Below are positions 1-64,000 of a stretch of DNA of 64,000 bases, piece by piece. The position numbers and the translations under genes are program-made. The stretch's first letter is position 1. Each line of letters opens with the position of its first letter. This DNA is from Sulfolobus sp. A20 (GTDB taxonomy: Archaea; Thermoproteota; Thermoprotei_A; Sulfolobales; Sulfolobaceae). The notes below the pieces were generated by a model. That model did no database searches and had not been told where the DNA came from. It saw nothing but the letters and a program-made list of their open reading frames with translations. The stretch lies in NCBI RefSeq assembly GCF_001719125.1, contig NZ_CP017006.1:2122384-2186383 (forward strand), read 5' to 3'.

Positions 1-155
1 GTATTACAGTAAAGGTTAATGTGGAGACTGGTGAAATAGAAGCTGGGAATAAGTTGTTAAGAGGTAAGGGGATAACGGGGATGGCTTTAGAAATCATTAA
101 GGCTGGAGGTATTATGGAATATTTGAAGAATATGCAGAGAGTTAGCCGAAACTAA
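1..155 (+). CDS. leuD: 3-isopropylmalate dehydratase small subunit, C-terminal part (partial)
   Basis: An open frame runs in from the left edge (codons starting at base 3) for 50 codons to a TAA at 153-155. The peptide contains [15 protein letters not shown] and [13 protein letters not shown], which resemble the end of the swivel-domain small subunit of the aconitase family (LeuD), where a short strand pair precedes a final helix of the form ILKAGGLVEYL. The enzyme isomerises 2- to 3-isopropylmalate in leucine synthesis together with LeuC. The start and most of the gene lie outside the window. LeuD rather than a homoaconitase small subunit is an inference from this short tail. Confidence 0.75.
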
Positions 156-184
156 AAAGTTTATTTTTTACTAACTATACATTA

Positions 185-424
185 TTGCATGTGAAGCTGA
201 TTATTATCACCCTACTCTCAGTCTTATTAACAATAGGGGACTACACTTTAGGTCTGGAGTTAACGAGAGCAATATATGGGTATGTAGTTTATTCCATACT
301 TACTTCTCTACCATTCACTTTGGCATACCTTATTCTAATATTCGTCATAGAATTCACCGTAATTTTCTTCATGTGGAATAATGGTAAAAAGCTAGTAAAG
401 TTGTTCTCGTCCCGAATCAAATAA
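185..424 (+). CDS. small two-helix membrane protein, unknown function
   Basis: The product has 79 residues if translation begins at the TTG at 185; a GTG at 191 would give nearly the same protein. Two hydrophobic stretches (about residues 4-22 and 38-65) are followed by a short basic tail (NNGKKLVKLFSSRIK), so the C-terminus is probably cytoplasmic by the positive-inside rule. It starts about 30 bp after leuD, and its 3' end overlaps the 3' end of the convergent photolyase gene by 33 bp. I recognise no family. The frame is real-looking in hydrophobicity, but the start codon is weak. Confidence 0.5.
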   Translation: MHVKLIIITLLSVLLTIGDYTLGLELTRAIYGYVVYSILTSLPFTLAYLILIFVIEFTVIFFMWNNGKKLVKLFSSRIK

Positions 425-1720
425 CTTACTGTTTATTTTGCAAGATTCATACAACTTCTTAGCTAATTTCACCCTAACTCTCCAGTCCACTATAGGTCTA
501 GGGTAATTAGGAACGTTATGTTTGTAAATCTCATGTATTACCTCTGAAGGATAAGGTTCTAGCTCTTTAATATATTTCTTGATATATTTACCTTCTGGAT
601 CGTAAATCCTCTGTTGTTTCCATGGGTCAAATATACGAAATATGTAGTCAGTCCCCACTGAGGCAACCCATTGCCAATTCCCATTATTTACAGCTGGGTC
701 ATAATCGATTAATCTGGTTGCAAAATACTTTTCTCCCCATCTCCAATCTACTAGTAACACTTTAACTAGGAAAAAAGCTGTTAGCATCCTAACTCTATTG
801 TGCATGTATCCAGTTTCATTTAGTTGTCTCATGCCAGCATCTATTATTGGATATCCAGTCCTACCTTCCTTCCACGCAGTGAATAGCCTTTCATTGTTTT
901 CCCACTCTATGTACTTATATTCTCTCCTTAGAGGTTCAGAAAATACTCTGTCGTTATGATATGCTAATAGTGTGTAAAAATCCCTCCAATATAGTTGCCT
1001 TATGAAAGCTTGATTCCCTTTAAGTTCATGATAAACTTCTCTGACTGAAACTGTTCCAAATTTTAGATGTGGGGAAAGAAAGCTTACGTTGTCTTCAGCT
1101 GGGTAATCCCTTCTACTATAATCTATTTTCTTTGCCCTCTCTATTAAGTATAATCCCTCCTTTCTACCACCCGGTCCCTCATGCCTAGGAGGTAAATCAA
1201 CTTCATCCCCTATGCTTTTAGAGTAATAATTTGAGAACGTATTCTTCACCGGCTCTCTGACTTGCTTCTTCCTCACGCTTGCATAGAACACGGTAAAGCT
1301 ACGATAATTTTTGAAATCATTAACGGAAGTAAGCAAATAATCTTCTGTAGATATTAACTCTTTATTATAATGTTTACAATACTCCATAATCTTCTCATCT
1401 CTCACCCTACTAAAGGGTGTATAGTCAACATTTATGTAAACGCGATCAACCTCCTTTAGTAAACCTTTTACAACTTCCTCTGCAATTCCCTCGTAAACAT
1501 GCAATCTAGCCCCCTTACTCCTAAGTTCCTCATCTAGTTCGTTTATTGAGTTAAACATAAACCTCACTGCCTTCTCAGACTTATACTCATTTGTATCCCC
1601 TACTTGCCTAGGATCAATTATGAATGCTGGAATAACTTCTTCACACTCTCTTAGAGCCTTCACCAAACCCGTATTATCGTCTAATCTTAAATCCCTTCTA
1701 AAAATGAATAAGCATAACAT
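392..1720 (-). CDS. phrB: deoxyribodipyrimidine photolyase (cryptochrome/photolyase family)
   Basis: The product has 442 residues, a normal length for class I CPD photolyases. The N-terminal antenna Rossmann domain begins LFIFRRDLRLDDNTGL. The C-terminal FAD domain carries QLYWRDFYTLLAYH, GYPIIDAGMRQLNETGYMHN, the NNGNWQWVASVGTD region and FDPWKQQRIYDPEG, all typical of the FAD pocket and of the tryptophans contacting the lesion. It uses blue light to split cyclobutane pyrimidine dimers. It is monocistronic, convergent with the small membrane gene on its 3' side, and followed upstream by a 645-bp gene-free stretch. Sulfolobales photolyases are well characterised, so the assignment is firm. 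Antenna chromophore identity cannot be read from sequence. Confidence 0.95.
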   Translation of the reverse strand: MLCLFIFRRDLRLDDNTGLVKALRECEEVIPAFIIDPRQVGDTNEYKSEKAVRFMFNSINELDEELRSKGARLHVYEGIAEEVVKGLLKEVDRVYINVDYTPFSRVRDEKIMEYCKHYNKELISTEDYLLTSVNDFKNYRSFTVFYASVRKKQVREPVKNTFSNYYSKSIGDEVDLPPRHEGPGGRKEGLYLIERAKKIDYSRRDYPAEDNVSFLSPHLKFGTVSVREVYHELKGNQAFIRQLYWRDFYTLLAYHNDRVFSEPLRREYKYIEWENNERLFTAWKEGRTGYPIIDAGMRQLNETGYMHNRVRMLTAFFLVKVLLVDWRWGEKYFATRLIDYDPAVNNGNWQWVASVGTDYIFRIFDPWKQQRIYDPEGKYIKKYIKELEPYPSEVIHEIYKHNVPNYPRPIVDWRVRVKLAKKLYESCKINSKLFDSGREQLY

Positions 1721-2097
1721 TTCAGTATGAATTCAATAGTGACCTTTTATCTTTTGATTAAAGAATATAGAACAAAAGGGAAAAATTTTATGAGATAATA
1801 ACTGAATTTATACTCCAAAGCTAATGAGTGATTAATTGCATAAAATAAAATTTCAATATCTAATTTTACTATAGTATAAATATTATTTGTTAAGCTTAAT
1901 ACGTAGTGTAGATATGAGGGTCCGAATTTAGGTAAATCTATTATTGCAAATAGCTGTGTATGAGTGATGTACTTCCTAGAATTTATACCCATATCACGGT
2001 AATTCAAAATAAAGAAATTTTAGCTTTATGATTTCACTGTATCCGTTCAGAGCAATATACTCTCACTGAAAAACTACAAGTCCACGTTTACGATAAT

Positions 2098-2285
2098 GAC
2101 TTCCTCACCGCAATAAAGGGCAATGATTCCCTTGGTGGTTCATCAGCTCCCCCATCAATTCATGATTACATCTCTCATTTGGTGGGTATTCACGAGGCTC
2201 AGAGACCCCGCACATTTAAGTACGACATTACCTTTTAAAACCTTTATTATCCTTGCCTTAAAAGGCGAGGCTTTCCTCAAATTGT
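2098..2285 (-). mobile_element. degenerate non-coding hairpin-ended element (hairpin family, long form)
   Basis: This lies in the gene-free stretch 1721-2365. Read on the minus strand it begins with TTGAGGAAAGCCTCGCCTTT (hairpin arms around 2251-2270). It ends with a GCGGTGAGGAAGTC tail at about 2099-2112, which matches the tail seen at the other copies. The interior has no credible ORF; it contains CTGATGAACCACC, which resembles the region before the tail in the element at 43926-44201. I read it as a decayed copy of the non-autonomous element family. The rest of 1721-2365 shows only AT-rich sequence and the promoters of the flanking genes. Confidence 0.5.
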
Positions 2286-2365
2286 AGCGAGGTATTTTCT
2301 AGTTAGTGTTTCACTCATAAATTATAAGACAAAAGGTAAATTAAGCTGAAAGTAAAAAATATGAT

Positions 2366-4198
2366 ATGACTAGGCATTTAATCTTAGGAAATGGTTCTTT
2401 GACTATTTTGTACGATAACACTTTTACTCCTAGAGAGTTCTATTGGCCATTAACTATAGCCGATAATTTAGAGAGGTTAAGATTTGGTGTTTGGATAGAT
2501 GGTGATTTTAAGTGGATAGAATCTCTTAGTCCGAAAATAGATTACGTTGACGATACTTTAGCAGTTTATTCTTCCTTTTCTCATAATGGCGTAGATTTTC
2601 ATCTGGAAGACGCAGTGGATATGGCTTATGATATTTGGATAAGGAAGGTTTCTTTAAGTAACCCTGATAATAAAGACGTTAGGATTTGTGTATCAGTGGA
2701 TTTTCATGTTGGAGGGTCTCCAGATGGAGATACTGCATTGTTCGACCCTTATAGCGAAGCAATGATTCAATATAAGGGCTCTAGATGGTTTTTGTTATCA
2801 TCATCGATTCCATTTTATCAATATGCTACTGGAATAAAGGAATATAAGGGTTATTTAGGTACGTGGAAAGACTGTGAAGATGGTGAACTGTCTGGAAATC
2901 CAATAGCCCAAGGTTCAGTTGACTTTTCAGTGAACTTCAAGGCATTTAACGACTTCTATATATGGATAGTAGCTGGTAAAAACTATACTGAAGCGAGAGC
3001 ATTGAACGATTACGTTAAGAAGAGATCACCTCAAGTATTGTTAAAGAGAATTAAGGATTATTGGAAGGGCTGGTTAAGTAAGGTAGAAGATTATGGTGAG
3101 TATAACTCATTTTTAAGGAGAAGCCTATTAATATTGCAAACTCATTTTCAAAATAATGGAGCTATAGTAGCTTCTTTAGATACTGATATATTACGATTTA
3201 ATAGAGATACTTACAATTACGTTTGGCATAGAGACGCAGCTTTTTCCATTATGGCTCTGGAATTAATGGGATATTTTGATAAGCCTAGAAGATTTTTCGA
3301 GTTTAGTAAAAACCTAGTAACAGTAAGCGGTGCATTATTTCAAAAATATACTGTAGATGGTCACTTTGGTTCTACGTGGCATCCTTGGACTCTAGAATAC
3401 TTACCTATTCAAGAGGATGAGACAGCATTATTCATCTACACTTTATGGTATCATTTTATTAGGTGGAAGGATGTGGACTTTATAAAACCTTATTATAGGC
3501 CTATCATTAAAGGATTTGCCAACTTCCTAGTTAGTTATAGGTATAAGGAAATTAATTTACCATTGCCATCGTTTGACTTATGGGAGGAGAGAGATGGTAT
3601 CCATTTTTATACTACTGTTACCGTAATAGCTGGTTTAAAGGCTTCTGCATATTTCGCTAGATTCTTCGGTGAAGAAGATCTAGCATCTAAGTACGAGAAT
3701 GTAGCTGAACAAATGCAAAGAGCTTTAGATCTTTTTTGGGTAGGAGATCATTTCGCGAGGACACTATATATAAAAAATGGAAACGTTTACAATATAGATC
3801 GCACAGTTGACTCAAGTACGTTATTAGCTACAGTATTTGACGTAATTCCAGTAGAGGACGTAAGGTTTATGAAAAACTTAAACACTGTTGAGGAAACTCT
3901 GAATATTAATGGAGGTATAGCTAGGTATGAAAATGATTCCTATTTAAAAGAAGGTAAGAGACCAAACATTTGGTTTATATCGACTTTATGGTTATCCCAG
4001 GTTTACTCGTTAATGGGAGAAAAGGATAAGGCCAAGGAGAAGTTAGATTGGGTTATAAGAAACTCTTTACAGACTGGTGTGATACCAGAACAAATATCTG
4101 AGAGTGGCAACTATCCGTCTGTAGCGCCTTTAGCGTGGAGTCATGCTGAGTTAGTTAGGGCATTGTATGCATTAAAATATGGAAAGTTAAATCCATAA
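2366..4198 (+). CDS. glycoside hydrolase family 15 glucoamylase/trehalase-like
   Basis: The product has 610 residues, a common size for archaeal GH15 enzymes. An N-terminal beta-sandwich (about 1-240, starting RHLILGNGSLTILYDNTF) precedes an (alpha/alpha)6 barrel. Family marks are VWHRDAAFSIMALELMGY, FDLWEERDGIHFYTT with Glu407 as the likely general acid, and GVIPEQISESG with Glu575 as the likely general base. GH15 releases beta-glucose from alpha-glucans, but some crenarchaeal members are trehalases, so substrate is not certain. There is no signal peptide, so it is probably cytoplasmic glycogen or trehalose turnover. It is followed 90 bp later by an Lrs14-like regulator on the same strand. 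Confidence 0.92.
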   Translation: MTRHLILGNGSLTILYDNTFTPREFYWPLTIADNLERLRFGVWIDGDFKWIESLSPKIDYVDDTLAVYSSFSHNGVDFHLEDAVDMAYDIWIRKVSLSNPDNKDVRICVSVDFHVGGSPDGDTALFDPYSEAMIQYKGSRWFLLSSSIPFYQYATGIKEYKGYLGTWKDCEDGELSGNPIAQGSVDFSVNFKAFNDFYIWIVAGKNYTEARALNDYVKKRSPQVLLKRIKDYWKGWLSKVEDYGEYNSFLRRSLLILQTHFQNNGAIVASLDTDILRFNRDTYNYVWHRDAAFSIMALELMGYFDKPRRFFEFSKNLVTVSGALFQKYTVDGHFGSTWHPWTLEYLPIQEDETALFIYTLWYHFIRWKDVDFIKPYYRPIIKGFANFLVSYRYKEINLPLPSFDLWEERDGIHFYTTVTVIAGLKASAYFARFFGEEDLASKYENVAEQMQRALDLFWVGDHFARTLYIKNGNVYNIDRTVDSSTLLATVFDVIPVEDVRFMKNLNTVEETLNINGGIARYENDSYLKEGKRPNIWFISTLWLSQVYSLMGEKDKAKEKLDWVIRNSLQTGVIPEQISESGNYPSVAPLAWSHAELVRALYALKYGKLNP

Positions 4199-4287
4199 TT
4201 GTAATTTAAAATATTTTCCTTTTTCACTATTAAATAGGTTTACATGATACCAAAAGATTTTTAAGAGTTATATGAAACCTTCTAATT

Positions 4288-4677
4288 ATGCAAAGCAGTA
4301 GTGAAAATGGCATAAAATTACCAGACGGCAGAACGGTAAGTGTTCTAGATGTAATAGGATTCATTTATGGATTAACAAACAGAGATATAGAGATTCTCAG
4401 CATGATACTGAACTCTAATACCCCCCTATCGATGGAGGATATTTCGCAAAGATTAGGGATAACTAAATCTGTCGTAAATAAATCTATACTAAACTTAGAG
4501 AAGAAAGGTCTAATAATTAAGGAGAAAACCGAAATGCCAAAGAAAGGGAGAAGGACTTATCTGTATAAGGCTGACCCACAATATCTCAGCAAGAAAATAA
4601 TCAATGACATAGATCAATTGACTAATGTAATGAAGTCTAAGATAATAATAGTAACTGGATTAAAGATAGAAAAATAA
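4288..4677 (+). CDS. Lrs14-like winged-helix transcriptional regulator
   Basis: The product has 129 residues. The opening KLPDGRTVSVLDVIGFIYGL and the helix-turn-helix SMEDISQRLGITKSVVNKSI, with wing residues KGRRTYLYKA, fit the small archaeal Lrs14 group, which is abundant in Sulfolobales. A C-terminal helix (about 97-118) is the likely dimerisation element. Members of the group bind DNA at promoters and include stress and biofilm regulators. A TrmB-type sugar regulator is the alternative, and its position downstream of a GH15 gene makes either plausible. It has its own upstream AT-rich promoter region (about 4200-4287). The target genes cannot be read from the sequence. Confidence 0.78.
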   Translation: MQSSSENGIKLPDGRTVSVLDVIGFIYGLTNRDIEILSMILNSNTPLSMEDISQRLGITKSVVNKSILNLEKKGLIIKEKTEMPKKGRRTYLYKADPQYLSKKIINDIDQLTNVMKSKIIIVTGLKIEK

Positions 4678-4715
4678 TTTAAAAAGAAATAAAGTCAAAA
4701 TAAAAAACTAGAAGT

Positions 4716-5006
4716 CTATTGTTTTATCGTTAATACTCCGTTTATCTTCTCTCTTAGCTGTTCCATCTGCTTCCTCATATCATTGAACTTCCTTATATCA
4801 TCTAACAACTCCTCTCCTTTTTTGGTCAACAGATACAATTTACCTTCTTGTCTTATAATCTCTAGGTCAATTAAGGTCTTTATGTATCTTCCAGTTAAAG
4901 CATAGCTTAAGTTAGCTCCATACATAATTCTTGTCTTTGGAGCTCCAGATTTGCATGCCTCAAGAATAGCTTGTATTATTTCCAATTTGCTTCTTTTCTT
5001 AGCCAT
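4716..5006 (-). CDS. Sso10a-type winged-helix DNA-binding protein
   Basis: The product has 96 residues and an overall basic N-terminal half. [20 protein letters not shown] and [19 protein letters not shown] form the winged-helix part, with [17 protein letters not shown] as wing and start of a long C-terminal helix (about 66-90). That helix is the antiparallel coiled coil that dimerises Sso10a proteins. These are abundant Sulfolobales chromatin-associated proteins able to bridge or coat DNA; some relatives act as local regulators. It is divergently transcribed from the ParA-like gene at 5150, sharing a 143-bp promoter region, so mutual regulation is possible but not shown. Confidence 0.8.
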
Positions 5007-5149
5007 TAAGATGTTCTATACTTTCTAGCTTATAAACTTTTGCCTTAATCTCTAGCATATACTATTCTTTTTCTTCTATCCACATCTTTAATTTTCTCCC
5101 TAGCAGGAATATCAAACTATATAGGTTTAACTTACGATTCAACACTATA

Positions 5150-5881
5150 ATGAAAAGAATAGACATAGTGAGCGTCAAAGGTGGAGTAGGAAAGTCATTT
5201 ATAGCTTATTTCCTAACGAGAAGTCTAAGTGAATCTAAGAAAGTACTCTTATTAGATAAGGACTTAACGTCAACGATAAGTAAGATATATCATATAAGGG
5301 GAAGCTTGCTATCCTATTTAACCTCTAACTCGTCTCAAGAGTATTATAAGACCTTAGGAAATTTAACCGTACTAAATTTTGGTTGTAATCACAATGTTAA
5401 AAGCGTTGAACCTACTAAGATAGCTGAAATATACAATGTATTTGATGAAAACGATATAATAATCGTGGATAATCCTCCAGTAGTATCCGATTTTTGCTTT
5501 GAGAAAGAAATGGAATCCTACTACATTCATAATTCAATAACAAAGAAAACTGATTATAACTTCATAACCGTATTACCATCCCATCAGATTCTATTGGATG
5601 AAAGTGTAGCATTTTTGAAAATATTTCTTGAAAATTATTTAGTGGAATTTAGTGCCTCACACGAAATTAATGATATTAAAACTAACGTCTTGTCTGCAGT
5701 AGTAAATATGTATGATAGGAGGTCTAAAATCAACTTAAGTAAGGTTTATTACTTAACTGATAAAATCGTTAAATTACCATTCATCGAAGAGGCAATATTT
5801 AGTACTTTCGACAGAGTAAAAAAGCCTAAGGAGATAGATCAGCTTACAAGTTATATCCTATTAAGCTTAGAAGAAATGTGA
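5150..5881 (+). CDS. orphan ParA/MinD-like ATPase
   Basis: The product has 243 residues. The deviant Walker A motif KGGVGKS is at about residues 10-16, VLLLDKD is the A' motif, and IIIVDNPP is the Walker B-like strand, all as in the SIMIBI ParA/MinD class. There is no partner ParB or MinE gene adjacent, so a role in chromosome segregation is not supported by context. The C-terminal part (after residue 110) is divergent from classical ParA. A second, shorter member of the same class is at 34284-34916. The gene is followed by a 499-bp gene-free stretch. Confidence 0.82.
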   Translation: MKRIDIVSVKGGVGKSFIAYFLTRSLSESKKVLLLDKDLTSTISKIYHIRGSLLSYLTSNSSQEYYKTLGNLTVLNFGCNHNVKSVEPTKIAEIYNVFDENDIIIVDNPPVVSDFCFEKEMESYYIHNSITKKTDYNFITVLPSHQILLDESVAFLKIFLENYLVEFSASHEINDIKTNVLSAVVNMYDRRSKINLSKVYYLTDKIVKLPFIEEAIFSTFDRVKKPKEIDQLTSYILLSLEEM

Positions 5882-5997
5882 TTTATACTTAACAAGGTTA
5901 AATTCATTATCAGATTGTAATTAAGTAATTCATCATAATGCTAGTTCAACTTTTGTAAGGTTTGGTCTCTCATCATTAAAATAACGAGACAGTCCAA

Positions 5998-6072
5998 GTA
6001 ATATCTAAAATAACGTTTATCTATAAGAAATAAAAGGTTGATGAGGCAAAGGTTACGTAATATCTAAAATAA
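5998..6072. repeat. pair of 16-bp direct repeats upstream of the symporter genes
   Basis: GTAATATCTAAAATAA occurs identically at 5998-6013 and 6057-6072, 59 bp apart, in the gene-free stretch 5882-6380. Nearby, ATACCT and AGGTAT (about 6102-6121) can form a 6-bp stem. The stretch otherwise is AT-rich and I see no ORF or RNA gene in it. A regulatory role for the symporter operon starting at 6381 is conceivable but the repeats are about 310 bp away. Confidence 0.5.
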
Positions 6073-6380
6073 AAACTCGTCCCTACTCTCACATATACCT
6101 TTCTGTGGAGGTATGTCTTGTAAAATTTTTATATAATGGTTTTTAATTACGCTAGAATACTATATTTAACTAGTAATTGTTTATGATATTATATAAGTTT
6201 ATATCTTAATCCTCAAATCTTATGAACTTTTAGTTACGATAATAATAAAATTATATTTAAAATAAAATCTGAAATTAAGTACAGATAATACTTAATGTAG
6301 TATTAGTTTAAAGACTCTATATTGAGCAACAAAAGAAAGTAATATATATAAGTTATAGATGACTAATTATATGAAGAGGG

Positions 6381-6575
6381 ATGGTCAATCCAAAATATAT
6401 AGGAGTGGGTATATTGTTAGTAATTCCATTTATAGCATATTTTGCAATACCCACGTATAATAAAGCACAACCTGAGCTTGGGGGCCTACCGTTCTTCTAT
6501 TGGTACCAAACATTATGGCTCGCTATATCGACTTTACTTTTCTCGATAGCTGCTCTAATATTAGCCAAAAGGTGA
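6381..6575 (+). CDS. DUF3311-type small membrane subunit of a solute symporter
   Basis: The product has 64 residues with two membrane helices (about 5-23 and 40-60) separated by a short loop PTYNKAQPELGGLPFFYWYQ. Small DUF3311 proteins are usually encoded directly before a sodium:solute symporter, as here: the next gene starts 6 bp after its stop. It is presumably an accessory subunit of that transporter. A TATA-like AATATATATAAG lies at about 6341-6352, roughly 30 bp before the ATG, so this is the first gene of the operon. Confidence 0.82.
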   Translation: MVNPKYIGVGILLVIPFIAYFAIPTYNKAQPELGGLPFFYWYQTLWLAISTLLFSIAALILAKR

Positions 6576-6581
6576 GATAAG

Positions 6582-8099
6582 GTGCTAGGTCTGGCCGGTA
6601 TCATAACATTTGTCGTGCTTTTTGTTGTATTCGCCTTTTTAGGATTTTATGGGGCAGCTTGGAGAAAAGGCAATTTAGATTTACTTCACGAGTGGGGATT
6701 GGCGGGTAGAAAGCTAGGAACTATCCTAGTTTGGTTCCTAATGGGAGCTGACCTCTATACTGCATATACGTTCATTGCTGTTCCATCTGGGCTGTATGCT
6801 AAAGGAGCACTGTACTTTTTCGCCGTTCCATACGTATCACTTACGTTCGCCATAGCTTTACTAACAATGCCTAGATTATGGGTGGTATCAAGAAATAGAG
6901 GTTATGTTACTGCCGCTGATTTCGTTAAAGATAGGTTCAATAGTAGATTGTTAGCTGCTTTAATTGCCATTACTGGGGTAGTAGCTGAATTACCATACAT
7001 AGCATTACAAATAGTTGGTATGAAGGCTGTCTTAGAGATGATGCTATTAGGTATTGGTAACCTAGCATTAGTTTCTGAAATATCGCTTATTGTAGCATTC
7101 ATAATTCTCGCTGCATTCACTTTCACCAGCGGGCTGAGAGGTGCTGCACTTACTGGAGTTTTTAAAGACATACTAATCTGGATTACGGTCATCTCTATAA
7201 TTGTGATTGTTCCATTACAGTACGGAGGATTTACCCATGCATTTAGCGTTATGAATGCAAAACAACTTGCATTATACAGTAAATTATCAGCTCCTTTGAT
7301 TCCCGCTTACTGGAGTTTGTTCTTAGGGAGTGCACTAGCATTATATTTATACCCTCATGCCATAAACGGTTCATTGAGTTCCGACGACAAGAATAAGCTT
7401 ATGTATAGTACTGCACTATTGCCAATATACGGAATAGGTTTAGCCATTATTGCACTATTTGGCGTATTAGTTTATGCTGTTCCCAACGCTTTAAATATAA
7501 TACTTACTACTAAGAATGGAGCCTTAACTGTTCCCGCTTTAATAGTATCAACTATGCCAGATTGGGCTGCGGGTATAATGCTAGCGGGAATTTTCGTAGG
7601 TGGTTTGGTCCCAGCCGCGATTATGGCTATTGCTTCAGCTAATCTATTAGTAAGGAATATAGTAAAAGAAGTAAAGACGAACCTTACGCCTAAAGGAGAG
7701 ACTAACTTAGCTAAATGGTTAAGCGCAGTATTGAAGTTTATTGCATTAGCTTTCGTATTCTTGGTACCAGAGACATATGCCATAAATTTACAATTATTGG
7801 GAGGTATAATTATTGCTCAGACCCTGCCGGCAGTATTCTTAGGATTGTATACTGATTGGTTTAATTCTTGGGCTTTAACCGCAGGATGGGCTGTAGGAAT
7901 TGTGAGTGGAAGTTATATGTTTGCAACCTTCGGATTACCTAGGGCAACTTCGGTTTATCCTACTCCATTTGGGCTATTATATATCGCAGTAATATCACTC
8001 GCATTTAACCTAGTAGTATCGGTTATAGGTACATTGATAGCTAGGGCGATTGGTTATAAGACTAAAGGCAATATAGCTACTGAGGAGTTAAGAGGTTAA
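6582..8099 (+). CDS. sodium:solute symporter (SSS) family transporter
   Basis: The product has 505 residues with about 13 hydrophobic helices, the standard size for SSS permeases. The first helix leads into [21 protein letters not shown], a typical SSS segment (after helix 1), and [18 protein letters not shown] lies in the conserved helix region corresponding to the Na+/substrate site. The start is a GTG at 6582, with GGTGA a few bases upstream as a likely ribosome-binding site, and the gene is coupled to the DUF3311 subunit. Cargo is unknown; organic acids (acetate, pyruvate, lactate) are common for DUF3311-linked members. A T-rich run immediately after the stop (8098-8107) is a likely terminator. 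Confidence 0.88.
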
Positions 8100-8309
8100 T
8101 TTTTTTAATTAATATTCTTTTTCCCATTATATTCAATAAATATTATTTTTTAGATATAGAAATAAATTATAAAATATGGTATATAATGTAGTCATGAAGA
8201 TTAAAGCTTAGTAAAATCCAATATCTGAATAAGTTATTTGAGATTTATTTTTTATGCCAATATAACGTAGCACATCAGCTATCTTCTTATTAGAGGACTT
8301 AAATAGCAT

Positions 8310-8360
8310 GATAAAAGAACGGCAAACCTCGCCTTTTAAGGCGTAAAGGAGACCAGAAAG
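8310..8360 (+). repeat. solo hairpin unit of the dispersed family
   Basis: TGATAAAAGAACGGCAAACC is followed by CTCGCCTTTTAAGGCG and a degenerate GGAGACCAG tail. The stem CGCCTT/AAGGCG is perfect. It lies in the gene-free stretch 8100-8625, which otherwise shows only AT-rich sequence and a weak 71-codon frame that I do not believe. It matches other copies in the window at both the left edge (TGATAAAAGAACGG also at 11126) and the stem. Confidence 0.7.
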
Positions 8361-8625
8361 ATCTATGTAGACGATTTTAGTTCTATGCTTTCTAATTTAT
8401 TATTCTATCCAATCCTACGGTATTATAAGTATTTTCATCTTATAAATTTCAATTACGAGAGTATCCATGATGTTATGGCTGTAATAAACTTATACTGTTT
8501 TCCGAGTCTCTTGATCGCCCCTCAAATTAGAGTCAATGAGAAAATCCTCTTCATGAGGAGAAAGTCAGAAGATTGTAGTACGTTAGATGAGAGAGTTTAA
8601 ATAAGTTTAGAACTAGTATGAGATC

Positions 8626-9048
8626 ATGCCATCGTTCGGAATTGGCATAGATATAGTATTAAGTGAGATAAAGGAGGAGATCAAAAGGAGATTAGGTAAA
8701 GAAGTTGAAAACGTAGTTGTGACATTTGTTACGTATTTGCCTCCACAAGTTTTGGCTTATGTCAAACACAATGATTATACTATATATGTTAATTACCAAC
8801 AATATATGAACGCTAAGAGAAATGGATATGAATATGAATATCTGTACGTTATTTTGCTTCACGAGTACCTTCACTTAATAGGTATAGCTGATGAAAGAGA
8901 AGTTAGGAGGATAGACTTAGAGGTAATTCAAGATAAATTTGGAGAAAACAGTACAGCCTATAGAATAGCCTTGAACTTAGCTGACCCCAGAGATATTTAT
9001 TTGAAGGAGTCTCAAAAAATAGGAGGAAAGCCCAACACTTTTATGTAA
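8626..9048 (+). CDS. small putative zinc metalloprotease (HExxH)
   Basis: The product has 140 residues. The segment VILLHEYLHLIGIADEREV carries an HEYLH zinc motif (His79, Glu80, His83) followed by Asp/Glu residues (89-92) that could supply a third ligand. A short alpha/beta region precedes it, as in minimal gluzincin or zincin domains. There is no signal peptide, so it is probably cytoplasmic. I cannot assign it to a named family from memory. Its substrate is unknown. It is 5 bp from the convergent 3' end of the EamA transporter gene. Confidence 0.65.
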   Translation: MPSFGIGIDIVLSEIKEEIKRRLGKEVENVVVTFVTYLPPQVLAYVKHNDYTIYVNYQQYMNAKRNGYEYEYLYVILLHEYLHLIGIADEREVRRIDLEVIQDKFGENSTAYRIALNLADPRDIYLKESQKIGGKPNTFM

Positions 9049-9053
9049 ATTTA

Positions 9054-9890
9054 TTATTTGTTTCTCACTATTCTACTACTTATCGTTAAATAGACTCCTA
9101 TGAGTGTTATAATTGAACCTATTATTTGTACAGGTGTTGGAATTACTTTCAATATTAAGAAACTAAGTACATAAGCCATAACTGGTACTAATAGAGCTCC
9201 AGAACTGGCATAAATACTCCCTAACTCTTTAACACCATTAAACCAGAAGTAGAAGCCCATAACCTGGGCTAATAGTGCTAAAATTACTAGAAGGATTAAT
9301 GAAAACAAATTATAATTGAAGTAGTAGTCTATTGGAGTTAACGCCGATAAAAACGGTATGGAGATTAATGTCATAAAAGCATTAAGTTTGATTAGATTTT
9401 CATTAGTTAACTTTCTCGAATAATAAATTGTACCTCCCGCCCATGACAATGAGGCTATTATTCCAAATAATAAACCTAAATTAAATGATAATGTAGCTGA
9501 AGAAATTACTCCTATAACTCCTAAAATTACTCCTATAATACCCTTGGTACTTATCCTATTTCCTAAAAAATATTCTATTAACAATACGAATACGGGTTGA
9601 GTATAGACCATTATCGCTACTAATCCCGGATTAGGGGAGAAGTTTATCCCCAAGTTAAGGAATGATAAAAATATGATAAAGTTTAGAAGTGCGTTTATGA
9701 ATTGTTTAATCCCAATGGAGATTCCCCTACCTAAAAGATAGAAAAAAATCGAGCCTACTGCAACCCTAGCCACGCTAACTATCATAGGTGAAATTGAAAA
9801 AGTTATTATTTTAGTTAAGGGGAATGATAAGCCCCAAACTACTGATAAAGGAAGTATCCATCTTAAGAAAGATACTATGACCCTTTGCAT
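9054..9890 (-). CDS. EamA/DMT-superfamily transporter
   Basis: The product has 278 residues with ten predicted membrane helices in two five-helix repeats, the EamA layout. Characteristic segments are VWGLSFPLTKIITFSISPMI near the N-terminus, LVAIMVYTQPVFVLLIEYFL closing the first repeat and YASSGALLVPVMAYVLSFLIL in the second. Members export amino acids, nucleosides or other small metabolites; the substrate here cannot be deduced. It is convergent with the metalloprotease gene and monocistronic. Confidence 0.85.
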   Translation of the reverse strand: MQRVIVSFLRWILPLSVVWGLSFPLTKIITFSISPMIVSVARVAVGSIFFYLLGRGISIGIKQFINALLNFIIFLSFLNLGINFSPNPGLVAIMVYTQPVFVLLIEYFLGNRISTKGIIGVILGVIGVISSATLSFNLGLLFGIIASLSWAGGTIYYSRKLTNENLIKLNAFMTLISIPFLSALTPIDYYFNYNLFSLILLVILALLAQVMGFYFWFNGVKELGSIYASSGALLVPVMAYVLSFLILKVIPTPVQIIGSIITLIGVYLTISSRIVRNK

Positions 9891-10007
9891 TTTGCCTTCT
9901 TACATTCACCTTTGCCAATAAATATTTTCCTAAGCAATTTTAAGGACTACTCTTTCTAATGTAGATAGTGGTGTCCCGCTTAAACTAATTACAGATTCTA
10001 AGCATTC

Positions 10008-10056
10008 TGATATGTCCTCCGCCCTAGAGGAGAAGTTTGTCCTCATTTCATCATTC
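10008..10056 (-). repeat. degenerate hairpin unit of the dispersed family
   Basis: On the minus strand the sequence reads GAGGACAAACTTCTCCTC then TAGGGCGGAGGACATATC. It retains the ACAAAC lead, the GGGCGGAGG arm and a trace of the tail. It lies in the gene-free stretch 9891-10229. It is weaker than the other copies and could be coincidental, although its position between genes is typical. Confidence 0.35.
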
Positions 10057-10229
10057 TAATGCTGTTTTAAAGCTCGAAATATGTGAGGTAAAACCATTTG
10101 TGATGGGAAGGAAGTTAAGTATAGTTTATTCGATTTGGAGAACCTCATCTACTGGGAAGTTTTTACGTGTAATCTTTATAAATGAGTATAATAGAAGGAG
10201 TTTAAATTCCAGAAATTATACTCGTATTT

Positions 10230-10487
10230 ATGGTTAGTTTCATAGTTAGATTTGAGGAAGATGACGATAAGTGGTATTTGATAAGCGATTCTGGAATAAT
10301 ATCAAGGATCCCGAATAAAGAAAATTTTGACATCTTAATAGTAAGAAATCTGTCCGAAGAGAAGGTAAAAATAGCTATGCGTGAAGGATATAGATTATTT
10401 GAATGTAAAGAAAGAAATGGAGAGGAATGCTTGATTAAATTATTAAATGTATTGTTTCCTTACTGTAAAACTTGTAAATTTTCTTGA
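10230..10487 (+). CDS. hypothetical protein, 85 aa, C-terminal Cys pair
   Basis: This is a small acidic protein with VSFIVRFEEDDDKWYLISDS at the start and a C-terminal FPYCKTCKFS that carries a CxxC pair, plus two further Cys (about 58 and 67). I do not recognise the family. A TATA-like CTTTATAAAT lies at about 10170-10179, about 55 bp upstream, giving a short leader. It could be a small metal-binding or regulatory protein. It is unlinked in function to its neighbours as far as can be seen. Confidence 0.55.
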   Translation: MVSFIVRFEEDDDKWYLISDSGIISRIPNKENFDILIVRNLSEEKVKIAMREGYRLFECKERNGEECLIKLLNVLFPYCKTCKFS

Positions 10488-11081
<594 letters not shown>

Positions 11082-11124
11082 AAAAAGTATTAAATATTTA
11101 AGGTTTAACTTTAGACAAATCCTT

Positions 11125-11356
11125 TGATAAAAGAACGGCAAACCTCACCTTTTAAGGCGGGGAAAGGTTTTAAATCCTTAAGTTTACCCTTCTTTAAGGG
11201 AGTTAACCTGGTCAACTTCAAGAAGATGAGGAGCAGGAGCTGATTTCTCCCGCAATACTGGAGGGGAGCGTCAACACAGAGTAACTCCCTTAAAGAAGAT
11301 TAATGAATTATACCTCGGGGAAACCCTCGCCCTTTAGGGTGGAGAGGAGAGGCCAG
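11125..11356 (+). mobile_element. non-coding hairpin-ended element, 232 bp (long form A)
   Basis: The left end is TTGATAAAAGAACGGCAAAC followed by CTCACCTTTTAAGGCGGGG. The right end is CCTCGCCCTTTAGGGTGGAG with a degenerate GAGAGGCCAG tail. The interior has no gene but holds a 17-bp perfect inverted repeat (annotated separately). The ends match the solo units elsewhere in the window. I interpret it as a non-autonomous element of IS200/IS605 type because it has hairpin ends, lacks terminal inverted repeats of the DDE kind and has a conserved TGAT at the left edge. No transposase lies in the window. Confidence 0.6.
11189..11298. repeat. 17-bp perfect inverted repeat inside the 11.1-kb element
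   Basis: CTTCTTTAAGGGAGTTA at 11189-11205 is the exact reverse complement of 11282-11298, enclosing 76 bp. The enclosed segment contains a second small stem (CTCC/GGAG near 11249-11266). The whole could fold as one long hairpin RNA, or the arms could be the ends of a smaller inserted sequence. No ORF of note lies between them. Confidence 0.7.
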
Positions 11357-11404
11357 ATTATACTAATCTATAAATATAAGAGGAGCTATGAAGAAGGCTT
11401 AATA

Positions 11405-11705
11405 CTGACCTCCTCCCCATCCTAAAGGTTCACCTAGGGCGGTTCACTGGTTTACGGTTTACTGCCTTCATCAGTTCGTGGCTAGTGAGCTTCAACACTT
11501 ACTTCACTCGTCCAGCAATGGCTGGGTTTTAAACCGGATTACCCCCTATCCCTTTTTCCTCACTCTACCCTTCTCGAGACTTTGGGGGATATGTACTGAG
11601 GAGGAAGGACACATTCTTACTACCCCTTATTTGTCTTCCTCCCCAACAATTTTCCTTCACTAAAAGCTTTAACCCCAAGCGAGGCTTGTCATTCGTTTTG
11701 TCATG
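11405..11705 (-). mobile_element. non-coding hairpin-ended element, ~300 bp (long form B)
   Basis: Read on the minus strand this starts near 11705 with GACAAGCCTCGCTTGGGG and ends at 11405 with GATGGGGAGGAGGTCAG. It is collinear with the elements at 43926-44201 (+) and 51290-51787 (+). Shared blocks include AGTGAAGGAA near the left end, GTGTCC followed by TCCTCCTCAGTACATATC, and GCTGGACGAGT further on. No shared reading frame is apparent. A 61-codon frame across it on the plus strand is not credible. It is a copy of the same non-autonomous family as its neighbour but a different subtype. Confidence 0.7.
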
Positions 11706-11950
11706 TAATACTTATCCATACTCTATTGGATCTCTTAGTGTTGTCCTTGAAAACTATAGATCTTAGAAGTCAGATATGCTTAATATTATCATTAGTTACA
11801 AAAAGTAATATAAGTAGTGTTCTTAGGGTTAAATCATTTTAATGTTATAGTTGGGCTTTTTTATAAAGTTTATAAACATTAGAATCTTTATTTATATCTT
11901 TAGTAGGCATACTCTTATTTACCCTAAAATTTATAATTATATATTGATAG

Positions 11951-14756
<2,806 letters not shown>

Positions 14757-15170
14757 TTTTTTCCCATAATTAAATTTTTAGTTGGTTATTCTACGTTTTT
14801 TTATGGGGATAAGGATTTTAGTATTTAGAATACGTTTCTAATAACTAAATTAAGTTTTTCCTTTATCTTATTATAAATAAATGAAATTCATGTTTTACAA
14901 TCTTAATTTGAACTAATCAATTAGTACTACTATTTAGTTCGTATTAATTGAATTAATTAATTTCTAGTAGTAAATACAAATATTCATAAACGATTTATTA
15001 TTGATTAAGATCAGTATCATAGTCCTAAATTATTATTCAAGCGAATTATTTAAATGGCAACTCATAGTTTTATACTCAAAATTTATACTAGTTATATTTT
15101 TGCTTTTTATCGTTATACCATCTTACGAAATTTTAAAAACTATCAAGAAAATATTTAACTGAGATCAGAG
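14757..15170. promoter_or_regulatory. AT-rich gene-free region between the OFOR and Fix operons
   Basis: This 414-bp stretch is very AT-rich with no credible ORF or RNA gene. It begins with a T-rich run after the OFOR stop (14757-14763 and 14774-14780), a likely terminator. An 8-bp inverted repeat TACTACTA (14925-14932) and TAGTAGTA (14965-14972) flanks an AATTAATT-rich centre. The promoter of the EtfBA gene must lie in the last 100 bp, but several TATA-like strings make its exact place unclear. Confidence 0.4.
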
Positions 15171-17018
15171 TTGGCTGAGCTAAAGATTGTCGTTTCTATT
15201 AAGCAAGTTCCAGACGCTGACGACTTGAGAATAGATCCCGTAACTAATAATTTGGTCAGGGAAGGAGTTCCAGCGGTAATTAATCCTCCAGATCTTCATG
15301 CTATAGAGGAAGCTGTAAGGCTGAAGGAAAGATATGGAGGAAAAACAATAGTTATCACTATGGGACCATCCCAAGCAGAAACTGCATTAAGAGAAGCATT
15401 AGCTATGGGTATAGATGAGGCATATCTGATTAGTGATAGAGCTATGGCAGGAGCTGACACTTGGGCTACTTCATATACACTTTCTAGAGCTATTCAGAAA
15501 CTTGGTGGGGCTGATCTAGTGGTATTTGGAAGGAGAGCTGTAGATGGAGAAACTGAACAGGTTGGTCCTCAAACAGCTAAATGGCTTGGAATACCAGTTA
15601 TAGGATATGTTAGTCAAATAAAAAGTATAGATAAGGAAAAGATAGTTGCAGTAAGAACTACAGAATTTGACGAAGAAGTAGTAGAGGCTCCAATTCCAGC
15701 TTTAATAACAGTATTGGAAACTCCAAATAACAAGCCTAGACAGCCTGACATCATGAGCCTAATTAAGGCTAAAACGACTAAAATTACGGTATGGAATAAA
15801 GACGATATTCAGGCTGACCCTACAAAAATTGGTTTAGCCGGTTCCCCAACTAAGGTAATTAAAGTTAGTCCTCCACCGAAGACTAGGAAAGCTGAAATAA
15901 TTGATGGTAAGAAAGATGTAGAAAAGGCAGCAAAATGGTTCTTAGATAAAATTTTTGAATCCCTTAAAGAAGAGGAGAGTAGCCTAAAAGAATACACTAA
16001 ACCCAAGGCAAAGGTGAAGGTAAATTCGGAAATATGGGTTTACATAGATCACATAGGGGAAAAGCCGAATAGGGCATCGTTCGAAATAATGAGTGAGGCT
16101 AGAAGAATAGCTGATCTAATGGATACTTCGATGTCAGCTGTGATAGTTGGTGGAGAAGCTACTAAAGGTATTATACAAGAGGTCTTTGAGTATGGAGCTG
16201 ATAAGGTCTACTTAGCTGAAACTAAGGGTTACGATTTGTACGACAACGAGATATATACTAGAGCTCTTTCAAAAATGATATTAAAGTATAAACCAGAGGC
16301 AGTCTTTTTCCCTGGTACGAGGAATGCTAGGGAATTAGCATCAACTACGGCAATTGAAGTTAATACTGGATTAATAGCTGACTGTACTAACTTTGACGTA
16401 GATGATAAGGGAGTATTATTATCAACTAGACCAGACTTTGGTGGAAAGGAGATGTCTACCATTATATGCCCTAGGCATAGACCAGTCATGGTTACAGTTA
16501 GGGCTGGAGTATTCATGCCATTGCCAAGAGTTCCCGGAAAGAAAGGTGAATTAGTAAGGGAAGAAATAGATGACCTTTTCACTAGGTTGAAAATATTAGA
16601 TTACAAGAGGATAGAGAAGAGAAATGTATTAGCGGAAGCTGACATAGTTGTCGGTGTTGGAAGAGGAATAAAGAGCCCAGAGAACATAAAGATGTTTGAG
16701 GAGTTCGCTTCATTATTAGGCGGTGTTTTGGGAGTTTCAAAGCCTCTGGCGGATATGGGATGGTATCCTAAGGATAGGCAAATTGGGCAAACCGGTACTA
16801 CTATAAGACCTAAAGTATATATTGCTTTAGGTATATCTGGGGCTGTGCAACATTTAGTGGGTATATTATCTTCAAGAAAGATAGGAGCTATAAACCTCGA
16901 TCCATCTGCGCCTATATTTGAAAACTGTGATTTTGGAGTTATTGGAGATATATTTGAGATTGTTCCAAAAATGGCTGAATTGCTGAGAAATGAGAGGGGG
17001 AAGGGAAATGGAGTTTGA
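15171..17018 (+). CDS. fused electron-transfer flavoprotein beta-alpha (FixAB)
   Basis: The product has 615 residues starting at a TTG at 15171. Residues 1-250 are the ETF beta/FixA part (KIVVSIKQVPDADDLRID, then GRRAVDGETEQVGPQ). Residues about 285-615 are ETF alpha/FixB, ending in the FAD-binding domain (VGVGRGIKSPENIKMFEEF, GQTGTTIRPKVYIALGISGA). In most bacteria these are two genes; a single-chain form is typical of Sulfolobales. It passes electrons to FixC/FixX in the same operon. The stop overlaps the FixC gene by 11 bp, so the genes are translationally coupled. Confidence 0.93.
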   Translation: MAELKIVVSIKQVPDADDLRIDPVTNNLVREGVPAVINPPDLHAIEEAVRLKERYGGKTIVITMGPSQAETALREALAMGIDEAYLISDRAMAGADTWATSYTLSRAIQKLGGADLVVFGRRAVDGETEQVGPQTAKWLGIPVIGYVSQIKSIDKEKIVAVRTTEFDEEVVEAPIPALITVLETPNNKPRQPDIMSLIKAKTTKITVWNKDDIQADPTKIGLAGSPTKVIKVSPPPKTRKAEIIDGKKDVEKAAKWFLDKIFESLKEEESSLKEYTKPKAKVKVNSEIWVYIDHIGEKPNRASFEIMSEARRIADLMDTSMSAVIVGGEATKGIIQEVFEYGADKVYLAETKGYDLYDNEIYTRALSKMILKYKPEAVFFPGTRNARELASTTAIEVNTGLIADCTNFDVDDKGVLLSTRPDFGGKEMSTIICPRHRPVMVTVRAGVFMPLPRVPGKKGELVREEIDDLFTRLKILDYKRIEKRNVLAEADIVVGVGRGIKSPENIKMFEEFASLLGGVLGVSKPLADMGWYPKDRQIGQTGTTIRPKVYIALGISGAVQHLVGILSSRKIGAINLDPSAPIFENCDFGVIGDIFEIVPKMAELLRNERGKGNGV

Positions 17019-18198
17019 CATAATTGTGGTAGGAGCAGGTCCTGCTGGATCCTCAGCTGCCATTACTGCTGCTAAGGGAGGAGCTAAAGTATTACTATTA
17101 GAAAGAGGTCCTGAGCCTGGATCCAAGAACGTTTCTGGAGCCATGATAAGGCTAGAAGACGTTCAATCAGCTTTTGATATATCATCGATCCCAATAGAAC
17201 GTAAGGTAAAAAACGTTAAATTATTATTCCTTAGTGACTCGAATAAGACAAATATAAGTGTTAATGTACAATCTGGATTAGCTAATGTAACTAGACTGAA
17301 ATTAGATAAGTGGATGGCTCAACAGGCTGAAAAGGCTGGAGCACTTCTCATTACTAAAACTGCCGCACTTGGACTAGAAAGAGATAGCGATGGGAAGTAT
17401 AAGGTAATTACTGATAGAGGTAGTGTAAAAGCTGATAGAATAGTTTTAGCTGAGGGAGTAAATGCACTGATTTCTATAAGTTCTGGAATACGCCCAGATT
17501 TAAAGCCAGATCAAGCTGTTCAAGCCGTAAAAGAGGTTTATAGCTTGAATAAGGACGAAATAAATAAGAGATTTGGATTTAAGGCTGATGATGAAGGAGA
17601 AAGTTGGAGAATATTAGGAGTAGATCCAGTTCCATACGCAGGCTTCCTTTACACATATAAGGATGCTATAGCAATAGGTGTGGGAATTCCACTTACTATT
17701 TTAATAAGGAGGAAGATGAGTCCCTATACTGTTTTAGATGAGGTAAAAGAGAGAATAGGGTTTAATGAGCTAGTTAAGGGAAGTTCACTGAGGGAGTATT
17801 CAGCTAAGGTAATTCCAGAGCATGGATTTCCCTCGTTTAGAGCTTGTGTAGATAAAGTATATGTTGCCGGTGACGCATTAGGTCTTGTAGATCCACTAAC
17901 CTTCAATGGGATAGGTCCTGCCATATCATCTGGCGTTATAGCGGGAAAGGCTGCATTGGAGAGTTACGAGTGTAGGAGATATGAGTCTGAATTAATGAGA
18001 AGTAAGGAAATAAGAAACGTAGTTAACGGTAGGCCATTAGTAAAGGAGTTAATCGAAGAAGAAAACTTTAAGTATTACGTAAGAACTATTAATGAACTAT
18101 TACACTCTTGGGTTTATGGAGATGTTTCAAAGGTGAGGTTAGATATGCCAAGAATATTTAAGCATTTATTACTAGGTATGGGGGTGTTAAAGTCATGA
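17008..18198 (+). CDS. fixC: FixC-like electron-transfer flavoprotein:quinone oxidoreductase
   Basis: The start chosen is the ATG at 17008 (MEFDIIVVGAGPAGSSAA), 396 residues; an ATG at 16990 would add six residues but separates the Rossmann motif from the N-terminus, and GGGGGAAGGG lies just before 17008. The GxGxxG dinucleotide-binding motif, LLLERGPEPGSKNVSGAM and VAGDALGLVDPLTFNGIGPA (second FAD contact) are typical of FixC. The Fe-S domain of eukaryotic ETF-QO is absent and is supplied by the separate FixX gene. It probably feeds electrons to the membrane quinone pool. Confidence 0.93.
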   Translation: MEFDIIVVGAGPAGSSAAITAAKGGAKVLLLERGPEPGSKNVSGAMIRLEDVQSAFDISSIPIERKVKNVKLLFLSDSNKTNISVNVQSGLANVTRLKLDKWMAQQAEKAGALLITKTAALGLERDSDGKYKVITDRGSVKADRIVLAEGVNALISISSGIRPDLKPDQAVQAVKEVYSLNKDEINKRFGFKADDEGESWRILGVDPVPYAGFLYTYKDAIAIGVGIPLTILIRRKMSPYTVLDEVKERIGFNELVKGSSLREYSAKVIPEHGFPSFRACVDKVYVAGDALGLVDPLTFNGIGPAISSGVIAGKAALESYECRRYESELMRSKEIRNVVNGRPLVKELIEEENFKYYVRTINELLHSWVYGDVSKVRLDMPRIFKHLLLGMGVLKS

Positions 18199-18482
18199 GA
18201 ATTGAAGAGAAGTTGTATACATTAAGATATAAGAAAGATGAGAAACCTCATTTAGCTATAATTAATCCTAGTGAATGCCTTAAATGTGCAGAAGTAAATG
18301 GGGTACCACAGCCTTGTATAGCGGTCTGTCCAGCTAACGTGTACTCTTGGATAAATGATAAAATAGTAGTAGCTTATGAGAACTGTGTAGAGTGTGGGGC
18401 TTGCAGAATAGCTTGTCCTTATACCAATATATTGTGGAAATATCCTAGATACGGTTTAGGAATAGCTCTTAGATATGGTTAA
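18195..18482 (+). CDS. fixX: FixX-like ferredoxin
   Basis: The product has 95 residues, overlapping the fixC stop by 4 bp (ATGA). The second cluster site is complete (CVECGACRIACPY). The first half has an unusual spacing (C-x2-C then PCIAVCPANVYSW), as expected for FixX, which binds one [4Fe-4S] cluster. It partners FixC in electron transfer from the fused EtfBA. Its 3' end overlaps the convergent PEP-synthase-like gene by 4 bp. Confidence 0.9.
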   Translation: MRIEEKLYTLRYKKDEKPHLAIINPSECLKCAEVNGVPQPCIAVCPANVYSWINDKIVVAYENCVECGACRIACPYTNILWKYPRYGLGIALRYG

Positions 18483-19417
18483 AACTCTGGATATAATCTT
18501 CTTACACCCCTCACTTCGAGTAAGTATATTTTTCTATCATCCATGGCCCATTCTATATTTATATTCCTTTTGAATATATTTTCGATAGCTATCGTCATGT
18601 TAGCTATTCTAATCGCGTCTTGGTCTTTCAAACTTTCCCTTATTCCCTCTTCTCTATTTAGATCTACTCTCCTAATTCTCTTACCTTCAAAATCGTAGAC
18701 TAGCTTATGACTCTTCTCTGATATCCTTTTGCTAACTAAAGATCTAGTTGATTTGCTTACAATATATTGGTCAGGTGTTACCATTCCCTTAGTTACGCTT
18801 TCTCCAAGCCCAAAGGCCGATTCAATAAAAACGTAATCACTTTCCTCAGTTATGGGGTGAATTGAGAAAGACGTTCCAGCTACGATTGGGTTAATCATCG
18901 TCTGGACTAATATAGCAATCTTTGTAGAATTTTGGGTTAAAATTCTATAAGCCACAGCTCTAGGATTGAAATAAGACGCAATTACTCTTTTAACGCTTTT
19001 TATGAGTTCTTCTCTATCTACAAACAAATCAGTTTCATATTCACCAGCGAAACTGGAACCACTTAAAGGAGATGTCACAGTTGCTCTCACAGCAACGTAC
19101 TTCGAGTTTAGTCGATCATACATTTCATATATCTCCTTTTCCATGTCCTCTGGTAATTTGGTATTAATTATCATCTTTTGAATATACTCACTTTTTCTCT
19201 CTAAATCTGAAGTATCATTAAGGTTAACTGAAGATAATATTGAACTTATCTCATCTTTGATGTCCTTTATTGACTCCTCTACCGCTCTTGATGATATCAC
19301 GAAACCGTAAGGTATATCAAAGCCCATTTTATATAGCTCCCCCAAATAAGCACTTTTCCTTCCAACTACTGAGATCATTGAAAGATTTATTTCATTTAGA
19401 GGATAGGTATACTTCAT
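18479..19417 (-). CDS. stand-alone PEP synthase/PPDK ATP-binding domain protein
   Basis: The product has 312 residues and covers only the N-terminal ATP-grasp part of phosphoenolpyruvate synthase (VGRKSAYLGELYKMGFDIPYGF, VAVRATVTSPLSGSSFAGEYE, ESAFGLGESVTKGMVTPDQY, IEWAMDDRKIYLLEVRG). Full-length enzymes are near 790 residues and add a phosphohistidine domain and a PEP/pyruvate barrel, both missing here. It may act as an ATP-dependent phosphotransferase on an unknown partner or be a remnant; the conserved residues and intact ORF argue against decay. It is convergent with fixX. Confidence 0.82.
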   Translation of the reverse strand: MKYTYPLNEINLSMISVVGRKSAYLGELYKMGFDIPYGFVISSRAVEESIKDIKDEISSILSSVNLNDTSDLERKSEYIQKMIINTKLPEDMEKEIYEMYDRLNSKYVAVRATVTSPLSGSSFAGEYETDLFVDREELIKSVKRVIASYFNPRAVAYRILTQNSTKIAILVQTMINPIVAGTSFSIHPITEESDYVFIESAFGLGESVTKGMVTPDQYIVSKSTRSLVSKRISEKSHKLVYDFEGKRIRRVDLNREEGIRESLKDQDAIRIANMTIAIENIFKRNINIEWAMDDRKIYLLEVRGVRRLYPEF

Positions 19418-19480
19418 ATTTTCATCTCATAGGCGTGGCTTAAAAAGATTCCCTCAACTAGTTCATATCAGTTTTAAACT

Positions 19481-19519
19481 TTGACAAAGACAAGCCTCTA
19501 GGGCGAAAGAGGAAGTCAG
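19481..19519 (+). repeat. solo hairpin unit of the dispersed family
   Basis: TTGACAAAGACAAGCCTC is followed by TAGGGCGAAAGAGGAAGTCAG. The CCTCT/AGAGG stem and the GGAAGTCAG tail are kept. It sits in the 164-bp gap between fdhD and the PEP-synthase-like gene, both on the minus strand, so it could influence termination of fdhD. Confidence 0.65.
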
Positions 19520-19581
19520 TTCTTTAATAGACTCCCGTAGAGAAGAGCGCTTCAAACCACAGTAAAGGCATCTCTCTAAGG

Positions 19582-20349
19582 TTAGATAATTCTCTCTTCA
19601 TGGGTATAAATGTTGAAACTTCTTCCTCTTAAAAATCCAATTAACGAAACTCCTGCAGTATTAGCAATCTCGACAGCTAAGCTGGATGGTGCAGAAATAC
19701 CACAAATTATCGGAATACCCGCTTTTATCCCCTTACTAACTATCTCATATCCTATCCTTCCGCTCACTTGCATTATATAAGAGGTTGAGGGTATTTTTCT
19801 CTCCAACAGTAATTTCCCTACTACCTTGTCTACTGCATTATGTCTTCCTACATCCTCGTACAAATATACTAATTCCCCAGACAAGGTAAATAATCCAGTT
19901 GCATGTAATCCTCCGGTCACATTAAAAATATTTTGTCTTTCTCTCAATTTTTCTGGTAGGGAAAAAATTACATCTCTTCTCACTTTAGCGTCACTCTTTA
20001 TGATGTTTATAGTGTATAGAAAAGCTCTGCCGCATACACCACAACTTGAATTCACTATCAAGTCCCTTACTTTGACGTTGTTCTTCTTGTTAAGCCAGAT
20101 GTATATTATATTTTGTTCTTTTTGGGCAATATCTATTACATCATCCAAATTGTTAATTACCCCTTCAGAGTATAAGAAACCTAAAGCTAACTCTATATCA
20201 TTACCTGGCGTTCTCATTATTATCGCAAAGGTTTCACAATCTTTATCGCATAACTTTATCTCTAACGGTTCCTCCTCTGCAATGTAATCTTCATCTAACG
20301 TATCTACGCTATCCTTTACTCTCTTAACATTAACCTTCTTTACTTGCAC
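19582..20349 (-). CDS. fdhD: FdhD sulfurtransferase for formate dehydrogenase
   Basis: The product has 255 residues. Cys103 and Cys106 in SSCGVCGRAF are the catalytic pair that accepts sulfur from IscS-type desulfurase and passes it to the Mo/W-bis-MGD cofactor. MRTPGNDIELALGFLYSEGV, TGGLHATGLF, DVGRHNAVDKVVG and YIMQVSGRIGYEIV are family segments. It is the last gene of a minus-strand operon with DUF1641 and the formate dehydrogenase-like gene, and its start overlaps the DUF1641 gene by 20 bp. This context makes its client clear. Confidence 0.95.
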   Translation of the reverse strand: MQVKKVNVKRVKDSVDTLDEDYIAEEEPLEIKLCDKDCETFAIIMRTPGNDIELALGFLYSEGVINNLDDVIDIAQKEQNIIYIWLNKKNNVKVRDLIVNSSCGVCGRAFLYTINIIKSDAKVRRDVIFSLPEKLRERQNIFNVTGGLHATGLFTLSGELVYLYEDVGRHNAVDKVVGKLLLERKIPSTSYIMQVSGRIGYEIVSKGIKAGIPIICGISAPSSLAVEIANTAGVSLIGFLRGRSFNIYTHEERII

Positions 20350-20689
20350 TGCCTATCGCCTTTAGTATTTTTAGGACTAGAAATAATCCCCTTTTCACAT
20401 CTGGGTCATTTAACTGTCTGAGCAAATCGCCTAAACTAATATTATCCTCCACCTTTTCCTTCCCGCTTAATACCGAATATATCACGTTAGTGTTCCTTAT
20501 TAACATTGCGTTCTGTTCAGATAGAAACGCTAAGTTTTCATCTAGCTTGCTCACTATCCCCACTAATAATGGCAGTATCCCAGATTTATGAAGCATGTCT
20601 ATGAGCTTTAATAACTCCTCTAATGCTTCTCCACTTTCCATTAGTCTCTCGATTACTCCGTCAATGGTTTGAACTCTTCCCTCTTCCAC
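20330..20689 (-). CDS. DUF1641 protein of the formate dehydrogenase operon
   Basis: I start at the GTG at 20689 because GAGGTGGAG lies 6-14 bases upstream as a strong ribosome-binding site; this gives 119 residues, while the frame is open to an ATG at 20746. It overlaps the molybdoenzyme gene by 37 bp and fdhD by 20 bp. The protein is helical (ALEELLKLIDMLHKSGILPL, VKRGLFLVLKILKAIG) with no membrane segment. DUF1641 proteins are commonly encoded next to formate dehydrogenases; their role is not established, possibly assembly or anchoring. Confidence 0.8.
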   Translation of the reverse strand: MEEGRVQTIDGVIERLMESGEALEELLKLIDMLHKSGILPLLVGIVSKLDENLAFLSEQNAMLIRNTNVIYSVLSGKEKVEDNISLGDLLRQLNDPDVKRGLFLVLKILKAIGSASKEG

Positions 20690-23583
20690 TTTTTCTCCAC
20701 CTCTATTCCAATTTGTCTCTTTCTCTCTTTTACATGAAATCTCCAATTATCTAAAGGTAATGGTGTTTTTCCTTTACCTTCTTCAATCTTTTCAATAACT
20801 ACTGGTGTATCTTTATACCCTGGAGTACCACTACCTTTATCAAAAACTTGTCCGGTTAAGTTATTCACTCCATTTGAAGGATCAGAAGCGAACAGTGGTA
20901 TGAATATTTCTTCTCCTTGAACCCTCTCACTTACTATGGCTCTTGCCTTTATTTCTCCGCCAAACTTTGATTTCACTAGAACTAAGTCGCCATCCTTTAT
21001 TGAATACTTTGTAGCCAATTCCTTAGATATTTCCACAAATGTCTCTGGAACTTTCTTCATTATACCTTGTACTCTCCTAGTCATATTTCCAACATGGAAG
21101 TGTTCCAATATCCTACCCGTATTTACGGTAATTCTATGTACTTCATCCTTTAACTCTGGTGGTTTCCACTCCAAGGTGTATAGTTTAGCTTTACCATCTG
21201 GCATTGCAAACGCATTTACGTACAATAATGGAGTATCAGTCCCATCTTCATTTACTGGCCATAGAAGACTCTTAAATCCTTCTAGTCTTGAATAATTAAC
21301 ACCGGCAAATATTGGACATAACCTAGCTATCTCATCCATAATTTCTGAAGGATGCTTATACTTCCAATTAGCTCCTAAAGCGTTAGCGATCATTTGTATA
21401 ATCTCCCAATCTGGTTTAGACTCACCTAAAGGTTCTAAGGCCTTATAAAACCTTTGTATCCTTCTTTCCGTATTAACGAAAGTACCATCTTTTTCTAGAC
21501 TTGCGGTTGCAGGTAATATAACATCAGCTAATTTAGCAGTCTCAGTCATGAACATATCTTGAACTACAAGGAAGTCAACCTTCTCTAATGCCTGTCTTGT
21601 TAGAGGAGTTCCACAATCAACCATTACTGTATCCTCACCAACTATATATAAAGCGTGTATTTTTCCTTCCAATACCCCCTCAATCATTTGAGGGATTTGT
21701 AAACCTACTTTTCTATTTAGCTTAACTCCCCACGCATCTTCAAATTTTCTCATCACATTTTCATCATCTATCTTCTGATAGCCTGGCATATAGTTAGGTA
21801 AACATCCAAAATCACTTACTCCTTGCACATTATTATGTCCTCTCATTGGATACGCTCCAGTTCCAGGTCTTCCATAATTTCCAGTGATCAATAGAAGATC
21901 TGAGATAATTGTTGAAGTATCTGCCCCACCCAGATGTTGAGTTACGCCCATACCCCACAATATTGATACGCTTTTCGCTTCATGTATCATTTCAGCTAAC
22001 TTTATTATTTGTTCCTTAGGAACGCCAGTAACACTCTCTACGTAATCTAGTGTAAAAGCTTTGATATACTCTTTAAACTCTTCAAACCCATTTACTCTCT
22101 TTTCAATGAACTCCTTGTTCTCCCAACCTTGATCTAATATATACTTAGCAACACCTGCTAATACAGCAGCATCAGTACCCGGCTTAGGTTTGATAAACAA
22201 GTCAGCCCTCTCAGCCATCTCATGTTTCCTAACATCAATTACCACTATCTTAGCCCCCCTAATCTTTTGGGCTCTCTTTATTCTACTACCTGCTACTGGA
22301 TGACTCTCAGTAGTATTATGACCTACGATTATTATTAAATCAGCATTTTCAATATCCTTGAATGTTCCTGAATCAGCACCAAATCCGACAGTTCTCCATA
22401 AACCGACAGTAGCTGGAGCTTGACAATATCTAGCTGAGTTATCTACATTATTAGTACCTATCACACCCCTAGCTAATTTCTGAAGGAGATAAGCTTCCTC
22501 ATTGCTCATCTTATCAGATGCAATGAAACCAATGGAATCTGGGCCATATCTTTCTTTTATCTCACTAAGTCTTTTGGCAATATATGAAATAGCTTCTTCC
22601 CAAGTAGCTTCTCTAAACTTATCCCCTTCTCTTATTAAGGGTTTCGTAATTCTATCTGGGCTGTTTACGAAGTCCCAGCCGAATTTACCTTTAACGCAAG
22701 TTAGAATCCCATTAGCTGGAGACTCTGGTTTAGGCTCTATTTTAAGTATTTTCCTTCCTTTCGTCCATACTTCAAATGAACATCCTACTCCACAGTATAT
22801 GCATACTGTCTTAGTCTTCCTAATTTGATTCTCCCTAGCTTTAGCTTCTATCTCACTAAAGGTCATTAATAGGCTGAAGTTTTCCTCAGCTCTTCCGATT
22901 GCCTCTATAGCCTTTTTCTTCAAGTCTCTATTCATCCACGTAAAATATCCCGCCTCGCCTAACATTGATTTCTCCATTAATGCGTTTACTGGGCATACAG
23001 TTACGCAAGTTCCACAATTCACACACGAGGAATTACCTATTGGATTCCCATTATCCCATACTACTCTTGGTGGATTCAGATCCCAGTTGATCCATATTAC
23101 CTCATTAACAGCAAAATCTTGACATGCTTCTACACATCTTCCGCATAAGATGCATTGTGAAGGATCGTATACGTAAAATGGTCCAGTATCGTCAAGCGGA
23201 TAACCCTTATCAATGTATTTTTGGGAATTTATCCCTAATTTTATCACAGCTTCATGTAGAACACAATCCCCGTTATTATTTTCACATATACTACAATATA
23301 ATTTATGATACTTTAAGATTCTGGAAACAGCCTCCTCTCTAGCCTTTTTAGCCCTAGGACTGTCTACTGATATGTTCATTCCTTCCCTCAATTCAGTGGA
23401 ACAGGCTCTGACTAGTTTGCCGTCCACCTCTACGAGACATGAGTCACAGCTGTTTATTGGTACTAGCCCTTCATTATAACATATATGTGGTACATAAATT
23501 CCATTTTTTTGAAGCAATGATAATATGGTTTCTCCTTGATTTGCCACATACTCTTTATTATTAATACGTACTCTGATCGACAC
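20653..23583 (-). CDS. formate dehydrogenase-like molybdopterin oxidoreductase, alpha subunit
   Basis: The product has 976 residues. N-terminal [2Fe-2S] domain: Cys35, Cys46, Cys49, Cys61. Next a His-Cys3 cluster (His93, Cys97, Cys100, Cys107) and two [4Fe-4S] sites (Cys144/147/150/154 and Cys187/190/193/197). The MGD domain carries Cys261/264/268/296. Cys387 in SARYCQAP is the predicted Mo/W ligand, in place of selenocysteine. This layout is that of cytosolic NAD-type FdhA/FdhF. No diaphorase subunit is adjacent, so the electron acceptor (ferredoxin or quinone) is open. FdhD in the operon supports formate oxidation rather than another substrate. Confidence 0.92.
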   Translation of the reverse strand: MSIRVRINNKEYVANQGETILSLLQKNGIYVPHICYNEGLVPINSCDSCLVEVDGKLVRACSTELREGMNISVDSPRAKKAREEAVSRILKYHKLYCSICENNNGDCVLHEAVIKLGINSQKYIDKGYPLDDTGPFYVYDPSQCILCGRCVEACQDFAVNEVIWINWDLNPPRVVWDNGNPIGNSSCVNCGTCVTVCPVNALMEKSMLGEAGYFTWMNRDLKKKAIEAIGRAEENFSLLMTFSEIEAKARENQIRKTKTVCIYCGVGCSFEVWTKGRKILKIEPKPESPANGILTCVKGKFGWDFVNSPDRITKPLIREGDKFREATWEEAISYIAKRLSEIKERYGPDSIGFIASDKMSNEEAYLLQKLARGVIGTNNVDNSARYCQAPATVGLWRTVGFGADSGTFKDIENADLIIIVGHNTTESHPVAGSRIKRAQKIRGAKIVVIDVRKHEMAERADLFIKPKPGTDAAVLAGVAKYILDQGWENKEFIEKRVNGFEEFKEYIKAFTLDYVESVTGVPKEQIIKLAEMIHEAKSVSILWGMGVTQHLGGADTSTIISDLLLITGNYGRPGTGAYPMRGHNNVQGVSDFGCLPNYMPGYQKIDDENVMRKFEDAWGVKLNRKVGLQIPQMIEGVLEGKIHALYIVGEDTVMVDCGTPLTRQALEKVDFLVVQDMFMTETAKLADVILPATASLEKDGTFVNTERRIQRFYKALEPLGESKPDWEIIQMIANALGANWKYKHPSEIMDEIARLCPIFAGVNYSRLEGFKSLLWPVNEDGTDTPLLYVNAFAMPDGKAKLYTLEWKPPELKDEVHRITVNTGRILEHFHVGNMTRRVQGIMKKVPETFVEISKELATKYSIKDGDLVLVKSKFGGEIKARAIVSERVQGEEIFIPLFASDPSNGVNNLTGQVFDKGSGTPGYKDTPVVIEKIEEGKGKTPLPLDNWRFHVKERKRQIGIEVEKKWKREEFKPLTE

Positions 23584-23740
23584 AAGTAATTATTTACTTA
23601 AACGATTAAAAGGTTAACCCATAAATAGGTTAAAATTTTAATAAATATCTAATCTGTTAAATATTATTTGGTAAGAATGTACAAAATTACTTATTTTTAG
23701 AGAAAAGTTAAAATAAGATATTAAAAAAATTTAATAATTT

Positions 23741-24319
23741 CTAAAGTGGAAGATGGAAGCCTAAGGCGAAGTTTAGGGCTGCAGCAAAGGTTAAATACAT
23801 TAACCAAGTTGCAGTGACTAAGTGCCATAATCCCTTTACTCTGGTCCAAGTATCTGACTGTAACAGACTTGCAGGTATATCTGAAATGTATACTAAGGCT
23901 AGTAGTATGAACAATATCATAACCGGAAAATCTCTGGCTATGAAGAAGACAGTAGCACCTATTATTGAGATCCAGAGGAAAGCTATAGCCATGTATCCAT
24001 CAACCCTAGCATCACCACCTACGTACTTGTTTATCCCTAAGGCAAACCAGTGAACTCCATAAGCGGTAAACGCTAGCGCTGCCATATATGTTACTGGGCT
24101 AGATTGGAACGCGTTGAAAATAGTTAATCCTAACCATAGAATAATACCAGTAATGAATTGCAGAAACCCAGGCATCCATATTCCCCACTGTCCTAAGGAG
24201 TGATTTAGCGCTTGAGACTTTTCATTAGGATATCTGAAGAATTCTACTCCTCCATAGACATAATATCCTACTCCTAGACCGAAGAAACCTACCGCTATTG
24301 GAGGTAAAGGAGATGCCAT
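23741..24319 (-). CDS. GPR1/FUN34/YaaH-type membrane transporter
   Basis: The product has 192 residues with six hydrophobic helices. PLPPIAVGFFGLGVGYYVYG at the N-terminus, GQWGIWMPGFLQFITGIIL and AALAFTAYGVHWFALG match in order the YaaH/SatP acetate-succinate transporter pattern (NPxPLGL, GxxQxxxG, AFTSYGAFW). The AmiS/UreI channel family has a similar topology and is the main alternative. It lies 158 bp upstream of the formate dehydrogenase gene on the same strand, so a role in carboxylate or formate movement is likely but inferred. Confidence 0.68.
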   Translation of the reverse strand: MASPLPPIAVGFFGLGVGYYVYGGVEFFRYPNEKSQALNHSLGQWGIWMPGFLQFITGIILWLGLTIFNAFQSSPVTYMAALAFTAYGVHWFALGINKYVGGDARVDGYMAIAFLWISIIGATVFFIARDFPVMILFILLALVYISDIPASLLQSDTWTRVKGLWHLVTATWLMYLTFAAALNFALGFHLPL

Positions 24320-24499
24320 AAGTAGTAGTAAAGTAAGGGGAAATATAAAAGATTAATCTATTAACATTAAATCAGTAAATAATTTATATGTTAACATATT
24401 AACTTTGTGACCAACCAGAATGAAAGGCTAGGCAAATAAAGTTAATTGTATATAAAATATACGAGAAACTAAATGTTGCAAAGGTCTAGGACAAGAATC

Positions 24500-24635
24500 A
24501 CCCTAATTTGGTGAGAGCGAGAAAGTATTCTGTTCATCTTTTCACCCAACACAAGTATCTCATCCCAAAATACTTTTCAACAGTAAATAAAATTCATTTA
24601 TAGCAAAGCAACAAAATTGTTATTTACACGTATTA
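24500..24635 (-). repeat. ~135-bp interspersed repeat, copy 1 (partner at 39170-39306)
   Basis: This shares ordered blocks with 39170-39306: GGTGAG near the start, CCCAAAATAC in the middle, and AACAAAATTGTTATTTACAC against AACCGAATTGTTGCCTACAC at the end. The two copies are clearly diverged. The partner copy directly abuts a hairpin unit of the dispersed family, so this may be the interior of another long-form element that has lost its ends. It has no ORF. It lies in the gene-free part of 24320-24867, where I see nothing else but AT-rich DNA and the upstream promoter region of the YaaH-type gene. Confidence 0.5.
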
Positions 24636-24867
24636 TTGACAGAGTTGTATGTCATGTATTGAAATAAGTGGCAAACTAACGGTTAGATATGAAGAATTTT
24701 CTTGTAGCAACTATTCCACAAATTATCGCTTTCCAAATAATTATGCTTGAATTCATCTAAAGCATTATTTTTGTTGGATTATATATGTTAAAGAAAATTT
24801 TCAAAATATTTTGTACGTTTCGTATAAAGTGCGGTATGGTATTAAAACGGTTTGATATCGCCGTAAT

Positions 24868-25038
24868 TTATTGAGGTAGAAATACATTAGGATCATTTAA
24901 TTTTGTTGACAGTGGGCTAACGTAGGTACAAGCAATTAATGTGCATCTATTTTCATCTTCACATTCAAAGATTCCATATCCGCTATCACACAACAAGGTT
25001 TTTCTAACTGTGTAGAACTTTCTCTTTGTAAGACTCAT
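24868..25038 (-). CDS. cysteine-rich mini-protein, 56 aa
   Basis: A short frame reads MSLTKRKFYTVRKTLLCDSG to a C-terminal NDPNVFLPQ with a TAA stop. It has four cysteines (Cys17, Cys26, Cys32, Cys38), suggesting a small metal-binding knuckle or disulphide protein. A TATATA box at 25061-25066 lies 25 bp upstream of the ATG, exactly the spacing of a leaderless Sulfolobales gene, which is the main reason for calling it. I recognise no family. It is divergent from the MscS gene, with 140 bp between them. Confidence 0.55.
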   Translation of the reverse strand: MSLTKRKFYTVRKTLLCDSGYGIFECEDENRCTLIACTYVSPLSTKLNDPNVFLPQ

Positions 25039-25178
25039 AATTTATCTTAACTTAATCCAATATATAAGCTTTTATAAATATTTTAGTACTATTACATTTA
25101 TTAAGTTATAAGGTAAAAAATTATTTTTACTATATAATATTCGGTATGCTTATTAACCGTTAAATAATCTAATGTTAT

Positions 25179-26054
25179 ATGAACTACCGTTTTTACGTAA
25201 AGATCCTTATAATATTAGTTGTTCTAGCATTAGTTGATTATCTGGCAGGAGTTATTTTAAAGGCATTAACGTTTATTTTTCCTAAAATAGCACCCTATTC
25301 TTCAGATGTATTTACTGCAATAACAGTAATAGTTATAGCTGTAGGAGGATATTATATTATTAGAGCCGTTCAGAGCGTGTTTTACCAATACTTACTGAAT
25401 AGAGTTGAGAGAAATGTAGCGTCAACTATTAAGGTAATAATTGATGTAGTCCTTTATACAATACTTGTCATGGTAATATTAGCAGCGTTAAAAGTAAACT
25501 TAACGGGAGTATTAGTAGGAGGTGCAGTAGGAGGTATCGTAATAGGTTTAGCCGTCCAGACAATTGCTCAAAACATTTTATCTGGAATATTGGTTACGGC
25601 TAGTAGGACGGTTAAACAAAACGATGCCTTATCGTTGTCCTCATGGATTTGGGGATCTCCTATAGTTGGTGAAGTAGTAAAAGTTTCTTTATTATTCACT
25701 GACGTTAAGACGACAAATGGTAATCTTGTAAGAATACCTAACTCAGCTTTTCTAGGGAACACGGTATTCCAAAAATTGGAGTCAGAGAATTCACTTATTT
25801 ACCCGTATCAATTATTAGTTAATGCTGACGTACCGGCTAACGATTTACTTCAGCTAGCTAACAGTAATATTCAAGATTCCTTTGCTAAAGCTAGATATAA
25901 AATTCCGCAAGTGTTCTTTACGGGGAAAAACGGTGGTACAAATTCATTTACAGTTATTGTTCATTTTGAAAGAATCGATCAACTTAACGAGATATTGAAT
26001 TTAATAAATCAAGCCTTTGATAAGGCATATTGGGAATTGAAGAAAAAACAGTAA
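25179..26054 (+). CDS. mscS: MscS-family small-conductance mechanosensitive channel
   Basis: The product has 291 residues. Four N-terminal hydrophobic helices precede the pore helix GGAVGGIVIGLAVQTIAQNI, whose Gly/Ala packing is diagnostic, followed by the beta domain (VVKVSLLFTDVKTTNGNLVR, IPNSAFLGNTV). The C-terminal alpha/beta domain is short and ends in a basic ELKKKQ. It releases solutes on hypo-osmotic shock. It is monocistronic. Confidence 0.9.
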   Translation: MNYRFYVKILIILVVLALVDYLAGVILKALTFIFPKIAPYSSDVFTAITVIVIAVGGYYIIRAVQSVFYQYLLNRVERNVASTIKVIIDVVLYTILVMVILAALKVNLTGVLVGGAVGGIVIGLAVQTIAQNILSGILVTASRTVKQNDALSLSSWIWGSPIVGEVVKVSLLFTDVKTTNGNLVRIPNSAFLGNTVFQKLESENSLIYPYQLLVNADVPANDLLQLANSNIQDSFAKARYKIPQVFFTGKNGGTNSFTVIVHFERIDQLNEILNLINQAFDKAYWELKKKQ

Positions 26055-26264
26055 GATAAACAAGTAGTTTGAAACACATTTCAAATGGTATTAGATACTA
26101 TCACAAATTATGTTAGAGCTCTCTTCTAGTGCAGGATATATGATAAAAAACTCTGGGAGTTATCGTATACAGCTGATTAGAGTAATAAATCTAGATTAGT
26201 TTATTTGCTAATTACCGCGGTTTTCTTTTATAAACTGGAAAAAGAAAACCTTACAAAATAAGTA

Positions 26265-26297
26265 GAGTCTCGCCCTTAAGGGCGGGGAGGAAATCAG
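26265..26297 (+). repeat. solo hairpin unit of the dispersed family
   Basis: CGCCCTTAAGGGCG (26271-26284) is a perfect 14-bp palindrome followed by GGGAGGAAATCAG. A second tail-like GGAGAAAAGGTCAG follows at about 26308-26321. It lies in the gene-free stretch 26055-26671 with another unit at 26396; the two may be the remains of one element. Confidence 0.7.
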
Positions 26298-26395
26298 CTT
26301 TCGAGACGGAGAAAAGGTCAGATAATTAACGTTAAACGATAGAGACGTAAAGTTTAAGGTTTCCTAAATAATAATGTCCTTCATCGATATCTCAA

Positions 26396-26443
26396 TGATA
26401 AAAAGAACAGTAAACCTCGCCCTTTAGGGAGGGGAGGAGGTCA
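26396..26443 (+). repeat. solo hairpin unit of the dispersed family
   Basis: TGATAAAAAGAACAGTAAAC precedes CTCGCCCTTTAGGGAGGGG and AGGAGGTCA. It keeps the left edge (TGATAAAA), the stem and the tail, so it is one of the best solo units. The same left edge and tail recur inside a coding gene at 49418-49464. The remainder of 26055-26671 is AT-rich and shows no gene. Confidence 0.75.
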
Positions 26444-26671
26444 AAATAGTATAGTTTCTCTTGTGAGCTATTTTATTTGTATTCTTAAAGATTAATTGAG
26501 AAATCACTACTTTTCTCCTATACCATCACACAATTGAGTAACAATTCATCAAATAGATCTTTTATTGCGAAGAATCTCTCATAAGATTAATTTCCGATAA
26601 TTTATAAAAACTGAGAAAGATTTTCCTAATAAGTAATTAGAAAGTATAAAACCATATAATGCTTATATGAG

Positions 26672-27337
26672 ATGAGAGCCTTGTTAAAGGCAGTTTTCGT
26701 AGATTTCGGTAATACATTAGTTGGTTTTAAACCAGTGTTCTATGAGAAGGTTCATCAAGTAATGAAGGATAATGGGTATGATATTGAGTTAAGGAAAGTA
26801 TTTAGAGCTTTCGTAAGTGCTATGGCTAAAAACCAATATCCTAATAAAGACGGACATAATCCAGTGGACATGAGGGAATTTCTTTACTATCTAAAAATAT
26901 ATCCAAGGGAATCATTACTTAATGCATTAAGTAGGGCTGATTTGAGAGATGGTGAAGCTTTCATTTACGACGACACAGTAGAGTTCTTGGAGGGGTTGAA
27001 GAGCTTAAACTTAAAGATTGTTTTAGTCAGTAATGCATCTCCCAGAGTTCAGGATTTGTTAGATCAGTTTGAGTTAAGAAAATACTTCGACGGATTGATA
27101 CTATCATATGAGGTGCGAGCAGTAAAGCCTAACCCCAAGATATTTAGTTATGCAATTTTAAAGGGAGGTTATCCCGCAGTTCACATCGGTGACATCTACG
27201 AATTAGATTATGTTGGAGCTAGAAGATGCTACATCGAATCTATACTGTTAGATAGGGAAAACTTATATCCAGAAATTAAGGATAAGGTTAGGAATTTAAA
27301 AGAAGCCCTTAGAATAATAGAAAAGAAAGCAATCTAA
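26672..27337 (+). CDS. HAD-superfamily hydrolase
   Basis: The product has 221 residues. Motif I is [10 protein letters not shown] with the nucleophile Asp11; the usual second Asp two residues later is Gly here. Motif II is LVSNASPR, motif III KPNPKIF and motif [16 protein letters not shown] helical cap (about 20-90) places it in the subfamily I phosphatases. The DxG form of motif I lacks the general acid expected of phosphatases, so its reaction is uncertain. It is followed 60 bp later by the flavin reductase gene on the same strand. Confidence 0.85.
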
Positions 27338-27397
27338 TTTTAGTACCTTATAGCTAAATGAAGTTAGATTTTTAACTAACTATTAAGATTTCCACTT

Positions 27398-29080
27398 ATG
27401 TCATTGTCAACACTACTTGAACCAATAAAGATAGGAGACGTTCAAGTTAAGAATAGGTTAGCAATGTCACCGATGATAAGTAACCTAGGCACGCCTCAAG
27501 GATATCCTAGTGAGGCTCACATAGCATATTTAGCGGAGAGGGCTAAGGGAGGAGTTGGACTGATAATCACGGAATACACTTACGTCAATAACATCGATGC
27601 TAGGGGCTCAGTGAATGAATTAGGACTTTACTCAGATGAATTAATCCCAAAGTTCATGAGATTAACTGAGGTAATACATGCATTGGGAAGTAAGATTTTT
27701 GTTCAATTAGTTCACGTTGGTAGAAAAACCAGAAGGGATATTATTTGGGGAAATAAGCCAATAGCACCAAGCCCAATACCAATAATGGATGAAGTAAGGG
27801 AAATGAGTAAAGAGGATATAGAAAGAGTCAAGAACGACTTCATTAATTCAGCTATTAGAGCTAAGAGGGCTGGATTTGATGGAATAGAGTTACATGGAGC
27901 ACACGGTTACCTGATAGCACAATTCCTGTCTCCAGCTACTAATCGTAGGAGTGATGAATATAAGGAAGGTGTTAGGTTTGTTGAGGAGATTTTAAGAGGG
28001 ATAAAAGAGAAAGTAAAAATCACAGTAGGAATAAGGTTGAGCGTTACTGAATTTGACGAACAGGGATTGAATCCGGAGATTATTGCTGATATAAGCAAAA
28101 AACTTGAGAAAGCAGGAATCGATTACATACATTTGTCAGCAGGTAGAGATGGTCCATTGTCTTCTAGTATGCCGTTCTACTATGATAGAGTATCCTTCTT
28201 AAGGGAGGCTAAAATAGTTAAGGATGAAATTAACATTCCATTATTCTTAGTTGGCTCAATATTAACTTTAGAAGACGCTATAAAAGCTAGAGAAGTAGCT
28301 GACGTTGTAGTGTTAGGTAGGCAACTATTGGCTGATCCTTATTGGCTTAAGAAGAACATTAAGGGTCTACCTATAAGACCTTGCATTAGGTGCAACCAAC
28401 TGTGTAGGGGTGTAGTATATAGAGAAGTTAGATGTGATGTTAATCCAGAATTAGGCTGGGAATCATTACCTCCTCTAGAGAAAGGTAAAGGAGAAGTGTT
28501 TGTAGTTGGAGGAGGAGTGATGGGGTTAGAAGCCTCTAGAGTGTTAGCCCTAAGAGGATTTACAGTAACTTTGTATGAGAAGAACGATAAGTTAGGTGGA
28601 CAATTCTTACTCTTTAAAGATCCGTGGAAGGTAAGAGAATTCAGTGAACTTATAAACTATTATGAAAAGGAATTGAAAAGGCTGGGAGTAGAGATAAGAC
28701 TTAATAAGAAATGGGAGTGTAGTGACGATAATTGTATTACTGCTATCCCAGATTATGAAATACCTCAATTGCCAGAAGTAAAGGGGGAGAAAGTGTTAAT
28801 TGACTCAAATATTTACGCATATCATGATTACGCTTTTGAATTAGCTAAATATAATGAAGTATATATTACAGAGAGATCATTGCAAGGATTGGACAGAACT
28901 AGGCAATACTTGCTAGAGAATATGTTGATTAAAGCTGGAGTAAAGTTTGTAAAAAGTAAGGATAATATGAGATTTGATTTAGAGATTACAAAGTTCCTAG
29001 ATGATCAGCCAACAATAGGTAAGTCTATACAGAAAGGATATTGGCTAGGAAGAACATATACAACCTTTTCCACAGCATAA
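27398..29080 (+). CDS. NADH:flavin oxidoreductase/2,4-dienoyl-CoA reductase family (old yellow enzyme type)
   Basis: The product has 560 residues. An FMN barrel comes first (about 1-340; [60 protein letters not shown]). A [4Fe-4S] site follows (CIRCNQLC and a later Cys in [10 protein letters not shown]), then an FAD/NAD domain opening [20 protein letters not shown]. The usual length for this family is 640-670, so the dinucleotide domain is shortened. Typical reactions are reduction of dienoyl-CoA or enoates; the substrate here is unknown. Confidence 0.9.
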
Positions 29081-29239
29081 ACCTTTTTCTATTTGTAAAA
29101 ATTTTATTTTATACTAATTTTATTAAGTATTTTTGAAAACTTAAAAGGAGAATACTATATAAAGATGGTTCCATTAAGTGAAAAATCTTCATGTAATTAA
29201 GTTTAACTATATTGTGAAAATCTTTAGGGGGAGTTCAAG

Positions 29240-29287
29240 TCTGACTTCCTCCACGTCCCTGAGGCTTTCCTCAACTTTGTAAAGCAA
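29240..29287 (-). repeat. solo hairpin unit, TTTACAAAGT-led subfamily
   Basis: Minus strand: TTTACAAAGTTGAGGAAAGC, then CTCAGGGACGTGGAGG and AAGTCAGAC. The lead TTTACAAAGT plus GAGGAAAGCCT recurs at 30976-31022 and 61101-61145, defining a second subfamily of left edges for the same stem and tail. It sits in the gene-free stretch 29081-29452. Confidence 0.7.
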
Positions 29288-29452
29288 ACTTCTAACGATT
29301 CGGAGGAAGCCCTTTCATGAATATACAAGTTCCTTGGTATTTTTAAGCCAAAATCGGAAAGTAATACTAATGTTTATTATCTAGAAACCCTTTTAAGCAT
29401 TCTTAGATAAGCTTATAAATTAGAAAATATATTTATACATTAGGTGATATGT

Positions 29453-29635
29453 ATGATAGGATTAAAGATTAGTAAGAAAAAAGAAGAAGCTAGTAATGGA
29501 AGTAAAATCTCATCAAACGCTCCTCTTTACGATATTTCTAGGCTTCCAGAAGAGTATTTGAGAAATGAATTCCCAGAGGAATGGAGAGCGTTAAATAAAG
29601 AAAAGAAATATTATAACTTTGTTTGGTATTCCTAA
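29453..29635 (+). CDS. hypothetical small basic protein, 60 aa
   Basis: I prefer the ATG at 29453 (MIGLKISKKKEEASNGSK) because GGTGAT lies 5-10 bases upstream; a GTG at 29444 is also in frame. The N-terminal half is Lys/Glu/Ser-rich and likely disordered. The C-terminal half, LPEEYLRNEFPEEWRALNKE, is helical with an aromatic end (YYNFVWYS). I do not recognise it. A GCTTATAAAT TATA-like box is at 29411-29420. It lies 210 bp before the Sso7d gene but probably has its own promoter. Confidence 0.55.
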   Translation: MIGLKISKKKEEASNGSKISSNAPLYDISRLPEEYLRNEFPEEWRALNKEKKYYNFVWYS

Positions 29636-29805
29636 AGCGATTAAATATTTTTCATATTCTGATCATTTTCTCTTAACTCCGCTTTTACACTGTTTATTCT
29701 ATAGTATATATTATTTTGAACATTATAAAATGTAGTCTTAAGCATTTAAACGTTTTTAGACCTTATAGAAATACCTTAAGTTATACTTGAGTTAAAACCG
29801 TAAAG

Positions 29806-29815
29806 TATTTTTAAG
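29806..29815 (+). promoter_or_regulatory. TATA box of the Sso7d gene
   Basis: TATTTTTAAG at 29806-29815, with a purine-rich AAAG just upstream as BRE, lies about 35 bp before the Sso7d ATG. The predicted transcript would start around 29838 with a leader of only a few bases. Strong expression is expected of this abundant protein. Confidence 0.6.
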
Positions 29816-29838
29816 AGAGTAACATAAGGTAATCTTGA

Positions 29839-30039
<201 letters not shown>

Positions 30040-30072
30040 AGCTAAGAGGAGTATATAGTTAATTTAAAGTGA

Positions 30073-30098
30073 TTTTTTTTTAAATTTTTGTGTTTTTC
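30073..30098 (+). terminator. T-rich terminator of the Sso7d gene
   Basis: Runs of 9, 5 and 5 T residues at 30073-30098 begin about 34 bp after the stop codon. Archaeal RNA polymerase terminates at such U-rich tracts without a hairpin. The following stretch to 30544 is AT-rich and I see no gene or repeat unit in it. Confidence 0.65.
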
Positions 30099-30544
30099 TT
30101 ATATTTCTAACGATTAGATCATAATAAAAACATATCATCATTACTGCTCAGTCCTGGCCACTCAAATCATCTAATTATATGGTAATGAAAAGTTATTAAT
30201 AAAGTATTAGTGAATTTATGATGTTCAAAAGGCGATAAAGGAAAGACAAAAACATTATGAACCAAACATCTAATAACTTAGGAGGATGTTAAACTAATTT
30301 TCTAGAGAAATGTCTTTATGTACTCCTAATGAGATCTTGACTTAATTAATTATGAAAATAGCGTGTTAAAAAATTTCCTAAGGGTAAAATTTCCAAACAA
30401 AAATAAGTATTTCCATGTTCTTAACACAGGTATTTAGGCAAAAGATTTATCTATCGATAATAGGGTTAAAACTATTTATTATAAAACATCTTGAAACTAT
30501 TATCACTTATACCAAGGGCGATAATAGTACCTCATAGAAGGAAT

Positions 30545-30856
30545 TTATGAAGTAAGTTTCTTCATAAGTTCATAGAAGTTTTCATAAGGATGTATCGGGT
30601 ACACGTCTACGGTTACAGAATGTCCCAACTCCTTAGTTATTGGTAAGTTCTCTAGTATTTCATCTAACTCTTCATGAGATCTGACATCTAAGATAGCAAC
30701 TACTTCTCTCTTTCCGCTTACCTTATAAAGCCCTTTAATAGTTCCAGATTTAACAGCTGAGAGTGCTGCTTCAGCTTCTTTTCTCCAAATTTCCATTAAC
30801 TGCTTCTGACTTAAACTTTCGGGCTGTTTAACCTTAAACCAAAGTAGAAACAACAT
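30545..30856 (-). CDS. muconolactone delta-isomerase-like ferredoxin-fold protein
   Basis: The product has 103 residues. MLFLLWFKVKQPESLSQKQL, then WRKEAEAALSAVKSGTIKGL, VVAILDVRSHEELDEILENL and VDVYPIHPYENF follow the muconolactone isomerase (MIase) domain pattern, a dimeric alpha-beta barrel. MIase acts in the catechol branch of the beta-ketoadipate pathway, but homologs outside that pathway are common and no ring-cleavage genes are adjacent. A carboxymuconolactone decarboxylase-family gene is at 51885. Biochemical role uncertain. Confidence 0.72.
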   Translation of the reverse strand: MLFLLWFKVKQPESLSQKQLMEIWRKEAEAALSAVKSGTIKGLYKVSGKREVVAILDVRSHEELDEILENLPITKELGHSVTVDVYPIHPYENFYELMKKLTS

Positions 30857-30975
30857 ATTTTATTCATATAATAAACTATGTTTCAAAATAAAAGTTTATA
30901 GGCGATAAAAGACTTTGTCTAAAATCTCAAAATCACTAACCTTCCTCTAAGTGAAGAATTCGAGGTTTTTTAGGC

Positions 30976-31188
30976 CGACTTCCTTCCGACCTAAAAGGCA
31001 AGGCTTTCCCTACTTTGTAAAAATTAAGGAGGAGGTGAATTAAGTGTTTATGACTTTTACACGTATATACCTTAATACCTCCACTCCTAGTATTGAGAAA
31101 CTCATCGCTTAAATTGTAGAAGTCTTAAGATATAACCTAGTAATGAAGGAAGGATAGACCTTGCTTTTTAAGGTAGGGAGGAGATCAG
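30976..31188. repeat. two hairpin units in opposite orientation, 210 bp
   Basis: At 30976-31022 a minus-strand TTTACAAAGT-led unit ends in GGAAGGAAGTCGG. At 31146-31188 a plus-strand unit reads GATAGACCTTGCTTTTTAAG, then GTAGGGAGGAGATCAG. Opposite orientation means these are two insertions or an inverted segment rather than the ends of one element. This lies in the gene-free stretch 30857-31316, otherwise AT-rich and without a gene. Confidence 0.6.
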
Positions 31189-31316
31189 AAAAATAAGGCT
31201 AAGAATGTTAGTTGGTAAGGGAACAACTTTGAACGTGACGTGGAATTTTATATTATAATCTGGTTATTACGTGAATTCAATAATATTTTAATTTTTAGAA
31301 TCCCTAATGTATACGT

Positions 31317-32063
31317 ATGTGCAGGATGTTCTCATATTACGGACGATCATCTAGAAAAGTAAGGGAATTATTAGACTGCTTAGTTAAGTCAGCAAAAGAA
31401 GATAAGCTGTATAATAATACTAGTCATGGTGACGGCTGGGGATTTGTACTCTTGACGAAGGATAAAATATTTCATTATAGGAGTTTAAATCCTATATTTG
31501 AAGAGATTAGCGATGTTGAAAGTGACTTTCCAATAAAAATTAGCGATGAAGAAATGATGATCATTGCTCATGCTAGGCAAGCTTCTGATAAATCCTTAGT
31601 CAGTTCTTATTACTCACATCCTTACTTAGAGTCTAATTCCTCATCTATTTTCTTCTTAGCCCATAATGGCTCTGTTAATAAGGAAGGGATAGCAAATGAA
31701 TTGGGAATTTCTGCTGAGAACATGGTGGATAGTGAGTTAATACTAAAGTATATAGAAATGAAAGGCGTTGATAGTATAAATGATTTGAAGAAGTTTACCA
31801 AATCATCTCTCAATTTACTATTATTGGAGATTAGAAGAAAAGAAAGGCAAGCCATACTTTACTATCTAAATTATTATGATAAAGGTTACGTTGAAAAAAG
31901 GGGTATTAATAAAGAATATTATAAACTGTATGTTAATGAAGACGATGACGGTATTTCTGTTTATTCATCTACCCTAGCCTATTATTGTAAGTTTAATAAG
32001 CAAAAGCCATGTGAAGAAGGAGAGCTAATTAAAATAGGAGGTATGAGTTTAAAAAGTATTTAG
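31317..32063 (+). CDS. class-II glutamine amidotransferase domain protein
   Basis: The product has 248 residues. The nucleophile is Cys2 (MCRMFSYYG), exposed after Met removal. SHGDGWGFVLL, AHARQAS and FLAHNGSVNKEGIAN are the Ntn-hydrolase glutaminase motifs, as in the YafJ/EgtC type rather than GlmS or PurF, because no synthase domain follows. It would hydrolyse glutamine or a gamma-glutamyl substrate. The downstream gene is on the opposite strand with 1 bp between the stops. No partner synthase is visible, so the acceptor is unknown. Confidence 0.85.
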   Translation: MCRMFSYYGRSSRKVRELLDCLVKSAKEDKLYNNTSHGDGWGFVLLTKDKIFHYRSLNPIFEEISDVESDFPIKISDEEMMIIAHARQASDKSLVSSYYSHPYLESNSSSIFFLAHNGSVNKEGIANELGISAENMVDSELILKYIEMKGVDSINDLKKFTKSSLNLLLLEIRRKERQAILYYLNYYDKGYVEKRGINKEYYKLYVNEDDDGISVYSSTLAYYCKFNKQKPCEEGELIKIGGMSLKSI

Positions 32064-32064
32064 A

Positions 32065-33507
32065 TTACTTCTTCCTCTGGTCTACAAACACTTGAAGCTT
32101 ATAACCAGTCCATAATGTCTGCCCGGGCTTTACCCATTCTATTTCAACGTCATCTGGGCTTACGCCAATTCTACTCCCCAGTATTTCCCTAGCCTCCATA
32201 TCGTATTTACCATCTACTTCATTCCTTCTGGTCTCTATCCTAATTTTCAATTTATCCATTTGATTATCATATACAATTATGTTAAACATTCCAGTAGTAT
32301 CTGGAATTTCGTTTACAGCATCTTCAACATAAATTGGTAATAATAACTTACCTTTTACAGTAAACATCCACTCAACCCTACCCGGTATTGGTTCAGCAAA
32401 TCTCATGTGAGTAATTCCATACTTGGGGTCTGGATCAGTTATGAACTCGTTCTTTACGTAATCACCTAAACTATAACGTATTAATGGCATTGTGAAGTGG
32501 TTGAGTAAGGTAGCTATTAACTCACCCCTCTCACCTTCAGAAGCTGGTTCACCAGTTTTAGGATCTACTATATCAAATATTTCCATATCCTCCCATATAA
32601 CTAATTGTCCCTCTAACCCTGGAACTTCAATAGCCATATGCCCATCAGTAGTTCCCCAAACGCTTATAGCCAATTGAGCATTGGGATGCACTTTAAACAA
32701 TTTCTTCTTAGTGTTTTCAGCAGCAGCTCCTCCATGTAGGAGTAATACCTTAAATGGAGTTTCCCATCCTTCTAGTTTAGCTTCTTCTCCTATTAACCTA
32801 TGTAACCATGGTGTAGTGGCAAATACGTCAACTTTCCATAGTTTTAGTACGAGATTATGTCTATTCTTCCAACTGAAGTAAGTTTCTCCACCCCCAGCTA
32901 TTGCTGTAGCTCCACATCTATTTGTAGCAGTTTCAACTACTGGAGGACCCCAGCTATAGAATCCGCTCATATTCAAATAATTTGCGTAAACCCTAGTTGG
33001 TTTAACTTCAGCGAAAGTCCATAAGTATCTAGCCTGACCCTCTTGAAAATAGTCTAACTCCAATCTACCCCAGCCTTGAAACGTTGGTATACCGGTTGAA
33101 CCTGAAGTAGCTCCGACAAAACCTATATACTTCGATAATATTGGATGGAAAATAGTTCCAAAAGGAGGATTTTGCTGAAGGTCTTTTCTGATCTCCTCTT
33201 TTCTAAGTATAGGTATTTTTACAACATCCCTCCAGTCTTTAATGACCTCTGGCTCAAATCCTTTTGATTTCCAGTATCTTCTATAGAATTCTATATTATC
33301 CCAAGCCCATTTAACTATCAATTTTAGTCTGAAGGTCTTCAGTTTATCTAGCTCTTCTCTTTTCATAGTCATAACTCTCTTGTTCCACAAGATCTCTGAG
33401 GGATTTGGGGGATAATCAGTTCTAATGAAACCTTGATCTCTCAATTGGGAGTGAATCGCTCTATACTCTTCTAACGACATTAAGATATTTTTGTTTAGGG
33501 GGTTCAA
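32065..33507 (-). CDS. phenylacetate-CoA ligase-like AMP-forming enzyme
   Basis: The product has 480 residues. [16 protein letters not shown] is the adenylate-binding P-loop-like motif; [20 protein letters not shown] and [15 protein letters not shown] are typical of PaaK-type ligases, which lack the larger C-terminal lid of acetyl-CoA synthetases. It probably activates an aromatic or related carboxylic acid with ATP and CoA. Alone, without a phenylacetate degradation cluster, the substrate is open. It is monocistronic and divergent from the secreted-protein cluster that follows. Confidence 0.85.
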
Positions 33508-33644
33508 AAAGTTTATGCTTTTTATGAATTACCAATAACGAATATGCAGTAATAAAATATATTTGTTACAAAATATTCATTGTACTACGCAATTTCTCTT
33601 CCTCGCCACATTAAAAATAAATATTTTATAGTCAAAATCAATGT

Positions 33645-34307
33645 GTGCGATTACTCCCATTTGCTCTATTAACGTTAATAATATTTACAATCGTATCAAG
33701 TTCTGACGTTATATACTTTTATCCTACTGAAATGCATGTATCTGATGTAGATGTTATAAATATCTATTCGTCTAACTATACAATTTTTATTATCTATATA
33801 ACTCAAAGAATTTCAATACGCTTTATAAATGTTGAGTCCTATATCTCTCCCTCATACAATTTGTCTATACATTTGACTACTTTCAATCTGAATGGTTGTG
33901 ACGTAAATACTGATAATATAAGCTTTAACGTCCCATATAGTTCTAAGCTTTACCTTATTCCAATTAAATATACCATATCAAATACAATAAAGCAAATCTC
34001 ATTAATTTTTAATAACATTCAATTTAATCTGGTCAATAATGGAAACCCCCAGAATGAAACTTTCCAGTTAGCAATTACTAGAAACTACTATAATTTGAAT
34101 GTAAGCTATTTAACCTCTAATAAGGACTATTATGCCAGTATCCTTCTAATGGCTGTTATAAATATAAAAGGAGTAAATTACGTTTATTTCTGGAATATTA
34201 CAATCAATTCAATCACAATGGCTCATCCACATTATGAAAGCGTGACAGAATATCAACTGGATTTGAACGAAATAATTAACATTCTAAATACTTTGCAAGC
34301 TGGGTAA
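33645..34307 (+). CDS. secreted beta-rich protein starting SDVIYFYP after a signal peptide
   Basis: The product has 220 residues. A signal peptide (RLLPFALLTLIIFTIVSSS) is followed by DVIYFYPTEMHVSDVDVINI. The protein at 37063 has the same arrangement: a signal peptide then DVIYYYQGQINVYATSSPI. The two are probably distant paralogs. Many Asn-x-Ser/Thr sites suggest surface glycosylation, as usual for Sulfolobales exoproteins. The GTG start at 33645 is uncertain. Its 3' end overlaps the convergent MinD-like gene by 24 bp. Confidence 0.6.
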   Translation: MRLLPFALLTLIIFTIVSSSDVIYFYPTEMHVSDVDVINIYSSNYTIFIIYITQRISIRFINVESYISPSYNLSIHLTTFNLNGCDVNTDNISFNVPYSSKLYLIPIKYTISNTIKQISLIFNNIQFNLVNNGNPQNETFQLAITRNYYNLNVSYLTSNKDYYASILLMAVINIKGVNYVYFWNITINSITMAHPHYESVTEYQLDLNEIINILNTLQAG

Positions 34308-34916
34308 CGGAGTAAGTACTCCCCCATTAAGTTTATCCTTCTCTATCGCCTCAGCTATCTTTTCTAGCATATCCACCTTATAATCGTTAATTTCTCTAAA
34401 TTTACTCATGAAGATCTTTGGAATGAAGGGAATTACGACTTTTAGGTCAAAGTTTAGCTTACTAATTTTTGAAGTTATACTTTCTATGTCCTCTGGATAA
34501 GGAGGAACCATGTTTACTACTAATATTCTCTTCTTAGATTCCCCTCTTCCAGCTACCATTAATAAACTATCTAATGAACTTACATCGCTAACGTATATAG
34601 TTATGTCAGTCTTTAAAATCTCGTTACAACCCTTCTCTGGATAAATTGGGCAATCAACTACTATGTAACTATAATCGTTGTTTCCCTCGAAAGCATCAAT
34701 ATAAGAGGAGTTATATAAATCGATAGATGTTACTTTTAAGTTCTGCTTATTCTTAAGAAACTTTTCATATAACTTTACTAAGTAACTAGAATATTTTAGG
34801 AAGTCTGAGTCAACTAACATTACCTTATATTTATTGCTAAAGAAAATTGATAAATATGTCGAGATAGTAGACTTGCCTACTCCACCTTTAATACCGGTAA
34901 CAGAAATTGTTGTCAT
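34284..34916 (-). CDS. MinD/ParA-like ATPase in a surface-protein cluster
   Basis: The product has 210 residues. TGIKGGVGKSTISTYLSIFF is the deviant Walker A region, VMLVDSDF the A' motif and YIVVDCPI the Walker B-like strand. It is shorter than typical MinD (about 260) and lacks an obvious C-terminal membrane-targeting helix. It follows, with 2 bp between them, the polytopic membrane protein gene on the same strand, so the two are probably one functional unit. MinD-like ATPases often position or energise membrane machines; the actual role here is inference. Confidence 0.82.
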   Translation of the reverse strand: MTTISVTGIKGGVGKSTISTYLSIFFSNKYKVMLVDSDFLKYSSYLVKLYEKFLKNKQNLKVTSIDLYNSSYIDAFEGNNDYSYIVVDCPIYPEKGCNEILKTDITIYVSDVSSLDSLLMVAGRGESKKRILVVNMVPPYPEDIESITSKISKLNFDLKVVIPFIPKIFMSKFREINDYKVDMLEKIAEAIEKDKLNGGVLTPLPSLQSI

Positions 34917-34918
34917 CT

Positions 34919-35740
34919 TTATTCCCCATACATCATCCTTTCCTCATTCTTAACAATTTCTGCTTCCTCTATGCTTTTAGCTAAAGTTAACTTTATTCCA
35001 TCATCTATGTTTAAATACTTTATCTCTCCATCCTTGTTGATATAAGCGACGTATTTCTTCCCAAACACGACTGTCTCCGTTGAAGGAAAGAAGACGTTAA
35101 GTCTTTCATCATTGCCAATCATCACTTTACCCACTTGTAGGACTCTATCATTAGTTAAAGCATATTTAACACCAAACCTATCAAAATAATTCGTCAAGGC
35201 ATTAATTACACCTTTTTCATAAACGTCGTTCACTATTCTCTCTAATAAGGTCAGCCTACCAACTGGTAACCATGATGCTCTGGTTATTGAGTTTAATATA
35301 GAAATTATTATCGATACTATCATTAAGTAAAAGGGAAAGGTGAAAGATTCTTCAGAAGGGAAGAATATGTAAAAAGCACCGTTTGGAGTTGGTAGGACAG
35401 AATAACCGTGAAATGATAAATATCTCTGTTGAAATATCAAAGAGTTTATAATCATCGCTAAGCCTAAAAGTGAGGCAAGAGTTGAGGAATAAAGAGAGTA
35501 CTTACTAGATCTCCATACTAGAGGAATTATGAAAGATGTAATAAGAAATACTAAGGCTGATAAGGTTAATGGAGATATTAATGTAAACGACCTATTAAAG
35601 AAAAATATTTCAAAACCCAGAGGCGTAAGATACTGTGAGTAATTTATACTTTTTAAATACCAAATGGGAAAGAATACCCAACTCAATAACCCTATAACAA
35701 TGATAATAGAATAGATAATCACTTCAGCCCTTGCCTTCAT
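34919..35740 (-). CDS. polytopic membrane protein with a soluble C-terminal domain
   Basis: The product has 273 residues. Hydrophobic helices lie at about 8-27, 50-72, 82-104 and 133-151 (with a weaker one possible), and the segment from 155 to the end is soluble, starting LPVGRLTLLERIVNDVYEKG. I do not recognise the family. It is directly upstream of the MinD-like gene, with 2 bp between them, and its soluble domain may face the cytoplasm and contact that ATPase. It could be the membrane base of a surface assembly. Confidence 0.65.
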   Translation of the reverse strand: MKARAEVIIYSIIIVIGLLSWVFFPIWYLKSINYSQYLTPLGFEIFFFNRSFTLISPLTLSALVFLITSFIIPLVWRSSKYSLYSSTLASLLGLAMIINSLIFQQRYLSFHGYSVLPTPNGAFYIFFPSEESFTFPFYLMIVSIIISILNSITRASWLPVGRLTLLERIVNDVYEKGVINALTNYFDRFGVKYALTNDRVLQVGKVMIGNDERLNVFFPSTETVVFGKKYVAYINKDGEIKYLNIDDGIKLTLAKSIEEAEIVKNEERMMYGE

Positions 35741-35904
35741 TTGCCTATATTTAATTTGCCTATTTTTTTAAAATTTTTCTTCTAATAGTGTTATTTAGAC
35801 TCGTCAATGCACTTTGTATCACTCATGACGTGTATAACTAAACTTTCGCTAATGTCATCCTCTTATAAAATTATACTAATTATTAAATTATTGAAATCTT
35901 CAAC

Positions 35905-36666
35905 TCAAGAGAATAACTCTATCTTATAAAGCTGGAAACTAGCGTTTTGAGGCTGCGAGAAGTACTCTTGAATGTTTAATACTCCACTAATATAATATGC
36001 GTAACCTGGCTGTATTTGTTTTTCATATACTACACCGCCTTCTTTCATGAGGTTTACGGTTAAGTTAATGCAATGCGTTCCTACGGGTAGACTCAAGTTA
36101 AGATCAACTAAATTTATACCAGCTACTGTCTCAGATAGATTAGCGTTTGTGATACTTAGGCTACGTATGCATAATAGTGTTATGTTAACTGGGTTGAAGA
36201 TATAAAGTGTGATATTAGCAGTAGAGTTGTTGTATACGAATTTAACTACTTTTATGTCGAAATAAATTTGAATAGGTACCGTTGAGGAAAAGGTTATGTA
36301 AATAGTGTTTCCCTTCATTATACCTTTTAAAACACCCTCGATTGAAACAAGCGAGAATGAAGATAAAGAATAAGTTATTGGAAAAGATACGTTAAAAGTA
36401 TCGTTATATGTAGGTGTAACGTTAGTGTATTGGCCAGTGTTAACAATTTTTACATACCCACCAGTTATATTTATCGGATAGGTCTCGTTTTGAATTTTAA
36501 TTGTTACGTATAATTTACCATCGCTAGTGTAAGCTCCTAAGATATTAGCATAAGGCGGATAAAAAGTTCCATATTTAACTGTAAATCTCTTCGCATAAAA
36601 CGTTGAAAATAAGGCTAATATTAACATGATTACAATTAGGATTACGAAGACCTTGGTATTATCCAT
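35905..36666 (-). CDS. membrane-anchored beta-rich surface protein
   Basis: The product has 253 residues. A single N-terminal helix (NTKVFVILIVIMLILALFST) anchors a long extracellular, beta-strand-rich part (YGTFYPPYANILGAYTSDGK, NITGGYVKIVNTGQY) with many N-glycosylation sequons. No class III pilin cleavage site is evident. It is on the same strand as the membrane protein and MinD-like ATPase, 164 bp upstream of them, and may be the first gene of their operon. No family recognised. Confidence 0.62.
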   Translation of the reverse strand: MDNTKVFVILIVIMLILALFSTFYAKRFTVKYGTFYPPYANILGAYTSDGKLYVTIKIQNETYPINITGGYVKIVNTGQYTNVTPTYNDTFNVSFPITYSLSSFSLVSIEGVLKGIMKGNTIYITFSSTVPIQIYFDIKVVKFVYNNSTANITLYIFNPVNITLLCIRSLSITNANLSETVAGINLVDLNLSLPVGTHCINLTVNLMKEGGVVYEKQIQPGYAYYISGVLNIQEYFSQPQNASFQLYKIELFS

Positions 36667-37062
36667 TATTCAAAACTAAATTAGATTCTTATTTAAGCTT
36701 AATTCTTTATCTCTATGTACAGACAACTTAGTTTCACATAAATCAACATTGTTTGTGTAGCTTTCATTCTCATAGAAGTATATATGTAAAGATTGAGCAA
36801 ATATATGTCATTTCATTTAAGAATAATATGAGGTTATAGCTTATAGTTTTACTTTATTTTCCTTTAATAATCGTGAAGACTGAATATTAAATCCTATGAA
36901 ATAGTTAGATATTGTATTATGTTAATCTTCCTTTAATGATAGTTATAATGATAAATCAAGATTCATCGGAATTATATAAAACGATCTAGGTTAAGAATCA
37001 CGTTTTTTCATAGCTGTTTTTTCAAAAATCTTAAATATAGAAGAGAATTTTGGAGTATAACA
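36667..37062. promoter_or_regulatory. divergent intergenic region between two surface-protein genes
   Basis: This 396-bp stretch is AT-rich and holds no gene. It carries the divergent promoters of the membrane-anchored protein (minus) and the 201-aa secreted protein (plus). A TATA-like CTTAAATATAG at about 37030-37040 is about 28 bp before the plus-strand ATG at 37063, fitting a near-leaderless transcript. Confidence 0.45.
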
Positions 37063-37668
37063 ATGCTAAGCCCTAGATTTAAGAAGTATTTAATACCCCT
37101 TATTGTAATCTTAGCAATATTGCCAGTAGTCACAGCAGATGTAATATACTACTATCAAGGGCAAATCAATGTTTATGCAACTTCTTCGCCCATTACGATA
37201 GCTGTAGGGCCTAATGGAATGGTTAAGTTACCAAGTGGAAACGGTTACTATGTTAACGTGGTCTCAACTAAAGGTACTAATTCCTTCACTGCATATGTTA
37301 ATATAACTAATTCATCGTACGATTACTATTACCAGATAGTTTCCCTAACAGTGTCATCTACTGTAAACTTATACATAACTAATACGACGTATACTTATTA
37401 TTCCTCTAGCAACCCAATTAATAATGCGTACATAGTAATATACTCAACTTCAGGATCATACGTAAGTACTATTCAAATTATCAATAAGGGTAATGCTGTC
37501 ACGACTTCTACTCCAATTTCATTACCTTCCGGTAGTTACTATATATCCCTACTGATACAGCCTAACACACCATTACCTCCAGCTAGTTCAAGTGCAATAG
37601 CAACTATTACTGTCTACTTAGGAGCTAACGTAGCATCGTCGTCAGCTGTACCGTTGCCCCCTACATGA
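37063..37668 (+). CDS. secreted Ser/Thr/Tyr-rich beta-sandwich-like protein (possible filament subunit)
   Basis: The product has 201 residues. A signal peptide (KYLIPLIVILAILPVVTA) has a VTA-D signal-peptidase-I-like site, giving a mature start DVIYYYQGQINVYATSSPI. The mature chain is rich in Ser, Thr, Tyr and Asn with repeated strand-like segments, and ends in SSSAVPLPPT. It has no class III (type IV pilin) site. Size and secretion type resemble the reported thread-filament subunits of Sulfolobales, but I have not aligned them. It sits beside the MinD-like/membrane protein pair. Confidence 0.6.
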   Translation: MLSPRFKKYLIPLIVILAILPVVTADVIYYYQGQINVYATSSPITIAVGPNGMVKLPSGNGYYVNVVSTKGTNSFTAYVNITNSSYDYYYQIVSLTVSSTVNLYITNTTYTYYSSSNPINNAYIVIYSTSGSYVSTIQIINKGNAVTTSTPISLPSGSYYISLLIQPNTPLPPASSSAIATITVYLGANVASSSAVPLPPT

Positions 37669-37730
37669 ATAATCCTATACCACTTCCACCTCTATAAGGT
37701 AAAATTTTTAGTATTCCTTTTATACACGAA

Positions 37731-37761
37731 AAAGAATACCTCGCGGAGAGGAGTAGGTCAG
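37731..37761 (+). repeat. solo hairpin unit, shortened
   Basis: AAAGAATACCTCGCGGAGAG is followed by GAGTAGGTCAG. The stem is reduced but the CCTCGC arm and GGTCAG tail are recognisable. It lies between the secreted-protein gene and the carbonic anhydrase-like gene. Confidence 0.5.
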
Positions 37762-37829
37762 ACTTAGATTAATAATTAACTATTTTCTAATCAAAGTTTT
37801 TATACTATTGCAATATCATGTTTCACCTA

Positions 37830-38444
37830 ATGAGGCTAGTTATATCTTGCATGGATAGGAGGTTAAATCATTTTTTAAGGGAGAATTATTCTGACTCTAT
37901 AGTAGTGAGAAATGCTGGAGCAAACATGTTATCATTATCTAAAACTTTAGAAAAGTATAAGAACATGATAGATGAGGTAATAGTCTTACCTCACACTGAC
38001 TGTGGGGCGATGAAAGTAGTCTTTTCATCTATAAAAGAGGGAAAGAAGATTACATCTATAGTAGAGGACAAGTTAGTAAATCAATTTAGAGATAAGGCAT
38101 TTAATACCTTATCAGAATTAGAGAGATTAAATCTAGAAGTTCAAACAGAAAATGCTAAGAAAATTTTTGTAAATAAACCTATAAAATCCGAGATAATAGA
38201 CATTAATAAGATTAAAATTCCAGCTTCAAATCAGCCTTATTCGATTTACGTTACAACTCCAACAACACCATTAGACTTAAGCTCTAGCACTTACGTAGTC
38301 TCAGCTGAAACCAATGATATATGGGATAGTCTTGACATAGCCATCTACGTTATGAAGATAAATAATGTGATAGTAAAAGACGACAAAGTGGCTGAGAAGA
38401 TAAAATCAATATATCCATCAGTAAACGTTATTAAACCATCTTAA
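37830..38444 (+). CDS. beta-carbonic anhydrase-like protein
   Basis: I start at the ATG at 37830 (MRLVISCMDRR), because the TATA-like TTTTTATACT (37797-37806) lies about 28 bp before it; an ATG at 37818 adds four residues. The protein has 204 residues. The zinc motifs of beta-carbonic anhydrases are present and spaced normally: Cys7-x-Asp9-x-Arg11 and His55-x-x-Cys58 (PHTDCGAM). The middle and C-terminal part (after residue 70) does not resemble classical beta-CAs, so the activity is unproven. Its 3' end overlaps the DUF433 gene by 14 bp. Confidence 0.72.
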   Translation: MRLVISCMDRRLNHFLRENYSDSIVVRNAGANMLSLSKTLEKYKNMIDEVIVLPHTDCGAMKVVFSSIKEGKKITSIVEDKLVNQFRDKAFNTLSELERLNLEVQTENAKKIFVNKPIKSEIIDINKIKIPASNQPYSIYVTTPTTPLDLSSSTYVVSAETNDIWDSLDIAIYVMKINNVIVKDDKVAEKIKSIYPSVNVIKPS

Positions 38445-38973
38445 TCTTATTTAAGCTCTTAATTATTACACTTGTAGGATCAGGGTATTTAGATAGGGCT
38501 AAGTGAAAATCATCAATTCTTGACGCACTGAAAATTAGAGCTTCAATCACAGCTTCCTTAGGTATTTTTAACTCCTCAGATATTTCTCTTATTTCCTTGC
38601 CCTCAGAGATCATCTTAAGCACCTTAGTAACTTTCACATCTGTTCCTTGAACGTTTGGATTATATTTATCGCTATTCAAATCAAGGTATTTATAGTTGGA
38701 TGGTTCTAAATGTTGTTTTAATTTCTTGTTAATTCTCGGTTTTACTATTCCCATCTTTAAAATTTTTATACTGTCTATAGCGTATTTAGCACACTCTTGA
38801 ATTTGGCGAGAGTTTATCTGACCATGAAACGCTTCTATCACTTCTTTAAACGTCATATCCTTTGCTAGTTCACGAATTACGTCTTCTGGCTTAATTAAAG
38901 TTCCTGCAATCACTGGTCTTCCAAAATGTATATCTCTGTAAACTACTATGTCATAGTAGCCGGGTAACTCCAT
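38431..38973 (-). CDS. protein with two tandem DUF433-like modules
   Basis: The product has 180 residues. The first module, HFGRPVIAGTLIKPEDVIRE then LAKDMTFKEVIEAF, is a standard DUF433 (small winged-helix-like) domain. The second, VQGTDVKVTKVLKMISEGKE then IREISEELKIPKEAVIEAL, is a more divergent copy. Single DUF433 proteins are often antitoxin-like partners of PIN or DUF5615 toxins; no toxin gene is adjacent. A DNA-binding role is inferred. Confidence 0.7.
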   Translation of the reverse strand: MELPGYYDIVVYRDIHFGRPVIAGTLIKPEDVIRELAKDMTFKEVIEAFHGQINSRQIQECAKYAIDSIKILKMGIVKPRINKKLKQHLEPSNYKYLDLNSDKYNPNVQGTDVKVTKVLKMISEGKEIREISEELKIPKEAVIEALIFSASRIDDFHLALSKYPDPTSVIIKSLNKIKMV

Positions 38974-39169
38974 GATAAAAATTCCCTATTAGGACTATTA
39001 AAGATTTTTCTCTAAAAGTATTCTCTATTAGACAAGATATAAGAATTTAGAAAGTATTATACGTGTGTGGACAACAATTTCGTCCAACTCTGTAAAATTT
39101 TATTTATACAATGGATTTAGAGTATATTGTAAAGGAGTATTTTTCAGCCATCTCGTCATTGTGTTTCTT

Positions 39170-39306
39170 GTTGAGTTAGGTGAGTGTTAAGAAATCAAAC
39201 CCATTCATCTACTGGTCCCAATAAATGAGTTGCCTCACCCAAAATACATTTCCATAATAAAGAAAACTCAATTTATTTCAAAACAACCGAATTGTTGCCT
39301 ACACTA
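39170..39306 (-). repeat. ~135-bp interspersed repeat, copy 2
   Basis: This is the partner of 24500-24635, with shared blocks such as CCCAAAATAC and AATTGTTGCCTACAC. Its end runs directly into a minus-strand hairpin unit (39307-39340), suggesting it is the interior of a long-form element whose left end is that unit. It lies in the gene-free stretch 38974-39524, which otherwise holds only the two hairpin units below. Confidence 0.55.
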
Positions 39307-39340
39307 CTTAAAAGGCGAGGTTTGTCATTCTTTTTATTAT
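39307..39340 (-). repeat. hairpin unit (left-end type)
   Basis: Minus strand: AATAAAAAGAATGACAAACC, then TCGCCTTTTAAG. It has the lead AAAAGAATGACAAACC seen in other copies, but the right arm and tail are replaced by the interspersed repeat, as expected for the left end of a longer element. Confidence 0.65.
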
Positions 39341-39376
39341 TTGGAAAATTGGAGGCTACTGTTAGTATAATTTCCT

Positions 39377-39430
39377 ACTGACCTTCTCTCTGCCATAAAA
39401 ATGTGAGGTTTGTCTTTTCTTTATCATCTC
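39377..39430 (-). repeat. solo hairpin unit of the dispersed family
   Basis: Minus strand: GATGATAAAGAAAAGACAAA, then CCTCACATTTTTATGGCAGA and GAGAAGGTCAGTA. Left edge TGATAAA, stem and GGTCAG tail are all present. It lies 80 bp from the unit at 39307, in the same orientation. Confidence 0.7.
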
Positions 39431-39524
39431 AAACTTGATGTACACCTTAATAATGTAAGTTATAATCTCTGATAAAAAAGGGCTTTTCTACTACTATTAT
39501 AAATGTTATGTTCTAAAATAAAAA

Positions 39525-40844
39525 TTATGAAATATTAGAGTAGATTCTCAAGAACTCCTCAGTATGTGAAATAGCCTTAAAGTAATCCTCAATTTTGATG
39601 TTTTCATTAGGTGCGTGAGCATTAGAATGATAACCCCCAACTCCTATGGCACTTACAGCGTCCTTAATTCCTAGCTTATTTACGAATAATCCCATTGGTT
39701 GGGTACCAGCGGAATTAGGGATCACTTGGGGCTCCACTTTATAAACCTTCTTCGCTGACTCAATCATAGCCTTAACTACTGCAGAATTAGGTGATGTTCT
39801 AACAGGATATTCGAAACCATGAGTTATGATTTCACCCTTAAATCCAACTTTCTGTAAATGCTTTTTCAGAAGCTCAAAGATTTTATAGGGATCTTGGTTA
39901 GGGACTAGTCTAAAATCAAGTTTTGCGAAAGCCTTATGAGGAACAATAGTCTTACTACCCTTTCCAGTGTATCCACACTCAAACCCATCTACATTACAAG
40001 TAGGATAAGTTAATAGTGCTTCAGCGATCTTCTCTTTTTCCTCATATTTAATCTCCTTAAAACCTAAATTAGCCTTTAACTCTTCTACATTTATGTCATA
40101 TTTTCTAATAAGTTCTTTTTCCTCAATACTTAATTCCCTTATGTCATCATAAAAACCGTCAATAAGTACCCTTCCGTTGGAGTCAACTAAACTATCTATT
40201 ATTTTCATTAAATCAATGCAAGGATTCCTAACTATAGGGGCATTAGATGAGTGTAAATCCCTCATACCGTAATCTAGCACTAATTCAACGTAAAGTAAAC
40301 CTTTAACTCCTAGAACTATTTGAGGTCTTCCTTTAGCGTCTAATCCAGCACCTTCCATTATTACGCTATCAGCCTTTAACTTGTTAGCATTTCTCTCTAT
40401 GTAATCTTCTAAATTAATACTTCCAATTTCTTCTTCTCCCTCATACAAGAGTTTTACATTAACGCCTAACTCGTTTTTATCTAATAAGTGCTTAATTGCA
40501 AAAAGTCTAGCCATTAATGTACCTTTGTTATCAGATGCTCCCCTAGCGTAAATTTTACCGTCTTCAACAGTAGCAGAAAATGGTCCGTACTTCCATTCAT
40601 TTAATGGATCTACTGGCTGAACGTCATAATGATTGTAAACTAATAGAGTCTTCTTTGCTTTAACGTTAATCTCAGAATAAACCACAGGGTGTCCTTTAGT
40701 CTTCTCCACGTAAGCCTTTACTCCTAACACCCTCTCTACCGTTTCCTTCAAATAGTTTGCAGTCTCTTCTATGCCTTCCCCGGTAGCAGAAACTGAAGGC
40801 ATTTTAAGAAATTGAATTAACGTATTTAATTCCTCTTGTTCCAT
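39525..40844 (-). CDS. M20-family metallopeptidase (dipeptidase/carboxypeptidase)
   Basis: I start at the ATG at 40844 (MEQEELNTLIQFLKMPSVSA), giving 439 residues; the frame is open to 40883. A TATA-like TTTATAAAAG (about 40870-40879, minus) is about 27 bp upstream, fitting a leaderless start. Zinc-site motifs: YNHYDVQP, ARGASDNKGTLM, YEGEEEIGS, and the C-terminal YHSNAHAPNENI. The dimerisation domain (about 185-300) is present. Likely hydrolyses di- or oligopeptides; ArgE/DapE-type substrates are possible but the length suits CNDP-like dipeptidases. Confidence 0.9.
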   Translation of the reverse strand: MEQEELNTLIQFLKMPSVSATGEGIEETANYLKETVERVLGVKAYVEKTKGHPVVYSEINVKAKKTLLVYNHYDVQPVDPLNEWKYGPFSATVEDGKIYARGASDNKGTLMARLFAIKHLLDKNELGVNVKLLYEGEEEIGSINLEDYIERNANKLKADSVIMEGAGLDAKGRPQIVLGVKGLLYVELVLDYGMRDLHSSNAPIVRNPCIDLMKIIDSLVDSNGRVLIDGFYDDIRELSIEEKELIRKYDINVEELKANLGFKEIKYEEKEKIAEALLTYPTCNVDGFECGYTGKGSKTIVPHKAFAKLDFRLVPNQDPYKIFELLKKHLQKVGFKGEIITHGFEYPVRTSPNSAVVKAMIESAKKVYKVEPQVIPNSAGTQPMGLFVNKLGIKDAVSAIGVGGYHSNAHAPNENIKIEDYFKAISHTEEFLRIYSNIS

Positions 40845-40948
40845 ATAAATACGTATACATACTCTTTTATAAACTAAAGTCATAAGTTAGGATTTTTAAA
40901 AACATAGTAATGAAGTTTTTATAATTACTATTAAATGTAGATATCAAA

Positions 40949-40958
40949 CTTTATAAAC
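40949..40958 (+). promoter_or_regulatory. TATA box of the 4-hydroxybutyryl-CoA dehydratase gene
   Basis: CTTTATAAAC at 40949-40958, centred 25-26 bp before the ATG at 40979, with an A-rich BRE upstream. The spacing means the transcript should start at or next to the first codon. It is a clean example of a leaderless promoter. Confidence 0.7.
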
Positions 40959-40978
40959 TCCCACGTGTAAAGTATAAT

Positions 40979-42505
40979 ATGGTTTTAAGAACAGGTGAGC
41001 AATACGTTGAGGCTATTAGGAATAGAAGTAAAGTTGAAATTTACGTGATGGGTAAAGAAGTTAAAGATGTTACTCAAGATCCCTTCTTAAAGCCAGCAGT
41101 TCTATCATTTAAAGCTACTTATGATGCAGCTCATGAGGAGGATACTAAACATCTGGGTAGAGCTTGGAGTCAGTTCATAAACGAAGAGGTGAACAGATTC
41201 ACTCATGTACATAGATCTCCGGAGGACTTGGCTGCTAAGGTAAAATTGCTGAGAAAGATAAGCCATAAGACCGGGGCTTGTTTCCAGAGGTGTGTAGGTT
41301 GGGATGCGCTGAACACACTTTATATCACAACTAAGTTAATGGCTGAGAAAGGTAAGAAAGAGTATTACGAAAGATTTGTGGAGTACTTAAAATACGTTCA
41401 GAAGAACGACTTAGCATTAGCTGGGGCTATGACTGATGTTAAGGGAGTGAGGACTTTAAAACCCAGTGAGCAGCCTAATGCATATTTAAGAGTAACAGAG
41501 GTCACTAAAGAAGGAATTTATGTAGCAGGGGCTAAGGCAAATATTACTGGGATAGCTACAGCTGAGGAGATAGTAGTAATGCCTACCAGGGGGATGAGTG
41601 AGAAGGATCAAGATTTTGCAATAGCTTTTTCAATACCTTTAGATACTGAAGGAATAAAGGTAATAGTAGGAAGGCAATTGAATGATGCGAGGAGGTTTGA
41701 AGAGGGAGAAATTGATGGTTTACCTTATAGGTATAATCATGAAGGTTTAGTAATATTTGATAACGTTTTTGTACCTTGGGAAAGGGTATTCATGTATAAG
41801 GATTGGCAGATGAGTGGAATATTAGTTGAAATATTTAGTGCTTATCATAGACAAGGATATGGTGGATGTAAATCTGGTTTAGCGGATGTCATAATAGGTG
41901 CTTCTTATAATCTGGCAAAGCAGGTAGGTGTGGATAAAGCTCCTCATATACAAAACAAACTCACCGAAATGGTTTTACTAACTGAAAATATGTATTCAAC
42001 TGGTATCGCAGCTAGTTTAGATGCTATTAAGTTATGCGAAAACGATTGCTGGTGGGTTAATCCGATGTTCGCAAACGTTACTAAACAGCTAGTCACTAGA
42101 TTCCCATACGAGATTACTAAGTTTTCAACTGATATAGCAGGTGGAATTTTAGGAACTGGGCCTAGTGAGTGGGACTTAAAGAACCCTAAGTTAAAGCCTT
42201 ATATCGAGAAGTACCTGCAGGGAATTTCTGATTATAAAGTAGAAGATAGATTGAGAATGATTAGACTATTGGAAAACGTGAGTTTAGGAGTTGCTTTTCT
42301 CATAGAGTCAGTTCATGGGGCTGGTAGTCCAGAGGCACAAAGGATAGTGATAAATAGAGTTTACGATTATGATTACGCTAGCAAGATAGCTATGTATTTA
42401 GCTAACATTAAGAAAGATGTAGAGTTTAAGGAGAAAGTGGAGCCTTGGAGAGAGACAGATACTGAGAGAACTGCAAAAAGTGTGACAAGTAATGATAAAA
42501 AATAA
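40979..42505 (+). CDS. abfD: 4-hydroxybutyryl-CoA dehydratase
   Basis: The product has 508 residues of the HpaB/4-hydroxyphenylacetate 3-hydroxylase fold. It is likely to be annotated as a monooxygenase, but the [4Fe-4S] ligands of 4-hydroxybutyryl-CoA dehydratase are all present: Cys101 and Cys105 ([14 protein letters not shown]) and His290 and Cys297 ([13 protein letters not shown]). This matches the Cys99/Cys103/His292/Cys299 set of the Clostridium enzyme in spacing. It dehydrates 4-hydroxybutyryl-CoA to crotonyl-CoA, a key step of the 3-hydroxypropionate/4-hydroxybutyrate CO2-fixation cycle in Sulfolobales. It is monocistronic. Confidence 0.93.
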
Positions 42506-42515
42506 GTATAGTAGC

Positions 42516-43262
42516 TTAAACGTTTAAGAAAGCATACATCAAATCTCTTTCCGTTACGATTCCAATTAGTTTTTCATTTTCCACTACTGGTAACGTGCCT
42601 ATCCTCTTGTCTATCATTATCTTAGCTGCTCTCCATATTCGCTCATATCTAGATACAGTTATTAAATTTTTACTACCTGCATCTAATACTTTTCCTATTT
42701 TATCATTTTTTGCAATAAATTTAACTATATCCGCAGCAGTTATTATACCTACCAATTTATCATCTTTCATTACTGGTAGCCTTCTAATATTATATCTAGT
42801 CATAGTTTTGGCAGCATTTAGGATGTCACTCTCTTCACCTATACAAATGACGTCTTTGCTCATCACTGAATCTATTATACCAGAAAAGTTGTTGGAAGTT
42901 AATAACTTTAATACTTCTCTCTCCGTAAATATCCCTACTAAAACGTTATTATCTACAATTGGAACCCCTCCTATACCCTTAGATAACATCAGCCTTACTA
43001 CTTCATTTACCTCCTCATTTGGGGAAACTGAAACTAAATCCTGACTCATTATGTCTTTAGCCTTCAAATTGATGATATCTAATCCATACTCACTGAAGGA
43101 GGCTACTACGTCCCTAGTCGATACTATTCCTATAGGCTTCTCCTCCTTTAGTACTACGACTCTACCAGATGGATCTTTAGATAGGACATCAAGAACTTCC
43201 CTCATTGAGGACTCAGTTGATATTGTTATTATAATACTGCTAGCTAAATCTATTACTTTCAT
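42516..43262 (-). CDS. four-CBS-domain protein
   Basis: The product has 248 residues made of four CBS motifs in a row: PIGIVSTRDVVASF, VGIFTEREVLKLL, LVGIITAADIVKFI and LIGIVTERDLMYAF, each preceded by a typical DIMSxD or VMSKD start. Two Bateman modules would bind adenine nucleotides. No effector domain is attached, so it is a sensor acting on another protein. It is convergent with abfD (10 bp apart), which by itself does not imply a link. Confidence 0.9.
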   Translation of the reverse strand: MKVIDLASSIIITISTESSMREVLDVLSKDPSGRVVVLKEEKPIGIVSTRDVVASFSEYGLDIINLKAKDIMSQDLVSVSPNEEVNEVVRLMLSKGIGGVPIVDNNVLVGIFTEREVLKLLTSNNFSGIIDSVMSKDVICIGEESDILNAAKTMTRYNIRRLPVMKDDKLVGIITAADIVKFIAKNDKIGKVLDAGSKNLITVSRYERIWRAAKIMIDKRIGTLPVVENEKLIGIVTERDLMYAFLNV

Positions 43263-43295
43263 ATGTATTATATTATCATGATAGTTAAAAAACCT

Positions 43296-43829
43296 TTAGA
43301 AGACTATTCTCGTTGTACTGCCAAATCTCTCAACGTTTCTAAACAACTCCCTATAGTCTTTAGTAAAATTGAAGCTATGAGTTCTTATCATAGCTTCATA
43401 GTAACCTTCCTTATCCTTAGCTCTTATCGTTAACCTATTATTCCTAAACGATATCTCATAGTAGTAATGCATAGAGGATAAGGCTACTTTATCTTCTTCA
43501 AGTTTTATGTTAGGTTCCTCTGCTAGCACTATAGAACGTACTTCAAAGAGGACTTTCCCTAAGACGAATTCAGCAAATCCCTCAATGTCCTCCTTTTCGG
43601 AAATGAAAACCGTGAATGAGCTAGCTATAGACATGAAAGGATCATTAGCTATTGCTGATTCAGTTTTCTCGTATAGGTGAATCGTATTAACGTTATCTAA
43701 ACTCATCTTCCAAAGTTCCTCATAGGTTGCAATGTGAGGTTTTCCGTTTATCAAGACTCTTATCTTAAAGTTGTAAGAAGAACAAACTACATCCACTGGA
43801 ATCCTTTTCCTCTCATCCACGCAATACAT
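43296..43829 (-). CDS. hypothetical protein, 177 aa
   Basis: This soluble alpha/beta protein starts MYCVDERKRIPVDVVCSSYN and ends NVERFGSTTRIVF. It has many alternating strand-like segments (KIRVLINGKPHIATYEELW, MHYYYEISFRNNRLTIRAKD) and no membrane segment or recognisable motif. It lies 33 bp upstream of the CBS protein gene on the same strand, so the two may be cotranscribed. I recognise no family. Confidence 0.65.
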   Translation of the reverse strand: MYCVDERKRIPVDVVCSSYNFKIRVLINGKPHIATYEELWKMSLDNVNTIHLYEKTESAIANDPFMSIASSFTVFISEKEDIEGFAEFVLGKVLFEVRSIVLAEEPNIKLEEDKVALSSMHYYYEISFRNNRLTIRAKDKEGYYEAMIRTHSFNFTKDYRELFRNVERFGSTTRIVF

Positions 43830-43925
43830 CTTAATAAATTACTCAAAACCATCTTATAAATGGGTTGTATAACAGTTTTTCGTTTTATATCAGTTTTTAT
43901 TGTGATAACAATTAGATTGAAAATT

Positions 43926-44201
43926 TTGACAAAGGAAGGACAAGCCTCTCCCCCGGGGTAAAGTTTTTAAGTGAAGGAAGATTATTGAGGGAAGCCATAA
44001 AGCGTAATGAGAACGTGTCCATCCTCCTCAGTACATATCCCCGAGTCTCGAGGAGGGTGGAGTGGGGGCTCCTCTACCCAAGGGATAGGGGTAATTTGGC
44101 TGAAGACCCAGCTATCGCTGGACGAGTGGGTATTAATGCCCACTAGCTATGAAGTGGTGAAGGCGGTAAACCTATGAACCGCTCTAAGGGGAGGAGGTCA
44201 G
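43926..44201 (+). mobile_element. non-coding hairpin-ended element, 276 bp (long form B)
   Basis: The left end is TTGACAAAGGAAGGACAAGC and CTCTCCCCCGGGGTAAAG; the right end is GCGGTAAACCTATGAACCGC, a hairpin, then TCTAAGGGGAGGAGGTCAG. It is collinear with 11405-11705 (minus) and 51290-51787. A 58-codon open frame in the middle is not shared by the other copies and is not believed. The GCGGT/ACCGC hairpin before the tail is reminiscent of the 3' end of IS200/IS605 guide (omega) RNAs, but no TnpB is present here. It fills the gene-free stretch 43830-44263. Confidence 0.7.
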
Positions 44202-44263
44202 AAGAATAGGCTAGTTGTCTAACTCCTTAAAATTTTGAATAATAAAACTAATTCATGAACCGT

Positions 44264-45043
44264 TTAAAATAATGGTTTATATTGCTTTCTTTTCTCGAAT
44301 ATCCAGTCCTCACTCTCCTCATGACATTCCAAACCGTTTTCTCTGCACAGCTTATTTATCATCTGTTTGATACCTTCCCACCATTCCTTACTTCCCTCTC
44401 TGAACTTCAACCCCTTATAATAATTGAAGTGATCATATACTACTCTAGTACTTATGCCACTAATCTCTTCAATAATATCCTTCACTTCACTATCATTTAC
44501 GCCACGAATAATGGGTCCCAAAAATAGCCAAGTTTCAATTCCATTCTCGCTTAATTTTTTCAACGCATTAATCCTAGCTTTAGGAGGTGGAGCGTTCGGT
44601 TCAATATCCTTGTAGAGAGTAGTAACTGTGATTCCCACATCGACTTTATTCTTATACTTCTGTAGAACGTCAATGTCCCTCAATACTAAGGGGGATTTAG
44701 TTTGAATAGAAACTCTAAACCCATTTTGTAAAAGCAACTCTACGCTTCTCCTAGTTAGCCTTTCTAGGGCTTCAATAGGTTGATATGGATCGGTTATTGT
44801 AGAAACGCCAACAACGCCTCTCTTAAGCATATGTACTTCCCTCTTTAGAACCTCAACTAGATTCTCCTTGACTACAACTACTTTTCCCCAATTAGTTGAA
44901 GCGTCGCTATCTGGAGTGAAGTTAGGTGCGTAACAATAACTACAAGCATGAATACAGCCTAAATAGGGATTAAGACTGTAATCAAGCTCTCTCAAACCCG
45001 ATTTACTTAATGCTGATTTAACTTTAATTCTCTTTACTATCAT
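44264..45043 (-). CDS. SplB-like radical SAM protein
   Basis: I start at the ATG at 45043 (MIVKRIKVKSALSKS), 259 residues, with GTGAG about 10 bases upstream; the frame is open to 45064. The radical SAM cluster is Cys30-x3-Cys34-x2-Cys37 (CIHACSYCYAP). LDYSLNPYLGCIHACSYCY and GVSTITDPYQPIEALERL are typical of the SplB-like/Rv2578c group. It lies 5 bp after the NreA gene stop and is probably cotranscribed. Spore photoproduct lyase activity is possible only by name; the actual substrate is unknown, although the neighbour also relates to DNA repair. Confidence 0.85.
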   Translation of the reverse strand: MIVKRIKVKSALSKSGLRELDYSLNPYLGCIHACSYCYAPNFTPDSDASTNWGKVVVVKENLVEVLKREVHMLKRGVVGVSTITDPYQPIEALERLTRRSVELLLQNGFRVSIQTKSPLVLRDIDVLQKYKNKVDVGITVTTLYKDIEPNAPPPKARINALKKLSENGIETWLFLGPIIRGVNDSEVKDIIEEISGISTRVVYDHFNYYKGLKFREGSKEWWEGIKQMINKLCRENGLECHEESEDWIFEKRKQYKPLF

Positions 45044-45048
45044 CAAAC

Positions 45049-46245
45049 TCACTTCTCTAACCATTTATCAATAGTGTTATAGTTTAGCATTGATTTACTT
45101 AACCACTTCTTTAAATCCACCCTCAATATTTCTTTTAAGTAAGTGAATACTGGTTCTATAGAATCAAATATTAGAGGCTTATTTTTAAACATTTCTCTAA
45201 CGTTTTCCCTAACAAACCAGACACCAATAGGTAGATTAAAACCCTCATATATTTCCCTCCATAAGATTGCTGTAGCCTGTTTCCTCCTTTCATATAAGTG
45301 CTCAGTTACCCCTAACCTAGACGCATAATAACAACCCCCTATTTCCGGGTAATCCTTTCTTCCATAATATCCTTCATTGTCTACCTCAACATCAACGTAA
45401 TTTCCCCACTTATTCCACGTACTCCCTGGAAACCATGCTTCACCCCACTCAAAACTCCACTTTCTAGGTAAGAGGATAGCTACGAATAAGTTCCTATTAA
45501 ATTTTCTAACATACACCTCTATTTTATCTATCGTATCAAAAGTCTTTATTTCCCCTATTAACTTATCAGAAATTATCTTGTCAGTAGCTGTAATACTCCA
45601 CCTAGTAGGCACGAGTTTTCTTCTTCTCCCCATTCCGCCTATGCTTAATATTTTAGATATTTTTTCTACTTCTAAGCCAAAAGAGTATAATTTAACAATT
45701 CCTTCTCTAGCTTTCATATCAAAATCATTATACACCTTTTCGACAATCTTTAATGGAGGTGGTAAGGTAGATATTCTTAATCTATCTAAAGGTGCTGATG
45801 GTCCTAACGGAGGAGAATTATCATCTAGTACTCCTCCTACTGGTTTAGATTTGAGATCTAACTCAACGTCAACCGGTCTTGAGGCTATTGTAATCGCTTG
45901 TATATCAAGGAGGAGTTTATCAGGATTTATTGCTGAACCTACGTGATATCTTACTCCTCCTCTTACTAAGGATAGTCTGGCAGTTAAGAACTCATCGAGG
46001 CTAGAATTTATCCAATACTTTGAGTTTTCAAAATATTCAGTATTCCCTAATATAGGAGGAGATGATGGATATACGATGATCTTAGGATAATTTACTCTAC
46101 CTACAAATACTGTAGGTGGTGAAGAACCTAGGACTTCCTTACTCTCAATTTTTTTAGTCCTAACTTTAACTAGAATTGGGCAATAGGTTAAGCCACATAA
46201 GTACTTAGAAGCTCTACATCTAATACAAAGTTCTGGTCTTATCAC
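45049..46245 (-). CDS. nreA: NreA-like archaeal DNA repair protein
   Basis: The product has 398 residues. The N-terminal zinc finger is CIRCRASKYLCGLTYCP (Cys7, Cys10, Cys17, Cys22), followed by the conserved Nre body (SSPPTVFVGRVNYPKI, GGVLDDNSPPLGPSAPL, RRRKLVPTRWSITATDKIIS, YYASRLGVTEHLYERRKQAT). Nre proteins are linked to DNA damage repair in archaea, and euryarchaeal forms bind PCNA through a C-terminal PIP box; the C-terminus here (YNTIDKWLEK) is only a weak match. Upstream of and close to the radical SAM gene. Confidence 0.88.
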   Translation of the reverse strand: MIRPELCIRCRASKYLCGLTYCPILVKVRTKKIESKEVLGSSPPTVFVGRVNYPKIIVYPSSPPILGNTEYFENSKYWINSSLDEFLTARLSLVRGGVRYHVGSAINPDKLLLDIQAITIASRPVDVELDLKSKPVGGVLDDNSPPLGPSAPLDRLRISTLPPPLKIVEKVYNDFDMKAREGIVKLYSFGLEVEKISKILSIGGMGRRRKLVPTRWSITATDKIISDKLIGEIKTFDTIDKIEVYVRKFNRNLFVAILLPRKWSFEWGEAWFPGSTWNKWGNYVDVEVDNEGYYGRKDYPEIGGCYYASRLGVTEHLYERRKQATAILWREIYEGFNLPIGVWFVRENVREMFKNKPLIFDSIEPVFTYLKEILRVDLKKWLSKSMLNYNTIDKWLEK

Positions 46246-46302
46246 TTATTTAATAGTAGTTTTTCAAAATTTATAACACTTTCTAAATAACACATTACAA
46301 AG

Positions 46303-46341
46303 TGATGAGTGCCTCACCATTTATGGTGGGGAGGAAGTCAG
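46303..46341 (+). repeat. solo hairpin unit of the dispersed family
   Basis: TGATGAGTGCCTCACCATTT then ATGGTGGGGAGGAAGTCAG. The stem CTCACCAT/ATGGTGGG is strong (ACCAT/ATGGT perfect). It lies between the nreA start and the 3' end of the nucleoside phosphorylase gene, both on the minus strand. Confidence 0.75.
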
Positions 46342-46349
46342 TCATGGTT

Positions 46350-47102
46350 TCAATTATTTGCTATGAAGCTTAATATTAAATTTGCATCTCTTCTGTAAAT
46401 TTCCTCATAATTAATCCACTTTCCCTTGTAATTTGCAATTATGAGAAGAGAAACAGACCTAACTCCTTTCAATCTACTTATTAGGAATAGAGTTCCAGTT
46501 TCCATATCTACAGCATCGTCATAATTTAGGTGTGATTCGTTATAGAAATCGTCACTTTGAAAAACTGATCCATAAAACACTTCTCTCCCTTTTTCCTTTA
46601 GGAATTTGTATAAGGAATAGGCTAGTTCTAAGTCAGGGAAGAGTGATAGCACGACATCGTTTCTAAAGCTTTGATAAAGAGAACTTTTGTAGTGATGTGA
46701 AACTCCTAAGGGTATGATGTACTTTCCCAACTTCTCTTCTTCTTGAAGCCCACCAGCGGTTCCATATCTCAAGATTATCCTTACTCCATTAGCTATAAGT
46801 TCCTCTAAGATTAATGCAGTTGATGGTCCTCCTACTCCATGGGTTGAAATAACTAAATTGTTCCCATTATATTCTCCCATAAAAATTATGTAGCCTCTAC
46901 GCTTAATGGATCTATGAACTTTCAAATAGTTGCTTAACAATTCTGCTACTTCTGGTTCCTCAACCAATACCGCTTTTTCCGGTAATCTCTCATTTATTAT
47001 TAGCATAAAAATATGTAGAGTCTCTAGCTTATTAACATCCACTGTTCTTTTACGCTTATTTTTAACAAGAAATATGGCAAATTCTTTGTGAATTAAGCTC
47101 AT
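46350..47102 (-). CDS. purine nucleoside/uridine phosphorylase family protein
   Basis: The product has up to 250 residues. Family motifs are VISTHGVGGPSTALILEEL, IILRYGTAGGL and AVDMETGTLFLISRL, which place it in the NP-I family (PNP, MTAP or uridine phosphorylase). The usual start of this family would correspond to about residue 25, so a shorter product from the in-frame GTG at 47042 is likely; I keep the longer frame for safety. The GDP-x-R phosphate motif near the N-terminus is replaced by VLVEEPEVAE, so catalysis may be altered. It lies 21 bp after the aroD gene. Confidence 0.82.
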   Translation of the reverse strand: MSLIHKEFAIFLVKNKRKRTVDVNKLETLHIFMLIINERLPEKAVLVEEPEVAELLSNYLKVHRSIKRRGYIIFMGEYNGNNLVISTHGVGGPSTALILEELIANGVRIILRYGTAGGLQEEEKLGKYIIPLGVSHHYKSSLYQSFRNDVVLSLFPDLELAYSLYKFLKEKGREVFYGSVFQSDDFYNESHLNYDDAVDMETGTLFLISRLKGVRSVSLLIIANYKGKWINYEEIYRRDANLILSFIANN

Positions 47103-47123
47103 AACGTGGAAGCGGGATAAAAA

Positions 47124-47882
47124 CTAATCCGTAAAGAATAATGATAATAGGCGTTTTGTATCATCTAACAATAGCTGACCTGGGGCAGTTGAATTCCCTA
47201 TGTGAGAGTATACTATATCATTACCAAATGCTACGTTTAGTATTCTGGAAATCTTTCCTAGGTTTCCCATACCTATGAATATTAAGGGTTTTTTAAGTTT
47301 ATTTCTGGTCTCATACGTTAAATTAATTAAGGTAAGTAAATCTTTCACATCACTTATCATTGTTGTAATCTTCAAGACATTGGCGTCGTAATAGTTTTCC
47401 TCTTCCACTATTCTTCTCAGCTCGTCCATTGACGGAGTAAGTTTGAAATTATGATAAGATAATATAACCCCAACACCATTATTTTTAGCATTTTTTACAA
47501 CTTCTTGGAAAATATCCGACTGCTTCACACTTCTAAGTTCAACGTCTATTAACTTAACGTTATGAATGGTAATTGCTCTCTCATAGACTTTTACCCTCTC
47601 CTCATCACTCAGTTTTACAGCTTTTTCTCCCAGGTCGCTCTCTTCATGGTGTCTAACAGTGAATATTAAGGGAATTTTGGCATTTGAAATTTTCTCCAAC
47701 AAATGATCTATACTATATCTTTCTTTAAGTAACATATGGTCAAATCTTACCTCAGCTAAATCTACGTTTAACTTCTCAGCTTTTATTAAATCCTCTATTG
47801 TTGTAACAACTACACAAGTTAACGGTTTCTTACCTAAAGTTAAGCCTCTAAAGCTAACAGGGTTCTCTAATTCTAGTCTCAC
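47124..47882 (-). CDS. aroD: type I 3-dehydroquinate dehydratase
   Basis: The product has 252 residues. DLAEVRFDHMLLKE holds the substrate-binding Arg, VILSYHNFKLTPSMDEL the catalytic His, NVLKITTMISDV the Schiff-base Lys, and IGNSTAPGQLLLDD the conserved SxAPGQL loop. The enzyme makes 3-dehydroshikimate in the shikimate pathway. An N-terminal extension of about 15 residues (LELENPVSFRGLTLG) precedes the barrel. No other aro genes are adjacent in the window. Confidence 0.9.
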   Translation of the reverse strand: MRLELENPVSFRGLTLGKKPLTCVVVTTIEDLIKAEKLNVDLAEVRFDHMLLKERYSIDHLLEKISNAKIPLIFTVRHHEESDLGEKAVKLSDEERVKVYERAITIHNVKLIDVELRSVKQSDIFQEVVKNAKNNGVGVILSYHNFKLTPSMDELRRIVEEENYYDANVLKITTMISDVKDLLTLINLTYETRNKLKKPLIFIGMGNLGKISRILNVAFGNDIVYSHIGNSTAPGQLLLDDTKRLLSLFFTD

Positions 47883-48004
47883 ATATATAATGATTTTTTA
47901 AAAGTAATAAAACGTTTTAAGAAGTTTGACGAAAGAGCTCTAATTAATAGAGGGTTTTTTACTCCTAATTGATGACCTAACCATCCATGATATAGATCAG
48001 AAAT

Positions 48005-49651
48005 TTAGACTATTATAAGTAATTTAGACGCAAATACACTTAATACTACTCCTAAAGAAATTCCATAAATTATACCTAAGTACTGACTGCTTCTCCCCAA
48101 TAGGTAAGAGGAGATATAAGTTATTAAACAAAGAGTCACAATGACAATCGAACTTATAAATAAGGGGAAAAGATTTCCCGTTAGTATATAAGATAAAACG
48201 CTGTATGTTTTCAAATAACTCGTAAAAGGTATTATTAATATGCTTGATGGTAAAATATAAGATAAGGGTTTAACGTTAAATGTATTTCTTAAGCTTTGAA
48301 GGAAATAGGATAAGGATGAAAACAATGCAACTAGTGTTATGTTAACGTCATTTAGTAAAGTGATAGAGACAATTATTGGTATAACACTCATTACGAAATT
48401 CAACTTATTTTTAAGATAATATCCGCTCAAAGGTAAGAAGAAATAATATTTATTTAATAATATGGAAAATACTACGAGTAAACTATACTTAAGAACATCA
48501 AAATTTTCAAGAATTTTCTTCTCATAAATTATAAGGAAGTAAATTAGTGAGACTGCTAAGGCAACATACGAAAATATGTAGTAATAAAAGAAGAGCACTA
48601 AAATAGATGAGATACCAACCAAAATTATTGGCAAAGTTTGCAAGAATCTCTTCATTAAGAAATAACGAACAATCAGATCATATTTAAAACTTGCTAAGAA
48701 AATTGCTGAACATATAATTGATGAAATAGCGATATTTATATCGTAATACCCCTCTGAAAACAAGTAAATAGTAGCTAAGGATAATACAATGGAGGAAATA
48801 AGCAATGACGTTCTATTAAACTTTGATAAGACTAACATAAAGGGTATGGAGAATGGGAAAAGCATACTTAATCCTATGCTAATTAAGGTGAAGTCTAATA
48901 GCTTTGACTTCCAGAGATAAGGGATTATAAAAATTGGTGTTAAATACAACGCATATCTAAAGCCTTCTAGATATAGTATTATGGAAGAAAATATCAATGA
49001 TGGTGGGAAAAATAGTCCTAAACCAATTGATAAGAAGATTATAGGTATTTTAAAAATCGTATACGTTAATGCGATTAAAACTGAAAACAATGAAAGAGCC
49101 TCATATATCTCTACTTTTCTCTCACTCCTTACCAATATAGCACTTATTACTCCTCCTAACAGATAGAAATAAGATATGTCAGAGTATTCCATTCTGAAAA
49201 TAGAAATTAGCAAGAAAGTTATACCAGCTATTATAACTCCTCTGTAGTCTAGTAGTCTCGAAATCATCAACGAGAAGAAGAATATCACGATAAACTCTTC
49301 TAAAGTGGTTAGAGGTAAAATAACCAAGCCTAGAGCGATACAAAACAGTACAGTAGGAAAAATTCCTTTCTTATCATATCTTATTCCTAAAATTAAGAAG
49401 GGTAAGGATAAGACTATGATAAAAAGAGGGAGAACCTCACCTCTAAATGGGGAGGAGGTTAGGATATAGTTATGAGCCAACATAATACCTAAGATGGACA
49501 GTATAGGAATAGGTCTCCACTCCTTTAGGAAATAAAAGAAGGATAACACTATTAAGTAAAATGAAACGAAAAACGAGAACCTTTCAAATGCTATACCTAT
49601 CGTAGCTGCTGATACAATGAACGTTAGGATTCTAGAGACTGTCCACCTCAT
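48005..49651 (-). CDS. large polytopic membrane protein, unknown function
   Basis: The product has 548 residues with about 14-16 hydrophobic helices spread over the whole length and almost no soluble domain. Loops are short. The product resembles no transporter family I know; it could be a polysaccharide-related or flippase-like membrane protein, or simply lineage-specific. The loop TSSPFRGEVLPL near residues 62-73 is encoded by a hairpin unit of the dispersed family (49418-49464), suggesting insertion of the unit into the gene without breaking the frame. It is monocistronic. Confidence 0.7.
   Translation of the reverse strand: MRWTVSRILTFIVSAATIGIAFERFSFFVSFYLIVLSFFYFLKEWRPIPILSILGIMLAHNYILTSSPFRGEVLPLFIIVLSLPFLILGIRYDKKGIFPTVLFCIALGLVILPLTTLEEFIVIFFFSLMISRLLDYRGVIIAGITFLLISIFRMEYSDISYFYLLGGVISAILVRSERKVEIYEALSLFSVLIALTYTIFKIPIIFLSIGLGLFFPPSLIFSSIILYLEGFRYALYLTPIFIIPYLWKSKLLDFTLISIGLSMLFPFSIPFMLVLSKFNRTSLLISSIVLSLATIYLFSEGYYDINIAISSIICSAIFLASFKYDLIVRYFLMKRFLQTLPIILVGISSILVLFFYYYIFSYVALAVSLIYFLIIYEKKILENFDVLKYSLLVVFSILLNKYYFFLPLSGYYLKNKLNFVMSVIPIIVSITLLNDVNITLVALFSSLSYFLQSLRNTFNVKPLSYILPSSILIIPFTSYLKTYSVLSYILTGNLFPLFISSIVIVTLCLITYISSYLLGRSSQYLGIIYGISLGVVLSVFASKLLIIV
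49418..49464 (+). repeat. hairpin unit inside a coding gene
   Basis: TGATAAAAAGAGGGAGAACC is followed by TCACCTCTAAATGGGGAGG and AGGTTAGGA. It matches the unit at 26396-26443 at the left edge (TGATAAAAAGA), in the CCTC arm and in the GGGGAGGAGGT tail, over about 47 bp. It lies on the opposite strand to the gene, and the gene reads through it without a stop. All the other units found are outside convincing genes. Confidence 0.6.
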
Positions 49652-50122
49652 ACCCTATAAAACATATTTATTATAATTAAGTCTTCTCAACTATTTACCA
49701 GCCTTAAAGAGTTAATGTTTTGCCAAGCCATGAAGCGTTTATTGGAGTTAATCCTAAAGACTTCTAATAACCTTAACCTCAAAAGGCTTGCCCTCCTTTC
49801 ATTAAACTGTAGTAAATAACTTTAGGGTTATAAACGACCTTAGCTTTTCATTAAGGGGGAGCATCGCCAAAAGTCTTGTTATGTCCGGATAATTTTTTAA
49901 CAGTGATTTTCAGAAATCAACTATTTTAAGGTTATAGTAAATTATTTGCCAAAAGGAATTAGGTCAATTTTTTAAAAATGTCGTCTTAGAAACATTTAAA
50001 AATACATTATCCGGTACAAAGAGATCTAAAACTCGTTGTTTTTATGATGAAGTATTTTAGCCTGAAAGTTTAAACCAATTTTAACAAATATTCTTTTAAG
50101 TTTAAAAATATATATACTTGAA
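49652..50122. other. 471-bp gene-free stretch
   Basis: The stretch is AT-rich with no credible ORF or RNA gene. A weak, degenerate match to the hairpin family (AACCTCAAAAGGCTTGCCCT, 49775-49794) is present, and TATCCGG (about 49875, reverse) and TTATCCGG near 50006 recur 130 bp apart. The promoter of the gene at 50123 (TTTAAAAATATATATAC, 50100-50116) is very close to the ATG. I see nothing else. Confidence 0.4.
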
Positions 50123-50638
50123 ATGAACCAATACCTCTTTAAGGGTAATTTAATTAGTTTAATAGCCTCAGCTTTTATCTTAGCGGAGTTAATTCTGCTT
50201 CTTGTTTACGGACTATCTTACATTTTTACAAACGTGTCAAAGGTTTTATTGTGGATAATATTGATAATGGCTTTTCCTTCTTATATAACATATTATAAGG
50301 CTGAGCTTAAAAAAGGTATGATACTAAAACTAGCCGGGATAATAGCCATAATCATAGCTCTTATAGGAATGCTATTTGTTCAAATAAATGACTTTCTTGG
50401 AGTTGGACTGATACTAATTGGTTACCTATTCGAACCAATTGCTGGAATATCGATTTTTATTACATTAAATACCTTTAACAAATTATACTCAGCGCTATTC
50501 TTCTATGGTGCGTTAGTCTTCACTTTAGGTTTACCATTATATTTAATAAATTTAGGTATAATCGCAATAATTGGAGATATCGTAAAGATGGTAGGATTGT
50601 ATTATTTAGTTAAAAATGGTAATAGATTGTTAAGATAA
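50123..50638 (+). CDS. six-helix membrane protein (possibly DUF973-like)
   Basis: The product has 171 residues with about six hydrophobic helices (SLIASAFILAELILLLVYGL at the start, IGDIVKMVGLYYLVKNGNRL at the end) and few polar loops. Size and helix pattern recall the small DUF973-type membrane proteins that are expanded in Sulfolobales, but I cannot confirm the family. It is monocistronic. Function unknown. Confidence 0.6.
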   Translation: MNQYLFKGNLISLIASAFILAELILLLVYGLSYIFTNVSKVLLWIILIMAFPSYITYYKAELKKGMILKLAGIIAIIIALIGMLFVQINDFLGVGLILIGYLFEPIAGISIFITLNTFNKLYSALFFYGALVFTLGLPLYLINLGIIAIIGDIVKMVGLYYLVKNGNRLLR

Positions 50639-50650
50639 ATTATTTTTAAA

Positions 50651-50745
50651 ATGTGAGGAAACCCCTATGGCGGGAAGTCGGCTTTTCAGCCTCCCAATGT
50701 ACGAGAATAAATGAGGGGAAACGTCTAAGGGTAAGAAGTAAGACT
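50651..50745 (+). repeat. two degenerate hairpin units
   Basis: TGAGGAAACCCCTATGGCGG then GAAGTCGG (50653-50681) looks like the GAGGAAAGCC-led subfamily with a deletion in the stem. A second, GAGGGGAAACGTCTAAGGG then TAAGAAGTAAGAC, ends at 50742. Both are eroded. They lie between the membrane protein gene and a convergent gene. Confidence 0.4.
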
Positions 50746-50746
50746 A

Positions 50747-51151
50747 CTAGATCTTTCTCTTGATTCTCTCAAGCCTTATATCCTCATCTATTCTCTTTTC
50801 CAATTTTTCTAAGTTATTAGAAACTGCGAAGTATCCCAAAAAGGCGTTGAAGCTATCATCATGCTGTAAGACTATCTTTATTGTATTGTTATTAATTTTT
50901 TCGATATCTATTATTCCTCCACCCTTATTACTATCGTAAACTATTCTCACTTTACTGTCACCGGTATAGATCCTTCCTTTTAAATTATATTTCATTGTAA
51001 CAACTTTACCATTAGCCTCAAATTCATTACCTTTAGTTTCTACTTTACTCACATAAGGGAAAAGCTTAGGAATAGTAAAGAGTGGGTCAGACATGATCCT
51101 TAATACGATATCCACTTCGTGGTTTACTTTAATATACTTCTCTATTCTCAT
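50747..51151 (-). CDS. DUF3211/START-like small protein
   Basis: The product has 134 residues. MRIEKYIKVNHEVDIVLRIM, SDPLFTIPKLFPYVSKVETK and the following alternating strands (EANGKVVTMKYNLKGRIYTG) fit the helix-grip START/polyketide-cyclase fold, specifically the DUF3211 (STK_08120-like) group known from Sulfolobales. A hydrophobic ligand is likely, identity unknown. No signal peptide. Its 3' end is convergent with the membrane protein at 50123. Confidence 0.65.
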   Translation of the reverse strand: MRIEKYIKVNHEVDIVLRIMSDPLFTIPKLFPYVSKVETKGNEFEANGKVVTMKYNLKGRIYTGDSKVRIVYDSNKGGGIIDIEKINNNTIKIVLQHDDSFNAFLGYFAVSNNLEKLEKRIDEDIRLERIKRKI

Positions 51152-51289
51152 ACCATTATATCATATTGTTTATACTAATTTAAATTTCTGAATCAATATT
51201 AGGACAGGTCGATTAAAATGTGGTTATAAGATCTTTAAAAATTACAAATATTGTATAAGTAAAAAACTATCTTAAACTTTAATACTGAC

Positions 51290-51787
51290 TAAGAAACGGT
51301 AAGCTCGCCCTTTAGGGCGGAGTAATATTTTTAGTGAAGGAATGTTATTGAGGGAAGCCAAAGAGGGGTAGTGAGAACGTGTCCTTCCTCCTTAATACAT
51401 ATCTCAAGCACTAAAAAAGGTAGGGAAAAGGGATAAGATAATTTGGGGTTTGGGTTTCATCGGATCTCATATAATTTGATATCGACCCTCAACCCTTGGG
51501 CATCACGGGAGTCAAGCGGGTCTCCCGCCTTCACCCGCCCCCTTAGCGGGATAACCCCAACCCACAGTGGGGGAACATCTTGGGCTATGCCAGCCTTTCG
51601 GGATACATACCCACATCTGGCATTATGTAAAAAAATTAGATGGAGTTACATAAACTTAATTCTCTCACTGAAACTGCTTACCACGGCTGAACCATCACTG
51701 GACGACTAAGCGTTAAAGCCCACTAGCTATGAGGTGATGAAAATGAAGGTGGTGAGCTTGTGAACTGCTCTAAGGGGAGGAGGTCAG
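51290..51787 (+). mobile_element. long form B element interrupted by another element
   Basis: Outer ends: AAGAAACGGTAAGCTCGCCC then TTTAGGGCGG on the left, and GTGAACTGCTCTAAGGGG then AGGAGGTCAG on the right. The outer parts align with 43926-44201 up to AATTTG (about 51445) and resume at GCTGAAC (51686). The ~240 bp between (51446-51685) is foreign to the family. The element fills most of the gene-free stretch 51152-51884. An 88-codon frame over the inserted part is not credible. This nesting gives a relative age: the outer family inserted first. Confidence 0.7.
51446..51685 (+). mobile_element. nested GC-rich element with strong secondary structure
   Basis: It starts with GGGTTTGGGTTTCATCGGAT and CTCATATAATTTGAT, a sequence that recurs at 61971-61996 and 62017-62051. 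The 51483-51623 part is markedly more GC-rich than the surroundings and can fold: GCGGG/CCCGC (51516-51528), CCCGC/GCGGG (51534-51550) and ATGCCAG/CTGGCAT (51587-51623). In AT-rich hyperthermophile genomes such islands often mark structured RNA. No ORF is credible. It is the second family of mobile sequence in the window. Confidence 0.55.
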
Positions 51788-51884
51788 ATAAACGAGAAAA
51801 ATCGAAGTCTAATTTTCGAGTTTTCAAACATCTCATACCAGACCATCTATAACACCTACACTGCAAAAGGGTTTAACAAAATCC

Positions 51885-52304
51885 TTATTTCTTCTCTTCT
51901 TTTTTCAATTCATCTATAGCCTCTTGAGCTATTCTAAAGGCTTCCATAGCAGCAGGTAAGCCACAGTAAGCCCCAACTTGTATGAGAACTTCCTTAATTT
52001 CGTCCTCAGTACACCCATTTCTTATTGCACCCTTAACATGCAGTTTTAATTCGTTTGATCTATTTAACGCAGCTAATATTCCAATATTTATTAAACTTCT
52101 TATCTTTCTTGGAATTACTTCATCTCTAGTCCAAACTAATCCCCATGCGAAAATGGTTACCATTTCTTGTAATTCTCTGTTAAAATCTGTCGTATTATTT
52201 AAAGCCCTAATTACGTATTCCTCACCCATTACTTGCTTCCTAACTTCCAAGCCTTTATCGAATATCTTCTTTAACTCGGGATTTTTATCGAAAAGACTAC
52301 CCAT
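51885..52304 (-). CDS. carboxymuconolactone decarboxylase-family protein
   Basis: The product has 139 residues. FAWGLVWTRDEVIPRKIRSL, RSNELKLHVKGAIRNGCTED and EIKEVLIQVGAYCGLPAAME follow the CMD family pattern closely, nearer to PcaC than to the AhpD peroxidase group because the CxxC of AhpD is missing. PcaC decarboxylates 4-carboxymuconolactone, but there is no protocatechuate cluster nearby. A MIase-like protein is at 30545. It is monocistronic. Confidence 0.82.
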   Translation of the reverse strand: MGSLFDKNPELKKIFDKGLEVRKQVMGEEYVIRALNNTTDFNRELQEMVTIFAWGLVWTRDEVIPRKIRSLINIGILAALNRSNELKLHVKGAIRNGCTEDEIKEVLIQVGAYCGLPAAMEAFRIAQEAIDELKKEEKK

Positions 52305-52514
52305 GATAAAACATTTATAACATATCTAATAAATCTTTTATTTGAAAAATTTCATATACGAACAATTTTAGCTTATCGCGGAAAGCCTGATCTTATCTAT
52401 TGAGTGATTTTATCTTGGATAATACTAATTCATTGGACTCAATATCTTAAATAATTTTTAAATAATTTGTATATAATAAAATTAAAATAGTTAAATTGTT
52501 ATTCACTAATAAAA

Positions 52515-53429
52515 TTACTTTATAAAGTAATCTATAGTGACTTTCTTTACAGCCTCGTCTAATTTCCTTAATGCTTCTTCTCCCAATTTCCATCCTATAC
52601 TACCTAAGTTATCCTTGATATGCTCTTGTTTAGTACTGTTGAAAATAGCGAAGACGTTATCTTTCATAATTAGCCAGTTCAATACTACTTGGGCAGGAGA
52701 CTTATTTAGTTGTTTTGCAATCGAATTTATTTCCTCAACCAAAGGTTCTATCGACTTAACATATGCTTCTCTAGCCAAGACATACCATCTGTATTCATCC
52801 TTAATTTCTTTTCTCCCTATCAAATAGCCTAAGCCTAAGGAATCGTAAGCTAAAGTTGGTATATTCTCCCTTATCATATAAGGCAAAACCTCCTTCTCTA
52901 TATCTCTAAAGAGAAGATTATAATGTAACTCGTTAGCTGCTACATCCGTCTTTGATAAGTGTTCCCTAAACTCCCTTAGCAGGGGTAATGAGAAATTACT
53001 TAAACCTACATACCTTATTTTACCTTCATTAATTAGTCTCTCCATTGCTTTAGCCGTTTCTCTGATTGGCACGTAGTGGTTAGGCCAGTGAACTAAGTAT
53101 AAATCTATATAGGTTGTATCCAACCTCTTTAAGCTAGCCTCTGCTGCTCTTAATACATCTTCATATCTCAAGTGATCAATCGATACTTTGGTAATTATGA
53201 ATACATCCTCCCTTTTAAATGCCTTAATTGCCTCGCCAATAACACTCTCTGATGTTCCGTTACCATAGCTTTCTGCAGTATCAATTGCATTTATGCCTAA
53301 CTCAACTGCTTTTCTAATCACATTGATTGCATCACTTTTACCAATAATGGATGGCGTACCAAACTGCCATGATCCTAATATTAATGGAGAAATCTTTTCT
53401 TCAGTCCAACCTAGTACTTTTTTCTCCAT
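52515..53429 (-). CDS. aldo/keto reductase
   Basis: I start at the ATG at 53429 (MEKKVLGWTEEKISPLILGS), giving 304 residues; the frame is open to 53471, but a TTTTTAAAC TATA-like box (about 53453-53461, minus) lies about 28 bp upstream. Motifs: IDTAESYGNGTSESVIGEA with Asp/Tyr of the catalytic tetrad, VFIITKVS (Lys), YLVHWPNHY (His), and the NADPH-binding GSTKQ equivalent FNSTKQEHI. Reduces aldehydes or ketones; substrate unknown. Confidence 0.9.
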   Translation of the reverse strand: MEKKVLGWTEEKISPLILGSWQFGTPSIIGKSDAINVIRKAVELGINAIDTAESYGNGTSESVIGEAIKAFKREDVFIITKVSIDHLRYEDVLRAAEASLKRLDTTYIDLYLVHWPNHYVPIRETAKAMERLINEGKIRYVGLSNFSLPLLREFREHLSKTDVAANELHYNLLFRDIEKEVLPYMIRENIPTLAYDSLGLGYLIGRKEIKDEYRWYVLAREAYVKSIEPLVEEINSIAKQLNKSPAQVVLNWLIMKDNVFAIFNSTKQEHIKDNLGSIGWKLGEEALRKLDEAVKKVTIDYFIK

Positions 53430-53638
53430 AGTCAAATAGCTAACCTTTAGAAGTTTAAAAATTTTTTCCATTAGTTTTCTAAGTTAATTTAAATAATACT
53501 TGCTTAAAATCGACAGTTACTTATTTATTAAAAATTTAGGTAAATTAATCTAGAATAGTATGCTATAAAACCTTTTAAATATTTCATCTAATGACCATTA
53601 AGGTTGAATATAAAACTATTTTATTTTTTTGAAAATAT

Positions 53639-53650
53639 TGGTTCGAACCA
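53639..53650. promoter_or_regulatory. 12-bp palindrome upstream of the APC permease gene
   Basis: TGGTTCGAACCA is a perfect palindrome placed about 10 bp upstream of the TATA-like ACTTTTAAAAAG (53661-53672) of the permease gene. The spacing would let a dimeric regulator, for example an Lrp-type protein, bind next to the TATA box. It could also be chance. No second copy was noticed in the window. Confidence 0.4.
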
Positions 53651-53696
53651 TTGATTTGAATAACTTTTAAAAAGTGTTTACACGTTACCTAATTAC

Positions 53697-55547
53697 GTGA
53701 GTCATGAAACCTTAAATTCGGACAAGATGTTAAGGAAAGAGTTGTCTCTTCTAGACCTGACTTTTTTAGCCTTAGGAGGTATTATAGGTTCAGCTTGGCT
53801 ATTCTCTGCATTAAGTGCTGCATCTGTAGCAGGACCTTCATCAGTCTTCTCATGGATTATTGGAGGCATATTAATGATGTTCATAGGATTAGCTTACGCC
53901 GAGTTAGGAACGGCAATACCAAAGAGTGGAGGAATAGTAAGATATCCCCACTATAGTCACGGTAGTTATATTGGATATATAATGGCAGTGCTTTACCTGA
54001 TTTCAGCTGTTACCACACCATCAATAGAAGCTGAAGCTGTGGTAGAGTACATAACTGGTATAAATCCATCATTATCCAATTTACTGACTACAACAGTTAA
54101 TGGAGTTACCATATTAACCTTACCGGGTATAGGTCTTGCAATAATATTATTAATAATTTTCTTCTTTATAAATTATTTTGGAATCAAAGTATTAGGTAAG
54201 ACAAATACTGGAATAACAATATGGAAACTAATAGTCCCGACAATAACCTTTATACTGTTATTTCTAGCGTTTAATACAAAGAATTTCACATCCTACAGCT
54301 TTTTCTCAAATAGTGGAAACTATACGGGAACTATTGCAATGCTCTACGCTATCCCTTCTACCGGAATAGTTTATGCCTATTTAGGATTCAGACAACCAGT
54401 TGAGTACGCTGGTGAAGCTAAGAATCCGCAAAGAGATGTAGCAAGAGCAATAGTCCTTTCATTATTAATAGCTATAGCGATTTACACTTTTCTCCAAATA
54501 TCATTTATTGGGGCTATAGATTGGAGCGGAATTAACGTTACACCAGGTAATTGGACAGCTTTACTAAGCAGTCCTTTAGCAAATGGTCCCTTTTATTATG
54601 AGTTGAATGATGCAGGAAGAGCTCTAGGTTTATCATTACTTACTTACTGGAGTTATGTATTATTAATAGATGCAGTTATATCCCCTAGCGGGACGGGATT
54701 AGTTTACATAGGTACTACTACTAGAACTTTTTATGGCATCGCAACAGATGAGTATTTCCCACAGATATTCTTAAGATTAAATAAATATAGAATTCCTATA
54801 TGGTCGTTAGCAGCCACACTAGTAGCCAGTATTGTATTTTTATTACCTTTCCCCAGCTGGTATGAATTCGTGGGATTTAGCTCATTAGCTACAGTCTTCA
54901 CATACGTCATGGGAGGGATAGGTTTACAAACTCTAAGAAAAACCGCTCCAGATCTTAGGAGACCTGTGAGAATATTTGGAGGAAGTATAATAGCACCTAT
55001 AGCTACGATATCAGCAATACTAGTAGTCTACTGGTCTGGGTTCACTACCATATTCTTTGTCCTAACTTCTCTTTTCATTTTAGTACCTATATTCTGGATG
55101 TATTATGCTATTAAGAAGCTGAATATGAACTTAGTAGTAGGAATAGGCGTGGGATTATTTCAACTAATAGCTAATGTTGGATTAGCCTATTTCGCTTATT
55201 TAAACATATTAAACGATACATCATCCATTATTCCAAGTTTTATACTATACTTTTTAGGGTTTTTAGGAATGGTTATCATACCTAGCGTTGTTGGGTACTT
55301 TATGGTAAATAATGAGGGTAAAAGGTATGTGTTAAGTGGGTTATGGCTACTCGGGTTAATACTATCAATTTATCTGCTAAGTTTCTTCGGAAACTTTGGA
55401 CCCCTTAGTAATCCTTTAATTCCTTTCCCGTATGATACTATCATAGCAATAGCTATAGGTTTAGTATTTCATTACTTTGCAGTGAAGAGCGGGTTCAGAA
55501 CAGAAGAGATCAAGAGTATAATAAAAGAGCAACTGGAACAAGATTAA
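53697..55547 (+). CDS. APC-family amino acid permease
   Basis: The product has 616 residues, longer than typical APC permeases (about 450-500), with about 14 hydrophobic helices. The N-terminal LSLLDLTFLALGGIIGSAWL and GIGLAIILLIIFFFINYFGI, then YAYLGFRQPVEYAGEAKNPQ and RDVARAIVLSLLIAIAIY, are characteristic of the amino acid-polyamine-organocation family. The start is a GTG at 53697, at leaderless distance from a TATA-like box at 53661. Substrate unknown. Confidence 0.9.
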   Translation: MSHETLNSDKMLRKELSLLDLTFLALGGIIGSAWLFSALSAASVAGPSSVFSWIIGGILMMFIGLAYAELGTAIPKSGGIVRYPHYSHGSYIGYIMAVLYLISAVTTPSIEAEAVVEYITGINPSLSNLLTTTVNGVTILTLPGIGLAIILLIIFFFINYFGIKVLGKTNTGITIWKLIVPTITFILLFLAFNTKNFTSYSFFSNSGNYTGTIAMLYAIPSTGIVYAYLGFRQPVEYAGEAKNPQRDVARAIVLSLLIAIAIYTFLQISFIGAIDWSGINVTPGNWTALLSSPLANGPFYYELNDAGRALGLSLLTYWSYVLLIDAVISPSGTGLVYIGTTTRTFYGIATDEYFPQIFLRLNKYRIPIWSLAATLVASIVFLLPFPSWYEFVGFSSLATVFTYVMGGIGLQTLRKTAPDLRRPVRIFGGSIIAPIATISAILVVYWSGFTTIFFVLTSLFILVPIFWMYYAIKKLNMNLVVGIGVGLFQLIANVGLAYFAYLNILNDTSSIIPSFILYFLGFLGMVIIPSVVGYFMVNNEGKRYVLSGLWLLGLILSIYLLSFFGNFGPLSNPLIPFPYDTIIAIAIGLVFHYFAVKSGFRTEEIKSIIKEQLEQD

Positions 55548-55598
55548 TTTTTTTAGACTTCATCCTTACTAATTAGGTCCTCCTCATTTTGTAAATTA

Positions 55599-56474
55599 TT
55601 AAAGTACTACTTGTTTAAACCTCAGTCTAACATGTACGTAAGCTATTATAAGACCTATTATTAATGAAACTATTATGAGACTTACCTCTCTAATTCCTAT
55701 GGATGTATTTATAGGATTGTAAAGATGATATCCTTGGTATAAGATTAGGGAAAGAGCAAATACCATGATAATTATTATCGAATTTCTGATCTTTGTGGTA
55801 ACTCCCCTAAACTGTAACCTTCTCCTCCAAAACTCGCCTGTAAAGTAAAATATTATTATTCCAATGTCAATAAATATGTATTTTACAAAAACAGTATATA
55901 GAAAGCTCTCCCACCATGATATTAAATTGTTTAACTCATATAGCTGAATAAAAACGAAGCTAGAGTAAAATATCATCCAATCAACTAATCTACTGTTCTT
56001 GAAAGGGCCATAAATCCTTATCCACGGCATCTTATTAACTTCTTTTAATCCCGGGTCAGCAGTTTTATTTATTATTCTGACTGGATCTTCAAGATACCAT
56101 AACATTCCTTTACTCTTTCTGTTCACGTTACCGTCGTAATCCAGCATGAACTTTCCTACTAATCTACCTAAGGGAAAGAACAATTCAACTCCCCTATCTG
56201 TCGGAGATGTTAACATATCTAGGGCTATGTGTAAGAAAACCCCTAAACCTAAGTATTGATTAAATAAAGTAATGGCTAAAGCAAAGAACACATTGTGAAA
56301 TAGCGCTCTATGTAACTGATACTTGGCAAATATCTTTCTCTTCGTGAATACATATTCTCTGTCTAAATCTGGTATTGCAGCCCCAATTCCTACCAATACT
56401 GCTATCGTGACATCATTGTGAAATAATAGCAAGCCAACGGCTAAGGCTAAAGCTATATGTGTATTAAGATTCAT
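55599..56474 (-). CDS. membrane-bound metal-dependent hydrolase (YdjM/YbcI, DUF457-like)
   Basis: The product has 291 residues. THIALALAVGLLLF, AIPDLDREYVF with its D-L-D motif, HRALFHNVFFALAITL and FLHIALDMLTSPTDRG (HxxxD) provide the conserved His and Asp residues of the LexA-binding/YdjM family. About six hydrophobic helices are present. These proteins are predicted metal hydrolases in the membrane, with unknown substrate. Monocistronic. Confidence 0.82.
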   Translation of the reverse strand: MNLNTHIALALAVGLLLFHNDVTIAVLVGIGAAIPDLDREYVFTKRKIFAKYQLHRALFHNVFFALAITLFNQYLGLGVFLHIALDMLTSPTDRGVELFFPLGRLVGKFMLDYDGNVNRKSKGMLWYLEDPVRIINKTADPGLKEVNKMPWIRIYGPFKNSRLVDWMIFYSSFVFIQLYELNNLISWWESFLYTVFVKYIFIDIGIIIFYFTGEFWRRRLQFRGVTTKIRNSIIIIMVFALSLILYQGYHLYNPINTSIGIREVSLIIVSLIIGLIIAYVHVRLRFKQVVL

Positions 56475-56570
56475 AAATTAAATTACTAACTCCTTTATAT
56501 AATCCTTATTATTTTTACGCTAATCACTATGATCGGAGATGTCGAATACTAAAAAGGGATTACCAAATCA

Positions 56571-56607
56571 GTAAAGACTCGCCCTTTAGCGCGTGGAGGA
56601 ATTCAGA
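56571..56607 (+). repeat. solo hairpin unit of the dispersed family
   Basis: AAAGACTCGCCCTTTAGCGC then GTGGAGGAATTCAG. The arms are slightly eroded, but the CTCGCCCTTTAG core and the GGAGGAATTCAG tail are clear. It lies just after the stop of the gene at 56616-56954 (minus), 9 bp away. Confidence 0.7.
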
Positions 56608-56615
56608 CAAACAAA

Positions 56616-56954
56616 TTACTCAAAGTCCTCATCTTCTAGACTCTCTAACTCATCTGTTTGATGTGACTTTTCTTCTTTTACCTTCTTTTCATATTCCTTT
56701 CTAACCTTCTCCTCTAAACTTATATACTCTTTTGAGGCTTCATTCAGTACGTAATTAAGCCTGTGTAATAGTAATGCAGCCTCTGATTGGCTTAGTTGAA
56801 ATCCTACTCTGTTATTTCCATCATCTATTACCAGTAAAAATCTAGCTTCTTGCGGAAAACCTTTATCGTTAATCGTTGGGGAATCTACAAGTAATTCTAA
56901 TGTCTTAGTTTTGCCATCCTTTGTAAACCTGGGTATCCTGAGAACTCTCTTCAT
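56616..56954 (-). CDS. small protein with coiled coil and acidic tail
   Basis: The product has 112 residues. The first half is beta-rich (KRVLRIPRFTKDGKTKTLEL, ARFLLVIDDGNNRVGFQLSQ), followed by a helix (SEAALLLHRLNYVLNEASKE), a Lys/Glu coiled coil and a strongly acidic end (DELESLEDEDFE). An acidic C-terminus of this kind is seen in single-stranded DNA-binding and histone-chaperone-like proteins, but I cannot assign the family. Monocistronic. Confidence 0.65.
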   Translation of the reverse strand: MKRVLRIPRFTKDGKTKTLELLVDSPTINDKGFPQEARFLLVIDDGNNRVGFQLSQSEAALLLHRLNYVLNEASKEYISLEEKVRKEYEKKVKEEKSHQTDELESLEDEDFE

Positions 56955-57100
56955 AATCTATAGTTTGTTTTATAAACAATAATATACTTATTTGCTAAGC
57001 TACTCCTCTGCCTTTTATTAAAATCCTAGGATATAATAATAACGAATTCGAATGGTCTGGAAACCTTAAAATATATAAACGAGGATTTAGAATTATTTTA

Positions 57101-57235
57101 ATTGACTTCCTTCCCGTTAGTGAGGTTCTCCTTATTTTCTCATAGGATAATGTTAGCTAGCTGAACGGGATAAATAAGAACGAGCTGGCCTCCTCCCTGC
57201 CATAAAGGGTGAGGCTTGTCGCTTTATTGTCAACG
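57101..57235 (-). mobile_element. two hairpin units, possibly the ends of a short element
   Basis: Minus strand order: GACAATAAAGCGACAAGCCT, CACCCTTTATGGCAGGGAGG, then AGGCCAG near 57186, and at 57101-57145 GAGAACCTCACTAACGGGAA then GGAAGTCAAT. Both face the same way. The 50 bp between them has no recognisable content. It lies in the gene-free stretch 56955-57296, otherwise AT-rich. Confidence 0.55.
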
Positions 57236-57296
57236 AAAATGCTAATCTGAGGTTTCCTAGAATTCTTCAGAATAGACAACACTTTCAGAGAGTTAA

Positions 57297-57965
57297 TTAG
57301 GCAGGAAATTAGCCAAGGTCATAAAGAAAAAGCTAAGTCATGATCCTATAAGAGGATCTAAAATAGTGGAACTACTTAGAGCCTCTAGCGAGTCATTAAA
57401 GGAACTGGGGCAGACCGAGTTAAAGAAACTGTTCGACGATATAGATTCATAGAGAAACCTCCCAAAGATAGAAATTATAAAGAACTCCGACCTAAGAATG
57501 GAAATTATAGTTTCATTTGGGCTCAGAGAGCTAAACAATGAGGTAATTGTCCTATTGGAAGAATGCTTACTATCCTACCCTAAAGAGCCCGCTGAATACT
57601 GTCAAGCACTGAGCGAAAGGGATAAGAAAGTTTTGACAATTCTGTTAGATAGACCTTACCTATTGTATCAAGTTCTAAGCATAATGGATTTAGGCATCTA
57701 TGGGCTTCTCAGCACCCTCCTATATACAGCATATTTGGCGTATGCCGCAAGCGGGATTGCTGCGTATTCCGAAGGTAGGAAAGATGTACACGAAAAATAC
57801 TTAGAGGAACTTAGGGATCACCAAAAAGAGATGCTCGATAACCTAAAACATGATAGTGATGCCTAATATGAAATAGCATACAATGATGAGTTTGATGAAG
57901 TCTTAGCTGATATTGAGGAAAAGGCTGGAGCTTTGCTAAAGACTGACCAAGATGAGGAAAAATAG
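57297..57965 (+). pseudogene. decayed gene with two in-frame stops, unknown family
   Basis: A single frame runs from 57297 to a TAG at 57963-57965, interrupted only by a TAG at 57426-57428 (after LKKLFDDIDS) and a TAA at 57864-57866 (after NLKHDSDA). Residues continue to look protein-like across both stops: before the first, VELLRASSESLKELGQTEL; after the second, YNDEFDEVLADIEEKAGALL. Hydrophobic IYGLLSTLLYTAYLAYAASG in the middle suggests one membrane segment flanked by charged helices. No clear start codon is left. The central part alone would be 122 residues (57498-57866), but decay of a longer gene explains more. Family not recognised. Confidence 0.6.
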
Positions 57966-58057
57966 GAAACTTCTGACCCTTCCATTCAGCTTTAGAAGGC
58001 TCTTTTGAATTAACTCCTTAGATAAATGAAAAAATTTAACTATCATTATTACGAAAT

Positions 58058-58091
58058 GAGAAATCCTTGTCCTTTAAGACGGAGGTTGGTT
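58058..58091 (+). repeat. degenerate hairpin unit
   Basis: GAGAAATCCTTGTCCTTTAA then GACGGAGGTTGG. The GTCCTTTAAGAC stem is intact (GTC/GAC with CTTTAAG); the tail is eroded. It lies in the gene-free stretch 57966-58377, which otherwise shows AT-rich DNA and the promoter of the next operon (AAATATATATAG, about 58333-58344). Confidence 0.45.
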
Positions 58092-58377
58092 CCTATAAAC
58101 TATTTTGTAAATCAATCTTTAAGAAACTCATGGGAGCGAATAGAGACTTATACATATACCTAAAAACTAAATATATATTTATTTTTATGTAAAAATCTAT
58201 AAAAATTCTGTATAATCTAAAAATTTTACTTCAAAACTTAACAATTTTACAGATATTCTTTAAACTTGACTGATATTGTGTATAATAAAGTCTACTAGAT
58301 AATAGAAGTGAATTTCATTACTATTAAAAGAAAATATATATAGAACCCTGTAAATAGTATGTATTTTAGAGGAGTAA

Positions 58378-58911
58378 ATGGATAATGCTGTGACTGAATT
58401 CGTTCTAGTAGTTGTAACGATATTAATAGGATTAGTCTTGTTTAGCTTGGTCTCGAGTTACTCAACTTATCAAGTAAGTAATTATGCTGTATTATCAGAG
58501 GCTCAACAAATAGCTTATAATCTTAAGATAGATATAGTAACGTTAGAGGATGGGTACACATTAATTGTACCCTACTCTTATTCATCTTACAATGGAAGTT
58601 TATATTTAACAGTATTTCAAGCACCTGCATATCTGATTAACTCAAGCAACTTATTGAATCCAACAATGCCTGGCATAAGTTATGTAACAATCTATAACTC
58701 AACATCTGGAAATCAAATATCCTTTATTCAGCTAGATGGGAGGATATACTCACTTAGCAATCAACAATTGCCTTCACCTCTAAGTGTAATTAAGGATAAC
58801 TTCGCCCCTGTATATACTAGCACTCCTCCAAAGGGTTATATCGACATTGTCTGGGTTATAGTAGAAGTAAACGGAGCGTATTATGTTGTTAGTACAGAGG
58901 TGATAGCATGA
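58378..58911 (+). CDS. pilin-like membrane-anchored surface protein, 177 aa
   Basis: The N-terminus MDNAVTEFVLVVVTILIGL is a membrane helix without a clear class III cleavage site, like the ArlF/ArlG stator proteins of archaella, and the rest (after residue 30) is a beta-rich exported domain (YNGSLYLTVFQAPAYLINSS). GAGGAG lies just upstream of the ATG as a ribosome-binding site. Its stop overlaps the next gene by 4 bp, so the two are an operon. No archaellum motor genes are adjacent. Function inferred as a surface or pilus component. Confidence 0.65.
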   Translation: MDNAVTEFVLVVVTILIGLVLFSLVSSYSTYQVSNYAVLSEAQQIAYNLKIDIVTLEDGYTLIVPYSYSSYNGSLYLTVFQAPAYLINSSNLLNPTMPGISYVTIYNSTSGNQISFIQLDGRIYSLSNQQLPSPLSVIKDNFAPVYTSTPPKGYIDIVWVIVEVNGAYYVVSTEVIA

Positions 58912-61004
58912 ATAAAAAGGGATTATCTAGTATAATTGGTTTTCTAATACTATTAATGATAATTTTAGTTGTAGCTGTTCCATTAGCTTACTTATACTTG
59001 TCTTCTAACGTAGAACAGCACGTACAATCCCAATTGTTATCATCTAAAGAATATTTAGCTTCTCTAGAGAAGCAAGAAGTGGGAATAGGTGCTACAGCGA
59101 ATTCTCAAAATGATTTCTTAACTATAGAATATTATGACGGTATTATATATTTCATCATATTAAATAAGGAAAGGTTAGTGAACATTACAATAATAAGAGT
59201 TTTTGCAAATCAAACTGAAATAAATGATTATCTAAATGTGAGTTTACCCTTCACGATATCCCTAAAAGAAGTTACCACGTATGATGCACCATTTTACTTC
59301 GGCTATCCCGCAATTGCTATAAAAGTTACTAATAGTGAGTTCTACAATAGCGAATTAGTTATACAAACTTCTCTAGGTAATGTTTTTGTAGTTCAGCCAA
59401 TCAGCTCTACGTTATTAAACTCAGCTAGATTAGCCAATGTTTTGACATCATATAGTACAGAGAAGCAAGCAAATATACAAATTGGAAATCTATCAGCTTC
59501 ACAAGTGTTTAATAATTTATTAGCATCGATAAATTATATATCACCTTTCAACTTTAATTTATTACCTGGCGGTCTTCAGAAAGTAAATATAGGACCGAAT
59601 CAAGAATATCCTCAATATACTACTATTTCCTATTTCCCTACTTCAGGATATCTAGGAACTCTAGTAAGTGCATTTTACAAAGATCAAGGTATATATAATG
59701 GGACGTTCAGTGGTGAGATTTATGGTAATTTTTACCTAAGTGCATATCCTTCTAGCTCTTTCCAGCCTAGGCTTGTAAGTAATCTCTCTTTATATGGTTT
59801 TAATGGAAACATAAGTTTCCCAATAGTTTTCTATAGTGGTTCTGGGGTTTTAGTTAATTATCAACTTTTTACGATAAATGTGATATTTAACGGGAATCTG
59901 TATAACGGTACAATCTTAGGTAGTGTATATCTTAACAATAAGCCATCTTTAGCTGTGATTAGTTTAAGCGAAGGATTTCCGCCTTATATGAACGGTACTC
60001 TAAAGTTTATTAACGGACCTTATGCAGGAAAAGAGTGGAAAATAGCAGTAAATATGGATAGATTATCCCTATTATATAATATTAGTAATATAATTTCAAT
60101 TAGAAATCTAACTGACAACAAATGGATAAAAGTTCCTGTCAATATTACACCACTTTACTTACAAGGGTATGTAACAACTAATAGCTACAATAATCTAAAC
60201 TTTACTATTAATGAAACAATAATGCCTGGTTACAATTTTAAGGAATATTCAAATTACACTATCATTTCATTTAAACCTCGAGTCAACTCAGAGGTATACT
60301 TAACTATAGGTAATGATATGGTATCAATAGTTACTGGTAATGGACCTCAGAATATTATGTTATATGGTGCATATTATAGCCCATTTGTATATCCGAAGTA
60401 TAATAGCTTCTTTCCAGCAGATTATCAGTTATTCTACATAAGTGGAACTGTAGATGAAGGTAAGATAAATGATGGATTTCCGTATTATATCAATAGTCTT
60501 ATTACCTTACGTAATCTCAATTATTTACCGGCGATTTTCTTTAATGATTCCTCTAACTACTTAATATTCTATGACGCGTCTATATACGCCCTAGGCTTGA
60601 TAATACCCCCATTTAACGTTACAGCTACCATAACAATATCTAATGGTGGGAGTTTGCCAATTACCTTTAATTATACCTTATCAACTCTAGTTCTATACTA
60701 TCAATTCTACATACAAACTTTCGCCAGCACACTCCCATCTACGGGTTCATTGATAACTTTGACAGTAAACAATCCGTTAAATCCATCTATCACAATACAA
60801 CCAAATTCTTATCAGAACATAACTTTAAATTTACTTATACCTGCAACTAATGTAGTTAGCTTATTGTATTACTATTCATCATATTATAAAATAACACCTT
60901 CGATTGCAGGTCAGCTAATAGTTCAATTCCATATTGAAGGGACTAACGAATACTACACTGTAACTCTTAATACGCTTTTAAATCAACAAGTGATTAATGA
61001 ATAG
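58908..61004 (+). CDS. large exported protein with class III (pilin-like) signal peptide, 698 aa
   Basis: The start MNKKGLSSIIGFLILLMIIL has the KKG-L cleavage site of PibD/FlaK prepilin peptidase and a following hydrophobic helix, as in archaeal type IV pilins. The product of 698 residues is several times longer than a normal pilin. The extracellular part is rich in Asn, Ser, Tyr and Thr (SPFNFNLLPGGLQKVNIG, PKYNSFFPADYQLFYISG), with many glycosylation sequons. It may be a pilus-tip adhesin or a cell-surface protein assembled by a pilus-like system. The 4-bp overlap with the preceding pilin-like gene supports joint assembly. I recognise no named family. Confidence 0.68.
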   Translation: MNKKGLSSIIGFLILLMIILVVAVPLAYLYLSSNVEQHVQSQLLSSKEYLASLEKQEVGIGATANSQNDFLTIEYYDGIIYFIILNKERLVNITIIRVFANQTEINDYLNVSLPFTISLKEVTTYDAPFYFGYPAIAIKVTNSEFYNSELVIQTSLGNVFVVQPISSTLLNSARLANVLTSYSTEKQANIQIGNLSASQVFNNLLASINYISPFNFNLLPGGLQKVNIGPNQEYPQYTTISYFPTSGYLGTLVSAFYKDQGIYNGTFSGEIYGNFYLSAYPSSSFQPRLVSNLSLYGFNGNISFPIVFYSGSGVLVNYQLFTINVIFNGNLYNGTILGSVYLNNKPSLAVISLSEGFPPYMNGTLKFINGPYAGKEWKIAVNMDRLSLLYNISNIISIRNLTDNKWIKVPVNITPLYLQGYVTTNSYNNLNFTINETIMPGYNFKEYSNYTIISFKPRVNSEVYLTIGNDMVSIVTGNGPQNIMLYGAYYSPFVYPKYNSFFPADYQLFYISGTVDEGKINDGFPYYINSLITLRNLNYLPAIFFNDSSNYLIFYDASIYALGLIIPPFNVTATITISNGGSLPITFNYTLSTLVLYYQFYIQTFASTLPSTGSLITLTVNNPLNPSITIQPNSYQNITLNLLIPATNVVSLLYYYSSYYKITPSIAGQLIVQFHIEGTNEYYTVTLNTLLNQQVINE

Positions 61005-61100
61005 AAAATCCCATTCAAACTAAGAAGTAAATTTTTTCATGAATTCCCCATAAAAGAAATAAAGTAGAGATTTATAATTGCAGATATCAGTCGTGATATG

Positions 61101-61147
61101 TGCTCACTTCCTCCCCGCCAGAGAGGCTTCCCTCACTTTGTAAATAT
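61101..61147 (-). repeat. solo hairpin unit, TTTACAAAGT-led subfamily
   Basis: Minus strand: TTTACAAAGTGAGGGAAGCC, then TCTCTGGCGGGGAGGAAG and TGAGCAC. It shares the TTTACAAAGT lead with 29240-29287 and 30976-31022. It lies between the large pilin-like gene and the BtpA gene. Confidence 0.72.
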
Positions 61148-61181
61148 AATTCTTTAATATCCCTCACTATGAGATATAATT

Positions 61182-61997
61182 ATGTTTGATGAGCTATTTA
61201 AAAGCAAGCCATATATAATTGGCATGATTCACCTCCCCTCATTACAAGGCTCACCTAATAATAAGTTAAGCCTAGATGAGATCATAGATTACGCTTATTC
61301 TGAGGCTAAAAAGCTAGAAGAAGCTGGGGTCGACGGTATTATCATAGAGAATCTAGGAGATTACCCATTCTACAAAGACGACATTCCACCTATAACTGTA
61401 GCCTCAATGAGCATTATTGTAAGAGAAGTCAGAAAGGGCTTCAACTTCTATGCAGTTGGAGTTAACGTTTTGAGAAATGGATGTATTCAAGCCCTTTCTA
61501 TTGCTCACGTAACTGGGTCACAGTTCATTAGGTGCAATGTGTTGATTGGAGCATACGCTACAGACCAAGGTATAATAGAAGGAAAGGCTGCTGACTTATT
61601 GAGACTTAAGAAGTATTTGAATTCAAAAGTTATGATAGCCGGAGATATTCACGTAAAACATGCATATCCACTATATAACCTGCCAATAGAGTTAGCGGCA
61701 CAAGATTTAGCAGAGAGAGGAGGAGCTGATGCTGTAATAGTTTCTGGACAAAGGAGCAATATTCCCCCTGATGTAGAAGTTGTGAGAAAGGTAAAGAATG
61801 CTATCTCACTTCCAGTTCTAATAGGTAGCGGTATTTCTTTATCTAACTTTAAGGAATATTGCATGGAGGCTGATGGTCTAATAATAGGAGAGAAGGATTT
61901 TAAAGAAAACGGAATGGTAGGTGGTCCTAGTAATAAAGAGGCTTATAAGAAACTGGTCAAGGAATGTAAGGGGTTTGGGTCTCATAGGATCTCGTAG
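61182..61997 (+). CDS. BtpA-family TIM-barrel protein
   Basis: The product has 271 residues. YIIGMIHLPSLQGSPNNKLS, EEAGVDGIIIENLGDYPFYK, VGVNVLRNGCIQALSIAHVT and VLIGSGISLSNFKEY follow the BtpA/SgcQ pattern. BtpA affects photosystem I accumulation in cyanobacteria; in archaea the role is unknown. The last residues, KGFGSHRIS, are encoded by a copy of a repeat (61971-61996) found also at 51446, so the native C-terminus has been replaced or extended. Monocistronic. Confidence 0.85.
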   Translation: MFDELFKSKPYIIGMIHLPSLQGSPNNKLSLDEIIDYAYSEAKKLEEAGVDGIIIENLGDYPFYKDDIPPITVASMSIIVREVRKGFNFYAVGVNVLRNGCIQALSIAHVTGSQFIRCNVLIGAYATDQGIIEGKAADLLRLKKYLNSKVMIAGDIHVKHAYPLYNLPIELAAQDLAERGGADAVIVSGQRSNIPPDVEVVRKVKNAISLPVLIGSGISLSNFKEYCMEADGLIIGEKDFKENGMVGGPSNKEAYKKLVKECKGFGSHRIS

Positions 61998-62051
61998 TGT
62001 TTAACATTAACCTTTTAGGGTTTGTGTCTCATAGGATTTCATATAATTTGA
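61971..62051 (+). repeat. tandem copies of the GGGTTTGGGTCTCATAGGAT repeat
   Basis: Copy 1, GGGTTTGGGTCTCATAGGAT then CTCGTA at 61971-61996, overlaps the 3' end of the BtpA gene. Copy 2, AGGGTTTGTGTCTCATAGGA then TTTCATATAATTTGA, is at 62017-62051. A third copy opens the nested element at 51446. The gene-free stretch 61998-62383 otherwise is AT-rich without a gene. This is a second repeat family, distinct from the hairpin family. Confidence 0.7.
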
Positions 62052-62383
62052 TTATTCTTAATTGAATTTTATTATTTAAAATATTAAAATAAATTTATCA
62101 TTTTATAGCTATAATTTTTTATTATACTAACTATAATACTTGAGGAAAGCAAATAACATATCTTTATATTTAAATTATTAACGATAAATTTGACTTCCAA
62201 TAATAATGAAAGTAGTTAGCTAAACATTACTTTATTCACTATTTTTCTATCTTAGGAGATATTTTTTATGATAAACCTCAGTAAACCTCCTAAATATATT
62301 CAAAGTTTACGGGCTATAAACCTGAATAAGTGAGGGATATTTTTATAATAAACCTAAAACTATTATTTATTATTAGATGAGTC

Positions 62384-62848
62384 ATGAATAAAAATGTAAT
62401 AGTACCGATACTACTTGCAATCTTAGTGACTTCAATATTAGTAACATCTGAAATATATTTAGGGCCTATATTATCGATAAGGTTTGCAATAGTTCAGCAG
62501 CCCGCTGTAGTTTATGGAGCCTATTTGAATTTAGGAAATCTAACACCAGGTGAGTATGGCAATGCATCTATATCTGGTACAATAAATGTATATAAGCCGG
62601 GAGTCTATAATCTTAGTATAAATCCTGTATTAGGTGAGGCCTTTTCTCAATACACTATTACATTATCACTAACCAATTCAACTTCAGCTACAACACTGAC
62701 ATTTTCTAACGGTTATCCATACTATCAAGCAATTTATTTAAACCAAGGTGATTACACAGTTTATATCACGCTCAGTTACCAAGTTAGTAATAATCCTACC
62801 ATATACAATTACAGCGGTCCAGTAATGTATGTATTCTATTCTTCATAA
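62384..62848 (+). CDS. secreted or membrane-anchored beta-rich protein, 154 aa
   Basis: The N-terminal helix NVIVPILLAILVTSILVTSE is a signal anchor or signal peptide. The rest is beta-rich with several N-glycosylation sequons (YGNASISGTINVYKPGVYNL, LYLNQGDY-type strands) and ends YVFYSS. I recognise no family. It is followed 38 bp later on the same strand by the membrane-tethered regulator, so it may be its target or partner, and it is close to the pilin-like operon. Confidence 0.6.
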   Translation: MNKNVIVPILLAILVTSILVTSEIYLGPILSIRFAIVQQPAVVYGAYLNLGNLTPGEYGNASISGTINVYKPGVYNLSINPVLGEAFSQYTITLSLTNSTSATTLTFSNGYPYYQAIYLNQGDYTVYITLSYQVSNNPTIYNYSGPVMYVFYSS

Positions 62849-62886
62849 AGGTAAAACTTTTTTTCTCCTTTTTCTATAAACAAAAC

Positions 62887-63216
62887 GTGATTTCGCTCAC
62901 CTTAATTATAATCGATATCCTAGTTGGGATAATAGTATTCTTCGTCTCCAGAGAGGTAATGCTGAGATCGAATAAGGATAAAGAAGTGTTGACTACAAGT
63001 AGCTCAGATAATGATGATAAGGTCTTTAATGCCATAAAGAGTGGTGCTAAAACATTGAACGAAATAATGAAGTATACTGGCCTACCTAAATCAACTGCAT
63101 ATAAGTCATTGAAGAGATTGCTAAAACAGGGAAAAGTGGAGAAAGTAATTAATGATAAAGGTAATGTCAGATATGTTATTAAGAACGAGAAAGATAAGAA
63201 TAACAGCAGTAGTTGA
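62887..63216 (+). CDS. membrane-tethered winged-helix regulator
   Basis: The product has 109 residues from a GTG at 62887. An N-terminal membrane helix (MISLTLIIIDILVGIIVFFV) is followed by a charged linker and a winged-helix domain: AIKSGAKTLNEIMKYTGLPK, STAYKSLKRLLKQGKVEKVI, KGNVRYVIKN. The DNA-binding domain would face the cytoplasm. The known membrane-bound Sulfolobales regulators ArnR and ArnR1, which control the archaellum, have the DNA-binding part before the membrane part, so the order here is reversed. Target unknown; the adjacent surface-protein genes are natural candidates. Confidence 0.72.
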   Translation: MISLTLIIIDILVGIIVFFVSREVMLRSNKDKEVLTTSSSDNDDKVFNAIKSGAKTLNEIMKYTGLPKSTAYKSLKRLLKQGKVEKVINDKGNVRYVIKNEKDKNNSSS

Positions 63217-63261
63217 TAGAAGAACGACATACCTTATCTTTTATGATGGGGAGAAGTCCAG
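63215..63261 (+). repeat. solo hairpin unit of the dispersed family
   Basis: TGATAGAAGAACGACATACC then TTATCTTTTATGATGGGGAG and AAGTCCAG. The TTGATA at its left edge overlaps the stop codon (TGA) of the membrane-tethered regulator. The stem is ATACCTTATC/GATGGGGA-like and partly eroded; the lead GAAGAACGAC matches 8310 and 11125. Confidence 0.65.
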
Positions 63262-63374
63262 TAACACGTAAAGGTTCTTACGGAAAGAGGTTTCACAAAA
63301 AATTATTAGCCGAGAGGGAGTGAGGAATGTTATAAGCTCATATAATTCGCAAATAATATTATATGAGTCCCTTC

Positions 63375-63998
63375 TCATTGTCCTAAAGCCCTTACTACTC
63401 TAAGCGATAATAATCCTGCCATTATACTTACGATCACATTCCCTGGTATAAACGCAAGTAAAGTAAAGATTATGTAAGCCCAATTAACGCTAGCTCCATA
63501 AATGAACGGCCTTAAAAATCCTAAGTAAAATATAGGATCTGGAATAGAAAGCAGTACTCCTAATATAACACCCTCTATTACTACTAGTATTGTTTGCTTT
63601 CTTCTCAATTTTCTCAATGCAATATCTTCTGACTCATTATTAGATGGTGTTAAACCAATACCAAATATCTTACCTCCAGAAATTGCAATAATTAAATCTA
63701 TGTATAATCCGTAAGTTAAAGCCTCATAAATGAAATATAGAGGTTGCCCTCCAAATCCGTAATGGAAAAGGTCAGCCAATAAAGTATAGATTGTTAAAGA
63801 TAACATTCCGCTACCCACTTTTCTAACTAAGCTTACGAAGATTATAATAATTAGAATCCTTCCCCAAAATCCAATACTTATGAATGGAGTCGATGGTATT
63901 CCTCTATCTATAAAAGGACCAATATAAAACTCCCACGCTGTCCCCAAGGATGCTCCAATAGCGAGATATACTATGTCTAAAGTGCTGAACTGCTTCAA
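63375..63998 (-). CDS. membrane protein, ECF-transporter S-component-like (start may lie outside the window)
   Basis: The product has at least 207 residues. About six hydrophobic helices, starting FSTLDIVYLAIGASLGTAWE, with TLLADLFHYGFGGQPLYFIY in the middle. Size and pattern suit the substrate-binding S component of an energy-coupling-factor (vitamin or thiamine-type) transporter, but I see no diagnostic motif. The start is a TTG at 63998, and as the frame stays open to the window edge the gene may begin further right. A cytoplasmic loop (SNNESEDIALRKLRRKQ) divides the helices. Confidence 0.6.
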   Translation of the reverse strand: MKQFSTLDIVYLAIGASLGTAWEFYIGPFIDRGIPSTPFISIGFWGRILIIIIFVSLVRKVGSGMLSLTIYTLLADLFHYGFGGQPLYFIYEALTYGLYIDLIIAISGGKIFGIGLTPSNNESEDIALRKLRRKQTILVVIEGVILGVLLSIPDPIFYLGFLRPFIYGASVNWAYIIFTLLAFIPGNVIVSIMAGLLSLRVVRALGQ

Positions 63999-64000
63999 TC

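Follow-up and report, generated by a model that had tools for sequence, protein, structure and literature searches.

A decayed terminal-only IS200/IS605 unit in frame within a membrane protein gene of Sulfolobus sp. A20

Small mobile palindromes that lie in frame within unrelated genes and are translated have been described in Rickettsia (Rickettsia palindromic elements, RPE); they are about 150 bp long, have a conserved coding frame and include many in-gene copies, with 44 in R. conorii (PMC10969869). PATEs (palindrome-associated transposable elements) of Haloquadratum are described as "fused terminal sequences" after repeat-mediated deletion between near-terminal palindromes, and include a 52-bp terminal-only form (HqIRS46 of Haloquadratum walsbyi) with fused IS605-type ends (PMC3119063). 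The IS200/IS605 transposons (TnpA Y1 and TnpB; IS608, ISDra2) carry subterminal hairpins, a guide at the hairpin foot and a target tetranucleotide flanking the left end (LE), and the logic of target and guide is known for this family (PMC6006769). Bacterial REP sequences are short hairpins present in many copies, with a guide tetranucleotide on the 5' side; they are kin to IS200/IS605 ends, have a GTAG-type foot and are mobilised by a domesticated transposase, TnpA-REP (RAYT) (PMC6006769, PMC8266576). Finally, the Sulfolobus MITEs SM1-SM4 and SMN1 are non-autonomous elements of Sulfolobales, of which SMN1 (320 bp) and SM3A (164 bp) are bounded by inverted terminal repeats and derive from other parent ISs (PMC3718332).

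The window analyzed here is the 64,000-nt stretch at positions 2122384-2186383 of the single-contig 2.69-Mb genome of the thermoacidophilic archaeon Sulfolobus sp. A20 (G000), and one of its membrane protein genes contains a short hairpin unit in frame (Table 1). The unit belongs to a family of about 120 in this genome. Like the PATEs as far as they are described in PMC3119063, these units have no terminal inverted repeats, cause no target duplication, reach a high copy number and mostly occur without an intact transposase; they differ in lineage and sequence, being about 45-bp units of Sulfolobaceae, and, unlike PATEs as described there, they also occur in frame inside protein genes. In-frame PATE copies were not found in the portions of the literature covered by our search, and earlier reports may exist. 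In contrast to typical IS200/IS605 members, the units hold zero genes and a single hairpin and are thus non-autonomous derivatives. They resemble RPE in that an in-frame insertion is absent from orthologs, both in the window gene and at G000:C1:1434103, but they are about 45 nt long, derive from IS200/IS605, and are in frame in only 2 of about 120 cases; they also lack a conserved frame, the element lengths of 92 full units splitting 46/25/21 across the three frames. Compared with REPs, the full LE and right-end (RE) edges of the IS are kept, the feet are CAAA, CAAG or AAAG rather than GT[AG]G, and the genome has no TnpA-REP. The Sulfolobus MITEs are several times longer than the units. The outcome is that of RPE and the element is a terminal-only PATE, which would make it an archaeal counterpart of RPE.

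Table 1. Coordinates of the features discussed; positions without a genome prefix are those of the window
Feature	Coordinates	Strand	Remarks
Membrane-protein gene carrying the insert	48005..49651	-	open frame, 548 aa, polytopic; orthologs align on both sides of the insert
TGAT, inferred target tetranucleotide	49417..49420	+	ancestral coding sequence, outside the element; part of Ile-Ile, residues 78-79
Decayed terminal-only IS200/IS605 element	49421..49462	+	42 nt = 14 codons; antisense LTSSPFRGEVLPLF, residues 64-77
Left-end tip with degenerate guide position	49421..49434	+	alignment to R1 and LE of L140/L141
Hairpin remains	49434..49459	+	read from sequence and cmsearch alignment
Right-end tail AGGTTAG (canonical AGGTCAG)	49456..49462	+	alignment of 120 units and right ends of complete elements
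Canonical intergenic solo unit, used for comparison in the earlier note	26396..26444	+	R1 67.9 bits, E 3.9e-17
Unit pair	26251-26297 and 26396-26444
Unit pair	30975-31020 and 31141-31188
Unit pair	39295-39339 and 39378-39426
Right-end remnant of TnpB element, genes gone	11405-11428	-
Right-end remnant of TnpB element, genes gone	44155-44201	+
Right-end remnant of TnpB element, genes gone	51286-51784	+
Second in-frame unit, L092	G000:C1:1434103-1434151	-	R1 59.5 bits
Decayed ortholog of the membrane-protein gene, L017/L018	G123:C2:1269820-1273811

Architecture and parent elements of the unit family

An alignment of 120 units with their flanks gives the order of target tetranucleotide (TGAT, TGAC, TAAC or TTAC), left tip with the guide tetranucleotide, one hairpin (CCTCGCCC-TTTA-GGGCGGGG) and right tail (AGGAGGTCAG). 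Two congeners have complete TnpA+TnpB elements (L140 and L141) whose LE and RE match the two ends of the units; these elements start with TGAC followed directly by AAAACGAACGACAAG-CCTCGCCC..GGGCGGGG-TAAAG and finish with AACCCTCGCCCTTTAGGGCGGGGAGGAAGTCAG. The units also match the ends of a TnpA-less TnpB element in the genome itself (G000:C1:1445215-1446678). Because its edges match the L140/L141 ends, a solo unit is read as left tip, one hairpin and right tail, a composition as expected if the core had been lost between two similar hairpins. The guide at the 5' foot covaries with the target in 94 units (TTAC-AAAG, TGAC-CAAG, TGAT-CAAA): the fourth base of the target (T/C) goes with the fourth of the foot (A/G; Fisher p 1.9e-10), and the second of the target (G/T) with the first of the foot (C/A; Fisher p 5.6e-9), where the p-values overstate independence, as the units are related by descent. 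This covariation holds for the family; in the window copy itself TGAT is present and the guide is degenerate.

Matches to a covariance model of the unit (R1, see below) were found in 31 of 31 Sulfolobaceae genomes searched, with a few to 146 in each, of which the lowest counts may be due to chance. A Y1 transposase gene (Y1_Tnp) was found in 17 of these 31 genomes, but not in G000. Alongside its unit matches, the latter has at least 20 TnpB-domain matches, several of them with stop codons, and its congeners still keep intact TnpA+TnpB elements. In the window, close pairs of units, less than 200 bp apart, occur in the same or in opposite orientation. There are also right-end remnants of TnpB elements, in which a TSYE..VKAVN..MNR-like coding end is followed by GGGGAGGAGGTCAG; an 88-aa ORF that adjoins one of them (51443-51709) looks like antisense noise.

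The boundaries of an insertion can be read from a filled and an empty site in two sister species. In a cyclase-like gene of G032 (L179 701-747, minus strand; G032:C1:1563214-1563260), a 43-nt unit after TTAC shifts the frame. When the flanks are joined after TTAC the frame is restored, with GEIFYLEELADHC as in G042, and the joined flanks read ...GEIFYLEELADHCRKDK..., the same as the G042 gene (L211, 88% identical). From this comparison it follows that insertion occurs exactly 3' of the target, which is kept once, with nothing duplicated and nothing lost. In a further gene of G032, encoding a membrane protein, a unit (L175 701-748) appears to break the reading frame, with a plausible continuation in another frame.

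The window copy and its absence from orthologs

By the same boundary rule, the TGAT at the edge of the window copy is ancestral and the element comprises the 42 nt that follow it. The plus strand at 49417-49462 reads TGATAAAAAGAGGGAGAACCTCACCTCTAAATGGGGAGGAGGTTAG, so that the element starts with AAAAAGAG after TGAT and ends with GGTTAG; the outer stem ACCTC/GAGGT (49434-49438 / 49455-49459) still pairs, whereas the inner stem has decayed. It shares its edges with the solo unit (TGATAAAAAGAACAGTAAACCTCGCCCTTTAGGGAGGGGAGGAGGTCAA), with 11/11 identical positions in both TGATAAAAAGA and GGGGAGGAGGT. An earlier note, made from the window alone, had placed an in-frame hairpin at 49418-49464 and pointed out this likeness at the left edge and tail; both observations hold, with the edges of the hairpin moved by 1-2 nt.

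The R1 model was built from an alignment of 21 other units of the same genome, leaving the window copy out. It matches the window copy end to end (model positions 1-49) with 34.0 bits (E 1.5e-7 in the window; E 5.9e-6 genome-wide, as one of 146 matches at E<=1). As a null model the same 21 sequences were reversed and run on the same genome, which gave nine matches at E<=10; the R1 E-values are considered sound because the best of these reaches only 16.3 bits (E 1.24). With the 26396 unit as query, the window copy was absent from the blastn matches in the genome at E<=1e-3, and a sequence-only HMM gave it 16.3 bits (E about 0.02 per genome), so it is the gapped hairpin model that carries the evidence. 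An Rfam search of the window gave zero matches. The decay, seen in the degenerate guide and in the weak HMM score, counts against the assignment. With 76% identity to the consensus, against a family median of 78%, the level of decay is ordinary for the family, and the resemblance of the window copy to the units is beyond chance.

On the strand of the gene, the element provides codons 64-77 (CTA ACC TCC TCC CCA TTT AGA GGT GAG GTT CTC CCT CTT TTT) without a stop or frameshift, as had been proposed. Orthologs of the protein were found in six other genomes (seven sequences, L010-L016, 30-46% identical). The KEWR..P motif upstream of the insert is conserved among them, and hydrophobic residues are kept where they align with the TGAT-encoded part; without residues 64-77 the protein reads HNYI joined to IIVLSLP. 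The residues of the insert are absent from all of L010-L016, and TSSPFRGEVLPL occurs in 0 of the 7, which agrees with the gap that the earlier note had predicted, although not with its size of 15-16 residues; the observation named there as a refutation, orthologs with the same residues in unrelated codons, was not made. In the closest ortholog (L015, 46%; HTINPNFILITLSLP) 11 residues are missing after residue 61, and in L010 (38%; GAILHLEGFTIVALSLP) 13 after residue 58, and neither alignment has another gap of 5 or more residues over its full length. A gap of this kind fits a 14-codon element, since the TGAT edge is ancestral target and lies outside the insert. In the more distant orthologs 5-7 residues are missing, as the length of the loop itself varies. 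That the gap is 11-13 residues in the closest orthologs, smaller in distant ones and never exactly 14 counts against the reading. When 14-residue deletions between residues 5 and 200 were scanned, removal of residues 64-77 gave a near-maximal gain in score, ranking 2-3 for L015, L010, L016 and L011 and lying 1-2 points or less below the best deletion.

By hydropathy, the insert falls into a polar segment flanked by hydrophobic helices, in line with the loop between helices suggested from the sequence before. An AlphaFold model (three sequences; mean pLDDT 42) is too weak to count, and agrees with hydropathy in showing residues 66-73 or so as a loop. Pfam has no family for the 548-aa protein. 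Searching genome contigs with the single protein gave no match, whereas a search with the alignment found two loci coding for the same proteins as L015 and L010; no relative was found among viral contigs. The gene is missing from most congeners, and the genomes searched include no close relative in which the allele is intact and empty. The decayed ortholog in the congener G123 was considered as such an allele and ruled out, as its N-terminal part is unreadable; it adjoins a flippase-like membrane-protein gene. The orthologs in G011, G050 and G042 are flanked by glycosyltransferase-like genes, and these neighbourhoods suggest a role in surface glycan assembly.

Origin of the insert and frequency of in-frame units

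With high confidence, we interpret the insert as an old terminal-only IS200/IS605 copy that now contributes 14 translated residues to a membrane protein. The notion of a mobile hairpin turned into protein sequence, which the earlier note had raised conditionally, is thus supported by the R1 match and the ortholog gap, and the parent can be named. What the data show directly is the identity of the unit, its parents and boundaries, that orthologs lack it, and that the frame is open. A TnpA/TnpB transposon would have lost its core between two near-identical subterminal hairpins, fusing its ends; the resulting unit would have entered the non-coding strand of the gene 3' of a TGAT and left the target unduplicated. 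It presumably moved in single-stranded form with the help of a Y1 transposase that was supplied in trans and is no longer present in the genome. Antisense translation would then add the extra residues to a short loop that links two hydrophobic helices. A length of 3n, the lack of stops in the frame used and a tolerant loop probably account for survival of the insertion in a protein that is likely still functional.

Most insertions in the frame of the window gene would break the gene, and survivors would be a filtered minority, because only 4/92 full units are both open in this frame and of length 3n (21/92 are open). The cases observed are rare: the window copy is the only one of 120 scored units enclosed by a long ORF (549 codons), and a check of shorter ORFs added one good case, L092, leaving 118/120 outside convincing genes. 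L092 is cleaner than the window copy, as its 15 codons (KGTISLTLLGREGGQ) continue the frame of a 118-aa membrane protein, around SYNDKGTISLTLLGREGGQKKL, and in six orthologs (L204-L209, 38-47%) a gap of 16 residues falls precisely at the unit. Five further candidates (G000 2316999, L148, L164, L175 and L198) were rejected, their frames being short, due to chance or part of broken genes, and 88 units from other genomes yielded no deep in-frame case.

The membrane protein might simply have an ordinary variable loop whose DNA resembles the unit by coincidence, and the varying loop length among orthologs, the marginal HMM score and the scarcity of units in convincing genes would fit with this. We consider it highly improbable: the R1 score is about double the null maximum, at a genome-wide E-value of 5.9e-6, the ortholog gap coincides with both edges and with the TGAT target, and a second in-frame case exists. 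It is also unlikely, if less so, that the gene is a young pseudogene, open by chance, whose insert is not under selection. The patchy presence of the gene in congeners, one of them with a decayed copy, is compatible with a pseudogene, but the frame runs over 548 codons with zero stops or frameshifts, and the identity to orthologs extends along most of the length and includes the same invariant residues.

A variant of the favored explanation, overlapping with it in confidence, concerns only the order of events: a longer or frame-shifting insertion may have broken the gene at first, after which small deletions, including loss of the stop in the loop, reopened the frame and trimmed the element to 42 nt. 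We regard this sequence of events as possible but not the likelier course. It stays alive because elements are most often 44 nt long, which is not 3n, and the consensus unit has a TAA in the frame that the window gene uses; moreover, the unit nearest in sequence (2260701) has 44 nt and is several small indels away. Conversely, three other full units of the genome have a length of 3n and no stop in that frame, so direct arrival in frame is possible, and the unit at 1434103 retained its full 45 nt in frame. The terminal-only copy may thus have arrived in frame and stop-free, or been corrected by small indels after insertion.

Significance for Sulfolobaceae

In-frame small mobile palindromes are best known from Rickettsia; the same outcome is now seen in archaea, from another, traceable source. 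Whether terminal-only IS200/IS605 relics are a general, recurrent source of in-frame insertions in Sulfolobaceae, a counterpart of RPE that builds extramembrane loops, some of them kept by selection, is a more speculative extension that at present we find rather doubtful. As the boundaries and the target are known and the empty site can be predicted, the protein can be compared with and without the transposon-derived loop, and the abundance of parent units in every Sulfolobaceae genome searched makes the rate of such events countable. Relics of these units can supply new protein sequence, and two genes of this genome are affected.
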